Assembly: GCA_023150915.1 (NCBI GenBank)
Contig: JAKLKA010000070.1
Span: 1 to 48,237, forward strand
Direction: 5' to 3'
Source of the DNA: Polyangiaceae bacterium
GTDB taxonomy: Bacteria; Myxococcota_A; Polyangia; Polyangiales; Polyangiaceae
Length of the DNA stretch: 48,237 nucleotides
The notes below the pieces were generated by a model that was given only the letters and a program-made list of their open reading frames with translations, had not been told where the DNA came from and searched no databases. This document shows positions 1 to 48,237 of this stretch, one piece after another (positions within the stretch are counted from its first letter, which is position 1; each line of letters begins with the position of its first letter). The translations under genes and the position numbers were made by a program.

Positions 1-96
1 CGACTCTCGGCAGATTCGAACCACCTCTGCCTTGTACTCCGCCTTGAATTGGCGACGCTTCTTCGTCGGGTCTTTGGACATTCTCGGTCGGGCCAT
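1..96 (-). CDS. IS3-family transposase OrfA, N-terminal fragment cut by window edge
   Basis: Thirty-two codons are visible, starting at the ATG at 96 and running off the left edge. The peptide begins MARPRMSKDPTKKRRQF and continues with FKAEYKAEVVRIC, the typical start of the small helix-turn-helix protein (OrfA) of IS3-family elements, which binds the terminal repeats and is joined to the OrfB integrase domain by frameshifting. OrfB and the far end of the element lie outside the window. The gene sits just inside a terminal repeat at 113-137. The family call rests on the short N-terminal pattern only, so the exact IS group cannot be named. Confidence 0.75.
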   Translation of the reverse strand, partial: MARPRMSKDPTKKRRQFKAEYKAEVVRICRES

Positions 97-112
97 TTTG
101 CCTCATCCTTCC

Positions 113-137
113 TGTCCAAGAAATCGGGGGAGGGTCA
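113..137. repeat. Terminal inverted repeat of the IS3-family element (one end)
   Basis: On the minus strand this reads TGACCCTCCCCCGATTTCTT followed by GGACA. It starts with the TG usual for IS3-family ends and lies 16 bp upstream of the transposase start. The reading frame of the neighbouring ATPase stops exactly on the first three bases (TGA, 137-135). The matching end and target duplication are outside the window, so the boundary is inferred. Confidence 0.6.
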
Positions 138-2234
138 CTCCGCCAGGGCGAGCATCTCCGGAAGCATTCCGCCGCTCGGGCTGCTCGCCGATATGGAAGC
201 GAGCGCAGCCCTGAGCGCGTGAACATGAGCATCGATCACCCTCGCGAGCTCGTCCCTTTCCGCTGTCGCCTTTCGGAGCTGCCGCACGAGGTCGAGGAGG
301 TTCGCGTGGCGCCCTAGGAATCCGCGCATCTCGCCCGGACTCGCAGGCTCGAAGCCGGCGCTGGCCCATGCTTCGCACCATTCTCGGGCCAGAGCTTCGC
401 GCCGCGCTCTAACGTCAGTCCTCTCTGCTTCCGCACGCGTGAACTCATGAGCCAACCTGGCGCGCTCGGCTTCGAGCTGGGCAAGCTTGGCAACGCGGCC
501 CGCTTCGCGCCGCAGGCGATCGGCGAGCTCGTCGGCTGCATGCACTGCTCGCTCGAAGGCTTGGGCCGATTCTGGGCGAAATCTGCGCCTAAGCTCGCCC
601 CAGAGTTCATCGCGACTCTTGCGCTCCCCCGCGAGATCTGCCTCGGAAGGCACGTCACCTTCGCGGCGGAGCGCATCAATGTCTCGTTCTGCGATTCCGG
701 CGGCACGCAGCGCTTGGGAGGCAGCCTCGTCGAGTCGCGCGGAACTGGTCGCAAGGGCGCGGAAACGGTCATCGAACTGCTCAACAGTTTCCATCCGCGG
801 CAGTCGCAGCGCCGCCGCACCATTGACATCTCCGGAGAATGGCGTGAGTTCGCATAGAACACCCTCCGTCTCGAGCCTCAAGGCATCGACAAGGGCCCGG
901 GCGCTGGCGAGCCGCGCGGAGACATCTCCCGCGCGTCGGGCTGCGCTCACCGCCCGTGCAAGTTCATTTGTGTCGACGGCAGAGGGCAGTGCCTTCATGC
1001 GGTCCTCGACCCGTGCGAGTTCACTCGCTGCCTCCGACAGGCGCGTTTCGGCGAGGTCGACAGCCGCCCCAAGCTGGGCGTGGGTCCGTGCTTCTGTTGT
1101 GACACGCGTGTGCTCGCGCGCCGTCGGTTCGGGGATCCGCTCGGGGCTTTCGTCCTTCCGCCCAAGCTGAGCAAGAATCGCGCGCAAGTCAGATTCGATC
1201 ACGTCGAGCTCGCCACGGAGCTTCTTCTGGTCGCTCAAGGCCTTCTCCTGGGTGGCGAGGCGGCCCACCAGGCCATCCACAAGCTTCTGGTCCAGCTCCA
1301 GGATTGGGTCGGGCGGGCCGACCACGTCAAGTTCGGACTGGAGACGCGCGATGTCGGTGCTCTCCCCCCGGAGTGCGCGCTCGGCGCCGTCTATGTCGTT
1401 TTCGACCGCCGCGCGCCGCTCTGTCGCGTTCTGGTCGAGTATCGGTAGCTCTCCGAACTCGCTGAGCTGGGTCAAGATCTCAGCGCGTCGCACAAGCTTC
1501 GGCGCCGCTCTGATGACGCGCCCGAGCTTGTCGCGCTCGGTCGCTAGTTCCCGCTGCCGCTCGCCGAGCTCCTGGCGTTTGCTCTCAGCGGCGTCGAGCC
1601 CCTTCTTCTGAGCCACAAAGCCTTGCGCGGAGGTGCTGTTGTCGCGCGCGCGCCGAGCGGCCTCCTTGAAAAGACGCAGGTGCGTATTGATGGCTCGCGT
1701 AGCGTTGGACCGGGGAAGGTAGAGTGCTTCGGCTTCGGAGGCGAGCTCATCGAGCACACGCTTGACCCCCCGGCCGCCCATGGCTGCGTCGAACAGGCTC
1801 TGACCGACGTCACCTTCATCCGCCAAGAGCGCCTCCGCGCCCTCCCGCAGTCGTTGGTGATCGAGACCGAATGCGGTTCGGAACACATCCCGGCCGACCC
1901 CACCCAGCATGCGATCAAGCAGCACTTCGTCCATGGGCTCGCCGTTTCGATCGAGCAGGGTGTTCTTGCGTCCCTTGCGGCGCTGAATTTCAAGCTCACG
2001 GCCATCCCGAGCAGTCAGGTGCCCGCTCAATCGAAGTTCGGTTGCCCGGTGCATGTGCGCGTCGGTGGCGTCATGAATCCCGTAGAGGAGGCCCAGTACC
2101 GCGCGCAGTGCCGTGCTCTTTCCCGCCTCGTTGGGCCCGTGGATGACGTGAAGTCCTCCCGGTCCTAGGCCGAAGTCGAGAGCCGCGTCGGTGAAAGGGC
2201 CAAAACGCACCAGACCGAGGGTGACAAGCCTCAT
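135..2234 (-). pseudogene. YhaN-type AAA/SMC-like ATPase, truncated by IS insertion
   Basis: The N-terminus carries a clear Walker A motif, GPNEAGKST (residues 33-41), followed by the AAA_23/YhaN-type segment and long Glu/Arg/Ala-rich coiled coil. YhaN/SbcC-like proteins join an N- and C-terminal ATPase half across a coiled coil and process DNA ends with a Mre11/SbcD-like nuclease. Here the frame ends after 699 residues, still in helical sequence, with no ABC signature and no Walker B block; family members are usually 900-1,200 residues. The stop codon is the first three bases of the IS3 terminal repeat. The start overlaps the stop of the nuclease gene by 4 bp (ATGA), so the two were an operon. 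The product is probably inactive as an ATPase. Confidence 0.8.
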
Positions 2235-3490
2235 TCGTCGCCTCCGCCCACCAGCCGTGGGAGGAGCAGTTGCTCCACCTCGTCGAGCGCTCTACGCAGA
2301 GTTTCTGGATCGTCCAGGCGAAGCGAGTCGGGACCTTCACGCATTGAAAGCGGGAGCTTGTTGGCCAGCTCACCGAATTCCTGACTCAGACTGGAAAGTT
2401 CAGCATCGCTCCCGCGAAGCTCGGCGAGTCCTCGGAACACCTGGCCAACCGCGTCATCACGAGCGCGAAGCTCGGTGAGCGGGACCGTGTCCCGGGTGTG
2501 GAGTTGCATCTTTTCGAGCCAGATGTCGTCGCCACCAAGATCGGTTGCGAGCAGGCGCGCCTCGGCTAGCCACCTGGCTGGCTCGCGCGCAAGCGCCGCG
2601 TGCGCACCACTCTGCCCCGATACCACCACGCGCGCGGCCAAGAGCCGAGTGTCGGCCTTGGCGTGCTCGACCGCGAGCGATCGCTCAAGTGCCGCAAGTA
2701 CTTCGTGTGGACTTGCGCAATCGCTGACGTCGATCTCGCACACGGCCCATCGGACGCTGTCGAGTACACGATGTTCGACTGCCCGGACGCGGAGATCCTC
2801 GACTGTGACAACAGTCGCGCCTTTCCCACCGCACTCGCGCGCATGGCGGCCCTGCAGATTCCCCGGGAAAACCATCCAAGGGTCGCACGACAACTCTTCG
2901 CGCTGGTGCACGTGCCCGAGCGCCCAATACTCGTAGCCGCGCTCGCGAAGGTCATCGGTCGTGCAGGGGGCGTAGGGATCGTGCCCCGGCCGCCCTGTCA
3001 CCGACGTGTGTAGCATTCCGATGTTGAACAGTCCGGGCCGTGGGTTGGGGTAGGTGCGGGCGAGGTTTTCGCGAACCTCCCGCGTTGCAAAACCCTGGCC
3101 GTGGACTACGACGCCTATCTCCTCGTATGTGACGGTGTCGGGTCTCTTGTGATCGAGTTCACGCACGTTCGGTGGAAGCTCGAGGTTCTTCGCGATCTGG
3201 CTTGCAGCGTCGTGGTTGCCACGGATCCAGACCACCCGCACGCCTGCGCGGCGCAGTTTGGACATGCCCGCCGCGAAGAAGAGTCCCGTCGAGTAGTCTC
3301 TCCAGTTGCCGTCATAGAGGTCACCCGCCAGGAGCAGGAGAGCCGCGCTTTCGTCAATGCAGAGCTTAACCAGGTTCTCGAATGCTTCGCGCGTGGCGTT
3401 GCGCAGCCGATGGACAGGTGCACCGTCGTATCGCTCAAGGCCGAGGAGCGGGCTGTCGAGGTGGAGATCAGCGGCGTGAACCAGCTTCAT
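2231..3490 (-). CDS. YhaO-like metallophosphoesterase (SbcD/Mre11-type DNA nuclease)
   Basis: The 419-residue protein starts MKLVHAADLHLDSP and contains the calcineurin-like phosphoesterase motifs in order: D-x-H (ADLHLD), GDxxD (LAGDLYD), GNHD (RGNHDAAS) and GHVH (ALGHVHQRE). These bind two metal ions in Mre11/SbcD/YhaO nucleases, which trim DNA ends together with a coiled-coil ATPase. The C-terminal third is helical and probably contacts the ATPase. The ATG at 3490 was preferred over an in-frame start 45 bp upstream because the conserved fold begins there. The partner ATPase downstream is truncated, so this nuclease may lack its normal regulator. Confidence 0.88.
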   Translation of the reverse strand: MKLVHAADLHLDSPLLGLERYDGAPVHRLRNATREAFENLVKLCIDESAALLLLAGDLYDGNWRDYSTGLFFAAGMSKLRRAGVRVVWIRGNHDAASQIAKNLELPPNVRELDHKRPDTVTYEEIGVVVHGQGFATREVRENLARTYPNPRPGLFNIGMLHTSVTGRPGHDPYAPCTTDDLRERGYEYWALGHVHQREELSCDPWMVFPGNLQGRHARECGGKGATVVTVEDLRVRAVEHRVLDSVRWAVCEIDVSDCASPHEVLAALERSLAVEHAKADTRLLAARVVVSGQSGAHAALAREPARWLAEARLLATDLGGDDIWLEKMQLHTRDTVPLTELRARDDAVGQVFRGLAELRGSDAELSSLSQEFGELANKLPLSMREGPDSLRLDDPETLRRALDEVEQLLLPRLVGGGDE

Positions 3491-3620
3491 GGCGCTGCCT
3501 AATTGCGTATTACCGCGGCTCAGTGACGGCAGCACATGAATCGTGCTTAGGTAGGAAATACTCTGTCACGGCCCACGGTGGCCCGATTGTTAGTCTATGT
3601 TCGCGGCGCCCGCCCGAGGA

Positions 3621-3728
3621 CCTGTGGACTTGGCGCGCCTGGGGACAAGCCGTCACTTCACGACGATGCCCGGCTCGCTTGTCCCCAGGCGCTTGGACAA
3701 GCCTGCGGCTTGCCCACAAGTCCACAGG
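3621..3728. repeat. Nested perfect inverted repeats in the intergenic region
   Basis: An outer 12-bp arm pair (CCTGTGGACTTG at 3621-3632 with CAAGTCCACAGG at 3717-3728) encloses a 14-bp pair (GCCTGGGGACAAGC at 3637-3650 with GCTTGTCCCCAGGC at 3677-3690), and a small hairpin (CAAGCC-tgc-GGCTTG, 3698-3712) lies inside the right half. No gene covers the block. It lies between yhaO and the regulator of the integrase module. It could be a cruciform, a mobile hairpin repeat, a strong transcript hairpin or a protein-binding site of the mobile element. Confidence 0.75.
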
Positions 3729-3754
3729 CCCGACGACGACGACGATTTGTTCGT

Positions 3755-4000
3755 CTACGAACCTTCGATCCGAACGTTCAACCACTCCGCCGCCGGTATC
3801 GCGCCCTGAGTGAGCTTCTCGATCCGAAGAGCGAGAGCGAGCCCAGGACGACATCCGCCGCGGCAGACCTTGTCGAGGTGAGTACGGTTGATCCCGAGCG
3901 CGACGGCGACCTCGTCGCGGGTCATCTTGGAGGCATCGATCCAGCGCGAGAACTTGGTCTCGCGTTTTCTCGGCCGGCCGGGCGATCGCTTCGCAGCCAT
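3755..4000 (-). CDS. XRE-type helix-turn-helix regulator of the integrase module
   Basis: This small basic protein (81 residues from the ATG at 4000) reads MAAKRSPGRPRK and then a helix-turn-helix segment, MTRDEVAVALGINRTHLDKV, typical of Cro/CI or YdaS-like repressors. An in-frame TTG at 4048 would add 16 residues but has no ribosome site; the ATG at 4000 is preceded closely by GAGGG. It is transcribed away from the excisionase-integrase operon, and its start faces that operon's promoter. Repression of xis-int by this protein is a reasonable inference, as in phage and ICE control circuits, but is not shown. Confidence 0.65.
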   Translation of the reverse strand: MAAKRSPGRPRKRETKFSRWIDASKMTRDEVAVALGINRTHLDKVCRGGCRPGLALALRIEKLTQGAIPAAEWLNVRIEGS

Positions 4001-4042
4001 CCCTCGGGAGTGTTCAACCGCGCCGCCGAAATCGTCAAGTCG

Positions 4043-4062
4043 CAGCAAGAAAACCGTTGCTG
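4043..4062. promoter_or_regulatory. Candidate operator overlapping the xis-int promoter
   Basis: CAGCAA (4043-4048) and TTGCTG (4057-4062) form a 6-bp inverted repeat with an 8-nt spacer. The right arm coincides exactly with the proposed -35 box. It lies between the XRE regulator and the excisionase gene, where a repressor site would be expected. The assignment is inferred from position and symmetry. Confidence 0.4.
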
Positions 4063-4085
4063 ATTTACGCTTGCTTGATTATATT
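4057..4085 (+). promoter_or_regulatory. Sigma-70-type promoter for the excisionase-integrase operon
   Basis: TTGCTG (4057-4062) and TATATT (4080-4085) are separated by exactly 17 nt, in an AT-rich patch unusual for this window. The start codon at 4111 is 26 nt beyond the -10 box. The -10 matches TATAAT at 5 of 6 positions. Confidence 0.6.
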
Positions 4086-4110
4086 CGGGGTGCGTTTGGG
4101 GAGTGGCTTG

Positions 4111-4437
4111 ATGGCGTCTGATGTCTTCTCCGATCTCGTGGCGGCCGCGATCATCGAGGCCCAGAAGCCGCTGGTTGGCGTGCTCGAAGAGCTTCGCACC
4201 GAGCTCGCCGAAACCCGTCGCGAGCTCCAGGAGCTCCGCGAGGAGGCCAAGCCGCAACCTCACGCCGAGATCGTCTACCTCTCGCTCCCGCAGGTCGCCG
4301 AACGCCTCGGCGTTTCGCAGCGCACCGCGCGCCGCTGGCTCGACGCCGGGCGCTTGCCGCACGTTCGCCTGCCCGGCGGCGGTGTGCGCGTGAGCGTCGC
4401 TCAGCTCGAGCAAGTTCTGGGAGGGCAGGCGGCATGA
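4111..4437 (+). CDS. Excisionase-like DNA-binding protein (HTH_17/AlpA type)
   Basis: The 108-residue protein has an N-terminal amphipathic helix (about residues 1-45, with heptad-like LEELRTELAETRRELQEL) and then a winged-helix segment LSLPQVAERLGVSQRTARRW followed by LDAGRLPHVRLPGGGVRVS. The latter is the classic excisionase/helix-turn-helix 17 pattern. Such proteins bend attachment-site DNA and bias integrase towards excision. The ATG at 4111 follows GGGGAG and lies behind a good promoter. Its stop overlaps the integrase start by 4 bp (ATGA), so the two are translationally coupled. The N-terminal coiled coil is longer than in minimal Xis proteins. Confidence 0.8.
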   Translation: MASDVFSDLVAAAIIEAQKPLVGVLEELRTELAETRRELQELREEAKPQPHAEIVYLSLPQVAERLGVSQRTARRWLDAGRLPHVRLPGGGVRVSVAQLEQVLGGQAA

Positions 4438-5858
4438 CCTGGAGCGTCTACCAGCGGGGCGACACCGGCGACTGGATGCTTCGCTTCAAGGACGCCGAGA
4501 AGTGGCGCGACAAGCGCATCCCTCGCGGCGACGGCATTCGCACGAAGCGTGACGCCGAGGCATGGGCTCGCGAATGGCTGAGCCGGCCCCGCTCGAACGA
4601 GCCCGGGACCAGCTTGGCCGACTACCTCAACCGCTGGGTCGAACGCCGCGAGAAGAACCCGAAGGTCCGGCCTTCCACACTGGCCAACAACAAAGGCCAC
4701 ATCGAGATCCACGTAAAGCCCGCGCTTGGCTCCACACCGCTGGCCGAGCTCCGCCCGACACAGCTCCGGGACTTCGTGATCGCGCTCCGGTCGAAGTCGG
4801 TCACACGGTGCGAATCGCGCCTTCTCGCGGCACACACCGTCCGCAACATCGTCGCCACGCTTCGCGACGCCCTCGACGACGCGGTCGGCGAAGAGCTGAT
4901 CTCCGCCAACCCCGCGCGAGCCCGCCTGGTCAGCGCCGAAATCCCGGCGGCCGAGACGCGCGCCGGCGAGAACGTGATCGTCCACCTCTCGCTCGCCGAG
5001 GCCACGCGCCTGCTGAAATCCGAGAAACTCCCCGAAGAGCGCCGCGTTCGCTACCTGATGGCCTTCACCAGCGGCATGCGTGACGGCGAGCTCGCGGGGC
5101 TCACCTGGGCCGACCTCGAAGATTCTACCGTCCGCGTCGCCAAGCAGATCTCGACGCGCGCGCTCACGCCAACTCGCCCGAAGACCAAGCACGCCCACCG
5201 CGTGCTCCCGCTCCACTCGCTCGCGGCCGAGGCCCTGAAGACGTGGAAGGCCACCGGCTGGGTCCTGCTCGTCGGCCGCCGCCCACAACCCACCGACCCG
5301 GTCTTCCCTGACGAGCACGGCCACCCGCATCGCCCCCGGAGCGCCGAGCTCCTCCGAGAAGACCTCGAAGCCGCCGGCTGTCCCACCAAGTACGCCGCCG
5401 AGTACCCGATCGACTTCCACGCGACCCGGCGGAGCTTCGCTAGCTGGCTCGAGGCCAACGAGGTGCCGGGGGACGTCGTGGACCGGATGCTCGGCCAGGC
5501 GGGGAAGAGCGTCCGGAAGCGGCACTACAGCGCGACCGACCTGGAGGTCATGCGGAAGGCGATCGAGACCATCCGGCTCGACCTCAAGCTCGACCCTCAG
5601 ACCGTTGCGTTTGCTGCACTCTTTGCTGCACCGGTGCAGCAAGCCGTCCGTGATTCCGCTGCGATCTCCTGGAGCCAGCTTCGAGCCTCGAGCTCGAGAC
5701 CTACGGTTTACGAAAGGGTTGGACGTGCCGTTCGCGCGGCCCAATCGCGAGCGACATCAGCGCCGGAATTGACGCGGGCGAGCTTGCGTCCGTACGGTGG
5801 TCAATGTCCAAGCTGTTCTGGCTCGCGCTCGGCGTCACTCTTGCTCTGGGCGTCGTAA
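4434..5858 (+). CDS. Tyrosine recombinase (integrase) of an integrative element
   Basis: The 474-residue phage-type integrase has an N-terminal arm-binding region, a SAM-like core-binding domain (about residues 60-150) and a catalytic domain. Catalytic residues are R216 in GMRDGELAGLTW, H329 and R332 in FHATRRSFASWL, and the nucleophile Y365 in RHYSATD. The usual LGH histidine position reads LGQ, a deviation. After about residue 395 the sequence loses family character. This tail is encoded across a palindrome (5623-5642) and the antisense of a tRNA-Thr 3' half (5670-5714), then runs 55 bp into the next gene. The tail is probably attachment-site read-through rather than a folded domain. The coupled excisionase lies upstream. 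Confidence 0.9.
   Translation: MTWSVYQRGDTGDWMLRFKDAEKWRDKRIPRGDGIRTKRDAEAWAREWLSRPRSNEPGTSLADYLNRWVERREKNPKVRPSTLANNKGHIEIHVKPALGSTPLAELRPTQLRDFVIALRSKSVTRCESRLLAAHTVRNIVATLRDALDDAVGEELISANPARARLVSAEIPAAETRAGENVIVHLSLAEATRLLKSEKLPEERRVRYLMAFTSGMRDGELAGLTWADLEDSTVRVAKQISTRALTPTRPKTKHAHRVLPLHSLAAEALKTWKATGWVLLVGRRPQPTDPVFPDEHGHPHRPRSAELLREDLEAAGCPTKYAAEYPIDFHATRRSFASWLEANEVPGDVVDRMLGQAGKSVRKRHYSATDLEVMRKAIETIRLDLKLDPQTVAFAALFAAPVQQAVRDSAAISWSQLRASSSRPTVYERVGRAVRAAQSRATSAPELTRASLRPYGGQCPSCSGSRSASLLLWAS
5610..5643. repeat. Direct and inverted 10-bp repeats beside the attachment core (possible integrase arm sites)
   Basis: TTTGCTGCAC occurs at 5610-5619 and again at 5622-5631 (12-bp period), and its inverse follows at 5634-5643 with one mismatch. 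Together they create a perfect 20-bp palindrome, TTGCTGCACCGGTGCAGCAA (5623-5642). The block is inside the integrase coding sequence and 27 bp from the tRNA-like CCA end. Arm-type integrase binding sites are the likeliest reading, but coding constraint cannot be excluded. Confidence 0.5.
5670..5714 (-). other. 3' half of a tRNA-Thr(CGT) gene: probable attachment-site core
   Basis: Read on the minus strand, the segment divides exactly into tRNA parts: anticodon loop TTCGTAA (5714-5708), 3' anticodon stem ACCGT, variable loop AGGTC, T-stem TCGAG, T-loop CTCGAGG, paired T-stem CTCGA, seven acceptor bases AGCTGGC, discriminator T and CCA (5672-5670). The anticodon CGT would read threonine ACG codons. 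The 5' half is absent: the preceding bases are ACCCT where ACGGT is needed. Integrative elements that use tRNA genes commonly carry or leave such 3' halves. The fragment lies antisense within the integrase C-terminal codons. Confidence 0.75.
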
Positions 5859-7093
5859 GCGCGGGGTGCGGAAAGCGCGGGCCGTTCACGGCGCCACTCT
5901 CCCTGGCGCTCGAGGCAAAGGCGGTCACCGCCAAGATCGGGCCCGAGGGCGGGTCGATTCAGATCACGAGCGCAGCCGGCACCCGGTACGTCTTGCAGGT
6001 CCCCGCGGCGGCCCTCCTCGAGACCGTCGAGATCACCGCTACACCCGTCGCGTCGTTCGGCAAGAAGGACAGCACCCGCCAGGGGGTGGTCTTCAAACCC
6101 AGCGGTCTCCAGTTTCTCGCGCCCGCCACGCTCACCGTGACGCCCAGCAAGCCGATCCCCCCGCCGCGCCAGCTGGTGTTCACCTTCAACGACGACGGCT
6201 CGGAGCTTTGGGCAGCGGAGCCGAAGCTCTCGACCGGCGACATTGCCATCGTGGTCCAGCACTTCAGCGGCTTCGGGTTCGCCGACCTGGGCGACAAAGC
6301 TCGCGAGGCATACGTGCACTGGAAGACCTCGCGCGCCGAGACGCGGATCCAGAACGAGGTCGGGGAGGCGCTGGCAGCGGAACGGCTGCGCCAGCTGCTC
6401 GGGGACGAGAGCGGGTCTGGTGCGGCGGTGCACGCGCTGACGGAAGGCCTGGACCAATACGAGAAGGACGTCGTCAACCCGCGCATCGCGGCAGCCGGCA
6501 CGTCGTGCGCGGCGGCGAAGGAAGCCGCGGCCACGGCGCTCGGTCTGGCGCGACAGCGTGAGCTCTTGGGGATGAAGGGCAAGGACACGACCGTTCCACT
6601 CACGCAGGTGCTTCAGCTGCCGCTCGGTCCGTGCGAAAAAGAGGCCATTCGTGCCTGCAAGGCGGCGAAGGACCCGGCCATCCTCGTCCAATACTGGCTG
6701 GGTGCGGACCGGACCATGACGCTGGTGGGCGGTGCGCTGCCCTATGCCACCACCGGCATGCTGGAGCGAGCGCAGGCCATTTGCGATCCGCAGGCCTACC
6801 AGGTCGTCGGCGGGCTCCAAGACTGGAAGGTCAACCAGAAGGTCTGTAACGTCCAGGAGCCGTTCGTGCTGTCCACCGGCGCCGGCACCATGAAGCTCTC
6901 GGGCGGAATGTCGGGCACGTACAGCTTCGGTGGTGTCTTTGCATCTCAGTACACCGGCACCTACACCATCACGTTCCCGAACGGCCCTCGCAAGCCGGGC
7001 AAGATGGTGGGCACAGGCAGCGGCTCGATCGCTGGGCAGAAGGGCAGCGGCACCGAGAACTACACGCTGACGCCGCTCGGCCCGGCTTGTTGA
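5804..7093 (+). CDS. Predicted lipoprotein with an N-terminal ZU5-like domain
   Basis: The 429-residue protein has a signal peptide ending in a lipobox (VVSAGC, Cys about residue 22) and should be lipid-anchored on the cell surface or in the periplasm. Residues about 40-110 (IGPEGGSIQI, YVLQVPAAALLETVEITATP) match the pattern of ZU5-like beta domains found in bacterial surface proteins. The middle part is alpha-helical and unfamiliar, with a few conserved-looking Cys. The C-terminal 70 residues are Gly/Thr/Ser-rich beta sequence ending in Cys. The start lies inside the last codons of the integrase frame; it was chosen because it gives a complete lipoprotein signal. Function unknown. Confidence 0.75.
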   Translation: MSKLFWLALGVTLALGVVSAGCGKRGPFTAPLSLALEAKAVTAKIGPEGGSIQITSAAGTRYVLQVPAAALLETVEITATPVASFGKKDSTRQGVVFKPSGLQFLAPATLTVTPSKPIPPPRQLVFTFNDDGSELWAAEPKLSTGDIAIVVQHFSGFGFADLGDKAREAYVHWKTSRAETRIQNEVGEALAAERLRQLLGDESGSGAAVHALTEGLDQYEKDVVNPRIAAAGTSCAAAKEAAATALGLARQRELLGMKGKDTTVPLTQVLQLPLGPCEKEAIRACKAAKDPAILVQYWLGADRTMTLVGGALPYATTGMLERAQAICDPQAYQVVGGLQDWKVNQKVCNVQEPFVLSTGAGTMKLSGGMSGTYSFGGVFASQYTGTYTITFPNGPRKPGKMVGTGSGSIAGQKGSGTENYTLTPLGPAC

Positions 7094-7147
7094 GCCGGCG
7101 CGCCCGCAGGCGATAGCACGCGCTTCCGGCGCCGACCCGTCAGCGCG

Positions 7148-8782
7148 TCACTTCTGCTCGTACTCTTTGGCCACGGTGCCCGCGCTGCCCTCGGGCGCGG
7201 GGTTCAAGCCCGAGCCTTGCAGCTTGCCGCCGGGGCCCTTCGCTCCGCCGCTGCCTTCGACCAGCGTGCCGCCCGACGGCTTCGTTCCGCCGTACACCAG
7301 CGCGATGCTCGGACCGCCGGATCCCCCAGAGCCGGAACCGCCGTTGCCACCGTTGCCGCCGTCTCCGCCCGAGCCGCCCTTGCCGAGCCCGTTGCCCGGG
7401 CCACCGACACCGCCGGTCTTGCCTGCGCCGCCGACCGCCGCATCCCCGCCCTTGCCGCCGTCTCCGCCCTTCTTCGCGGTGAGCGTGCAGCCGTCGAGCT
7501 TGATGTCGCTCTGCCACGACAAGAGCGCGATGCTCGCGCCGCCGCCCTTGCCCGCGGTGCCCTTGCCGCCGCCGCAGCCGCCCATGCCGCCCGCGCCGCC
7601 CGAGGCGCCGATGCAACCGGTGGTGCCCGCGCTCGCGCCGCCGCCGCCGCCGCCCTGACCCGGGAAGCCGTTGGTGCCGTCGTTGCCATTCGCGGGAGTG
7701 AAGCCAGAGGCGTTGAACGCCCCCGACGACGCAGCCGCGGGGCCGACGGATCCGGGGTTGCCGTTGGAGCCCGCCGTTCCGCTGTTGCCGTTCGCTGTGC
7801 CGGAGCCAGCGCCGCCGCCGTTGTCCACGTTCGGTGGGGTGACGTTGGACTTGGGGCTGCCTGCCCCGCCGGCGGAACCTACGCCGCCGTTCACCGCTGT
7901 GCCTCCGACGCCACCCGTCACACCGCAAGCGCTCGCGCCGCTCCACGAGCCGCCGAGCTGCGCGCCCGGCGGACTCGAACAACTCGCACCCGCTCCGTTC
8001 TGCGCAGCCGCCGCATCCGCCCCTGCCGGGCCCGCGGTGCCGTTGCCGCCTGCCTCCCCCGCCTTGCCGTCCCCCGCGGTGAGGTTCACGCCGGTGAGCA
8101 CGACCCCCTTCGATCCGCTGACGATCGCGCCGAAGCTGCTCTCGCCCGACTTGGCGGCGTTCGTGGCGGTGACGTCGAGGCTCTCGACGCGGAACGACTG
8201 ACCGATGTTCGAGATCGTGAGCGCCACCGGCGCGCCGCTGACCTTCGCCTTCGCGCTCGTGGACCACGCCCAACCGGTGCAGTCGAAGCCGCCGAAGATG
8301 CCGCGCTTGTCGTGCGCAGAGGTGACGGCGATGGTGCCAGTCTCGGTGATTCCGGTGCCGTCGTCGCACACGTAGACGTTCTTGGCGGCGGTGCCCTTCA
8401 GGGCCGCGCCGATCGTCTTGAAGGGCTTGTCCTTCGTGCCGTCGCCGCTGGTGTCGTCGCCTTTTGGCGAGACGAAGTAGCCGTACTCGTTCGCCACGAG
8501 ACACGCCGCCTCGCTCGGGCTCTTGGTGGTGTCGCAGCCCGTGCCACCGTCACCGCCGCTGCCGCTGGCGCCGCCCTGGCCGCCGACGCCGCCGGTGTTG
8601 CCGGTGCCGCCAGTTCCGCTCGTGCCCCCGGTGCCGCCCTTGCCACCGGTGCCGGCGTCGGTGCCGCCAGTGCCGCACGTCGCGTTCGACTCGCAGTCCC
8701 CGAAGTCTTCTCCGCTGCACGCGATCAGGCCGCCGGACGATGCAACTGAAGCAAGCACGAAAGCGAAGCCCAATTTGTTCAT
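7148..8782 (-). CDS. Glycine-rich surface lipoprotein, copy A
   Basis: The ATG at 8782 follows AAGGGGACC and gives MNKLGFAFVLASVASSGGLIAC, a lipoprotein signal with lipobox LIAC. The mature part begins SGEDFGDCESNATCG and then a (G-G-x) linker. Residues about 100-240 resemble the surface proteins that open with a VSPxGDD..G....PFKTI motif (DUF1565/parallel beta-helix type). The remainder to residue 544 is collagen-like Gly/Ala/Ser/Asn-rich sequence interrupted by two short non-repetitive blocks beginning SIALLSW and SIALVYG. It is clearly paralogous to the gene at 10506-12050 (shared signal, CSG-DFG-CE motif, CDTTKSPSE block and SIAL blocks). A surface or matrix role is plausible; no enzyme motif was seen. 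Confidence 0.8.
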   Translation of the reverse strand: MNKLGFAFVLASVASSGGLIACSGEDFGDCESNATCGTGGTDAGTGGKGGTGGTSGTGGTGNTGGVGGQGGASGSGGDGGTGCDTTKSPSEAACLVANEYGYFVSPKGDDTSGDGTKDKPFKTIGAALKGTAAKNVYVCDDGTGITETGTIAVTSAHDKRGIFGGFDCTGWAWSTSAKAKVSGAPVALTISNIGQSFRVESLDVTATNAAKSGESSFGAIVSGSKGVVLTGVNLTAGDGKAGEAGGNGTAGPAGADAAAAQNGAGASCSSPPGAQLGGSWSGASACGVTGGVGGTAVNGGVGSAGGAGSPKSNVTPPNVDNGGGAGSGTANGNSGTAGSNGNPGSVGPAAASSGAFNASGFTPANGNDGTNGFPGQGGGGGGASAGTTGCIGASGGAGGMGGCGGGKGTAGKGGGASIALLSWQSDIKLDGCTLTAKKGGDGGKGGDAAVGGAGKTGGVGGPGNGLGKGGSGGDGGNGGNGGSGSGGSGGPSIALVYGGTKPSGGTLVEGSGGAKGPGGKLQGSGLNPAPEGSAGTVAKEYEQK

Positions 8783-9237
8783 GAAGGTCCCCTTGCAGAT
8801 CAGAAGCGCCCGAATGCGCCCAGCCCTGCCATGTGCTGATTTTCTGCCCACCCTCGTCGCCGCTTCGCGGCGCCGGTCCCTCCCAAAGCCGTGCTTGCGC
8901 GCGCCGGTGAGGGCTTGGCTGAAGCACGGGTGAGGTCCGCGAGAGCGCGCGCTGCGCGCGGCAGGGAGGGACTGCGCGCCGCTCCGCAGTGCCGAGCTCG
9001 CCGGCGCTCGGCTTCGCTGCGAGCTCTGGGCTGGCGGGCAGCATCGCTCTTCCTTCCGGCGTGCCGGTCAGGCTCCGCTCCGATGGCGCACGCTCTGCGC
9101 CACGCCGCTTGGTGAGAGTAGCGTCGGCGCGAGGCGGGAGCGTGCACGTGCTCGGGAACGGGCTCGAGGCGGCGTGTCACAGATCGTGCGCCGCGGGGTC
9201 GCGAAGCCCGACCGACCCGCCGGGCAGTGGAGGAACC
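8783..9237. other. Gene-free GC-rich region between divergent genes
   Basis: No convincing gene was found. The stretch is rich in short GC palindromes, for example CGCCGC-ttc-GCGGCG (8858-8872), and in polypyrimidine/polypurine runs. It holds the ribosome sites of both flanking genes (AAGGGGACC on the minus strand before 8782 and GGAGG at 9229-9233 on the plus strand) and presumably both promoters, but no clear -35/-10 pair stands out. Confidence 0.6.
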
Positions 9238-9603
9238 ATGGCCCATCATCCCCGAAGCTCTGCCCTCATCATCGCACGAGCGCGCGCAATGCGCTTCAAC
9301 ATGACGCCCACGGAAGAAGCTCTGTGGCAAGAGCTGCGCGGCGGGAAGCTGGGCGCGGCCTTCCGCCGGCAGGTGCCGGTCGGGAAATACGTGGCCGACT
9401 TTCTCGCGGCCTCGGTCAAGGTCGTGGTGGAAGTGGACGGGGGGTATCACGCCCAGCGGCGCGCCGCGGATGCGCGTCGGGACCGGTACTTCGCGCGGCT
9501 CGGGTACCGCGTGGTGCGCGTGGAGGCCGAGCTGGTGCGGCGGGATTTGGCGCAGGCGGTGAAACACGTCAGCGCTGCTCTGGGCTGCTACTCCTCGAAG
9601 TAG
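9238..9603 (+). CDS. DUF559 protein (Vsr-like PD-(D/E)XK nuclease fold)
   Basis: The 121-residue protein starts at an ATG 4 bp behind GGAGG. It contains the family pattern RARAMRFNMTPTEEALWQEL, FRRQVPVGKYVADF, VVVEVDGGYHAQ and FARLGYRVVRV. The Asp of VADF and the Glu-x-Asp of VEVDGG are the expected metal-binding residues of the very-short-patch-repair-like endonuclease fold. DUF559 proteins are widespread in GC-rich bacteria as stand-alone genes of unknown biological role. It converges on and overlaps the Mrr gene by 16 bp. A DNA-cutting or DNA-repair role is inferred from fold only. Confidence 0.85.
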   Translation: MAHHPRSSALIIARARAMRFNMTPTEEALWQELRGGKLGAAFRRQVPVGKYVADFLAASVKVVVEVDGGYHAQRRAADARRDRYFARLGYRVVRVEAELVRRDLAQAVKHVSAALGCYSSK

Positions 9604-10490
9604 TCCGAATCGAGCTTAGGCACGCGAATCGGTCGCAGCGCGACGCCAACCTCGTAGTCGATCATGAGATCAGCCAGCTGCACGCCATCGACGAGCACAA
9701 CGCGCTCAACCGACTTCGCGAAGTCCCTCGCCTGCGCTGTGAATGTCGATGTCGTGATGAAGACCCCTTTGCTCGCGTGCTGCCCCGCGAGCGCCCCGTA
9801 GAAGGCCTGAACTTCTGGCCTGCTGATCGAGCCTTGCCACCGCTTCGCCTGGACGTACACCTTTTCGAGTCCAAGGCGGTCGAGGGAGATGATGCCGTCG
9901 ATCCCCCCATCCCCGCTGCCGCCAACCCGCTGGAGATCGGAACGGCTTGCGCCGTACCCGATGCGATGAAGCACGTCGAGCACGATTGTCTCGAAGTACT
10001 TCGGCGACACTTGCGACAGGAGCTCCAGCAACTCCGTGCGAGCCGCGGCGCGCAGCTCCGCAACGGCCGCCTCCAAGCGGTCATCCGGACTCGCTGTGGC
10101 AACCGCCTCCGAGGGCCCGCCGGAAACGGCGTCCGACTCTGCCCCCAAGACCACACCGAGGTTGTCGGTCGCGACCTTCTGGAGTTGCACGGCCGACAGG
10201 GGATGCGGGTTCGATTCCGCGAACGCACGCCCTTCGGCGGTCAGTTGCCAGAACCCGTGTTTCGGGCTGGACGAATACCCGCCACGCTTCAGGCGGTCGT
10301 GCGCCCAGCCCGCACGGTTCTTGTAGACGCGCTGCGTGCCGCTCGGCAGAAGCTGGGCGCGATCATCGTCGGTCAGACCCAGCGCGTCGGCCGCCGCGTC
10401 GTGGACCTCTCGAGCGGGCGCGCCATCGGCTCGCGCGTAAAGGTACCGGAGGATGGGCTCGATGAATCGGTCGTAGGTGGGAACCGGCAT
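9588..10490 (-). CDS. mrr: Mrr-type restriction endonuclease (type IV, modified-DNA specific)
   Basis: The 300-residue protein is close to the length of E. coli Mrr (304) and has the same two-part layout. The N-terminal winged-helix Mrr_N domain begins MPVPTYDRFIEPILRYL. The C-terminal Mrr catalytic domain (about residues 165-290) has the PD-(D/E)XK-type motif GSGDGGIDGII with VYVQAKRW, that is D and Q-x-K. Mrr enzymes cut foreign methylated DNA and are usually unaccompanied by a methylase, as here. Together with the overlapping DUF559 gene it forms a two-gene nuclease insert between two paralogous Gly-rich lipoprotein genes. Confidence 0.9.
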   Translation of the reverse strand: MPVPTYDRFIEPILRYLYARADGAPAREVHDAAADALGLTDDDRAQLLPSGTQRVYKNRAGWAHDRLKRGGYSSSPKHGFWQLTAEGRAFAESNPHPLSAVQLQKVATDNLGVVLGAESDAVSGGPSEAVATASPDDRLEAAVAELRAAARTELLELLSQVSPKYFETIVLDVLHRIGYGASRSDLQRVGGSGDGGIDGIISLDRLGLEKVYVQAKRWQGSISRPEVQAFYGALAGQHASKGVFITTSTFTAQARDFAKSVERVVLVDGVQLADLMIDYEVGVALRPIRVPKLDSDYFEE

Positions 10491-10505
10491 GACGGTCTGC
10501 CGCGT

Positions 10506-12050
10506 TCACTGCACTTCGAGCGTGGGCTTCGCGTCGCCGTCGATGCCGTCGTTAACGCCGGGCTTGCCGCCCGCGCCCTTGGTGCCCTTTTTGCCGACCT
10601 TCGGTGCCGTGGCGGTGAGCGTTGCGGCTTTGCCTTTCCAGACCACCCCCGCGCTGACGCCGCCTGCGCCGCCGCCGCCTGCGCCGCCGTCGGCGCCTTT
10701 GCCTCCGGCTCCGCCCTGGCAACCGAGGTTGGCTCCCTTCCCCGGGAATCCGCTTTGTTGCTGGCCCGTCTGACCCGCCGCGCCAACACCACCGTCACCC
10801 GCGTCAGCTGCCAAGACTTCGGATGTGTCGAAGCTGACGGTGCTGTTAAGTGCGAGGAGAGCAATGCTCGAGCCACCCGCTGAGCCGCCCTTGCCTGGAG
10901 CACCGCCGCACGCGCCGGCGCCGCCGCCACCGCCGCCACCGCTTGTGCTGCTGCCCGCGCCACCCCCGCCGCCCTGACCAGGGCCGCCCGGCTTGCCGCT
11001 GGTACCCGGTGTTCCCTCCCACCCGGCTGCACCGAGCGAGCCGAACGACTTTGCGCCATCGCTCGGCGCAACGGTTGCTGCCGGATTTCCGTCTCCGCCT
11101 GTGCCCCCGCCGGAGCACGATCCAATCGCACCGGCCTTGCCTGCTCCGAGGTCCGGCTGGCCGAGGCCGCCACCGGTCACACCAGCGCCACCGTTTCCGC
11201 CGGATGCACCCGTCGTCTTCGTTCCGTCCGGGCAGGTCACCTGGTTGAACGCCGCCCCCGTGTCCCCGCTCGCATCCTTCCCGTTCAACGCCGCCTGCGA
11301 CGGATACGTGTAATCCGTCTTCGTTCCCGCCGCGCCCTTCGCGCCCTTGCCCGCCTCGAGCTTGACGCGCTTCATCGTGATCGCGCCCGACTCCTTCACG
11401 AACACCGCGATGCTCGACTCGCCGGGATCGGAGCCGGGCATCGCCACGAAGCCGACGTCCTCGAACGTTGCGCCGCCTGCGAGCGTGTCGACGGTGAGCA
11501 CGATGCCGCGCGTCTTGGGCTTGAGCGTGGCGCGGACTCCGGTCTCGTACGACCAATCGCTGCACTTGAAGCCGCCGTAGATCTTGATCCCGTCTGCGGC
11601 TGCCGCGAGCGCTAGCTTCTCGTCGTAGTCGCCGTTGCAGGCGATGACGCGTGCGTGGCCGGCTGTCTTCGCTTTCTTCACGGCCTCGGCGAAGGTCGCG
11701 AGCGGCTTGGCCTTGGTGCCTGCGTCGGTGTCCGCACCCGCGGGCGACACGAAGACGGCGCTCTCGTCGCTGACCAAGCACGACTCTTCGCTCGGGCTCT
11801 TGGTGGTGTCGCAGGTGCCGCCGTCTCCGCCGCTCCCCGCGGTTCCACCGCTGCCACCGCCCGTTCCGCCGGTGTTGCCGGTCCCGCCGGTGCCGCTGGT
11901 GCCACCGGTGCCACCTGTGCCGGCGTCCGATCCGCCGGTGCCGCAATCGTTGTTGGCCTCACACGAGCCGAAGTCGTCGCCGCTGCATGCGACCAGTCCA
12001 CAAGACAACGCAACTGCCGCGAGCACGAAAGCAAAGCCCATCTTCTTCAT
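10506..12050 (-). CDS. Glycine-rich surface lipoprotein, copy B
   Basis: The 514-residue product starts MKKMGFAFVLAAVALSCGLVAC, with lipobox LVAC, at an ATG preceded by AAGGGGAAAAC. The mature N-terminus SGDDFGSCEANNDCGTGG and a Gly-Thr/Ser linker match copy A at 7148-8782. The block VFVSPAGADTDAGTKAKPLATF and the following beta-rich stretch to about residue 230 resemble a DUF1565/beta-helix start. The rest is Gly-rich collagen-like sequence with an embedded SIALLALNS block. The gene lies 15 bp downstream of the TPR-PEGA gene at 12066-13109 on the same strand, so both are probably co-transcribed. Surface exposure is inferred from the lipobox and composition. Confidence 0.8.
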   Translation of the reverse strand: MKKMGFAFVLAAVALSCGLVACSGDDFGSCEANNDCGTGGSDAGTGGTGGTSGTGGTGNTGGTGGGSGGTAGSGGDGGTCDTTKSPSEESCLVSDESAVFVSPAGADTDAGTKAKPLATFAEAVKKAKTAGHARVIACNGDYDEKLALAAAADGIKIYGGFKCSDWSYETGVRATLKPKTRGIVLTVDTLAGGATFEDVGFVAMPGSDPGESSIAVFVKESGAITMKRVKLEAGKGAKGAAGTKTDYTYPSQAALNGKDASGDTGAAFNQVTCPDGTKTTGASGGNGGAGVTGGGLGQPDLGAGKAGAIGSCSGGGTGGDGNPAATVAPSDGAKSFGSLGAAGWEGTPGTSGKPGGPGQGGGGGAGSSTSGGGGGGGAGACGGAPGKGGSAGGSSIALLALNSTVSFDTSEVLAADAGDGGVGAAGQTGQQQSGFPGKGANLGCQGGAGGKGADGGAGGGGAGGVSAGVVWKGKAATLTATAPKVGKKGTKGAGGKPGVNDGIDGDAKPTLEVQ

Positions 12051-12065
12051 GTTTTCCCCTTGAGT

Positions 12066-13109
12066 TCAGAAGCTGCCGAACGCAGCAAGTCCGGCGGTGT
12101 GGCGATCGATCACTGGATGAATGACCGCTGTTTGCTTCTTGCTTGGCATCAGCATGAATGCGACGAACCCCGCCGCGCCGACGCCTGCGCCGATGAATCC
12201 GATCGTCGAGATCGTGCCCGCAGACTCGGCGCGATCATTTGCGTCAGCGAGATCGGCGCACGCGCCGGTCTTGCCCGTCTTCGGACAGCCCGCCGAGCCG
12301 TATTCGTTCACCGCGTCCGCCTTGAACCCCTCCGCCTCATCCTTCGCCGACTGCTTCTTCATGTAGAAGCCGACGCCGACGCCCAAGCCGATCACGGCGA
12401 CGGCTCCCGAGGCGATCATCCCGATGGTCTTGAACGACGACCCCGTGGGCGGCTTCACGTCGCCGGTCGCGCTTCCGCTCGCGCTTGCGCCTGCGCTGCC
12501 GTTCTCGCTGGGCGGTGCCACCGGCCCCACCGCCGCGGCCTCGCCCTCGATCACGATCTCGACCTCGCGCGACTCGCCGACGTCCAGGGCGACGGTCTTC
12601 TTCATCGTCTTGTCACCGATGGTGGCGATCACCGTGGCGGCGCCGGGGCTCACGAACACCGGCCCGGGGAGTGGGGACTTGCCCACGGATTTGCCGTTGA
12701 CCGTGATCTCGGCTCCTTCGCTCACCTTCAAGGTGATCGCGCCGACCTTCTGCTTGGCTTGGGCGTGGCGCTCGGCCGTGCGCTTGCGGTTGGCCTCTTG
12801 TCCTGCAGGCCAGTTGCGGAGCGAGTACTCCAGGTGCTCTGCCGCTTCCTGGTGCTTGCCCTGAAGAAGCTCGACGTCGCCGAGGTTGCCCGCGATGTCG
12901 TAGGCTTGCTTCAGCGCGAAGGCTTCTTCGAAGGCCTTTTCGGCTTCGGCCCACTTCTTCTGCTTGTAGGCCTCGTTGCCCTTCTTGAAGAGCTCCGAGG
13001 CTTCGTCGCTCGGGGCGGCGGCCGGCGGTTGAGCTTGCGCGGCGGTGGGCGCGGACGCGATCGCGGCCGTGCAGGCGCTGGCGGCGAAGACAAGGGCGCG
13101 GAAGTTCAT
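12066..13109 (-). CDS. TPR-PEGA protein with two C-terminal membrane segments, paralogue 1
   Basis: The 347-residue protein has a cleavable signal peptide (residues 1-27), a TPR-like helical region (about 35-120, ASELFKKGNEAYKQKKWAEA), a PEGA-like beta domain (about 123-190, ITLKVSEGAEITVNGKSVG) and a Ser/Ala/Pro linker. It ends with two transmembrane segments (IGMIASGAVAVIGLGVGVGF and ISTIGFIGAGVGAAGFVAF). The loop between them carries a Cys pair (GCPKTGKTGAC) before LADANDRAES. Two more genes here share this layout (15394-16536, 31246-32211). It is the first gene of a pair with Gly-rich lipoprotein B. The function of this architecture is unknown; TPR and PEGA suggest envelope assembly or binding. 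Confidence 0.8.
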   Translation of the reverse strand: MNFRALVFAASACTAAIASAPTAAQAQPPAAAPSDEASELFKKGNEAYKQKKWAEAEKAFEEAFALKQAYDIAGNLGDVELLQGKHQEAAEHLEYSLRNWPAGQEANRKRTAERHAQAKQKVGAITLKVSEGAEITVNGKSVGKSPLPGPVFVSPGAATVIATIGDKTMKKTVALDVGESREVEIVIEGEAAAVGPVAPPSENGSAGASASGSATGDVKPPTGSSFKTIGMIASGAVAVIGLGVGVGFYMKKQSAKDEAEGFKADAVNEYGSAGCPKTGKTGACADLADANDRAESAGTISTIGFIGAGVGAAGFVAFMLMPSKKQTAVIHPVIDRHTAGLAAFGSF

Positions 13110-13605
13110 GGCGCTGACAAGTGCGAGCGACCTGATTGGCCCGCCCGGCCACGGGAAATTCCCTCACCCCGGCGGGTCTGGCAAGTTCCGGTCGGGTTGC
13201 CCGCATATTGAAGTGCCGCTTTCGCGAGATCGGCGGCGCGGACGCCGATCGCGTGCGCTGGGTCAGCAGGGTCGGGCGCGTTGAGCCGGGCGGCCGGGCG
13301 GGGTCGGCGGCGCCGGGGTCGAACGGTGTGGGGTGTCAGCGGGCCGCCGTCTTCAGGCGGGAGCCGCACCCGAACGTAGGTGTCGAGCGCGAGGCTCGAG
13401 CTTCCGCGTCCCACTTGGCGTCGATGGGTGAAACGATGTCTCCGACCACGATCAGTTGTCCGCGCATGAAACCTCGGAGCATGCCGCGACGGCGGGTCGC
13501 GGGTGGCCGGCTCACCTTCCGGTTCATGGCACGAGCATGCACCCGAGAGTGGCGCGGGTCGAGGCTCGCGCCGGCCCGGTCGCGCAGTGCTATCGTTCGA
13601 GGCCC
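13110..13605. other. Intergenic region with one weak minus-strand frame
   Basis: The region separates the divergent TPR-PEGA and mntA genes. A 63-codon minus-strand frame (13336-13527, starting MNRKVSRPP, containing MRGQLIVVGDIVSPIDAKW) could be a small gene, but its ribosome site is poor and it resembles nothing recognised. The rest is GC-rich without clear promoters or repeats. Confidence 0.4.
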
Positions 13606-13992
13606 ATGGCGCCCCGCGATCCCACCGGTGCCGAAGACCCGCTCTTGCGGGCCTTCCGCCAGCGCGTCCGGGAGACCATGGCGCGAGACCTCGAGCGCGA
13701 GCGGGCTGAGGCGGAGGCGCTGCGGTCCGAGGTGCTGTGCAAGCTGCGTGACGCGATTGGCGCGGAGCGTGGCCGGGGTGAGTGCACCGAGGTCTGGCTG
13801 TTCGGGTCCTTCGCGTGGGGTACGCCGACCGAGCGCAGCGACGTGGATCTGCTGGTGAAGGGCTGCAAGAACCCGGATGGGCTCGCCGGGCGACTCTGGC
13901 TCGCGTGCGGGCGCCCGGCCCACGTGCTCGACTTCGCGACCGCACCGCAGAGCCTCGTCGATCGCGCGATGGCAGAGGGGCTGGCGCTGTGA
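13606..13992 (+). CDS. mntA: MntA-like minimal nucleotidyltransferase antitoxin
   Basis: The 128-residue protein carries the exact MNT motif GS-x10-DxD (G67-S68 ... D79-V-D81) within EVWLFGSFAWGTPTERSDVD, which binds metal and nucleotide. In characterised HEPN-MNT systems the MntA antitoxin neutralises HepT by transferring AMP groups to a tyrosine in the toxin. The N-terminal 55 residues form an Arg/Glu-rich helix longer than in minimal family members. The start at 13606 was chosen because upstream in-frame starts add low-complexity sequence. Its stop overlaps the HepT start (GTGA), so the pair is coupled. The antitoxin precedes the toxin here. Confidence 0.88.
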   Translation: MAPRDPTGAEDPLLRAFRQRVRETMARDLERERAEAEALRSEVLCKLRDAIGAERGRGECTEVWLFGSFAWGTPTERSDVDLLVKGCKNPDGLAGRLWLACGRPAHVLDFATAPQSLVDRAMAEGLAL

Positions 13993-14471
13993 GCCCGGTC
14001 GACGTGCGAGTCCTGGCCGCCCGCGCGGAGATCGAACGCGACTGGGCCGGCGTCTTGCGGCAGCTCGAGCGGGCGCGCTCGGTCGACCCTGCGGCGGGTG
14101 ATCCCGAGGCTTCGCTCGTCGCGCTGGCTCTCGACCACGCTTACGAAGGGTTCGAGCAGATCTTGCTCAGGCTCGAGCGCGCCTTGTCGCTCCCCGAGCG
14201 AACCGGCGCGAGCTGGCATCGGTCGCTGCTCTGCGACGCCGCTACGCCTATCGCCGGGGTGAGGCCCGCGCTCTTCCCAGCTCAGGCAGAGCAAGACTGG
14301 GAGCAGCTCCTCGGGTTCAGGCACTTCCTTCGGCACGCCTATGCCGCCGAGCTCGACCCCGAGCGCCTGAGGCGCAACGTCGATCACCTCTCGCGAGCCG
14401 TGGAACGCACTGATCCGATGCTCCAGGCCTTGCTCGCGACCCTTGCCGCGCCATCCGACGACGACAAGTGA
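13989..14471 (+). CDS. hepT: HepT-like HEPN ribonuclease toxin
   Basis: The 160-residue all-helical protein starts at GTG overlapping the mntA stop. It contains the exact HepT active-site motif R-x4-H-x-Y: R111, H116 and Y118 in FRHFLRHAY. In studied HepT proteins R and H form the RNase site and the Tyr is the residue AMPylated by MntA. The rest of the helical bundle is diverged from the textbook DUF86 sequences and is slightly longer than the usual 110-145 residues. Function as an RNA-cutting toxin kept silent by the neighbouring MntA is inferred from both motifs and the gene overlap. Targets are unknown. Confidence 0.82.
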   Translation: MSPVDVRVLAARAEIERDWAGVLRQLERARSVDPAAGDPEASLVALALDHAYEGFEQILLRLERALSLPERTGASWHRSLLCDAATPIAGVRPALFPAQAEQDWEQLLGFRHFLRHAYAAELDPERLRRNVDHLSRAVERTDPMLQALLATLAAPSDDDK

Positions 14472-14490
14472 GCCGCCTTCCCGCCGCCGC

Positions 14491-15258
14491 TCACTCGTTG
14501 ATCGGCTTCGGCGTCTCTTCGGGCTTCTTCTTCTTCTTGCCGGCCGAGGCCGAGGGCGCTGGGGTCGGGGCGGTCGGGGCCGCCGATGGCTCGGGGGCGA
14601 CGGCAGTGTGCTCTGCGGCCGGTGCGAGCGTGGCGAGCGGTGCGGGTTTGGCCGTGAGCGCGGGCTTGGGCGCCGCCGTGGTCGGCGATGAGGGTGAAGT
14701 GGCGGTGCCCTCGCGCGGCTCGGGGTTCGCGATGTTGAACACGATGAAGCCCACCGCGACCAGCACCATGAAGGCGATGGCGCCGCCGATGATCAGACCT
14801 GCGCGGCTCTTGCCGCCCGACTCGATGTCCGAGTCGGACGTCTGCGGAGCGCGAGCGCCCGGAGTGTTCGCCGTGGCGTCGACGCCCATCAGCATCAGGT
14901 GACGCTGCGCCTCTTCGCGCTTGATCACGTGCATCGCCTTCTGCGTGCGCGCGCGGCGCGGATCGGCCTCGGCCGAGATCCGGATCGGGCTCACCTCGAT
15001 GGTCTTGTGATCGGCAGGCTTCGGCAGCTCGCGCGGGGGAACGTACGCGCTGGCGTGATCGGGAGACGGACCGACGACCGCCACCTCGCCGCTGTCGCCG
15101 AACGCAGGGCTGCCGTCGATGGGTGTGTCGCCGAAGGCCGGGGTCCCCTCGCGTGGCGTGTCCGCATTGGGGTCGGCCACGGGCGTGCCTGCCGCATTGG
15201 GCGCATTGGGCGCGTTGGGCGCGTTGGGCGCGGGGGAGGGCGGGCGGCGCTCGCTCAT
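14491..15258 (-). CDS. Single-pass membrane protein with Asn-Ala-Pro repeat and Lys-rich tail
   Basis: The 255-residue protein (ATG 15258; an ATG at 15270 is also possible) has a Pro/Ala/Asn-rich N-terminus with the tripeptide repeat NAP, a polar stretch with IEVSPIRIS and KAMHVIKREEAQRHLMLMGV, one transmembrane segment (about 155-178, LIIGGAIAFMVLVAVGFIVF) and a Pro/Ala/Thr-rich tail containing KKKKK near the end. There is no signal peptide, so the N-terminus is likely cytoplasmic and the tail periplasmic. The layout resembles linker-type or TonB-like anchored proteins, but no family was recognised. It lies tail-to-tail with hepT and back-to-back with a TPR-PEGA gene. Confidence 0.7.
   Translation of the reverse strand: MSERRPPSPAPNAPNAPNAPNAAGTPVADPNADTPREGTPAFGDTPIDGSPAFGDSGEVAVVGPSPDHASAYVPPRELPKPADHKTIEVSPIRISAEADPRRARTQKAMHVIKREEAQRHLMLMGVDATANTPGARAPQTSDSDIESGGKSRAGLIIGGAIAFMVLVAVGFIVFNIANPEPREGTATSPSSPTTAAPKPALTAKPAPLATLAPAAEHTAVAPEPSAAPTAPTPAPSASAGKKKKKPEETPKPINE
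15194..15229. repeat. Four 9-bp tandem repeats encoding Asn-Ala-Pro
   Basis: The units are GCATTGGGC twice and GCGTTGGGC twice on the plus strand. They lie near the start of the membrane protein at 14491-15258 and keep its frame, so copy-number change would alter only the length of the NAP stretch. Confidence 0.85.
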
Positions 15259-15393
15259 GCTCAGCCCCATTGAATCGCCCGGGCGCGGCGAGCGCAAGTT
15301 CCGGCGCACGAAAACGCGCGAGCGGCGCGGCTGGCCGAAATCATCGACAGGGCCCCGGGGGATTTGCGAGACTCGTCGGCCCTGGGGTCTTCC

Positions 15394-16536
15394 GTGGTCA
15401 GAGCACGTCATCGCAGTGTCGTCGGTGCCGCCGTCGGGGTGGCGCTGGCGCTGGTGTGCGCGCCAGGCTTGGTGCGTGCCGAGCCCACGGCGGCCGAGGT
15501 GGCCGTGGCGCGGAAGTCGTTCGCCGAGGCCACCGAGCTCGAGAAGGCAGAGAAGTGGGTCGAGGCCGAGGCCAAGCTGCGCGAGGCGCTGGCCATCAAA
15601 GAGACGCCCGGCTTGCGCTACCACCTCGGGTATTGCCTGGAGAAGCAGGGCAAGCTGGTGGACGCGCTGGTCGAGTTGGACCGCGCGGACGAGATGCTGC
15701 GCCTGGGCGCCAAGGCGCCGGACGTGGAGAAGCTGCTCGCCTCGGCCCGCGAGCGGGTGAAGAAGAGCGTGGGCGAGGTCACGGTTCGGCTCAGCGCGAA
15801 CATCAAGGGCGCTGCGGTCGAGATCGACGGCGTGGCGGTGAAGCCGGCCCTGATCGGCAAGGGCATTCCGTTGAATCCCGGACGCCACGTGCTCACCGCG
15901 AAGAAGGCCGGGCGGATCCCGTATCGGCGCGAGCTGCAGGTCGACCCCGGTGGCAGCGTGGACGTGCTGATCTCGATGGGCGAACAGTCCGGGGGCGCGG
16001 CGACGCCGGCGGCGGGCGGGGCGGCCAGCGGGGCGGGCACCACCAACGCCGCGCCCGCGGGCAGCGACGACGGCGGCGGCTCGACGGGGAGCTCGAGCGC
16101 TAGCGCGAGCCTGAGTGACGCCGCGAAGCCGAGCTCGGCGAAGACCTGGGTGCTGATCGGCGAGGGCGTGGTCACCCTGGGGGCCCTCGGTGCCGGCATC
16201 TACTTCAACGGCAAGGCGGGCGACACCAAGGGCGAGATCGACGACGCCAGCAAGGAGCTGGAAGATCGCGGCTACGACGATACGGTGTGCAAGCCCCCGA
16301 CACCGGACAAAGCCAAGAGCGCGTGCTCGCAGCTGGCCGATCTGACCGACCAGCGCGACCGGCAGAAGAACTATGCGCTCGCGGGCTTCATCGGCGCGGG
16401 CGTGGGCGCGGTGGCGACGGTGGCGACGTTCTTCCTGTGGCAGCCGAGCTCGAAGAGCAGCGGCGCGCGTTCGGTGCGCGTGGCGCCGGTGGCGACGCAG
16501 AGCACCTTCGGGCTCGGGGTGGTCGGGCGCTTCTGA
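15394..16536 (+). CDS. TPR-PEGA protein with two C-terminal membrane segments, paralogue 2
   Basis: The 380-residue protein (GTG 15394; a TTG at 15364 would add 10 residues) has a signal peptide ending LVRAEP, a TPR-like helical part (EVAVARKSFAEATELEKAEKW, about 30-130), a PEGA-like beta domain (about 135-195, VTVRLSANIKGAAVEIDGVA) and a Ser/Gly/Ala linker. Two transmembrane segments follow (WVLIGEGVVTLGALGAGIYF and ALAGFIGAGVGAVATVATFF). The loop between them has two Cys (VCKPPTP and SACSQLADL) and ends in the GFIGAGVG motif shared with paralogue 1. It probably resides in the inner membrane facing the periplasm. Function unknown. Confidence 0.8.
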   Translation: MVRARHRSVVGAAVGVALALVCAPGLVRAEPTAAEVAVARKSFAEATELEKAEKWVEAEAKLREALAIKETPGLRYHLGYCLEKQGKLVDALVELDRADEMLRLGAKAPDVEKLLASARERVKKSVGEVTVRLSANIKGAAVEIDGVAVKPALIGKGIPLNPGRHVLTAKKAGRIPYRRELQVDPGGSVDVLISMGEQSGGAATPAAGGAASGAGTTNAAPAGSDDGGGSTGSSSASASLSDAAKPSSAKTWVLIGEGVVTLGALGAGIYFNGKAGDTKGEIDDASKELEDRGYDDTVCKPPTPDKAKSACSQLADLTDQRDRQKNYALAGFIGAGVGAVATVATFFLWQPSSKSSGARSVRVAPVATQSTFGLGVVGRF

Positions 16537-16558
16537 ACGCACCGCGGGGAGAGGGCGC

Positions 16559-17374
16559 ATGCGAAGACATGTGATCACGTTGGGCCTCGCGCTGGTGGCG
16601 TGCGGCAGCGACGACGCAGGCGGTGGCAGCGCAAGCGGCGGAACCGGGGGCAGCGGCGCGACCGGCGGCGCGATCGGCGGCGGTGGTGGTAGCGCCGGCA
16701 CCGCGACCGGTGGTGGCGGCGTGAGCGGCGGCGGCGGCGTGAGCGGCGGCGGCGGCGTGAGCGGCGGCGGGAGCGCTGACGCCTCTCCCGATGCGCCGCC
16801 GGCGGCGTGCGATTTCGCGTCGCCCCAAGCGCCGCCCGGCACGGTGCTCTGGGCAAAACCGCTGTCGGCGACGGGCGCAGGCACACTGGGCGGGCACGGG
16901 CACGACGACGGGAAGGGGCCGGTGGGATTTTGCGCCGGCACGCCGGTGAGCGGGCAGCCGTTCTATCGGCTGATCGCCGCGGGCTTCGAGTCCGACGAGG
17001 ATCTGGACAAGGACGGCAACAACGACCCGCTGCCGGTCGACTTCTGGAAGAACGCGGCCGGCTTCTCGGGTGTGGGCGAGTCGGGGGGGCGGATCAACGT
17101 CTACGTACAGATCGTCGATGGCGCCGGCAAGGTGCTGAACGTGACCACCCACCCCGAGATCAAGATCCAGAAGACCATCCTGGACGGTCCGACCGAGAGC
17201 CTGAAGCTGGACAGCAAGCCCGCCAACGAGTTTCAGACCAACTTCCCGATGACCGGCGGCGGCACGCGTTACGGCGTTGCGATCGAAGGCGCGAGCGACC
17301 GCGTGATCAACCTGCGCCTGCCCGTGAACCACCACGTGACGTACGTGGCGGTGTTTCGCCGCGAAGGCGGGTGA
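16559..17374 (+). CDS. Lipoprotein with Gly-rich linker and unknown beta-rich domain
   Basis: The ATG at 16559 follows GGGGAGAGGGCGC, a strong ribosome site. The product (271 residues) begins MRRHVITLGLALVAC with lipobox LVAC, followed by about 65 residues of Gly/Ser/Thr linker including three GGGGVS units. The C-terminal domain (about 85-271) is beta-rich, with VGFCAGTPVSGQPFYRLIAAGF and an Asp-rich EDLDKDGNND segment that could bind calcium. No family was recognised. It follows the TPR-PEGA gene by 22 bp on the same strand, echoing the TPR-PEGA plus Gly-rich lipoprotein pair at 10506-13109, so the two probably share a transcript. Confidence 0.72.
   Translation: MRRHVITLGLALVACGSDDAGGGSASGGTGGSGATGGAIGGGGGSAGTATGGGGVSGGGGVSGGGGVSGGGSADASPDAPPAACDFASPQAPPGTVLWAKPLSATGAGTLGGHGHDDGKGPVGFCAGTPVSGQPFYRLIAAGFESDEDLDKDGNNDPLPVDFWKNAAGFSGVGESGGRINVYVQIVDGAGKVLNVTTHPEIKIQKTILDGPTESLKLDSKPANEFQTNFPMTGGGTRYGVAIEGASDRVINLRLPVNHHVTYVAVFRREGG
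16709..16762. repeat. Three 18-bp tandem repeats in a lipoprotein linker
   Basis: The unit GGCGGCGGCGGCGTGAGC is present three times (first copy with two changes) and encodes GGGGVS. The repeat preserves frame, so only linker length would change with copy number. Confidence 0.85.
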
Positions 17375-17410
17375 AGGAAGCGCGCTCGGGGGACGCGCTC
17401 TGGGGAACGC

Positions 17411-18376
17411 TCAGCGCGTGGTCTTCGGGAACACCAGCACGTACGACGTGGGCGTGGGGCTGAAGAGCACCACCTTGTCCCCGAGCTTGTCGCGGTCATA
17501 GTGCTTGAACCACGGGAGCGAGGTCCAGGTGTCGGTGTCCTTGATGTACTCGGGCACGATCAGATCGAGCTCGAGGTAGCGATCGCCGGTGGCCTTGGCC
17601 AGATCCGGGCCGTAGGTCCAGGTCTCGCGGCCGGGGCGTGGCGCGACGTCGTTGTGAAGCGCGCCTCCGTAGGCCACCACCATCAGGTCTTGCTTGCCTG
17701 CCTGCTTGTTGCGGCCCAGCTCCGCGACCGCCGTCTCGCGCGTGAGCTTGGCGATCGTCTCGAGCATGACCCCGATGTCGCCCGCGCCCGCCTGGGTGAT
17801 GCGGGTGAGATCGTCACAGCTTGGCCGGAGCAGATCCGGGACGATACCCAGCGCCTTGGCGCGCTTGCCGAGCACCACGTACTCGTTCTGATTGGTCTCG
17901 GCCTGCGGCTCGGTGACCGGCTTCTGCTGCTTCGCGACCTGCTTCGTCTCTTTCTGACACTTGGGGTTGGGCAGCATCAGCTCGACCGCGAGGAAGCTGG
18001 CCCTGCCCTGAAGCGTTGGCAGGATCTGCTCGGTGAACCGCTTGGTGGTCGAGGGAATGTCCTCGGTCCCCTTCTGCGCGTGGGCCTCGCCGATGCCGAT
18101 CACCAGCGGCTTCTTTGCCAGCACCACCGCGATGGCCTCGTTCACGGTGGCGAACGTGCGGCAGCCGAGCTCGCCGCAGCCGTTCGCTGCCGCCGCGGCC
18201 TTGGCGTCGGGCGTGGGCGCGGCCTTGGCGTCGGGCGCGGTGGCGCTGGGGGGCAGAGGGGTCGGGCCTGCGGGCGGCGCCGCGCTCGGGGTGCCGCCGG
18301 CCTGCGAGTCCGGCTTGGGTGAGCCGGCGCAGGCGACCAGCAGCAGTGGGGCGAAGAGCCAGGGGGAGCGACGCAT
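17411..18376 (-). CDS. Predicted lipoprotein, possibly of the ChaN/EreA-like superfamily
   Basis: The 321-residue protein starts MRRSPWLFAPLLLVACAGSP, a lipoprotein signal (lipobox LVAC), followed by a Pro/Ala/Asp linker containing the repeat PDAKAA. The core begins FATVNEAIAVVLAKKPLVIGIGEAHAQKG; the G-E-x-H element and surrounding pattern resemble the ChaN/Tiki/erythromycin-esterase-like fold. The later AVELMLPNPKCQ, LLRPSCDDLTRI and VVAYGGALHND segments also fit such an alpha/beta fold. The call is tentative because catalytic residues beyond E and H cannot be checked by eye. It stands alone, divergent from the FGE-LysM gene. Confidence 0.6.
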   Translation of the reverse strand: MRRSPWLFAPLLLVACAGSPKPDSQAGGTPSAAPPAGPTPLPPSATAPDAKAAPTPDAKAAAAANGCGELGCRTFATVNEAIAVVLAKKPLVIGIGEAHAQKGTEDIPSTTKRFTEQILPTLQGRASFLAVELMLPNPKCQKETKQVAKQQKPVTEPQAETNQNEYVVLGKRAKALGIVPDLLRPSCDDLTRITQAGAGDIGVMLETIAKLTRETAVAELGRNKQAGKQDLMVVAYGGALHNDVAPRPGRETWTYGPDLAKATGDRYLELDLIVPEYIKDTDTWTSLPWFKHYDRDKLGDKVVLFSPTPTSYVLVFPKTTR

Positions 18377-18414
18377 GCGGGGTCCACGTTAGACCAACCG
18401 GGGCCGCGACACTT

Positions 18415-18472
18415 GGGAAGCATTCGCCTCGGCGCTTCTGCCCGATCGCGATGGGCTCGGGAAGCGTTCGCC
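18415..18472. promoter_or_regulatory. 14-bp direct repeat in a divergent intergenic region (possible operator)
   Basis: GGGAAGCATTCGCC (18415-18428) and GGGAAGCGTTCGCC (18459-18472) differ at one base and are offset by 44 bp, close to four helical turns. They lie between divergent lipoprotein and FGE-LysM genes, where a shared regulator could bind. No recognised site. Confidence 0.35.
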
Positions 18473-18521
18473 AGGGATTCGTGACAGACGGCCGCCCTGT
18501 GCTAGCGCTCGTCCCGACCTG

Positions 18522-19460
18522 ATGCCGTCTGCGCCGCGCCGTCTCGCAATCGTTGCCCTTGCCGCGCTGGCGCTGGCGGCGCTGTTGCCTGCGGCCCAGG
18601 CGGCACCGAAGAAGCCCGCGTGCCCGGCCGGGATGGTGAGCGTGGGGGGGCGGTTCTGCATCGACGCCTTCGAGGCCAGCCTGGATCTGGTGGACGCCAA
18701 GGGGCGCACGCTGCGCAAGCACTCGCCCTACACCACGCCGGGGGCCGACGCGCGCATCGTGGCGCGCTCGCGGCGCGCGGTGGTGCCACAGGCGCACATC
18801 AGCCAAGAGCAGGCGGCGGCGGCGTGCGAGTCTGCGGGCAAGCGCCTGTGCACCGACGACGAGTGGCTGGCGGCGTGTCGCGGCAAGTCGAGCGGGGCGT
18901 ACCCTTACGGCGACGAGCACGAGGCGGGGCGCTGCAACGACAAGGGCGTGTCGCCGCTGCGCACCCTGCACGGGGCGGCCGAGGGGCTCGAGGTGTTCGG
19001 CATGGAAGCCATGAACGACCCCCGCTTGAACCAGATCGCCGGCACGGTGGCCAAGACCGGGCAGTTCAAGAAGTGCAAGACCACCGCCGGCGCGTTCGAC
19101 ATGGTGGGCAACCTGCACGAGTGGACCGCGGACGCGAACGGCACGTTCCGGGGTGGGTACTACCTGGACACCGAGATCAACGGCAGCGGTTGCGACTATG
19201 TCACCAAGGCGCACAACACCAAGTACCGCGACTACTCCATCGGCTTTCGTTGCTGTCGCGGCGGCAAGGCCGTGCCGAAGAACGGCGGCAGCAAGGCCAA
19301 GCCCGGCGGGGGCGTGCGCACGCACGTGGTCGAGAGCGGGCAGACCCTGAGCGGCATTGCTCAGCGCTACGGCAGCAGCGTGGACGCGATCTGCGAGGCC
19401 AGCGGCATCGACAAGAAGTCTCCGATCGTGCCCGGCCAGGAGCTGATCATTCCCGAGTGA
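18522..19460 (+). CDS. Secreted FGE-sulfatase (SUMF1-like) domain protein with C-terminal LysM
   Basis: The 312-residue protein has a signal peptide (cleavage near AQAAP). An FGE/SUMF1-like domain follows (about 35-250): CPAGMVSVGGRFCIDAFEAS, the typical opening, then RLCTDDEWLAACRG, GAFDMVGNLHEWTAD and YSIGFRCCRGG. The C-terminal 55 residues are a LysM domain (THVVESGQTLSGIAQRYGSS ... PIVPGQELIIP) that binds peptidoglycan or related glycans. True formylglycine-generating enzymes need a specific Cys pair; most bacterial SUMF1-like domains act in binding or other reactions, so enzymatic activity is not claimed. The LysM suggests anchoring to the cell wall. The fusion order FGE-LysM is noteworthy. 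Confidence 0.85.
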   Translation: MPSAPRRLAIVALAALALAALLPAAQAAPKKPACPAGMVSVGGRFCIDAFEASLDLVDAKGRTLRKHSPYTTPGADARIVARSRRAVVPQAHISQEQAAAACESAGKRLCTDDEWLAACRGKSSGAYPYGDEHEAGRCNDKGVSPLRTLHGAAEGLEVFGMEAMNDPRLNQIAGTVAKTGQFKKCKTTAGAFDMVGNLHEWTADANGTFRGGYYLDTEINGSGCDYVTKAHNTKYRDYSIGFRCCRGGKAVPKNGGSKAKPGGGVRTHVVESGQTLSGIAQRYGSSVDAICEASGIDKKSPIVPGQELIIPE

Positions 19461-19515
19461 CGTGCGCGCGGCTTGCGAAGCGGGCGCTCTCGGCCTAGAT
19501 CACCGGCAACTTGTG

Positions 19516-19968
19516 ATGGCTTACGCTGGGTCTTGCCGGAGTTTTGCCGGGGTGGTCGGGGCCCTGGCCCTGGCCCTGGGCTGCTCGAACGGCGACGGGG
19601 GCGATCCGAAGGACTGCAAGCTGGTCGCGGCCTTCGATCTGACGGTGCGCGCCGCTCTTGGCCCGCTGCCGCCCGACACCACGCTCGAGGTGCAATACGG
19701 CGGCGGAATCGAGACCTTCCGGGTCGACCAGGGGGTGCAGGCCCAAGAGGTCGTGCTGTGCGACGACACCAAGAGCGAGGCGGGCGCCGGTGACGCTGGC
19801 GTGACGACGGTGCACTGCAAGCTCTGGACGCAGGGCGCGGCCAAGGTCACCGTGACCGCCACGGGCTACCCGCCGGTGGAAGAGGCGCTCGAGGCCAAGG
19901 CCCAGGGCACCTGCATCCAGACCGTGCCGGTCGAAATCGTGCTGGGCGACGAAGACGGCGGCACCTGA
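19516..19968 (+). CDS. Small predicted lipoprotein
   Basis: The 150-residue protein starts MAYAGSCRSFAGVVGALALALGCSNGDGGDP, with lipobox LALGC. The mature domain contains four further Cys and a beta-rich pattern (FDLTVRAALGPLPPDTTLEVQYGG, AAKVTVTATGYPP) suggesting an Ig-like or carboxypeptidase-regulatory-like fold. No family was recognised with confidence. It follows the FGE-LysM gene by 55 bp on the same strand. Confidence 0.7.
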   Translation: MAYAGSCRSFAGVVGALALALGCSNGDGGDPKDCKLVAAFDLTVRAALGPLPPDTTLEVQYGGGIETFRVDQGVQAQEVVLCDDTKSEAGAGDAGVTTVHCKLWTQGAAKVTVTATGYPPVEEALEAKAQGTCIQTVPVEIVLGDEDGGT

Positions 19969-20048
19969 GCGTACGCCCAGGGGCCATTCCGGGCGGCCAC
20001 GGATGACAGGCCCCGGCGCCGGCGTTATGGCTGCGCCCGGAGGGACGC

Positions 20049-21197
20049 ATGCAGGCATCGCACATCGCAGAGCGCGAGGGGTTCGCGCGCGCGGACGAAA
20101 TCACGGCCATTTCGGAGCTGGGTGCCGCGTGGCAGGTCGAGGGGCACGGGCCCAAGCTGCGCGCCGTGCGCAAGGCGGCAGAGGGTCTGCGCGAACGCGT
20201 GGTGCGGGGCCCGCGCGTGGTCAGCGTGCGTTCGCTGCCCGTCACCACCGTGGGGTACCCGACCAAGTTCGCGTTCTGGGGTGCCCAGCTGTCGCCGGCG
20301 CCATGGGTGATCATGACCCACCGCGCCCTGCTGGTGCAGTTCTTGTCGCGCGGCAGGCTCCAGACGCTGCTCTTCAACCCTACCGACGACGTGGCTGCAC
20401 GCAAGACGCCCTTCTTCGAGCGCACCATCCGGCAGGTGGGCGACTACATCGCGTTCACCCTCTTGGCGAAGCGCTTCGACAGCCTCGAGCATCAGCTGGC
20501 GGGGCTGGGCGTGCCGCCCGAGTCGGTGGACTACGTGGCCTTCGACCACTTCCACAGTCAAGATCTGCGGGGGCTCTTGGGTACCCGTGACGGCGCGCAC
20601 GCGGCGCGCTTTCCCAACGCCAAGCTGTTGGCGCAACGCGCCGAGTGGGACGACTGGGACGATCTGCACCCGCTGCAGCGCGCGTGGTTCGTGGCCGAGG
20701 GCAAGGCTGGGGTGCGCACCGATCGCGTGGCGCTCTTGGACGGTGACTTCGAGCTGGGCGACGGCGCGCTCTTGCTGCGCACCCCGGGGCACACCCGCGG
20801 TCACCAGACGCTGCTGGTCAACACGCCCGACGGGATCTGGGGGGTGGGTGAGAACGGTGTCTCGGCCGACAACTGGTCCCCACACGAGAGCCGCATCGCG
20901 GGGCTCGCCCGCACGGCGCGCATGCAAGACCTGGACGTGATCTTGAACGCGAACACGCCGGAGCAGGGCGCGCTGCAATACACCTCGATGGTGCTGGAGA
21001 AGACGCTGGTCGACCGCGTGAATCGCGCGCTGGGCTTCGTGCAGATGTTCCCCTCGAGCGAGGTCACGCCCAGCCCGCTGGCACCCGGCCTGAGCCCCAG
21101 CGTGGTGCACGGCGGCCTGGTCTATGGCGAAGTGACCCACGCCGAGGCCAAGCGCGCTCTGCGCAGCAACGGCTCGGCCTTTGCCGCGCCGGCGTGA
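20049..21197 (+). CDS. Metallo-beta-lactamase-fold hydrolase with altered metal motif
   Basis: The 382-residue protein (ATG behind CGGAGGGACGC) contains an MBL-fold core from about residue 165: DYVAFDHFHSQDLRGLLG in place of the usual HxHxDH loop, then LLRTPGHTRGHQTLLVNTPD with the second metal-site histidine, and GIWGVGENGVSADNW. In the first motif both leading histidines are kept (H-F-H) but the following D-H is Q-D. This DHxHxQD variant gives an atypical dinuclear site. The N-terminal 150 residues are specific to this subgroup. Substrate unknown; lactone or ester hydrolysis is possible for the fold but not supported directly. Confidence 0.75.
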   Translation: MQASHIAEREGFARADEITAISELGAAWQVEGHGPKLRAVRKAAEGLRERVVRGPRVVSVRSLPVTTVGYPTKFAFWGAQLSPAPWVIMTHRALLVQFLSRGRLQTLLFNPTDDVAARKTPFFERTIRQVGDYIAFTLLAKRFDSLEHQLAGLGVPPESVDYVAFDHFHSQDLRGLLGTRDGAHAARFPNAKLLAQRAEWDDWDDLHPLQRAWFVAEGKAGVRTDRVALLDGDFELGDGALLLRTPGHTRGHQTLLVNTPDGIWGVGENGVSADNWSPHESRIAGLARTARMQDLDVILNANTPEQGALQYTSMVLEKTLVDRVNRALGFVQMFPSSEVTPSPLAPGLSPSVVHGGLVYGEVTHAEAKRALRSNGSAFAAPA

Positions 21198-21204
21198 GGC
21201 CGGC
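21188..21204. terminator. Possible hairpin between convergent genes
   Basis: GCCGGC (21188-21193) and GCCGGC (21199-21204) form a 6-bp stem with a 5-nt loop, spanning the stop codon of the MBL gene and 4 bp short of the stop of the convergent lipoprotein gene. There is no T-run, so termination activity is uncertain. Confidence 0.3.
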
Positions 21205-21207
21205 GGT

Positions 21208-21813
21208 TCACTTGCCCGCGGGCATGGCGTTGATGTCGACCCGCGGGCCGTAAGAGCGCAGGACGGCGCGCTCGCGCCCGAGCTCGTCGCCGATGGTGCC
21301 CTCGGCGTCGAGCGAGACGATGCCGATGTCCGGGCAGAACACGGTGGTGACGCGCTTGCGAACCGCGGCGCTCTCTTCGATCGTCTCGACGCAGCCGGTG
21401 AAGCGCCCGGCCGGCACCTGGACCTCGGCGTCGGTGCTGCGGATCACGACCTGGCCGAATTGACCCTTGAACTGCGCCGCCACGGTCAGCGGGGCCTTGA
21501 GCAGCCAGCCGCCGGTGGTCAGGCGGATGCCCTGCTTCTCGATCTCGAGCCGTTGTGACTTGCCGCCCACCACCAGCACGGCCTGGTTCGCCCGCGGGCG
21601 ATCGACGTGCATCATCAACACGCCCTTCTCGCCGCTGTTCTCGATCGAAGTCTCGAAGGCGTAGACCGTGTCGGGCTTGAGCGGCATGTAGCGCTCGATG
21701 TCGGTGACCGCCGGCTCGGTGGGCCCCAGCTTGCTGCCGTTCTGCGCCGCCGGGCCACCGCAGCCCAAGGCCACGAGCGCTGCGGCAAGCTCAATGTTTG
21801 TGCGCATACGCAT
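21208..21813 (-). CDS. Predicted lipoprotein, last gene of the MBOAT operon
   Basis: The 201-residue protein begins MRMRTNIELAAALVALGCGG (lipobox VALGC; a second ATG two codons later is possible). The mature domain is beta-rich: ERYMPLKPDTVYAFETS, VLMMHVDRP, VQVPAGRFTGCVETIEES and TTVFCPDIGIVSLD. This alternation is typical of small envelope lipoproteins in Myxococcota whose role is unknown. Its start lies 23 bp inside the end of the tail-anchored protein gene, so it is translated with it. It converges with the MBL gene. Confidence 0.7.
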   Translation of the reverse strand: MRMRTNIELAAALVALGCGGPAAQNGSKLGPTEPAVTDIERYMPLKPDTVYAFETSIENSGEKGVLMMHVDRPRANQAVLVVGGKSQRLEIEKQGIRLTTGGWLLKAPLTVAAQFKGQFGQVVIRSTDAEVQVPAGRFTGCVETIEESAAVRKRVTTVFCPDIGIVSLDAEGTIGDELGRERAVLRSYGPRVDINAMPAGK

Positions 21814-22171
21814 GGAGCACCAAGACCACCAAGAGGATGACGGAGGCGAGCAGCAAATACCTGATCAGCGGGTCGGGGTCGATGCGCCGCCTGAGCTCGA
21901 GGGCCGCGTCGCGGACGCGCTCGTCTTCGGCGCGCTCGGCCAGCGGCAGCGCGCCGGCGCGCACCGCCGCGAAGTCCCCGCGCTCGAAGGCGGCGACCAG
22001 TCGATCCAGCTCCGGATCGGACGGGAACGACAGCACGAAGCGCGGGCGCTCGCGGCCCGCCGCGTCCAGCTCGGCGCGCGCGGGCGCGGGTGAAGCGTCG
22101 AGCCCTTGCTCGGCGGGCTTGCGCTTCTTCTTCTTCCGCTTGGGCGGCGTGGGCTCTTCGGCTTCGGCCAT
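21791..22171 (-). CDS. Tail-anchored membrane protein, unknown function
   Basis: The 126-residue protein has a basic, Lys-rich N-terminus (PKRKKKKRKP), a central acidic helical segment (FPSDPELDRLVAAFERGDFAAV, resembling one TPR-like helical hairpin) and one C-terminal transmembrane segment (YLLLASVILLVVLVLHAYA) with only a short His/Lys tail. There is no signal peptide, so the body should be cytoplasmic. It begins 3 bp after the MBOAT stop and overlaps the next lipoprotein gene, so it belongs to that operon. Confidence 0.7.
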   Translation of the reverse strand: MAEAEEPTPPKRKKKKRKPAEQGLDASPAPARAELDAAGRERPRFVLSFPSDPELDRLVAAFERGDFAAVRAGALPLAERAEDERVRDAALELRRRIDPDPLIRYLLLASVILLVVLVLHAYAHKH

Positions 22172-22174
22172 GGC

Positions 22175-23935
22175 TCAGAACTGAAAGTACACGAAAGGCA
22201 CCGCGTCTGCCGTGGCCATGGCGGTCAGCGCCAGGCCCACGCAGAACAAGGCCATGCCCTGCGCGGGGGCGGGCATCTGACTGAACACGGTGCGCGCCCC
22301 CTGGTACCAGCGCTCGGGCGCCCAATGCGAGAGCAGGCCCAGGGCCAGCACCGCCAAGATCGGGGTGGGCAGGTTCGGGTGATAGGTGGTGAGCGTGCCC
22401 AGCTGCGTGAAGACGACCGCGGCCTTGGCAAAGGTCTCGGCGCGGAAGAAGACCCAGGCCACGCACACCAGGTGGAAGGTGCCGAGCACCGAGAGCACGT
22501 GCACCCCGAGCGAACGGCGCTTCGGGACCTCGAGGCGGTCGCGCCACTCGGTGTACGCCCGCGTGACGGCCAGCGCTGCACCGTGGATGCCGCCCCACAC
22601 CACGAACGTCCAGTTGGCGCCGTGCCACAGGCCGCCGAGCAGCATGGTGAGCATCAGGTTGACGTAGGTGCGCACCTCGCCTTTGCGGTTGCCGCCCAGC
22701 GGCACGTAGAGGTAGTCGCGCAGCCAGGTAGAGAGCGAGATGTGCCAGCGCCGCCAGAAGTCCTGGATGTTCGGCGCCTTGTAGGGCGAGTCGAAGTTGA
22801 GCGGAAAGCGCACCCCGAGCAGCAGTGCCGAGCCGATGGCGATGTCGGTGTATCCCGAGAAGTCGCAGTAGATCTGCACGGCGTAGCCCAGGACCGCCGT
22901 GTAGCACTCGAGCGCCGAGTATTGCGTGGGCGCATCGAACACGCGATCGACCAGGTTGAGCGCCAGATAGTCGCCGATGGCGATCTTCTTCAAGAGCCCG
23001 GTGGCGATCAAGAACAGCGCTTCGCTGCCCTCGGCGCTGTTCCACCGGGCGGGCCCGGACAGCTGCGGCAGCAGATCGCGCGGGCGCACGATGGGGCCGG
23101 CGACCAGGTGGGGAAAGAAGGCCACGAAGGCCAGGTACTCGACGTAGCTGTCGTGGGGCTCGATGTCCCGGCGATAGACGTCGATGACGTAGCTCATCGA
23201 CTCGAAGGTGAAGAAGCTGACGCCCACCGGCAGCGCGACCCGCAGCGCCACCTCGGGCACGTGAACCCCCGCATGCGCAAAGACCGCGCGGGCCGAGTCG
23301 ATGCCGAAGTTGAAGTACTTGAAGATCCCGAGCACGCCCAGGTTCAGGATCACCGTGCCAATCAGCCAGAGCTTGCGGCGCCGATCGGTGCTGGCCTTGG
23401 CAATGGCGTGGCCCAGCAGCCAGTCGATGGTGGACGAGCCCCAGATCAGCGGCAGGAAGCGCCAGTCCCAGTGGGCATAGAACACGTAGCTGGCGCCCAG
23501 GATGAACAGCAGGCGCACCTTCTTGGCGCGCACCAGCGCATACAGCGCCACCGGCGCGATCAGCAGAGAGGCAGCCAGCAGAAGCGGGCTCTTGGGGATC
23601 GGCAGGCCAATGCCCCCGAGGGCCAGGCTGAGGGGGTCGCGCCCGAATTCGCGGAAGGTGAGCCACGAGAGCGCTGCCAGGTTGATGGCGACCGCCGCCG
23701 CGGCCACCCGCCCGCGGGGCACGGCGTGGGTCGGCTCGCGCCGGCACAGCAGAACCGTCAGGCCGAAGGCGATCACCGCGATGCCGATGCCGTGCAGCGC
23801 CGGCGGCCGGAACAGGGCGTAGCCCGCCAGGGCGAACCACGGCAAGAGCGGCACCCAGCGCCGGCTGACCACGACCCACGCCACCACGAACACGAGGGCG
23901 AAGAACTTCGCGTAGGCGAGGGTGTTGAACAGCAC
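22175..23935 (-). CDS. MBOAT-family O-acyltransferase (AlgI-like)
   Basis: The polytopic membrane protein has the AlgI/DltB-type MBOAT core: YVFYAHWDWRFL, ALPVGVSFFTFESMSYVIDV, FVAFFPHLVAGPIVRPRDLLPQ, YCDFSGYTDIAIG, DFWRRWHISLSTWLRDYLYV and the catalytic-histidine block GGLWHGANWTFVVW. Such proteins move acyl groups across the inner membrane onto extracellular polysaccharides. The GTG at 23935 was chosen over one at 23953 because AGGGGGG lies 6 nt upstream and family members typically begin M-L-F-N-[ST]-L. It follows the vWA-like gene and precedes two small envelope genes. No AlgX/AlgJ-like SGNH partner is visible, so the acceptor is unknown. Confidence 0.9.
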   Translation of the reverse strand: MLFNTLAYAKFFALVFVVAWVVVSRRWVPLLPWFALAGYALFRPPALHGIGIAVIAFGLTVLLCRREPTHAVPRGRVAAAAVAINLAALSWLTFREFGRDPLSLALGGIGLPIPKSPLLLAASLLIAPVALYALVRAKKVRLLFILGASYVFYAHWDWRFLPLIWGSSTIDWLLGHAIAKASTDRRRKLWLIGTVILNLGVLGIFKYFNFGIDSARAVFAHAGVHVPEVALRVALPVGVSFFTFESMSYVIDVYRRDIEPHDSYVEYLAFVAFFPHLVAGPIVRPRDLLPQLSGPARWNSAEGSEALFLIATGLLKKIAIGDYLALNLVDRVFDAPTQYSALECYTAVLGYAVQIYCDFSGYTDIAIGSALLLGVRFPLNFDSPYKAPNIQDFWRRWHISLSTWLRDYLYVPLGGNRKGEVRTYVNLMLTMLLGGLWHGANWTFVVWGGIHGAALAVTRAYTEWRDRLEVPKRRSLGVHVLSVLGTFHLVCVAWVFFRAETFAKAAVVFTQLGTLTTYHPNLPTPILAVLALGLLSHWAPERWYQGARTVFSQMPAPAQGMALFCVGLALTAMATADAVPFVYFQF

Positions 23936-23941
23936 GAAGCG

Positions 23942-23948
23942 CCCCCCT
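23942..23948 (-). promoter_or_regulatory. Ribosome-binding site that fixes the MBOAT start
   Basis: AGGGGGG on the minus strand, 6 nt before the GTG at 23935. It would lie inside the coding region if the GTG at 23953 were used, which argues for the shorter protein. Confidence 0.65.
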
Positions 23949-23986
23949 ACCACAGCCCCAGCGAAAACTGGCAGGCGCGCCGCCGG

Positions 23987-25522
23987 TCAGCGACGGCGAA
24001 GGGCCCACCAGCCGCCGACGAGCGCGGTCGCCGCGAGCGCGCCCAGCGACCACGGCAGCCAGCGCGGCCAGGCGCGGCGCGCCCTCAGCGTGACCACGCG
24101 GCGCGCCGTGAGCCCGCTGGTGCGCGGCCCGGCTCCGTCCTCGAGCACCACGCGCAGGTCGCTGCCCGCCAGGCGCGAGTCGCGGGGGACCACCACCTCG
24201 ACGAAGCCCGGGTCGGTGCGGGTGGCGGTGCTGCTCAGCCCGGTGCGAACCAGGTCCGAGCGGCTCTGCTCGACGCGCGCGGAGTCCGCGTCGTCCAACG
24301 TCTGGGGCAGCAGCGTGCCCCGCGGAAGAAAGTGAGCGTGCGCGCGGGCGCGATCGGAGCCCCAGCAGAAGCGGCCATACACCCGCAGCGTGTCGCCGGG
24401 CGCGACCCCGCCTGCCCGGTCGACCTCTCGCGCCGTGCGCTCGAAGTCGACGGCCAGCGGGAAGCGCAGCGGCGCGCCGAGCGGGACGTCACGGAATGTG
24501 GCGTCGCCGACGATCGGGCCGCGGGCGCGGGGGAACTCGAGCCGCAGCGACTGCGTTGCGGTGGGCGCCACGCACGGCAGTCGCCAGCGGACCACGTGCA
24601 TCGCGTCGAAGCGCTTTCGCACCTGGGACACGATCGTTCGGGCGCTGTGCTCGCTCCACGCATCCACCGCGTGATACGCGCCGCCGACCCCAGGGTTGGC
24701 CAAGGCGCGCATCAGCTCGGCGGCGTTGTGTCGGTGCTCGGGCAGCACGTCGGTGGGAAAGGCGACGCTCACGATGGGTATGGGCGCCTTCGGTGCCGAC
24801 GTGTTCTCTCTGGGCAGTCGCCCCTGCTCGAAGACGCGAGCCAGCTCGGCACCACCCGGCCCGGTGGACTTGGGGTCCGCGCCGCCGTACCCGGTGGAGA
24901 GCACGACCCAGGCCTGATGCAGCGGCATGCCGCGACTCAACTTGGCGCCAGGCAGCGCGCCGAACGCGGTCTTGCTCGCGCTCTCGAGCAGGGTCAGAAA
25001 GCCGCGATTGCGCTGCGCGCCGCCCAGCGACACGCCGCGGATCGAATCGGCCACCGCGGCGCGTGCCGTCGTGTCCCGCCAACCCGTGTCGGCAACGATC
25101 TGGCGATCGTCGACCACCACCACGTCGATGGCGTCGCCTGGGCGCAGACCCGAGGCGAGCTCGAGGGCGACCTCTTTGGCGCGGGCCAGCCCCGTGCCCA
25201 TCCGGCGGTCCGAGTCGAGCACCACCAACCACGCGGTGCCGAAGCCCGGTTCGGTATGGGTCGACCAGAGGGTCCGGTCGACCAGCTCGGCGGGGCGGGC
25301 TGCGCCCTCGAGCAGCAGCGTGGCGTCGGCCGGCAGCTCTCGGGCTTCGAAGCCCCCGGGCCCCAGGTCGCCCACGTCGATCAGCGTCGTCAGGAGCGGG
25401 GTCTGATCGCCGTCGGTGGAGCGGGCATCGACGCGGATCAATCTCGCCTCGGTCGCTGCCGCGGCACCCGAAGCGGTCAGGCAGCAGGCAATCGCGGCGC
25501 AAGCGGCCGTCCGTCTTGGCAT
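23987..25522 (-). CDS. Secreted vWA-like domain protein with C-terminal membrane anchor
   Basis: From the ATG at 25522 (MPRRTAACAAIACC; ATGs at 25546 and 25561 are also in frame) the protein has 511 residues with a signal peptide. A von Willebrand A-like alpha/beta domain follows (about 65-300): WLVVLDSDRRMGTGLARAKEVAL, IDVVVVDDRQIV, HQAWVVLSTGYGG and PIPIVSVAFPTD. The metal-site motif DxSxS is degenerate (DSDRR). A beta-sandwich region follows, and a final transmembrane segment (LPWSLGALAATALVGGWWAL) with an Arg tail anchors it. It is the first gene of the operon leading to MBOAT. A role in envelope polymer assembly is only suggested by this linkage. Confidence 0.72.
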   Translation of the reverse strand: MPRRTAACAAIACCLTASGAAAATEARLIRVDARSTDGDQTPLLTTLIDVGDLGPGGFEARELPADATLLLEGAARPAELVDRTLWSTHTEPGFGTAWLVVLDSDRRMGTGLARAKEVALELASGLRPGDAIDVVVVDDRQIVADTGWRDTTARAAVADSIRGVSLGGAQRNRGFLTLLESASKTAFGALPGAKLSRGMPLHQAWVVLSTGYGGADPKSTGPGGAELARVFEQGRLPRENTSAPKAPIPIVSVAFPTDVLPEHRHNAAELMRALANPGVGGAYHAVDAWSEHSARTIVSQVRKRFDAMHVVRWRLPCVAPTATQSLRLEFPRARGPIVGDATFRDVPLGAPLRFPLAVDFERTAREVDRAGGVAPGDTLRVYGRFCWGSDRARAHAHFLPRGTLLPQTLDDADSARVEQSRSDLVRTGLSSTATRTDPGFVEVVVPRDSRLAGSDLRVVLEDGAGPRTSGLTARRVVTLRARRAWPRWLPWSLGALAATALVGGWWALRRR

Positions 25523-25577
25523 GTGTCCCCGAAGAGCAATCGGCATGCCCCGCCGCCGCAACCTGGATCCGCGGTGT

Positions 25578-25610
25578 TGCCGCTGCGGCAGCGTAACAGT
25601 GACGCGTCAC
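25578..25610. promoter_or_regulatory. Two palindromes in a divergent promoter region
   Basis: TGCCGC-t-GCGGCA (25578-25590) and the perfect 12-bp palindrome GTGACGCGTCAC (25599-25610) lie between the divergent vWA-MBOAT and membrane protein-deacetylase operons. They are likely binding sites for a dimeric regulator of one or both operons, judged by position only. Confidence 0.45.
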
Positions 25611-25655
25611 GACGGGGTTGACGGCTGACCGCGCGAGGAGAACCTTATCGCCACC

Positions 25656-26171
25656 TTGCTGAAGCGCGCGCTGTTCGGTCTGCTCAAAGGTACCGTGATG
25701 GGTGGCTTGCTGGGGGCGGCGCTGGTTTTCGGGTTGGGCATGCCGGTCTTCGCCGCGTGGCTGGCCTATGTGGCGGCCGCGGTGACCGGCGCGCTGACCG
25801 GGCTCGTCGCCGGCAAGGGGATCTGGGAGAAGGACGCGCGCATCGAGGCGGGCTTGAAGGCGGGCGTCGGCGCGCTGATCGGCGCCGGGGCGATGTTCGC
25901 CATCCGCCGGTGGCTCTCGATGAACGTGGATCTGGGTCAGCTGGGTGCCGGCGCCGTCGGCGATCTGCCGATCGCCAGCCTGCCGCTGATCGCCACCGCG
26001 CTGGCGCTGTTCTACGAGCTGGACAACACCGGCAGCTCGGAGGGAAGCGCGCCCACGACGAAGACCCGTGTGGACCCGACGGGCGCCGCAACCGACGACC
26101 GAGCCGAGCTGGAGCAGGCGCTGGACGAACAATCCGAAGCCGACGCAGCCCGCAAGGCCACCAAGCACTGA
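25656..26171 (+). CDS. Small membrane protein with glycine-rich helices
   Basis: The 171-residue protein starts at a TTG (25656); GAGGAG lies about 15 nt upstream, farther than usual, so the exact start is uncertain. It has about four transmembrane segments rich in Gly/Ala (TVMGGLLGAALVFGLGMPVF, AWLAYVAAAVTGALTGLVAG, AGVGALIGAGAMFA and a later LPLIATALALFY) and a polar acidic tail. The first helices carry Gly-x3-Gly spacing, typical of tightly packed membrane helices. No family was recognised. It overlaps the deacetylase start by 1 bp (TGATG). Confidence 0.7.
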   Translation: MLKRALFGLLKGTVMGGLLGAALVFGLGMPVFAAWLAYVAAAVTGALTGLVAGKGIWEKDARIEAGLKAGVGALIGAGAMFAIRRWLSMNVDLGQLGAGAVGDLPIASLPLIATALALFYELDNTGSSEGSAPTTKTRVDPTGAATDDRAELEQALDEQSEADAARKATKH

Positions 26172-26968
26172 TGCCGGCCGCGCGGATCGTGCTCTGGGTG
26201 ACCAGCGTCGCGGGGCTTGCGCTCTTGGCGCGCAGCGCGCTGCTGGATCCGGTGCCCATGTGGGTCGCGCTCGGCGCCTTCGTGGGTTATGCGGCGCTGT
26301 GCACCACGGGGGTGCTGGTGCCCCAGCTGCAGATGTTCGGCGACGTCGAGTGGCGCGGCGAGCCCGGCGCGAAGGCCGTGGCGCTCACCTTCGACGACGG
26401 GCCGAACCCCAAGACCACACGCAAGGTGCTGGAAATTCTGGCGCGGGGTGGCCACAAGGCGACCTTCTTCGTGGTGGGCAAGAAGGCGCTGGCCCACGCC
26501 GACGTGGTGCGCGAGATCCATGCGGCGGGCCACGAGATCGGCGTGCACGGTCACGTGCACGATCGCCTGTATTCGCTCAAGCCGCCGAAGTACGTCGCCG
26601 AGGACATCGCCCGGGCGCAGCGCGCGGTCGAGCAGGCGTGTGGTCTCTGCCCGACGTTGTTTCGACCGCCCGTGGGCTACCTGAGCTCGCGCACCGCCGC
26701 CGGGGCCAAGCGCGCCGGCGTGCGCACCGTGGCCTGGTCTGCCCGGGGGCTGGACGGCATCGGCCCCACCGACCCAGACCCGGTGTTTTCGCGCATCGAG
26801 AAGCGCCTGATCGACGGCGCCATCGTGCTGATGCACGATGCTGCCGAGCGGGATGACTTCGAACCGGCCAGCGTCGAGATCTTGCCGCGCCTGCTGGAAG
26901 AGCTGGCCGACCGGGGGCTTGCCGCGGTGACGGTGTCCGAGCTGCTCGACGGAGCGAAGAGCGCGTGA
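26171..26968 (+). CDS. Polysaccharide deacetylase (NodB homology domain), membrane-anchored
   Basis: The 265-residue protein has one or two N-terminal hydrophobic segments (IVLWVTSVAGLALLARSALL and MWVALGAFVGYAALCTTGVL) and then a complete NodB domain. Motif 1 is ALTFDDGPNPKTT (catalytic DD), motif 2 HEIGVHGHVHD (metal histidines), motif 3 LFRPPVGYLS and motif 5 IVLMHDA. These metal-dependent enzymes remove acetyl groups from N-acetylglucosamine polymers such as peptidoglycan or exopolysaccharide. The predicted location is the periplasmic face of the inner membrane. It is co-transcribed with a membrane protein upstream and malic enzyme downstream (4-bp overlap). Confidence 0.92.
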   Translation: MPAARIVLWVTSVAGLALLARSALLDPVPMWVALGAFVGYAALCTTGVLVPQLQMFGDVEWRGEPGAKAVALTFDDGPNPKTTRKVLEILARGGHKATFFVVGKKALAHADVVREIHAAGHEIGVHGHVHDRLYSLKPPKYVAEDIARAQRAVEQACGLCPTLFRPPVGYLSSRTAAGAKRAGVRTVAWSARGLDGIGPTDPDPVFSRIEKRLIDGAIVLMHDAAERDDFEPASVEILPRLLEELADRGLAAVTVSELLDGAKSA

Positions 26969-28671
26969 CCTCGGAGCTCGAGTTCGATCGCGACGAGCGC
27001 GGCCGGTGGCGAGCCCGCACCACCCTGCGCGGGCGCGGGCTCACCTTCAACGAGCTCTTGAACAAGGGCACCGCGTTCACCGCCGACGAGCGCCGAGCGT
27101 TCGGCATCGAGGGCCTGGTGCCCCACGCCGTGACCACCCTGCGCGATCAGGTGGCGCTGGCCCTCGAGATCGCTCGCGACAAGACCGACGCGCTCGAGCG
27201 CTACATCTATCTGGCGGCGCTTCAGGACCGGAACGAGACGCTCTTCGATCGTCTGGTGCTCGAGAACCTGGAAGAGCTCTTGCCGGTGGTGTACACGCCC
27301 ACCGTCGGCCAGGCCTGCCTGAAGTACAGTCACATCTTCCGGCGCGGGCGCGGGCTGTGGATCACCCCCGAGCACCGCGGCCGGATCCGTCAGGTGCTGG
27401 GCAACGCGCCCAGTCGCGACGTGCGGCTGATCGTCCTCACCGACAACGAGCGCATCTTGGGGCTGGGTGACCTGGGCGCAGGCGGCATGGGCATCCCCAT
27501 CGGCAAGCTGGCGCTCTATACCGTCGCCGCGGGCATTCACCCGTCTCAGGTGCTGCCCATGAGCCTGGACGTGGGCACCGACAACGAGAGCCTGCTCGGC
27601 GACCCGCAGTACCTCGGGGTGCGCGCAAGGCGGCTCCGGGGCGAGCCGTACCAGAGCCTGGTCGAAGAGCTGGTCGAGGCAATAGCCGCGGTGTTTCCCG
27701 GGGTGCTGCTGCAGTGGGAGGACTTCAAGAAGGCCAATGCCTTCACCCTGCTCGAGCGCTATCGCGAGCGCCTGCCGTCGTTCAACGACGACATTCAGGG
27801 CACGGCGGCGGTGGTCATGGCGGGGATGTTCGCGGCCTGTCGCGCCCAGGGCGAGCGCCTGGTCGATCAGCGCGTGGTGATCGTGGGGGCCGGCGCTGCG
27901 GGCGTGGGCACGGCGCGCCAGCTCTTGGCGGCGTCTGCCCGCGCGGGGGATGCCCGTGGCTGCGTGGCGGTGCTCGACAGCCAGGGCCTGGTGGTCGAGG
28001 CGCGCAACCTGCGTGACGAGTACAAGCGTGGCGTTGCCTGGTCCGAGGCCCAGGTCAGCGCCGCGGGGCTCGACCCCGAGCGTGAGAAGAGCCTGCTCGA
28101 GGTGGTGCGCGCGGTGCGGCCCAGCGTGCTGATCGGCGCCTCGGGCACCAGCGGGCTGTTCACCGAGGCCGTGGTGCGCGAGATGGCGCTGCACTGCCCG
28201 CGCCCGCTGATCTTGCCGATGAGCAACCCGACCTCGAAGTGCGAGGCCAGGCCCGAGCAGGTGCTCGCGTGGTCCGAGGGGCGCGCGCTGGTGGCCACGG
28301 GCAGCCCTTTCCCGCCGGTGATGGTCGGCGAGCGCAGCCGACGCGTGGCTCAGGCCAACAACGTGTTCGTGTTCCCCGGCGTGGGGCTGGGCGTGCTGGC
28401 CACGGGCGCGCGCTTCGTGTCCGATGCGATGTTCTTGCGAGCGGCCGAGACGCTGGCGTCTTGCGTGGGCGCGCGAGATCTGGCCGAGGGTGAGCTCTAC
28501 CCGCGGCAGCGCGAGCTGCGTCAGGTGGCGCGCGCCATCGCCGAGGCCGTGGCGCGGCAGGCCCGTGACGAGGGCCTGTGTGCCGAGCTCTCGGACGACG
28601 AGATCGTCGAGCGCGTGGGGCGCGAGATGTGGCAGCCGGACTATCCCGAGCTGGTCAACGCGGCGGGCTGA
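26965..28671 (+). CDS. NAD-dependent malic enzyme (malate to pyruvate and CO2)
   Basis: The 568-residue cytosolic enzyme is full length for the large malic enzyme family (SfcA/MaeA, about 565 residues). Visible motifs are the N-terminal GRGLTFNELLNKGTAFT, the substrate segment LPVVYTPTVGQAC, the metal/malate site LPSFNDDIQGTAAV, the Rossmann motif VVIVGAGAAGVGTA, LILPMSNPTSKCEA and FVFPGVGLGV. It feeds pyruvate and NADH metabolism from the TCA cycle. It starts at GTG overlapping the deacetylase stop. Its end overlaps the convergent lipoprotein gene by 17 bp. NAD rather than NADP preference is inferred from family type. Confidence 0.92.
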   Translation: MTSELEFDRDERGRWRARTTLRGRGLTFNELLNKGTAFTADERRAFGIEGLVPHAVTTLRDQVALALEIARDKTDALERYIYLAALQDRNETLFDRLVLENLEELLPVVYTPTVGQACLKYSHIFRRGRGLWITPEHRGRIRQVLGNAPSRDVRLIVLTDNERILGLGDLGAGGMGIPIGKLALYTVAAGIHPSQVLPMSLDVGTDNESLLGDPQYLGVRARRLRGEPYQSLVEELVEAIAAVFPGVLLQWEDFKKANAFTLLERYRERLPSFNDDIQGTAAVVMAGMFAACRAQGERLVDQRVVIVGAGAAGVGTARQLLAASARAGDARGCVAVLDSQGLVVEARNLRDEYKRGVAWSEAQVSAAGLDPEREKSLLEVVRAVRPSVLIGASGTSGLFTEAVVREMALHCPRPLILPMSNPTSKCEARPEQVLAWSEGRALVATGSPFPPVMVGERSRRVAQANNVFVFPGVGLGVLATGARFVSDAMFLRAAETLASCVGARDLAEGELYPRQRELRQVARAIAEAVARQARDEGLCAELSDDEIVERVGREMWQPDYPELVNAAG

Positions 28672-29860
28672 GCAGCCCGAAGCTTGCCAGCGGCGACCCC
28701 GGAGTGCCGGTGGCGGTCAGCGCGAACACCGCCCGCGCGTCGTGACCCAGCGCCTGCACGCGGTGTGCGTCGACGGTCTGGCTCCAGATCGGCGTGGCGC
28801 CGTTCTCGAGCGGAAGCGCCCACGCCACGAGGGCGGCCACGCCGCTGTGATCGTCCCCGGGCTGCGCCGGGCCGCGCGAGCCGCCGGCGTAGAGGTGCGA
28901 GCCCACCGCCGTGATGCTCTCGAGTAGAACGTCGGACTGGGCGAACGCCGTGACTGCGCCGCTGGACACGTCGACCGCAGCCACGAATCCAAAGGGCGCC
29001 GCGGCCCCCGCGCGGGCATGCCCGACGACCCACGCCGCGGAGTCGATGACCAAGAGGTCGCGGGCGCTGGCCGAGTCTGCACCGGGCAGCGCCAGCGGCG
29101 GCGACGTCGTGATCGCGGTGTTGCACCCGGCGGCGCCGAGCCGCACCAGGCTGAGCTTGCCCCCCGCCTCACTGACGACCAGCGCTCCGTCGCTCAGCGC
29201 GGCGATGGTGTGGACCACGCCGCTGACGGCACCCGAGCAGATCTTGCCGCCCGCCAGCTGGCCCACGAACGAGCCGCCGGCCTTGGACTGACCTGCGAGC
29301 CAAGCGCCCGACGAGCCCAGGGAGAGATCGACCACGCGCGCGTCGGCGGGGAGCCCCGGCAGCGGGTGCGCTGCTTTCTCGACCAGCGTGGTCGAGTCGA
29401 GCTCGGCGAAGGTGACGACCCCGTTGCTCGAGCCGGCCACGATCAATGCGGCACCTTGCGGCGCCACTGCTTCAAGGGACGAACCCTGGTCCGAGAGCGG
29501 AAGCGCCGCCTGGGTCAGCGCCCCGGTGCAGCCCTCGACCCGTTGCAGCATGGCCCGGGGCGGGCGCCCCTCGTCCCCGGCGCTCGTACCCGTTGCGTAC
29601 ACTTTCGTGTCGAAGACCGCGAGGGCACCCGGAACCGGGATCTCGAGGGTGGACTGCCAATCGTTGCAGATCGGCTCGCAACTGCCGCTGGGCCCGGGCT
29701 TGGTGCCGGCCGGGCACTGCGCCGGGCACTCGTCGGTGTCGCAGTTGCTGGGACCGTGGCCGCCGGGCCCTCCGTATTCGAACGCATCGGGCGTGCAGGC
29801 CCACAGCCCCAAGCACGCGAGCAGCGTCGTGCGAAGCTGCCAACACATGATGAATGACAT
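28655..29860 (-). CDS. Predicted lipoprotein, beta-propeller-like
   Basis: The 401-residue protein starts MSFIMCWQLRTTLLACLGLWAC (lipobox LWAC; ATG 29848 is an alternative). After a short Cys-rich segment (CDTDECPAQCPAGTKPG) come six or so beta-rich units of about 45 residues, each with a hydrophobic strand and a Gly turn (GALAVFDTKVYATG, AALIVAGSSNGVVTF, GALVVSEAGGKLSLV, AAWVVGHARAGAAAP, SHLYAGGSRG). This suggests a beta-propeller of the kind common in Myxococcota lipoproteins. No enzymatic residues were seen. It is divergent from the Ser/Thr kinase gene. Confidence 0.7.
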   Translation of the reverse strand: MSFIMCWQLRTTLLACLGLWACTPDAFEYGGPGGHGPSNCDTDECPAQCPAGTKPGPSGSCEPICNDWQSTLEIPVPGALAVFDTKVYATGTSAGDEGRPPRAMLQRVEGCTGALTQAALPLSDQGSSLEAVAPQGAALIVAGSSNGVVTFAELDSTTLVEKAAHPLPGLPADARVVDLSLGSSGAWLAGQSKAGGSFVGQLAGGKICSGAVSGVVHTIAALSDGALVVSEAGGKLSLVRLGAAGCNTAITTSPPLALPGADSASARDLLVIDSAAWVVGHARAGAAAPFGFVAAVDVSSGAVTAFAQSDVLLESITAVGSHLYAGGSRGPAQPGDDHSGVAALVAWALPLENGATPIWSQTVDAHRVQALGHDARAVFALTATGTPGSPLASFGLLSPPR

Positions 29861-29865
29861 AATAT

Positions 29866-29885
29866 CCCAATCCCACGAAATTGGG
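29866..29885. promoter_or_regulatory. Inverted repeat in the lipoprotein-kinase divergent promoter region
   Basis: CCCAAT (29866-29871) and ATTGGG (29880-29885) flank an 8-nt spacer in an AT-rich patch. A weak -35-like TTGGGT (29881) with a TAACTA -10-like box (29906) would point towards the kinase with a 19-nt spacer. It may be an operator. Confidence 0.4.
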
Positions 29886-29929
29886 TGAGCTTCCGTGCGT
29901 ATCCGTAACTATTCGAGCAGGGTGCGGTG

Positions 29930-31240
29930 ATGGGGCCCGGCAGCGTCGTCTCGAACAAGTACCGACTCTTGCGCAGCCTGGGCGAAGGCGGCATGGGCGC
30001 GGTGTGGGAGGCGCTGAACCTGCGCACCCAGCGCCGCTTCGCGCTGAAGCTGGTGCGGGGCGACGCCTCGACGGCGCCCGAGCTTCGCGAGCGCATGCTG
30101 CGCGAGGCGAGCGTGGCGGGCCGGCTCGAGCACCCGAACGTGATCGAGGTGTACGACGTCGGCGAGACCGAAGCGGGCGAGCCCTATTTGGTGATGGAGC
30201 TCTTGCGGGGCGAGAGCCTGGCCGATCTCTTGGAGCGTGTGGGCCGGCTCGACACGGTGCGGGCAGCAGCGGTGGGCGCCGAGATCGCGGCAGCGCTGCA
30301 GGCCGCCCACGCCGCCGAGATCGTGCACCGCGATCTGAAGCCCGCGAACGTGTTCTTGCATGAAGACGCGGGGCACGGGCGGGTGGTCAAGGTGCTCGAC
30401 TTCGGGGTCAGCAAGCTGATGACGCCGGGCTCGCCGTCGGCCACGGCCACGGGCGCCCCGATCGGCACACCGGCCTACATGAGCCCCGAGCAAGCCGAAG
30501 GCCGGCGGGACGTGGACCACCGCACCGACCTCTGGGCGGTCGGCGTGATGCTGTTCGAAATGGTCAGCGGCCGGCTGCCGTTCGGCGGCGCGACCGCGTT
30601 CGCGGTGGTGGGTGAGGTGCTGCACGCGCCCATCCCACGGCTCGACGCGGTGGTCAGCGACGCAGATCCGCGGCTCTCTCACATCGTTGCGCGGTGTCTG
30701 AGCCGCGACCCCGGCAGGCGGTTTGCCTCGGCGCGGGAGCTGGGCGCCGCGCTGGAATCGCTCTTGCCGAAGCGCGCCAGCGCCGTGATCGTCGACTTTG
30801 CCGACGACGCCACCCTGTCGCGCAAGGTGCCGCGCCAGGCTGCGCCACCGGCCGAGATCTCGGACACGGCGACCACGGCCGTGGTGGCGCCCCGCGTGCT
30901 GGCGCCTGCCCAGACGCCCCTGGCGGCGCCGCGCAAACGCCCGGCCCTGGTGCTCGGGATCGCCAGCGTGGTGCTGCTGTTCGTGGTGGGGCTCGCGCTC
31001 GGGACATGGCTGCGCGCGAAGCCCGTCGAGGCGCCGGTGGTGCAGCCCACCCCGTCACCGCCGGCGCCGGTGGCCGCATCGGTGCCTGCGGCGCTGGGGC
31101 CGACTGCTGCCAGCGAGCCGGCGAAACCTGCCGCCGATGCCGGTCATCCAAAGAAGGCCCCGGTGCGCGCGCTGCCCTGCCCGAAGGACAAGCTGCTGAT
31201 CGACCCCGCCACCGGGAAGCTGACCTGCGTGCGCAAGTAG
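29930..31240 (+). CDS. Ser/Thr protein kinase, PknB type, with one membrane segment
   Basis: The 436-residue protein has an N-terminal Hanks-type kinase domain (about residues 10-270): glycine loop LGEGGMGAVWEA, ATP-binding Lys in FALKLVR, catalytic loop IVHRDLKPANVFL, metal-binding DFG in LDFGVSKL and activation segment GTPAYMSPEQAEGRRDVDHR. All catalytic residues are present, so it should be active. A Pro/Ala-rich juxtamembrane region, a transmembrane helix (about 343-363, VLGIASVVLLFVVGLALGTW) and a short Pro/Ala-rich periplasmic tail with a Cys pair follow. It ends 5 bp from the convergent TPR-PEGA gene. No substrate is evident, though neighbouring TPR-PEGA proteins are candidates. Confidence 0.93.
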   Translation: MGPGSVVSNKYRLLRSLGEGGMGAVWEALNLRTQRRFALKLVRGDASTAPELRERMLREASVAGRLEHPNVIEVYDVGETEAGEPYLVMELLRGESLADLLERVGRLDTVRAAAVGAEIAAALQAAHAAEIVHRDLKPANVFLHEDAGHGRVVKVLDFGVSKLMTPGSPSATATGAPIGTPAYMSPEQAEGRRDVDHRTDLWAVGVMLFEMVSGRLPFGGATAFAVVGEVLHAPIPRLDAVVSDADPRLSHIVARCLSRDPGRRFASARELGAALESLLPKRASAVIVDFADDATLSRKVPRQAAPPAEISDTATTAVVAPRVLAPAQTPLAAPRKRPALVLGIASVVLLFVVGLALGTWLRAKPVEAPVVQPTPSPPAPVAASVPAALGPTAASEPAKPAADAGHPKKAPVRALPCPKDKLLIDPATGKLTCVRK

Positions 31241-31245
31241 CGCGC

Positions 31246-32211
31246 TCAGAACCGCCAGCGCACGCGGGTGGTGGTCCCCACGCTGACCGCCACGCGCTGC
31301 TCCGAGCTTCCGCCATCGAGCGCCCACCACACGCCGCCCGCGACGAGCGCGCTGGCGCCCACCCCGAAGGCGACGTTGCGCCAAAGCTCTGCGCGACTCG
31401 CGTCGTCCTTCAGCTCGCGGTGCGCCGGATCGTTCTCCAGGCTCGACGGGCAGCTCCACCCCGCGCCGGTGCGGGTGCAACCCGCCGCCGCGTCGTCGAG
31501 CTTGTCGTTGCGGCGGACGTGAAGCACGGCGCCGACGGAAAGCGATGCCACGCCGACGCCTGCGAGCACGATGGCGCCCGTGGGGGGGCCGCTGCGGGCG
31601 CTCTCGACCCGAGGCGCTGCCCGCTTCGCCGGCGCGGGCGGGGGCGGGCTGGCCTTGGGCCGCTGCCGCTCGAAGCGCACTTCGAGCGCGCGCCGCTCGC
31701 CCTCGGCCAGGCGAAGGTCGTGCACGAACGGCTTCTCACCCGCGGCGGTGATCGTGAGGCGATGCGAACCCGGATCCAGCTCGATCTCGCCCTCGACGAT
31801 CTCGACCGGGCGATCGCCCACCCGCGCTTCGACCTTGGCCGCGTCGCGCGGCAGGCGCAGGGCGACGCGAGGCACGCGCGGGCCGAGGCTGGCCAGCGCT
31901 TCGTCGGCCAGGCGGCGCACGTCGTCGGCACCCTCGCGCTCGGCCAAGGCGCGCGCGCTGATGAAGTGCCGCTTGGCGCTGGCCACCAGCCCCAGGTTGC
32001 GCTCGGCCTGGGCCAGATTGAACGAGCCGACCGCGGTGGCCCGCAGTGCCACCGCCGCCTGGAACTTGTCGCGCGCCAGGCTCCACTCGCCGCGCGACGC
32101 GAGGTCGGCGCCCTCGAGGTAGAGCTGCGCCGCCGGGTCCGCGGCCTCTTGGGCGACTGCGGGGGTGGCCAGCAAGAGCACCGCGGCGACGAGCGCGAAC
32201 GAGACACGCAT
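31246..32211 (-). CDS. TPR-PEGA-like protein with two membrane segments, paralogue 3
   Basis: The 321-residue protein starts at ATG 32211 (MRVSFALVAAVLLLATPAVA, a signal peptide; an in-frame ATG 21 bp upstream weakens it). It has TPR-like helices (about 25-115, AAQLYLEGADLASRGEWSLA), a PEGA-like beta domain (about 118-185, VALRLPRDAAKVEARVGDRP) and a Pro/Ala-rich linker. Two transmembrane segments follow (GAIVLAGVGVASLSVGAVLH and NVAFGVGASALVAGGVWWAL). The loop between them has a Cys pair (GCTRTGAGWSC), as in the two other paralogues of this window. It is convergent with a Ser/Thr kinase gene. Confidence 0.78.
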   Translation of the reverse strand: MRVSFALVAAVLLLATPAVAQEAADPAAQLYLEGADLASRGEWSLARDKFQAAVALRATAVGSFNLAQAERNLGLVASAKRHFISARALAEREGADDVRRLADEALASLGPRVPRVALRLPRDAAKVEARVGDRPVEIVEGEIELDPGSHRLTITAAGEKPFVHDLRLAEGERRALEVRFERQRPKASPPPPAPAKRAAPRVESARSGPPTGAIVLAGVGVASLSVGAVLHVRRNDKLDDAAAGCTRTGAGWSCPSSLENDPAHRELKDDASRAELWRNVAFGVGASALVAGGVWWALDGGSSEQRVAVSVGTTTRVRWRF

Positions 32212-32255
32212 GGCAGTCTCGAAGACTAACATACGTCCAGACGGGGCGCGGCTGC

Positions 32256-32322
32256 GCGCGTCCCCGGCGGGAACTCAGCGACCAACGCGAGCATGTCGGC
32301 GACGGCCGGATGGGGTCCGGCG
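32256..32322 (-). pseudogene. Fragment duplicated from the antitoxin gene at 34137-34370
   Basis: These 67 bp match 34197-34263 at 64 positions and, on the minus strand, encode PHPAVADMLALVAEFPPGTR against the antitoxin's PHPTVADMLALVATFPPGTR. No start or flanking antitoxin sequence is present. It is a relic of a second toxin-antitoxin copy or of a local duplication. The rest of 32212-32436 shows nothing recognisable. Confidence 0.75.
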
Positions 32323-32436
32323 CGGGCCGAGCAGGGCGAGGCTTGGTGGGCTCCACTCGCGCGCTCACCAAGCCTTCTCGAGCGCATCGAGGCTTGCGGT
32401 CGAGAAGCGAAGGAAGCGGCGCGGCGCCGCCCCAGC

Positions 32437-33198
32437 TCAGGGCGAGCGAAGAGGAGGGAAGTGCTCCACCTTCCAGTCCGGGTCTTGGGGCGGGCCGCTG
32501 CACCGGACCAGGTAGGCTTCGTTTGTCTGACATGCGGACTGGACGAGCCCGACTCGGGAGCACCCGCACCTGCACGCCGCGTCTTCGGAGCGGAAGCACA
32601 GGGGGCCCGCCCCCAGCCCAGTGCCAATTAGGAAGCACTCACGGTGCTCTCTGGTGATGTCGTACCCGCGCCGTCCGCTGCGGCAGGGTTCGGGCCAATT
32701 CGGCGCCGAGTGGGAAGCCACCCGCTCAGCAGCATCGGGTCGGTCCATCGGGTGGCGCTTGTTTACGATGTAGACATCAATCCACCCGTCGGATCGCTGC
32801 CAGGTCGTACCGTACTGGATCCCAGCCCAGTCCACGTGCGGGCCCTCGGGCCGCTCAGGAGGCCGAATGATGAACGCGATGAGGCAGGTCATTCGCCGGC
32901 ACTCCACGGCGACCAGCCGGCGATCGGGCGTGTTCTCGAAGCGCTGTTTCAGAATGTGCTCGATCCGCGGCGCCCACTCTTGGTCCAGGGGCTCTCTTTC
33001 ACGGACCAGCCGAAACCCATAGGCAATCCACTGGTCCTCCGGCTCGATGCTGGCAGGCTCCCCGACGGCTCTTACCGGGACCCCGGCGTCGGGCTTGGCA
33101 ACGAGCGGCGGCTCGATCTTCCCTGGGCGGGGATGTGGCCCGGAGCACCCGGCAGCCAGAAGGAGCGCGACCCGAGCACACCTCGGTGTCTTCATCAT
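32437..33198 (-). CDS. Cys-rich predicted lipoprotein
   Basis: The 253-residue protein begins MMKTPRCARVALLLAAGCSGPHPRP (lipobox LAAGC) at ATG 33198 or 33195. The central part (DQEWAPRIEHILKQRF ... VECRRMTCLIAFI) matches a pattern common in Myxococcota lipoproteins, with a C-R-x3-C pair and beta-rich flanks. The C-terminal 60 residues contain about eight Cys. The upstream open frame (33199-33628) runs into it in phase, without a stop, so in some repeat states the two could form one longer chain with an internal signal-like segment. Function unknown. Confidence 0.65.
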   Translation of the reverse strand: MMKTPRCARVALLLAAGCSGPHPRPGKIEPPLVAKPDAGVPVRAVGEPASIEPEDQWIAYGFRLVREREPLDQEWAPRIEHILKQRFENTPDRRLVAVECRRMTCLIAFIIRPPERPEGPHVDWAGIQYGTTWQRSDGWIDVYIVNKRHPMDRPDAAERVASHSAPNWPEPCRSGRRGYDITREHRECFLIGTGLGAGPLCFRSEDAACRCGCSRVGLVQSACQTNEAYLVRCSGPPQDPDWKVEHFPPLRSP

Positions 33199-33628
33199 CC
33201 CGCTCCGCCGTAGCACTCGGCGGACCCAGCGCTCTTGCGCGAAGGCTTGGTCGGAGCAGAGGCCGCCACCAGACACGCCTGGCAGCGGACCCTTCGTGCG
33301 AGGCAGTGAATTGAAGTAGCAGAGCTTGGACGTCGCCGACTTCGCGCACACGGCGTCAGTGAGTCCCGGCGTGCGCCCCAGCACTGCGACGGAGTCTGTC
33401 CACTGGAGCACCTGCTTGTCGCCAGCGAACGCCACCACGTTCTTGCGGCTGTCCGCGCCGAAAAGGACGGGAGATGATGTCCCGCCGCGCTGCGATGCGT
33501 CTTGCTCTCCCCCGCAAGCGATCGGGGCAGCCGCCAGCAGCGTCAGCGCGGCCGCGAACGGTCGTTGCCACGACGCAGCGCTGCGTGCTGCGTGCTGCGT
33601 GCTGCGTGCTGCGTGCTGCGTGCGTCAT
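33199..33628 (-). pseudogene. Lipoprotein N-terminal frame behind a 7-bp repeat: candidate phase-variable gene, OFF here
   Basis: An ATG at 33628 lies 6 nt behind GGAGGG and runs straight into six GCACGCA units. In the present copy number this ATG reads a frame unlike any protein (MTHAARSTQHAARSTQ...). The frame one base away encodes a good signal peptide and lipoprotein-like start, PFAAALTLLAAAPIACGGEQ, then FGADSRKNVVAFAGDKQVLQ. It has no ATG, GTG or TTG of its own upstream of the lipobox. Five or eight repeat units would join ATG and lipoprotein in frame (seven would not). In this copy the lipoprotein cannot be made from the visible start. The frame continues into the gene at 32437-33198. 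Simple gene decay is the alternative. Confidence 0.65.
33582..33623. repeat. Heptanucleotide tandem repeat, six copies (GCACGCA on the minus strand)
   Basis: Six perfect 7-bp units lie 2 bp after the ATG of the lipoprotein frame. Seven is not a multiple of three, so gain or loss of a unit changes frame. The unit is TGCGTGC on the plus strand. Confidence 0.95.
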
Positions 33629-33780
33629 CGCGAACCCTCCGCCTTCCCCCGCCCCTCGGATGGAGCTTGCCTCACGCGAGCCGCTGCCGACAAGCCGGGC
33701 CGGCCTCTCGAACGCAATTCGGTGTGAGCAGGTGCGATACGAAGTGTGTGCCCGATCCGTACGGCGACGCTGCCTCTGGA

Positions 33781-33852
33781 CTTCACCCCGGCCGTCGACT
33801 CGACTTCGCGGCGTCGCCGCGCGGCAGATCGAGCACGAAGCGCGCGCCGGTG
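33781..33852 (-). pseudogene. Histidine-kinase C-terminal fragment (duplicate of 34485-34556)
   Basis: Of these 72 bp, 69 match the end of the histidine kinase gene and encode the same TGARFVLDLPRGDAAKSSRRP. The sequence before it differs (HGLSESHD), so it is a remnant of another kinase copy or a recombined duplicate. Together with the truncated PIN gene beside it, it marks a recombination scar. The rest of 33629-33919 shows nothing recognisable. Confidence 0.75.
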
Positions 33853-33919
33853 TCGTGGCTTTCGGACAGGCCGTGGGTGCCGTGGATAGCCCCAGCAACG
33901 GTTCGACGCGGCGCTGCCC

Positions 33920-34159
33920 CTACGGCATCGGCGTCCGCGCGAACGCTGCGTCGTACAGCGCAAGCAGGGCCGCATCTCGCTCCCGCGTGGGCCTCGACCT
34001 GCACTCGAGCTGCGAGATCCGCGACGTCAAGAGGCCGGCGGTGGCCGGGAGCGCCCTGAGACGTGCCTCCACCGCGGAGCGCCAGCCAGCAGCGCCCTCG
34101 GTGAGGTAGATGAGCGAGCAAGCGTCGAGATACGCCTCAGTCACGGTCCCAACTCGCAT
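33920..34159 (-). pseudogene. VapC-like PIN-domain toxin, truncated
   Basis: The N-terminal half of a PIN ribonuclease is present: YLDACSLIYLTEG with the first catalytic Asp, then LLTSRISQLECRSRP with the conserved Glu, and ALLALYDAAFA. At residue 79 it stops after RTPMP, where full VapC-type proteins continue for about 60 residues with two more acidic residues. The missing half is replaced by the kinase fragment at 33781-33852. The gene starts inside the end of the antitoxin gene (ATG 34159 or GTG 34144), the usual VapBC coupling. A functional toxin is unlikely. Confidence 0.75.
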
Positions 34160-34370
34160 GCTCTTCTGCGACTTGGCGATCGATGTCTTCCTTCGTGCGC
34201 GTCCCCGGCGGGAACGTAGCGACCAACGCGAGCATGTCGGCGACGGTCGGATGGGGTCCGGCGAACGGGCGGATGGTCACCTCGACTTCGCCGTCGAGCG
34301 CGTCGACGTCCTCGTCCAGATCGATGTGCCTCCCGCGAAGGCGTCCGCGCACGACAACACGGCCTTCCAT
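34137..34370 (-). CDS. Antitoxin of a PIN-type toxin-antitoxin pair
   Basis: The 77-residue protein (MEGRVVVRGRLRGRHIDLDE ... PPGTRTKEDIDRQVAEEHAS) resembles small antitoxins encoded immediately before PIN toxins in Myxococcota and cyanobacteria. It has a short beta N-terminus, an acidic middle and a C-terminal helix that would wrap the toxin. The toxin that follows is truncated, so the antitoxin is orphaned. A 67-bp piece of its C-terminal part recurs at 32256-32322. Confidence 0.72.
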   Translation of the reverse strand: MEGRVVVRGRLRGRHIDLDEDVDALDGEVEVTIRPFAGPHPTVADMLALVATFPPGTRTKEDIDRQVAEEHASWDRD

Positions 34371-34486
34371 GCATGAAACCTAGCTCCCTTTCGTGCTCTT
34401 GGCCACCACGCGAGGCAGAGCGAACCGGGCTCGGCTCCCTTCCGCCGCAGGATGCGTTCATGCACGGCTAGGTTCCCGCCGGAGCT

Positions 34487-36019
34487 TCACCTCGGCCGTC
34501 GGCTCGACTTTGCGGCGTCGCCGCGCGGCAGATCGAGCACGAAGCGCGCGCCGGTGGTGAATGCCTCGTCGAGGCTGATGCTGCCGCCCGCGGCCTCGAC
34601 CAGGCCGCGGCAGACCGCGAGCCCGAGGCCGGTGCCTTTGCCCACGTCCTTGGTGGTCACGAAGGGCTCGAACAGCTTGGCGCGGACCTCGGGCGCGACG
34701 CCCGGGCCGTTGTCCTCGATCTCGAGGCGCACGCCGCCGGCGTGGCCGCGCGCGCGCACGGTGATCTTGCCGCCGGGCCCGCAGGCGTCGGCCGCGTTCA
34801 GCACCAGGTTGAGCACCACCTGCACCAGGTGCTCGCGGCTCAGGCTGACCAGAGGCAGATCGGGGAAGACGTCGACCGCCAGCTCGACGTCGTGCATCGA
34901 CTTCTGGGGCGTGACCAGCGCCACCGTGTCGTAGACCGCCACCTCGACGCTGCCGGGGCTCACTTCTTCGCCCCCGGCTGACTTTCCGGGCCGCGCGAAC
35001 TGCAGCAGGTCTCGCAAGATGGCGTGGATGCGCTCGCTCTCTTTGCGCATGCGCTGCAAGAAGTCGCGCTGCTCTTCTGGTTCCAGGCCGCCCTCGAGCA
35101 GCAGGTCTTGCATGCCCATCAGGGCGGCAATGGGGTTGCCGATCTCGTGGGCCAGCCCCGCCGCCAGGCGCCCGACCGAGGCGAGGCGCTCGGAGCGCAC
35201 CAGGCGATCTTGGGCCTCGCGCAGGCGCTCGGTGGCGCGCTCCACCTCGTCCACCTTCTTGCGCAGGGACTCTTCTTCCGCCACCAGCTTGTCGGTCATG
35301 GTGCGCAGGTTCACGCCCAGCTCGGCCAGCTCGCGGGCGCCGCGCGCGGGCACCTCGAGGTGGCGCGCGCCGCCCACTACCCGCTCGGCCGCGCGCGACA
35401 GCTGATCGAGCGGGCGCACGATCAGTCGCGTGAGCGCGAAGTAGGCGGTGACCAGCAGCGCCAGAGCCACCAGCGCGGTGTACAGACCCACCAGCTTCAC
35501 CAAGGGAGCCGCGCGCGCGGACTGGTCGTCGGTGCGGACCACGGCCACCACCGCGCCGCCGGGGTCGGGCACCGTCACGGCGATGGCGCGGCCGTGGGTG
35601 GTGGTCACGTCGAACACCCGCTCGCGGGTCACGTCCACCGCCTCGCCCAGGGCGAGGGCGGCCACGGGATCCCCGAGGCGAAGCACGGGCTTGCCGGCCC
35701 GGTCATAGACGCCCACTGCCTCGACGCCCTCGGTGCCGATCTCGGACTCGAGCAACGCCGACAGCTCGGCGGCCGAGCGCTTGTTCCGGGCCTCGCCCAC
35801 GTGGCTGGCCACGGCCCGACCCAGCGAGCGGGCGCTGCTCTCACGCACTTGCTGAAGTGTCAGCCGGGTGTAGGTGGCGACCGCGAAAAACAGCGGCACG
35901 AACGCGAGCAGCATCAGCCCGCCGAGGAGCATCAAGATCTGGAGTCGGAGCCCCGGCTTCACCGCGCGCTCATTGTGGCCGATCCGCCAGGCAAAGGCGC
36001 GAATCTGGTCAGGACGCAC
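34487..36019 (-). CDS. Membrane sensor histidine kinase, NtrB-like
   Basis: From the GTG at 36019 (behind CGGAGA; a GTG at 35962 that starts nearer the first helix is an alternative) the protein has 510 residues. Its parts are a first transmembrane segment (ILMLLGGLMLLAFVPLFFAV), a periplasmic sensor of about 125 residues, a second transmembrane segment (LYTALVALALLVTAYFALT), HAMP, a coiled coil, HisKA with the phospho-acceptor H in LAAGLAHEIGNPIAAL, and HATPase_c with N-box LVLNAADAC, DNGPGVAP, LFEPFVTTK and GKGTGLGLAV. All boxes are intact. It is an orphan kinase with no response regulator next to it. Its last 72 bp are duplicated at 33781-33852. Confidence 0.9.
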   Translation of the reverse strand: MRPDQIRAFAWRIGHNERAVKPGLRLQILMLLGGLMLLAFVPLFFAVATYTRLTLQQVRESSARSLGRAVASHVGEARNKRSAAELSALLESEIGTEGVEAVGVYDRAGKPVLRLGDPVAALALGEAVDVTRERVFDVTTTHGRAIAVTVPDPGGAVVAVVRTDDQSARAAPLVKLVGLYTALVALALLVTAYFALTRLIVRPLDQLSRAAERVVGGARHLEVPARGARELAELGVNLRTMTDKLVAEEESLRKKVDEVERATERLREAQDRLVRSERLASVGRLAAGLAHEIGNPIAALMGMQDLLLEGGLEPEEQRDFLQRMRKESERIHAILRDLLQFARPGKSAGGEEVSPGSVEVAVYDTVALVTPQKSMHDVELAVDVFPDLPLVSLSREHLVQVVLNLVLNAADACGPGGKITVRARGHAGGVRLEIEDNGPGVAPEVRAKLFEPFVTTKDVGKGTGLGLAVCRGLVEAAGGSISLDEAFTTGARFVLDLPRGDAAKSSRRPR

Positions 36020-36074
36020 GTGTCTCCGGAAAGTGGGCCGACGGCCTCGCCGCCTGGTAACCGAAAGACCTCGA

Positions 36075-38149
36075 ATGGATCCTCTCGTCCGCGTCTCGGT
36101 GCGTGTCCAGCAGGCGCTGGCGCGCGTCACGGGGGTTGGCCTCGGCATCGGCTTCGGCGCTTACCTGGTGTTCAGCGTGGCCGAGGCGCCCGGGCTGGTC
36201 TGGGATCTGTGCGCCCTGGCGCTGCTCTTGGGCGCGATTGTCTGGAGCTGTTCACGCACCTGGTGGTGCTGGTGTTCGGCCTGGTGGCGTACGCCCCCGG
36301 CAAGCTCGACGGCGCCTATCACCCGGCGGTGTATGCGCTGGCGATGGTGGCCGCCGCCTTCGCGCGGCCGCCGGCGGCGTTCGGCACTGCGGCCTTCATC
36401 ATTCTGCTCGAGTCGGCCCTCAGGCTGATCGCACTGGGCCAGCGGGTCGAGGACTTCTGGCCCAGCCTGGCGTTCGTGGGTGTGTTCGCCTTCCTGAACC
36501 TGAGCTTGTTCCGCGCCGAGATCGCCCGGGTGCGCCGCCTGTCGCGGTTGCACATCGAGGGCGAGATCGAGCGCATGAAGAACGCCGCACGGTCGTATCG
36601 GCTGATCGGCGCCCCGAGCTCGGCGCTGGAGCGCGGCTCGGTGCCGCCGCGCAACGAGGAAGAGCGCCTCTTGCGCTCGGGGGTGGACGAGATCCACCAG
36701 GCGCTGGAGTTTGCCCTCGACCTCTTGCGGCGTACGCTGGGTCTGCGCACCGCCGTGGTGCTGTGGCTCGACGCGCCCGGCAAAGAGCTGCACATCCAGG
36801 AGATCTCGACCAGCGACGACAGCATCGTGCCCGGGCCCTTCTCGGCCAAAGACGGCATCTTTGCTGCGGCCTTCGGGCAGCGGTCGCCGGTGGCCGTGCA
36901 GGGCGCGAAGGCCGCGCAGCACACCCCCTACTACGGCGAACAGCCGCGGGTGGGCGCGGTGTGCGCCGCGCCGCTGTTCGAGCACGGCCATGCGCGGGGG
37001 CTGCTCGTGGTGGACCGCGAGAGCGCCGAGGCGTTCAGCGCCCAAGAGCAAGAGCTGCTTGCGAACGCCACCACCTTCCTGCTCCGCGCCATCGAGAACG
37101 AGCGGGTGTTCGTCCAGCTCGAGCGGGCGAAGATCGAGCAGGGCAAGCTGTACCGCGCGGTGGACACGCTGAACACCGCGCACACCGAGGCGCAGGTGAT
37201 CGAGGCGTGCGTGGCCTCGGCGCGTGAGTTCACGGCCTTCGACTTCGCGGTGGTCACGCTCTACGACCGCAGCACCGGCGAGCACGAGATCTGCGCGGTC
37301 AGCGGCGAGGGTCAAGACGCGCTGGTGGGGCAGCGCTTCCGCCACAACTCGGGCCTGGTGTCGATGGTGGTGGCGAACCGCCATCCGCTGCCGTACCGCG
37401 GCGACTACGACCCCGGCCGGCAGGTGGTGTTCTCGCGCCGGCTCGCGCCGCCGCCCATGCCTTCCCTCTTGGTGCTGCCGCTCTTGGTTCACGAGCGGGC
37501 GCTGGGCACCCTGGTCTTGGGCTCGCAACGCAGGGGTGCGTTCGGCGAGAGCGTGCGACCCACGCTCGAGGTGCTGGCCAGCCACGTGGCCGTGTCGCTG
37601 GCCAACGCCCGCATGCTCAAGCGCCTGGAGGAAATGGCCACCACCGACGGCCTCACCGGGCTGTTCAACAAGCGCGCGCTGATCGAGATGGCCGCCCAGA
37701 AGATCAAGAGCTCGACCCGCTTCAAGAAGCCGCTGAGCGTGCTGGTCTGCGACATCGACCACTTCAAGAAGGTGAACGACACCTACGGCCACGACGTGGG
37801 CGACATCGTGATCCGCGGGTTTGGCGACGTGCTGCGCCGCACCAAGCGCGACACCGACGTGGTGGCCCGCTTCGGCGGCGAAGAGTTCGTGCTGGTGTGC
37901 GAAGAGACCGACTCGGAAGGCGCCGCGCTCTTGGCCGAGCGCATCCGCGCCGAGATCGAGGCATCGACCTTCCACAGCGCCGAGGGCTCGCTCGAGGTCA
38001 CCTGCTCGGTGGGCGTGGCCACCTTCCCGGCGGCGGGGCACGACTGGGACTCGCTCTTCAAGGCCACCGACGAGGCGCTCTATGCCTCGAAGCGGGGCGG
38101 GCGGAATCGCGTCACGGTGTGGTCGCCGCGCGTGGGCGTGGCGGCGTGA
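36075..38149 (+). pseudogene. Membrane GAF-GAF-GGDEF diguanylate cyclase with an apparent frameshift
   Basis: The ATG at 36075 opens a frame encoding MDPLVRVSVRVQQALARVTG and two hydrophobic stretches (GIGFGAYLVFSV, LALLLGAIV). Near 36243 the coding signal jumps to another frame, continuing LELFTHLVVLVFGLVAYAPG to the end. Restoring one base there would read ...GAIVLELFTHLV. The remainder has more membrane helices (about 5 in all), two GAF-like domains and a GGDEF domain with active GGEEF and an upstream RDTD (RxxD) inhibitory site five residues before it. If functional it would make cyclic di-GMP with product inhibition. Either the gene is broken, or translation restarts at a GTG near 36260, or the base is a sequencing error. 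Confidence 0.75.
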
Positions 38150-39274
38150 TCACCGATAGGCGCCCTGCGCGCGCCGGGGGCTGAGCCGCCGCGCGACGGA
38201 GCGCATGGTGTCGACCAGCGTGCCCAGTTGATCGGGGTCGCTGACAGCCGAGTTCACGGCGAGCTCGAGCTCGGTGGGGGTCAGGGTGACGCTGTCGGCC
38301 TGGCGCGACACCTCGAGCAGCTCCCGGCGCAGGTCGGCGTCGAGCACGCCCTTCACCTCGTCTTCGGGCTCTCCGAACACCACGAAGGTCTGGTCGAAGC
38401 GCGCGTCGCCGAGCTGCAGGTCCTTGTGCTTGAAGCGCTCGAAGAACGACTGCTCGGCCTCGAGGCCCAGACGCAAGTCGAGCGGGAGCGGCTTGTCGAA
38501 GATCAGCGTGAGCCGCGTGCAGAACTGCTTGCCCGTGACGTGATCGACGAACGCCACGAGCTCGCCCTCTTCCAGGTTCAGCCGCAGCTCGTCACCCACC
38601 AAGCGACCGCCCAGCCCCTGCGCCAGCGCGGTGAACGCGTCGTGAACCTGCTGCTCGAGGGCGGGGCGCTTGAGCTGGCCCCGGGCCTCGAGCAAGGCCT
38701 GGGCCGTCTCGATCACCCACATCAAGGCCGCGACGCTGCGGTCGACCCCGCTCGCGGCGTCTACCGAGAGCGACAGCATGTCGTCGTCGAGGCGCAAGTG
38801 ATACCCGCGAGACGCGCCGCTCATCAGCAGCTGGCCGGCGCTGCCGGAGAGCAGGTCGCGGGCCTGATCGGCGTGCAGCGCGTCGACCTGAAAGACGTGG
38901 TCGAAGTCGTCGGAGACGACCGGATCCCCGCCGTAGGCGTTGAACGCGCCGCGGTGCTTCAGCCCCAGGTCGAGGCCCAGGGAACGCGGGAAGCGCGCCA
39001 CGCCCTTGAACGTGACCGGCTGGGTGCCGTCGGGCTCGACGGCCAGCTCGACGCGCAATTCGCCGACGCGACCGGTGACGACGTCCACGTCGTGCTTCAG
39101 CCCGTGCGCCTCGGCGACGCGCGCCAGCACCCTGTCCCCTTGGGTGTACGCGCGAGCCACGCGCTCGCGCGGCGGGTTGGGCTCGATGGGGGCGTGGGCG
39201 CTCTTCCGAACCGCGAACCACAGCACGGCGCCGAGGATGCCCACGTACGCCATGATCGGGAAAAGGACTTCCAC
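38150..39274 (-). CDS. Membrane-anchored protein of unknown function
   Basis: The 374-residue protein (GTG 39274) has one N-terminal transmembrane helix (LFPIMAYVGILGAVLWFAV) and a large soluble part with no recognised motifs. The body has two related halves, each with a beta-rich segment and a LxLGLxAxxxFFERF or LGLDLGLKHRGAF segment, then a helical tail. Its stop directly abuts that of the GGDEF gene (TGA next to TCA). It begins 1 bp after the HAD gene on the same strand, so it is the last gene of the long run 47702-38150. Confidence 0.68.
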   Translation of the reverse strand: MEVLFPIMAYVGILGAVLWFAVRKSAHAPIEPNPPRERVARAYTQGDRVLARVAEAHGLKHDVDVVTGRVGELRVELAVEPDGTQPVTFKGVARFPRSLGLDLGLKHRGAFNAYGGDPVVSDDFDHVFQVDALHADQARDLLSGSAGQLLMSGASRGYHLRLDDDMLSLSVDAASGVDRSVAALMWVIETAQALLEARGQLKRPALEQQVHDAFTALAQGLGGRLVGDELRLNLEEGELVAFVDHVTGKQFCTRLTLIFDKPLPLDLRLGLEAEQSFFERFKHKDLQLGDARFDQTFVVFGEPEDEVKGVLDADLRRELLEVSRQADSVTLTPTELELAVNSAVSDPDQLGTLVDTMRSVARRLSPRRAQGAYR

Positions 39275-39275
39275 T

Positions 39276-39872
39276 TCACACCTTCCGGAAGGTCATGCCC
39301 GCAGCGCGGGCGGCGGCGCCGTCGGCGTCTTCGCGATCGCCGATCACCAGACAATCGGACGGCTCGACCCCCAGCCGGCGCGCGGCCTCGAGGTACCCGG
39401 CGGGGTGGGGCTTGAGGCGGCGCGGACCGCCGGCCTCGCCGCTGGCCACGACCGCGTCGAACAGCCCGGCGGCCGCCAGCGCTGCCAGCTTGCCGCTGGC
39501 CGGATAGTCGCTGACCAGCGCCGTCTTGCCGCCGGCCTGGCGGAACGCGGCAATCTCGTCGAGCAAGCCGCCGCGCTTGAATCGTCGAATCCACTTCTGC
39601 GGGCGCTCGATCATCCACTCGGTCACGTGGCGCTCGACCACGGAGCGATCGACCCCCAGCGCCGCCGCCGTGCGCTCGACCTGGATCGCGAACGGGCTGT
39701 CGACGTCTTGGTCGAATTCCTCTCGCATGCGCTCGTGCTCGTGGCGGAACCGCCGCAGGGTGGCCACCGCACCCCAGCCGCCGACGGCCAGCTCTGCGGC
39801 CATGGCCAGCTTGACCCACCGCGGCGCATAGAGCGTGCCGTCGAGATCGACCAGCCAGGCGCGGGCGGTCAT
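39276..39872 (-). CDS. HAD-superfamily hydrolase
   Basis: The 198-residue protein has all four HAD motifs: WLVDLDGTLYAP (nucleophile and acid Asp), TALVSDYPA (Ser), the Lys in RLKPHPAGY and IGDREDADG (metal Asp). The cap region is helical (MREEFDQDVDSPFAIQVE). This pattern fits phosphatases of the phosphoglycolate/nucleotidase subgroup. The substrate cannot be inferred. It overlaps the reductase gene by 4 bp (39869-39872). Confidence 0.85.
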   Translation of the reverse strand: MTARAWLVDLDGTLYAPRWVKLAMAAELAVGGWGAVATLRRFRHEHERMREEFDQDVDSPFAIQVERTAAALGVDRSVVERHVTEWMIERPQKWIRRFKRGGLLDEIAAFRQAGGKTALVSDYPASGKLAALAAAGLFDAVVASGEAGGPRRLKPHPAGYLEAARRLGVEPSDCLVIGDREDADGAAARAAGMTFRKV

Positions 39873-40627
39873 GCCCGACCCCCGGCGATGCGACCGAGCT
39901 CGGGCACCGGGACCCCCAGCCGCTCGGCGTGACCGAGAGCGCGGGACAGTCGCACCGGGGCGCTGCGCCCGGCGCAAGCGTGCGCCGGATCGGCGGCGAT
40001 GGCGGCTTCGAGAGCGGACAGCATGGCGGCCTCGTCCAGGTCCACTTCGCACAATCGCCGCTCGAGGGCCAGCACGTCGCGGGCCACCGCCAGGGCCAGC
40101 GCGTGGTGCTCGGACCACAGCGCACCCACCGTGCCGCCTGTGACCAAGCCGGCGATGTTGGTCACGCCGATGTAAAGGTTCTTCTTCGCCAGCTCGAGCG
40201 TCAGCTCGCCCGGGCTGGTGGCGATGCGAGTGGTGACGCCCACGGCTGCCAGCGCGTCGGCCAAGAGATTCGCCTCGGGCCCGTGCAGCACGGTGGGCAA
40301 CAGCTGGCGGATCGACGACGCCGGCTTCTTCTCGAACCAGACCACGGCCACGGTCGGGTTCTCGATGCCGTGCGCCAGCCACACCGCGGGGCGCAGCTCG
40401 TTCTGCAGCAAGCCCAGCGGCCAGGTCAGGGGGCGTTGCGCCAGCACGTCGTCGAGATCGGCCTCGCCCACCGCCACCAGCGCCAGCGCCGGATCGGGCA
40501 CCACGCGGGCGACCTCGGCCATGCGCGTGCCGCGCGTGACCGGGAACACGGCCCGACCGCACTTCAAGAAGCCGAGCGCAAAGACCGAGCCCAGCTCCCC
40601 GACGCCGACCACCACCACTTCCTGCAT
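39869..40627 (-). CDS. Ketopantoate-reductase-like (ApbA/PanE fold) protein
   Basis: The 252-residue protein has a Rossmann opening MQEVVVVGVGELGSVFALGF (G-x-G-x-x-G variant) and, near residue 165, ELTLELAKKNLYIGVTNIAG, resembling the catalytic Lys region of 2-dehydropantoate 2-reductases. It is shorter than the usual 290-310 residues and the nucleotide loop after the glycine motif is unusual, so it may be a divergent paralogue not dedicated to pantothenate synthesis. NADPH-dependent keto-acid reduction is the family role. It is encoded tightly between the STN/bactofilin-like gene and HAD gene. Confidence 0.65.
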   Translation of the reverse strand: MQEVVVVGVGELGSVFALGFLKCGRAVFPVTRGTRMAEVARVVPDPALALVAVGEADLDDVLAQRPLTWPLGLLQNELRPAVWLAHGIENPTVAVVWFEKKPASSIRQLLPTVLHGPEANLLADALAAVGVTTRIATSPGELTLELAKKNLYIGVTNIAGLVTGGTVGALWSEHHALALAVARDVLALERRLCEVDLDEAAMLSALEAAIAADPAHACAGRSAPVRLSRALGHAERLGVPVPELGRIAGGRA

Positions 40628-40651
40628 TCGGACGCGAGTCGTAGCATGGGA

Positions 40652-41893
40652 TCACACGGCGGCGGTGCGGTACGGCCCCTCGTTCTTGACCTTCTTGGGA
40701 AAGATGCCCGCGCCGCGCGTGGCGACCAGCGCGCCGATGCCGAACAGCACCACCGCGGCGGTGACCAGCCCGCCGACCCACGGCAGCCACGACGCCACCA
40801 GGAACAGCCCGCAGCCGATGGCCAGGTGAACGTAGGGGCTCTGGCTCTTGTGGTGGAACACGGCGGCGCCCAGCGTGGTGAGCGTGGCGCAGATCCCGGC
40901 ATAAGTGCCGAGCACCCCCAAGAGCAGCGCCACGATGGCGATGGGGATGCCGACCACGGTCACGCACAGCGCGATCACCGCCACGGCGGCCACCAGCGAG
41001 CCGACGATGCCCAGCGCCAGGGTGCGCATCGGTCGCGCCGCGACCTCGCCCTGCATCGCGTCCATGCGCCCGGTGGCCAGGGCCAAGAGCACGGTGCCGA
41101 ACACGAAGAGCAGCGCCGTGCGCGTGATGCCGCCGCCGAAGTCGCTGACGGTGCGCGCCAGCCCGGATTTGTCGCCGTCGCTCTTGGTCACCCCGATCTG
41201 GATGTTGCCGTCCCCGCGGCGCGCCTTGCCGCCCACCACGTCCACGTCGCCATCGACCTTCGAGCCGTCGTCGGCGTCGAACGAGCCGCCCACCACGCTC
41301 ACGTCGCCCTTGACGTGACCGCCCTTCCGCAGCTTGACCGAGCCGCCCATCACCGCCACGTCGCCGGTCACGGTGCCCAGCACCTCGGCCGAGCCGCCCA
41401 TCACCACCAGGTCGTGCACGGTCTCGCCTGCTTCGACCCGGGTGCTGCCGCCGGTGACCACGCGATCTTCGCCGCGCTTCTCTTCGGGCGCGGGCTTGGC
41501 TGCGGGCGGCGGCTCGGGGGCCGCGGCCTCTGCCGCGGGCTCGGCGTCGGCCGGCGCGGCGTCGGCTGCCTCGACCGCGGGCGTGATGGAGATCAGCGAG
41601 CCGTCACGCTTCGCGACATAGCGACCGTCGGTGAGCAGCAGCTCGAGGATCTTGTCCGCGGGTTGGTCCTTGACCTCGACGTCCACCGGGGTGGTGCTGG
41701 GCGCCTCGATCACCACGCTCCAGCCGGCCTTCTGGGCGAGCTGCTTCACCGCCTCGGCGCGCGGCAGCTGCTTCACCGAAAGCGACACCTTCTTCTCTTC
41801 GGCGGGCCACTCGCCCTGTCGCGTGACCTCTGCCGCGGCCGAGCCCGCCAGGCACAGGACCGCAACGCCGGTCAGGATTCGACGAGACGTCAT
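40652..41893 (-). CDS. Secreted STN-domain, bactofilin-like membrane protein
   Basis: The 413-residue protein has a signal peptide (MTSRRILTGVAVLCLAGSAAA), an STN-like domain of the type found in secretins and TonB receptors (about 30-95, VSLSVKQLPRAEAVKQLAQK ... DKILELLLTDGRYVAKRDGS) and an Ala/Glu/Pro linker. A bactofilin-like beta block with repeated VxGGS turns follows (HDLVVMGGSAEVLGTVTGDV ... HVKGDVSVVGGSFDADDG), and then five or six transmembrane helices. Its ATG (41893) follows AAGGGAG and overlaps the anti-sigma stop (TGATG). It is probably the output gene of the ECF-anti-sigma operon and may scaffold the envelope. Confidence 0.75.
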   Translation of the reverse strand: MTSRRILTGVAVLCLAGSAAAEVTRQGEWPAEEKKVSLSVKQLPRAEAVKQLAQKAGWSVVIEAPSTTPVDVEVKDQPADKILELLLTDGRYVAKRDGSLISITPAVEAADAAPADAEPAAEAAAPEPPPAAKPAPEEKRGEDRVVTGGSTRVEAGETVHDLVVMGGSAEVLGTVTGDVAVMGGSVKLRKGGHVKGDVSVVGGSFDADDGSKVDGDVDVVGGKARRGDGNIQIGVTKSDGDKSGLARTVSDFGGGITRTALLFVFGTVLLALATGRMDAMQGEVAARPMRTLALGIVGSLVAAVAVIALCVTVVGIPIAIVALLLGVLGTYAGICATLTTLGAAVFHHKSQSPYVHLAIGCGLFLVASWLPWVGGLVTAAVVLFGIGALVATRGAGIFPKKVKNEGPYRTAAV

Positions 41894-42390
41894 CAGCGTG
41901 CTCCCTTCCATTCTGCGCGGCGCGGCACCCAGTGCGCGACCGCCAAACCCAACACCCCCATCACCAGCGTCGCCCCGAGCCACACCATCCACAGCGAGGG
42001 CCCGGCCGAGCTGGCGACCCGGACCATCGAGCCGAAGACGCGCAGCGCCACCGGCGCGGTCTGCACCAGGGTGCGCGGCAGCTGGCCCACGAAATCGGGC
42101 AGCCGCGCCAGCATGGGCAGCGCGCCCACGCCCGCGAAGATCAGGCCCGCCACCACGGCCCACACCGGAAACGGCTCGGGCTGTCGGGTCAGCGCGGCAG
42201 ACACCGACAGGCTGAGCGTGGCCATCTGACCCAGCCGCTCGGCGCAGGCGTCACACGCATCGGCGTGGCTGGCCGCCTTCGGACTGAGCAGCCCCGGCTC
42301 GCCGTCGGCCAGCGCCGTCAGCGAGAGATCGCTCAGGTGGCCGTCGGGCTGCCAGAGATCCTGGTCCGAGAGTCGTTCATCGCGGGTCAT
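41893..42390 (-). CDS. Zinc-binding anti-sigma factor (ZAS type)
   Basis: The 165-residue protein starts MTRDERLSDQDL at an ATG overlapping the sigma factor stop (ATGA). It carries the ZAS motif H-x3-C-x2-C (SHADACDACAERLGQM) near residue 50, which binds zinc and clamps the cognate sigma factor. Two hydrophobic segments follow (VWAVVAGLIFAGVGALPML and LWMVWLGATLVMGVLGLAV), placing the inhibitor in the inner membrane with the zinc domain in the cytoplasm. A signal would release the sigma factor by changing the zinc site or by proteolysis; which one cannot be told. Confidence 0.85.
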   Translation of the reverse strand: MTRDERLSDQDLWQPDGHLSDLSLTALADGEPGLLSPKAASHADACDACAERLGQMATLSLSVSAALTRQPEPFPVWAVVAGLIFAGVGALPMLARLPDFVGQLPRTLVQTAPVALRVFGSMVRVASSAGPSLWMVWLGATLVMGVLGLAVAHWVPRRAEWKGAR

Positions 42391-42974
42391 GCGACATTCC
42401 CTTCGTGTCCCAGCGCGTCGGCAATGCTGCGCCGCCCGCGCGAAATCCAGGTGCACACCGTTCCCATCGGCACGCCCAGCTTTGCGGCGATCTCGCGATA
42501 GGGCAGGCCATCGACGTGGAACAGCTCCATCGCCTTGCGGTGATCTGGGGGCAGGCGCTCCATGGCGGCGCGAATCGCCGCCGTGCGCCGCGCTCGCTCG
42601 AGTCGCTCGTCGGCGCCGGGCGCCGAGTCGGGCACGCGATCGAGCGGGTCGTCGTCATCGGCGCTCGGCCGCACGCTGCGCGCGCGGGTGCGTGTGCGCA
42701 GGCGCACCGCGTCCAGGGCCACGTGACGCGCGATGCCGAGCAACCAGGGTCGCAGCGGCTCGCCCGCTCGCAGACGCGACTGCCCTTCCAGCGCGCGACG
42801 GAAGGTCTCGTTGGTGCAGTCTTCGACGTCCGGGTGCATGCGGCCTTCTCTGAGGACGTTCGCTGCCACGGCGCGCACCAGAGGCCGAAGGGCCTCGACC
42901 TCGACCCCGAAATTGCCGACGAGCGCTGGCCGGCCGCGGGGGGTCTCGGGTGATTCCATCCGGACGGCGAGCAT
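42387..42974 (-). CDS. ECF sigma factor (sigma-70 family)
   Basis: The 195-residue protein has sigma region 2 (ALRPLVRAVAANVLREGRMH, DCTNETFRRALE, PWLLGIARHVALD) and region 4 (RTAAIRAAMERLPPDHRKAM, GLPYREIAAKLGVPMGTVCTWI) with the helix-turn-helix that reads the -35 element. The ATG at 42974 follows GAGAGG. It is directly followed by its ZAS anti-sigma and by the STN/bactofilin-like gene, so the three form an autoregulated module as is usual for ECF pairs. The 42-bp gap upstream contains a hairpin. Confidence 0.92.
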   Translation of the reverse strand: MLAVRMESPETPRGRPALVGNFGVEVEALRPLVRAVAANVLREGRMHPDVEDCTNETFRRALEGQSRLRAGEPLRPWLLGIARHVALDAVRLRTRTRARSVRPSADDDDPLDRVPDSAPGADERLERARRTAAIRAAMERLPPDHRKAMELFHVDGLPYREIAAKLGVPMGTVCTWISRGRRSIADALGHEGNVA

Positions 42975-42990
42975 CCTCGCCTCTCTTTCG

Positions 42991-43028
42991 CCGGCCGGCC
43001 GAGATTATTTCAGGGGTCAGCCGGCCGG
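42991..43028 (-). terminator. Hairpin between the gene at 43017 and the ECF sigma gene
   Basis: CCGGCCGGC (42991-42999) pairs perfectly with GCCGGCCGG (43020-43028) around a 20-nt AT-richer loop containing the stop codon of the gene at 43017. No T-run follows, so it may slow rather than stop transcription, or protect an mRNA end inside the operon. Confidence 0.4.
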
Positions 43029-43904
43029 GTTTGCCAGGGCGAACGCGACGCTGAAGCGCGCGCTTTTTGGCTCGATCACCCGCACGATGCTCGGGGATTC
43101 GGCGTCCAGCGAGGCGCCGTCGAGGCCCCTGAGCCGAGGTCGCTTGGGGTCCGGGCTCACGTCGGGCCCGACCACGGCCCAGTGCCCCCCGGTCACTTCG
43201 ACCACCGTGCCCACCGGGAGGTGCCCGACCGCACTGGCCAGAAGGCCCAGCGCCACCCGGTCTGCCTCGGGCTGCGTGCACAGCGCGCGCAGCGCCGAAA
43301 ACGGCGACACGCCGACGTCGTGCGTCCGGGGCGCGACACGCGAGAGCAGGGCGCGACACGCGACCAGCACCCGTGCCATCAGGCGCGGCGCAAGCTCGCC
43401 GCGATAGAGCGGACCCAGGCGCGGGCGCTCGAGCCACGCCACCTCGAACGCCGTCAGCGCGGCCCACTGCCGCAACGTCGGGCGAGTACCAGTGATGGCG
43501 GCGGCCACCGTGGCGGCGGGGGCCAGGTGATCCAGCGAGTCGGGCAGCTCGCTGAACACGCTGAGATCGAGCGACGACGCCGACGCCAGGCGTGCGCGGC
43601 CGGCGTCCACGTACAGCGCGGCCAGCACGGCGGCGGTCCGATCGTCGGCCGAGGCCCCAGCAGCGTGGGCCACCCGTGCAGCGATGAACGCGCTCTGCAC
43701 GGCGCGCGAGGCGTCGTCGCTCTCGGAGGGGGCCAGCGCCAGCGCGATCGCCAGCGTGGGGTCGTCCGAAGCGTGAACGATGCACTCGCCGACGTGGTCC
43801 AGCTCGTCGAGCGGGGGGACGTGCTCGCCCATCCGCCCGTAGCAGTGTCGCGCTGCCACGACCGAGCTCGCGTAGAGCTCGATGGCCAGGGCTGCGTCGC
43901 TCAT
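43017..43904 (-). CDS. Helical protein, possibly a degenerate HD-type domain
   Basis: The 295-residue protein starts at an ATG overlapping the stop of the pseudokinase-repeat gene (ATGA). It is almost wholly helical to residue 240 (ALAIELYASSVVAARHCYGR, AAVLAALYVDAGRARLASAS, WAALTAFEVAWLERPRLGPL) and ends in a small beta segment (GTVVEVTGGHWAVVGPD) resembling the tails of bacterial HD-GYP-related proteins. The histidine and aspartate ligands of active HD enzymes are not evident, so any such domain would be regulatory. Confidence in the family is low. Confidence 0.45.
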   Translation of the reverse strand: MSDAALAIELYASSVVAARHCYGRMGEHVPPLDELDHVGECIVHASDDPTLAIALALAPSESDDASRAVQSAFIAARVAHAAGASADDRTAAVLAALYVDAGRARLASASSLDLSVFSELPDSLDHLAPAATVAAAITGTRPTLRQWAALTAFEVAWLERPRLGPLYRGELAPRLMARVLVACRALLSRVAPRTHDVGVSPFSALRALCTQPEADRVALGLLASAVGHLPVGTVVEVTGGHWAVVGPDVSPDPKRPRLRGLDGASLDAESPSIVRVIEPKSARFSVAFALANPAG

Positions 43905-46307
43905 TCCGTCCTCCCGTCGCTGGTCAGGCGGGTCTGCACCAGGGCCAGGGCGCGCTCCGCCGCTTGCCGGACCCGGTCGCTGTTCCCCAGCCGGCGTTCG
44001 GCGTGATGCGCCAGCGACTCGAGCGCGGCTTCGGTCCGGCCGACCTCGCCCAGGGTGACGGCTGCGATGGCGCGGGTCTCTTCGTGGGAGCCCAGGCTGA
44101 GCAGCTTCTTCTGGTCCAGCACCTCGATGGCCAGGCTCTCGGCCCGGGCCGGCGCCAGGATCGCCAGGGCGTGGAACAACGAGCGGCGCTCTTCCAGCTC
44201 CAGCGCATCGAAGCGAGGCGACTTGATCCGGAGGGCGATGAACGGCGCCGCCACCCGCACCTCGTGATCTGCCAGCGCACGCAGCGTGTGGATCCGCTCG
44301 ATGCCCAGGCCCTCTTCGAGCCTGGCCTTGAGCTCGAGGCGCAGGGCCTCGGACGACGGGCCACCCGCACCCAGCGCCTCGATGCGCACCACGGGGTGGC
44401 GGCTCTCGGCGGACGCGGCCACGGCGCTCTGGGCCGCGAGCGTGTCGATGCTGGGCCGCCAGCGTGTCGATGCGAGTCAGCAGGCGCACCACCGCGACGC
44501 CCAAGCGAGGCTCGGCGCCGCGCGCCAGCTCGCCCAGCGCGTGCTCGTGGCCGCTGAGCTCGGACTCGAGGTGGTGCAGCACCTTGGCCTGAAGGGTCAG
44601 GTCGGTGATCTGTGGTAGCGCGGTGGCCAGCTCGGCGGCGTAGCTCGTCCCCAGCGACGGCAAGAGACCGATCAGCGCGTCGAGTCGCTTCGAGTCGGTC
44701 GCGCGCGTCCCCAGGCGGGCGAACAGCGAGCGGATCAGGGCCGGTGCGGCGATCGCCTCGATCACCCGCTGGCGCTCGGTGGCCAGCAGCGACTTGGGTG
44801 CGCGCACCGACTCGCCGAGCAGCGTGAGCAAGGCCAAGGCCTCGGCGGGGGCAGTGGCTGCGGCGGCCTCGAGATGCTCTTTCAGGGCCGGCCCGAAGGC
44901 ATTCACCGTCGGCCCGAGCGCCGGGCCTTCGAGCGAATCGGCGGCGACCCGAACCAGGCGCGCCGGGTCGGGGGTGCCCGCCGCCCCCAGCTCGCGCAGC
45001 AGCGCATCGTCGGGCTCGGGCAGCGCGGCCAGGATCATGGCCAGCTTGGCCTCGTGGTCGCTCTCTTCCAGCGCGGCCTCGGTGCGGTCGGCTCGCGCGC
45101 GGTCCGAGTCGAGCCGCACCACGACCTCGTCCCGCGCGGCATACAGCTCGTCGCGCTCACCCAGGGTCTGCAACGGATCCAGGTCGGGGGGCAGGGTGGC
45201 GCGCGTGATGGTGGGCGTGCGGGATGCGGGCTCACCGCTGGGCGGCGTGGGGCTGCGCGGGGCGAAGATGATCGGGTCGGGGGCGCGCTCGGTCGGCGCG
45301 TGCGGCGCGGCCGGGGCGCTTTGCGCGTGCTTCGTGCGGGGAGTGGGCGGCGGGCGTGAAGAAGGGCGCGACGCCGGCGTCCGGTGCGGGCTGGCGGGCG
45401 GCGTCGAGCTCCAGCTCGGGTCCGCCATGGGCGCCTGGGTGATGCGTGCCGGATCGAGCAGCGCGTGGCTGCCCGAGTCGGACGAAAGCGCGCTGACCAG
45501 CGCGTGCGCGTACATCACCTCGCGATCGTCCGCGGCTTGCTTCATCGCCGCCAAGAGCGTCCCGGCGCTGGAGAAACGTCGGGCCCGGTCCACGCTGAGA
45601 GCGCGCGCCAAGAGCTTCGTCAAGCTTCGAGGGGCGCGGGGAAAGACCTGCTCCAGTGACCGCACGCGCTCGGGCTCACGCGGGTTCACCGGGGTCTCGT
45701 CCGTGAGGAGCACGAACAAGAGCGCAGCCACCGCCCACAGGTCGCCGGCCTCGTCGGGGGAGCGAAAATCGTGGTTCGGCGCCACCAGCGAGCGATCGGG
45801 TCCAAGGCCCAGGGCTGCTCGCAGGCTGGCCTCGCCGAAACCGATCACGTGCACGCTGCCCGCTTCGTCTATCAGCAGGTGCGACAGCGAGAGCGCCCCG
45901 TGACGGACATCGTGAGCGTGTGCCGTGCCCACGATCTCGAGAGCGTCCCCGGCCACCCGCAGCGCTTCGGACGGTGGAATGCGCCCGCGGCGACGCGCCA
46001 CCAGGTGGCGCGCGCTTTCGCCGGAGATCAGCGGCGCAATCACCGTCTGGACTGCGCGACCCGTGATCTCGAGGGGCGCCACGGCCCTGGGGTGACCCAC
46101 CTCTTCAGCGGCGCGCAGGGCCCAGAGCTCTCCCGGTTCGGCCCGCAGCTCGGGGTGGATGATCTTCACTGCCACACTTCCGGTCGCGTGCCCGTCGGCG
46201 GCGTAGACCGCGCCCAGGTCGCCGACGGCGATCAGGCGCGTGAGCCGCAGCCCGCCTTCGAGCACGGTGCCGACGCGCGCGAGTGAGGCTTGCTCTCGGT
46301 CTCCCAA
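43901..46307 (-). pseudogene. Pseudokinase fused to helical repeats, frameshifted by a 22-bp duplication
   Basis: The frame begins at a TTG (46307). Residues about 10-270 have a protein-kinase fold: glycine loop IAVGDLGAVYAA and ATP Lys in VAVKIIHPE are present, but the catalytic HRD-K-N loop is VRHGALSLSHLL and DFG is GFG, so catalysis is not expected. A Pro/Ser/Thr-rich linker and an alpha-helical repeat region (HEAT-like) follow. At 44429-44472 a 22-bp tandem duplication shifts the frame. With one copy the helices continue smoothly (DTLAAQSAVAASAESRHPVV) to the stop at 43901. In the sequence as given, translation runs into an unrelated frame. Start and stop couple it to the M20 gene before and helical gene after it. 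Confidence 0.8.
44429..44472. repeat. 22-bp tandem duplication causing a frameshift
   Basis: CTGGGCCGCGAGCGTGTCGATG (shown as CTGGGCCGCGAGCGTGTC plus GATG) occurs at 44429-44450 and again at 44451-44472 with a single mismatch (G/C at unit position 10). Twenty-two is not divisible by three, so removing one unit restores the pseudokinase-repeat frame. Confidence 0.95.
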
Positions 46308-46331
46308 TTGCCCTGCCCCTCGTGACCCGCG

Positions 46332-47702
46332 TCAACGCCCGCGGAGCGCGGTCGGCAAGAGCTCGAAGTACTTGGCGAAGGTCTTCATGCCCCCCGAGGC
46401 CTGACCCCAGTCGAAGTACTCGTTCGGCGCGTGATAGCCATGATCGGGTAGCGAGAGCCCGATCAGCTGGATCGGGCACCCGAGGTGCCGCTCGAGCGTG
46501 ACCACCGCGCCAATGCTGCCGCCTTCGCGCACGAACGCCGGCGACTTGCCGAACCCGAAACGCAGCGCCTGCACGGCCACCTCACCCAGCGGCCCGGACG
46601 AATTGCCCCGGAACGGAGCGAGCGCGCTCTCGCCGTGGACCACCACGTCGGGGTTGAGCCGCTTCACCTCGGCCCGCAGCAGCGCGAGCGCCTTGGCGGG
46701 GGTCTGGTTCGGCACCAGCCGAAGGCTGACCTTGGCCTCGGCAAAGGGCGGCACGATGGTCTTGATCCCGCGGCCTTGATAGCCGCCGGCGATGCCGTGC
46801 ACCTCGAGGGTGGGGCGCGCCCAGATGGCCTGCATCACCTCGAGCGGGTCCTTCGACCGCAGCGACTTCAGGCCATACACCTTCTTGAACCGCGGCAGCG
46901 AGAAGCCGCAGCGCGAGAACGATGCCAGCTCGGCCCGGGTGGGCTTGACCACGTCGTCGTAGAACCCCTGGATGTGGATCTTGCCGGTGCCGCCGTCGTG
47001 CAGCGCGGCGATCACGTTGCAAAGCTCGACCATCGGGTTGCGGGCTGCGCCGCCGGTCAGGCCCGAGTGCACGTCTTCGGTTCCCGTTTCGAGCCGCAGC
47101 GTGGCCCCCTGCAGCCCCCGCAGCCCCGTGGAAACCACCGGCTTGCCGGGCGCCAGCCACACCGTGTCGGAGACCACGACCACGTCGGTGCGCAAGGCCT
47201 TGGCGTGCTTCTGCATGAAGCCGTCGAAGTTGGGGCTGCCGATCTCTTCTTCGAGCTCCCACACGAACTGGATGTTGAGCGGAACGTCTGCCTGCCGCGC
47301 GAACGCCGCTGCGTACAGCACCGACAGCGCCGGCCCCTTGTCGTCGGTGGCACCCCGCGCATAGTACCGATCGCCTTCGATCGAGAGCTTGAACGCCTCG
47401 CGCTTCCAGGCTGCGCCCTCTGCCGGTTGCACGTCCAGATGGTTGTAGATGGTGACGGTTGGGTGCTTGCGATCGTTGCCGAAGCGCCCGACCACCACCG
47501 GATTGCCACGCGTCTTCAGCACTTCGGCCGTGCCGCCCAGCGCGGTCACGGCGCTGGCTGCCGCCTCGGCGCAGCGCTGGATCGACGGGCGGCTCTCGGC
47601 CATGAGGCTGATGGTCGGCAGCTCGACCCAGCGGCGGAGCTCGGCTTCGTACCTGGGGCGTGCGGCGCGGACGTACCTGTCCAGTGCCTTCGAGTCGACC
47701 AT
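46332..47702 (-). CDS. M20-family metallopeptidase (dipeptidase-like)
   Basis: The 456-residue protein has the M20 zinc motifs: TIYNHLDVQPAEG (His and catalytic Asp), YYARGATDDKGPAL (bridging Asp), ELEEEIGSPNF (catalytic and metal Glu) and DHGYHAPNEYFDW (distal His). These enzymes cut dipeptides or short N-terminal residues, and some act on beta-Ala or carnosine-like substrates. No signal peptide, so cytosolic. It lies 24 bp before the pseudokinase gene on the same strand and may head the long operon. Confidence 0.9.
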   Translation of the reverse strand: MVDSKALDRYVRAARPRYEAELRRWVELPTISLMAESRPSIQRCAEAAASAVTALGGTAEVLKTRGNPVVVGRFGNDRKHPTVTIYNHLDVQPAEGAAWKREAFKLSIEGDRYYARGATDDKGPALSVLYAAAFARQADVPLNIQFVWELEEEIGSPNFDGFMQKHAKALRTDVVVVSDTVWLAPGKPVVSTGLRGLQGATLRLETGTEDVHSGLTGGAARNPMVELCNVIAALHDGGTGKIHIQGFYDDVVKPTRAELASFSRCGFSLPRFKKVYGLKSLRSKDPLEVMQAIWARPTLEVHGIAGGYQGRGIKTIVPPFAEAKVSLRLVPNQTPAKALALLRAEVKRLNPDVVVHGESALAPFRGNSSGPLGEVAVQALRFGFGKSPAFVREGGSIGAVVTLERHLGCPIQLIGLSLPDHGYHAPNEYFDWGQASGGMKTFAKYFELLPTALRGR

Positions 47703-47749
47703 GGCGCGTATGCTAGTTCAGCGGGCGCTCGATCGCGACGCCGAATCGG

Positions 47750-48237
47750 TCACGAGGGGCAGTCCCACTTCAGACCGCTGTTCCACCGACAGCGACAGAA
47801 CGAATTCGCGTACGCGCAGATCGCCCCACTGCTCGCACAGCCGCTCTCGTCGGTCGGCTTGGTGGCGGGGCAAGTCAGGCAGGACCAGTTCTGGGAGCCG
47901 CCGCCGCTGCAGCCGCACGCGTTGGTGTTGCCGGTGCCGTAGTTGCACGAATCCCCGGAGCTCGGGCACGACGGGTTGCCGGTCGGCGGATTCTGCGGGC
48001 AGGGGTTGCAGTGCCAGGTTCCGCCCCAGCACGTGCACTGGCTGCTGGTGTTGCCGGTGCCGGCGTAGTCGCACATGGCGCCCGGCGCGGAGCACGCAGA
48101 GTTGTCGGTGGGCTGCGGCGACGGGCACGTGCCCGTGCTTCCGCCCGAACCGCCGCTGCCGCCACTGCCGCCGGTGGCGCCGCCACTGCCGCCGGTGGCG
48201 CCGCCACTGCCGCCGGTAGCGCCGCCACTGCCGCCGG
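47750..48237 (-). CDS. Cys-rich secreted or lipoprotein repeat protein, 5' end outside the window
   Basis: The visible 162 residues begin in a Gly/Ser/Thr linker of GGSGGAT units and continue with three similar Cys-rich units of about 35-40 residues (for example MCDYAGTGNTSSQCTCWGGT, then SCNYGTGNTNACGCSGGG, then ICAYANSFCRCRWNSG), each with a conserved C-x-C...W-x-C pattern and CP near its end. Such units are common in extracellular proteins of Polyangia. The signal peptide is outside the window, so the lipoprotein assignment is inferred from linker style. Confidence 0.72.
   Translation of the reverse strand, partial: GGSGGATGGSGGATGGSGGATGGSGGSGGSGGSTGTCPSPQPTDNSACSAPGAMCDYAGTGNTSSQCTCWGGTWHCNPCPQNPPTGNPSCPSSGDSCNYGTGNTNACGCSGGGSQNWSCLTCPATKPTDESGCASSGAICAYANSFCRCRWNSGLKWDCPS
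48163..48237. repeat. 21-bp tandem repeats (GGSGGAT) at the right edge
   Basis: Three full units (48163-48183, 48184-48204, 48205-48225) and a partial fourth of CCACTGCCGCCGGTGGCGCC... encode the GGSGGAT linker. The array runs to the end of the window, so its true length is unknown. Confidence 0.9.

Follow-up and report, generated by a model that had tools for sequence, protein, structure and literature searches.

We identified a set of heptamer repeat arrays, placed directly behind gene starts, that very likely (a probability of roughly 85%) represents translational phase variation by repeat slippage, acting on many genes in the manner of contingency loci. The switching itself we infer; phase variation is the best account of the layout of the loci, their conservation and the precedent of neuO. 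One of the arrays lies in the window, by which we mean the whole stretch of DNA analysed (48,237 nucleotides), contig C8 of the source genome (G000; 8.0 Mb in 295 contigs). Arrays were also found in two other genomes of the same genus (G001 and G002) and in related genera (G016 and G023).

The elements at the start of the array gene in the window are as follows.

33635 to 33640, reverse strand: Shine-Dalgarno-like GGAGGG
33626 to 33628, reverse strand: ATG start codon, two nucleotides (AC) ahead of the array
33580 to 33623, reverse strand: GCACGCA heptamer array, read from the sequence; six perfect units (33623 to 33582) followed by GC
33514 to 33570, reverse strand: lipoprotein signal peptide WQRPFAAALTLLAAAPIAC, recognised by eye, whose frame the ATG misses

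TRF gives the same array interval (33580–33623) with period 7, 6.3 copies and 100% matches. A seven-base unit encodes a single peptide whichever frame is read, and the array accordingly gives the stop-free peptide HAARSTQ in each of them. The ATG codons start at positions equal to 1 modulo 3 and the lipoprotein frame at 0 modulo 3; since 7 equals 1 modulo 3, the six units present leave the two out of frame, and five or eight would join them. With six units the ATG reads a frame of 90 codons. The last in-frame stop of the lipoprotein frame is a TGA overlapping the ATG, and no ATG, GTG or TTG occurs in that frame from this stop to the end of the array, or in its first 40 codons behind the array. 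The frame is open for 380 codons and reads through the next gene. An earlier note on this DNA had described the Shine-Dalgarno sequence GGAGGG, the ATG at 33628 and the six units with the lipoprotein frame missed, all of which is correct to the base; its arithmetic of five or eight units agrees with ours, and its statements that the lipoprotein frame has no start of its own, begins with a signal peptide and runs on into the next lipoprotein gene hold as well.

A search of the source genome with a pattern of 2.6 GCACGCA units gave 59 overlapping matches, which make up nine arrays (C5, C8, C9, C22, C68, C137, C149, C177 and C199), and the reversed pattern, used as a control, gave no match in this genome. 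Chance or a local oddity was rejected on this comparison. In all nine a Shine-Dalgarno sequence, an ATG and the heptamers are followed by a frame for a secreted protein. G001 has nine such arrays (114 matches, 14 of which are accounted for by one 26-unit array read directly) and G002 has four. In the genus, an ATG precedes each of the 22 arrays by 2 to 24 nt, and 21 of them have a Shine-Dalgarno sequence of GGAG or longer, the exception being G002:C35 with AAGG at 13 nt. Matches to the GCACGCA pattern were found in 6 of 108 genomes in a family-wide search and, with a longer pattern, in 5 of 183 genomes in an order-wide one. G016 carries three GCACGCA arrays, with four-base Shine-Dalgarno sequences, and G023 carries one; each of these follows an ATG. 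Thus, in the five genomes, 26 of 26 GCACGCA arrays have an ATG no more than 26 nt away and are followed by a coding frame; heptamers of the Xanthomonas and Nostoc type, which are largely intergenic, were rejected as an identification on this ground. The sequence around the arrays is identical to that of the MAG Myxococcales bacterium NC_groundwater_781 in G002, of Polyangiaceae bacterium ACE_MYX3 in G016, and of Polyangiaceae bacterium SJ329 in G023.

The heptamer also occurs in other bacteria. A contig scan of the whole collection for four GCACGCA units found at least 115 stretches from many phyla, 80 of them listed. We tested 66 of these 80 loci for an ATG within 26 nt, a Shine-Dalgarno match of at least 4 and a frame of at least 90 codons; in the 14 dropped, every array is less than 40 nt from the start of the stretch or less than 300 nt from its end. 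Among the matches listed, all 4 of the Polyangiaceae loci had this placement, as did 3 of the 62 other loci (p = 4.9e-5); the test was set up after the pattern had been seen, the four Polyangiaceae records belong to three genomes known beforehand, and a Corallococcus and two loci titled Deltaproteobacteria are counted among the others. An ATG alone was present in 11 of the 62 other loci among the matches listed, and it is therefore the Shine-Dalgarno sequence and the frame that discriminate. Placement as a property of the heptamer itself was rejected on these figures. One of the three other loci with this placement, from a planctomycete, has the following arrangement, in which the frame begins like a signal peptide; it looks like the same design arisen independently.

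L195 (Planctomycetota MAG), about 4356 to 4404, reverse strand: ATGAAAC, seven GCACGCA units and an 844-codon frame, OFF

The relation between start codon and coding frame was compared in 29 loci, namely the 26 GCACGCA arrays, two CACGACG arrays and one octamer array. Left out were G023:C71 (L093), where the contig ends, the tetramer locus of G001, and several stretches that, by eye, do not follow a gene start, namely octamer arrays in G009 and G063, CACGACG in G043, G060, G098 and G175, and GCACGCA in G081. The offset from the ATG to the coding frame is 0 in six loci (ON), 1 in twelve and 2 in eleven, which is compatible with one third each (chi-square p = 0.34), many of the loci being paralogous and the counts thus lacking independence. 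Arrays have 2 to 31 units as assembled, counts that may be off. Paralogs with 89–96% identical flanks differ in unit number (4 and 9 in C22/C199, 7 and 6 in C5/C68, 11 and 2 in C6/C4s of G016), these being comparisons of paralogs and not of alleles of one locus. Among the 23 OFF loci, 18 have no ATG, GTG or TTG in the coding frame from the last in-frame stop up to the array; the remaining five (G000:C199, G001:C2a, C3a and C3b, and G016:C4e) have a start codon 32 to 115 nt upstream of the array, in two cases with a four-base Shine-Dalgarno match. The frames are at least 500 codons long in 20 of the 29 loci, reaching 1763, and three of the nine shorter ones stop at a contig end. These are properties expected of contingency loci: a perfect repeat, with a unit that is not a multiple of three, lies behind a Shine-Dalgarno sequence and ATG, the unit count sets the frame, all three frames occur, and paralogs with the same flanks have different counts. 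Programmed frameshifting on the repeat, whereby ribosomes would shift and the genes would always be expressed, could draw on an array that is stop-free in all three frames and on the conservation of OFF frames. However, a programmed shift goes in one direction, yet all three offsets occur in the proportions just given, and the unit counts vary; we consider frameshifting very improbable.

Other repeat units are found in the same role. CACGACG arrays, found through the reversed control pattern, lie behind ATGAGG in G023; one is in frame (12 units), one is out of frame (5 units) and one is at a contig end. We sought relatives of the array gene on G001:C2 and obtained matches in 4 of 108 genomes. 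The relative in G002 has 11.75 units of the octamer GGCACGAC directly behind its ATG, out of frame with 662 codons, a relative in G023 carries CACGACG, and that in G039 (L101) has a plain start and no repeat. A G023 relative (L103; G023:C1, about 1410–1480) has no tandem repeat and no evident in-frame start; an upstream ATG, which is out of frame, is separated from the coding frame by a run of G that may be a homopolymer switch.

A blind sample of G001, consisting of 38 evenly spaced 20 kb stretches (760 kb), contained no heptamer array, and such arrays are therefore not a general feature of that genome. The sample held four octamer and two tetramer arrays, among others. Only one of the sample arrays that were placed, a tetramer, lies behind a Shine-Dalgarno sequence and ATG with a long frame.

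L284 (G001:C3), 15995 to 16014, reverse strand: (ACGC)5 behind a Shine-Dalgarno sequence and ATGATG, GGAGGCG-ATGATGGG

This tetramer precedes a 1183-codon frame that has no start of its own and that the ATG misses by one (OFF, offset 1). The product is 45% identical to that of G002:C189 over 1210 aligned positions and 40% identical to that of G000:C177 over 821 positions, and both of these are heptamer genes. The octamer CGCAACGA or its complement was seen, in 3.5 to 4 units, in 3 of the 38 stretches of G001, at the sites below; the first of these sits just ahead of a gene.

L253, 1626 to 1656: octamer CGCAACGA
L262, 15184 to 15215: octamer CGCAACGA
L287, 19103 to 19130: octamer CGCAACGA

The leaders of the array genes have features in common. 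The promoter-like motif TTGAC-N16-20-TANNNT is located 95 to 25 nt ahead of the ATG in 13 of 26 array loci, as against none of 105 control ORFs preceded by a Shine-Dalgarno sequence (at least 150 codons) and 0.02% of 21660 windows of G001, and TTGAC alone is present in 16 of the 26 leaders as against 2 of the 105 ORFs, the pattern having been picked after the leaders were viewed and the leaders being partly related. The leader in the window does not have the full motif. The pattern GGAGG(G)TCGGCTCATG occurs at nine places in the genus, and at eight of these an array follows; at the ninth there is neither an array nor an evident gene start. Some leaders are shared between different genes: C8 and C137 have 137 nt of leader in common (89%) and no coding part, and C1b and C3a have 133 nt in common (85%) ahead of unrelated genes. 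Conversely, C8 and C9 match over 359 nt of coding part (95%), and this match does not include the 500 nt immediately upstream.

Such pairs would be expected if the array were mainly a recombination joint linking a shared promoter and start to different lipoprotein genes, with changes of frame as a by-product. However, a sequence related to the C8 leader (81% over 118 nt) lies in C9 as well, about 0.55 kb further upstream, and the difference between C8 and C9 may therefore be due to an insertion in C9 rather than a crossover at the array. A recombination joint would also leave unexplained why units of four, seven and eight bases occur at related genes and why OFF frames are maintained. It is compatible with phase variation, and as the main role of the array we think it rather unlikely. 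Both ideas could be combined, as a tentative extension that is less likely than not, in a combinatorial phasome: a portable leader (TTGAC promoter, Shine-Dalgarno sequence, ATG and repeat) would stand before many secreted proteases and surface proteins, and the array would serve both as a switch for each gene and as the point of leader exchange. If so, every cell would have its own random set of exported proteins.

Conservation of the frames behind the arrays was assessed by dN/dS. Over 12 pairs, the ratio is 0.12–0.41 in eleven and 0.67 in one distant pair, as simple Nei-Gojobori estimates that in some cases cover the first 76–120 codons only or come from saturated sites (dS up to 2.6). Seven pairs are OFF on both sides, and six of these lie within 0.12–0.41: C177/G002:C189 (0.185 over 815 codons, 0.136 over the first 595), C137/G002:C93 (0.35 over 1147 codons), C5/C68 (0.12 over 95 codons), G001:C3b/G002:C35 (0.40), G001:C1a/G000:C149 (0.40, with dS 1.8) and C6/C4s of G016 (0.41). 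The seventh, G001:C2b/G023:C72, is the distant pair. The remaining pairs have ratios of 0.13–0.31, including C22/G001:C3c (both ON) at 0.18. The large frames thus appear to be mostly under purifying selection, and OFF lineages could have been ON until recently.

Not all frames are whole. Those behind the arrays of C8, C9, G002:C152 (near codon 110), C177 (near codon 800) and G016:C4s (two breaks) are broken or cut, and that of G016:C4e (122 codons) is perhaps cut too; some of the breaks may be assembly errors. Two of the six ON loci, C9 and C152, are among those with broken frames. C9 aligns only with two end pieces of the G001:C3c protein (38% and 43% identity), in different frames. At C9 (L039), the start of the gene behind the array gene (ATGATGAAG) overlaps a TGA of a different frame, and the two genes could thereby be coupled in translation. 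The downstream gene appears intact and under selection in most of the set; the window copy is truncated, and C9, C152, C177 and C4s are not fully so.

These breaks, and the 23 OFF loci among 29, are what gene decay would produce, with the arrays as neutral microsatellites grown in the first codons of dying genes and the out-of-frame copies as pseudogenes. Against this stand the long frames in 20 of the 29 loci and the low dN/dS in 11 of 12 pairs, the promoter-like motif and Shine-Dalgarno sequence kept ahead of OFF genes, and the lack of heptamer arrays in the 760 kb of G001 together with the use of other units in the same position. Decay is an unlikely explanation for the set. The earlier note had proposed to compare copy numbers in related genomes, and had taken homologues with a normal start and no repeat, or relatives with broken downstream frames, as evidence against a switch. 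Copy numbers differ and most frames are conserved, as between paralogs and with some frames broken. A plain start without repeat was found in a relative of another array gene (L101 in G039), and broken frames in C9, G000:C177, G002:C152 and G016:C4s. These outcomes show that the repeat was added to genes whose relatives have plain starts and that some members decay; neither explains the rest of the set.

The window copy itself has the following surroundings.

33223 to 33624, reverse strand: array and N-terminal coding part, 95% identical to contig C9; the 3' side of the gene is cut
32437 to 33198, reverse strand: following lipoprotein-like gene (253 aa), which begins at an ATGATG of its own; also on C9 and C137
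33580 to 33760, reverse strand: leader including ATG and array; 92% identity to that of the C137 array gene, the coding parts being unrelated
33761 to 33852, reverse strand: duplicated 3' end of the histidine-kinase-like gene next to it (named by eye)

Compared with its 95% identical relative on C9, the window copy lacks 613 bp. Its similarity to C9 extends to 33223; from 33220 onwards the sequence corresponds to the portion of C137 in which the next gene lies, so that the coding part ends after about 120 codons and is joined to that gene, whose ATGATG start is present in all three contexts. By these comparisons the window copy is a degenerate member, with the parts of the switch intact and the target gene truncated and run into the next gene. 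If ON, about 120 residues would be fused to the next gene, and the copy has therefore probably ceased to function as a switch for its first product. The decay that the earlier note offered as a competing reading thus fits this copy, and its reading of a phase-variation switch for a lipoprotein is carried by the set (one heptamer at one place in three species, with offsets 0, 1 and 2) and weakened at the window gene by the truncation. A Pfam scan of the window proteins P0001 and P0002 found no family. The window contains two copies of the 3' end of the histidine-kinase-like gene (33761–33852 and 34464–34556, 89% identical), the outer of which adjoins the leader of the array gene; the duplicate appears to be an old rearrangement boundary, a trace of insertion or duplication. 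A 21-base tandem array (48150–48237) reaches the end of the contig.

We scanned 26 array proteins against Pfam (E ≤ 0.001), and 16 match a family. Trypsin exceeds the curated cut-off in G001:C1a, C1b and C3d, G000:C137 and C149, G002:C93 and both G016 paralogs, as do Peptidase_S8 in G001:C2a, RCC1 and NHL in G001:C3c, RCC1 in G000:C22, TSP3 in C3d, and a transglutaminase core with bacterial TSP3 in the CACGACG gene of G023. Kelch, matrixin and other TSP3 matches are below the cut-off. The predicted products of the set are thus divergent trypsin-like proteases, a subtilase, RCC1/NHL-repeat proteins and others of no known family. Signal peptides were judged at all loci by eye and with a simple lipobox pattern, which matched in 17 of 29; PIAC (window), NLGC, QLAC and others fall outside the pattern. 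Array proteins of differing N-terminal make-up (L080, L083, L075, L040, L077 and L284) have a common C-terminal stretch, at 27–34% identity (BLASTP) between the tetramer gene product and those of C1b, C3d, C137 and G002:C93; it is perhaps a surface or secretion domain. The proposal that every secreted protease has an array was rejected: among 45 trypsin matches in the genus, the 30 loci scanned are ordinary trypsin-like loci with no heptamer or octamer array, and six of the 45 are array genes, all of them outside the 30. Homopolymers of 8 were seen in three of the 30, hexamers in two, a nonamer in one and triplets in two.

By slipped-strand mispairing at replication, units would be lost and gained, and each gene would be expressed in a fraction of cells, at about one count in three. 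In the ON state (HAARSTQ)n would form the n-region of the signal peptide and be cleaved off with it. Cells would then differ in the hydrolases they export and in their surface proteins.

Most known cases of repeat-driven phase variation come from host-adapted bacteria, in which it is explained by immune escape. If a myxobacterial genus, with a MAG titled as groundwater among its three genomes, has a conserved set of such switches for secreted proteases and surface proteins, a non-immune reason would be needed; phage or predator pressure, kin recognition and the sharing of public-good hydrolases are speculative examples. In annotation, such large genes would be taken for pseudogenes or for genes lacking a start. 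The length of the arrays and the ease of sizing them make them a ready test case.

The published systems are compared here as described in the available parts of the sources. A literature search for simple-sequence-repeat phase variation in Sorangium, Myxococcota and Polyangia, with most subscription journals outside its scope, found no such tract named in myxobacteria in the text covered. Myxococcus xanthus shows yellow/tan colony phase variation, likewise a reversible heterogeneity in a myxobacterium, and the accessible portion of that report names no repeat tract (PMC4880591). The heptameric repeats of Xanthomonas and Nostoc are described as largely intergenic, and a phase-variation-like role was held unlikely by the authors (PMC4692102); they are similar in the many copies of one family per genome and, in the portion available, differ in having no tie to surface genes. 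The poly-G tract of gonococcal pilC switches the frame in the signal-peptide-encoding part of an exported protein, as would the arrays described here, although it is a homopolymer in two paralogs (PMC13190605, as excerpted). Haemophilus influenzae is reported to have a few hepta- and octanucleotide tracts, mostly in promoters (PMC2651432, in the part available). Its contingency loci, like those of other phasomes, provide several switchable surface-protein genes per genome; as far as the sources available describe them, these organisms are host-adapted and use mainly shorter units, whereas here one heptamer and, in part, leaders are shared within a myxobacterial genus.

The closest precedent is neuO of the E. 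coli K1 prophage CUS-3, where the heptanucleotide AAGACTC, encoding one heptapeptide, is located two bases behind the start; according to the accounts available, it has 2 to 93 units whose count sets the frame, and is OFF in 42 of 64 genomes (PMC3046976, PMC13001214). Identity with neuO was rejected: the unit is GCACGCA and not AAGACTC, the window proteins have no Pfam family and no polysialate O-acetyltransferase was found among them, and for the other array proteins the matches, where there are any, are to trypsin, subtilase, RCC1 and further families. In both systems a seven-base unit lies two bases behind the start codon (in the window), the frame depends on the unit count and one heptapeptide results. 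However, neuO is, as described in those accounts, a single phage-borne acetyltransferase gene in which the repeat peptide stays on the enzyme, whereas here 22 loci in three genomes carry another unit, encode secreted proteins and have the repeat ahead of the signal peptide.
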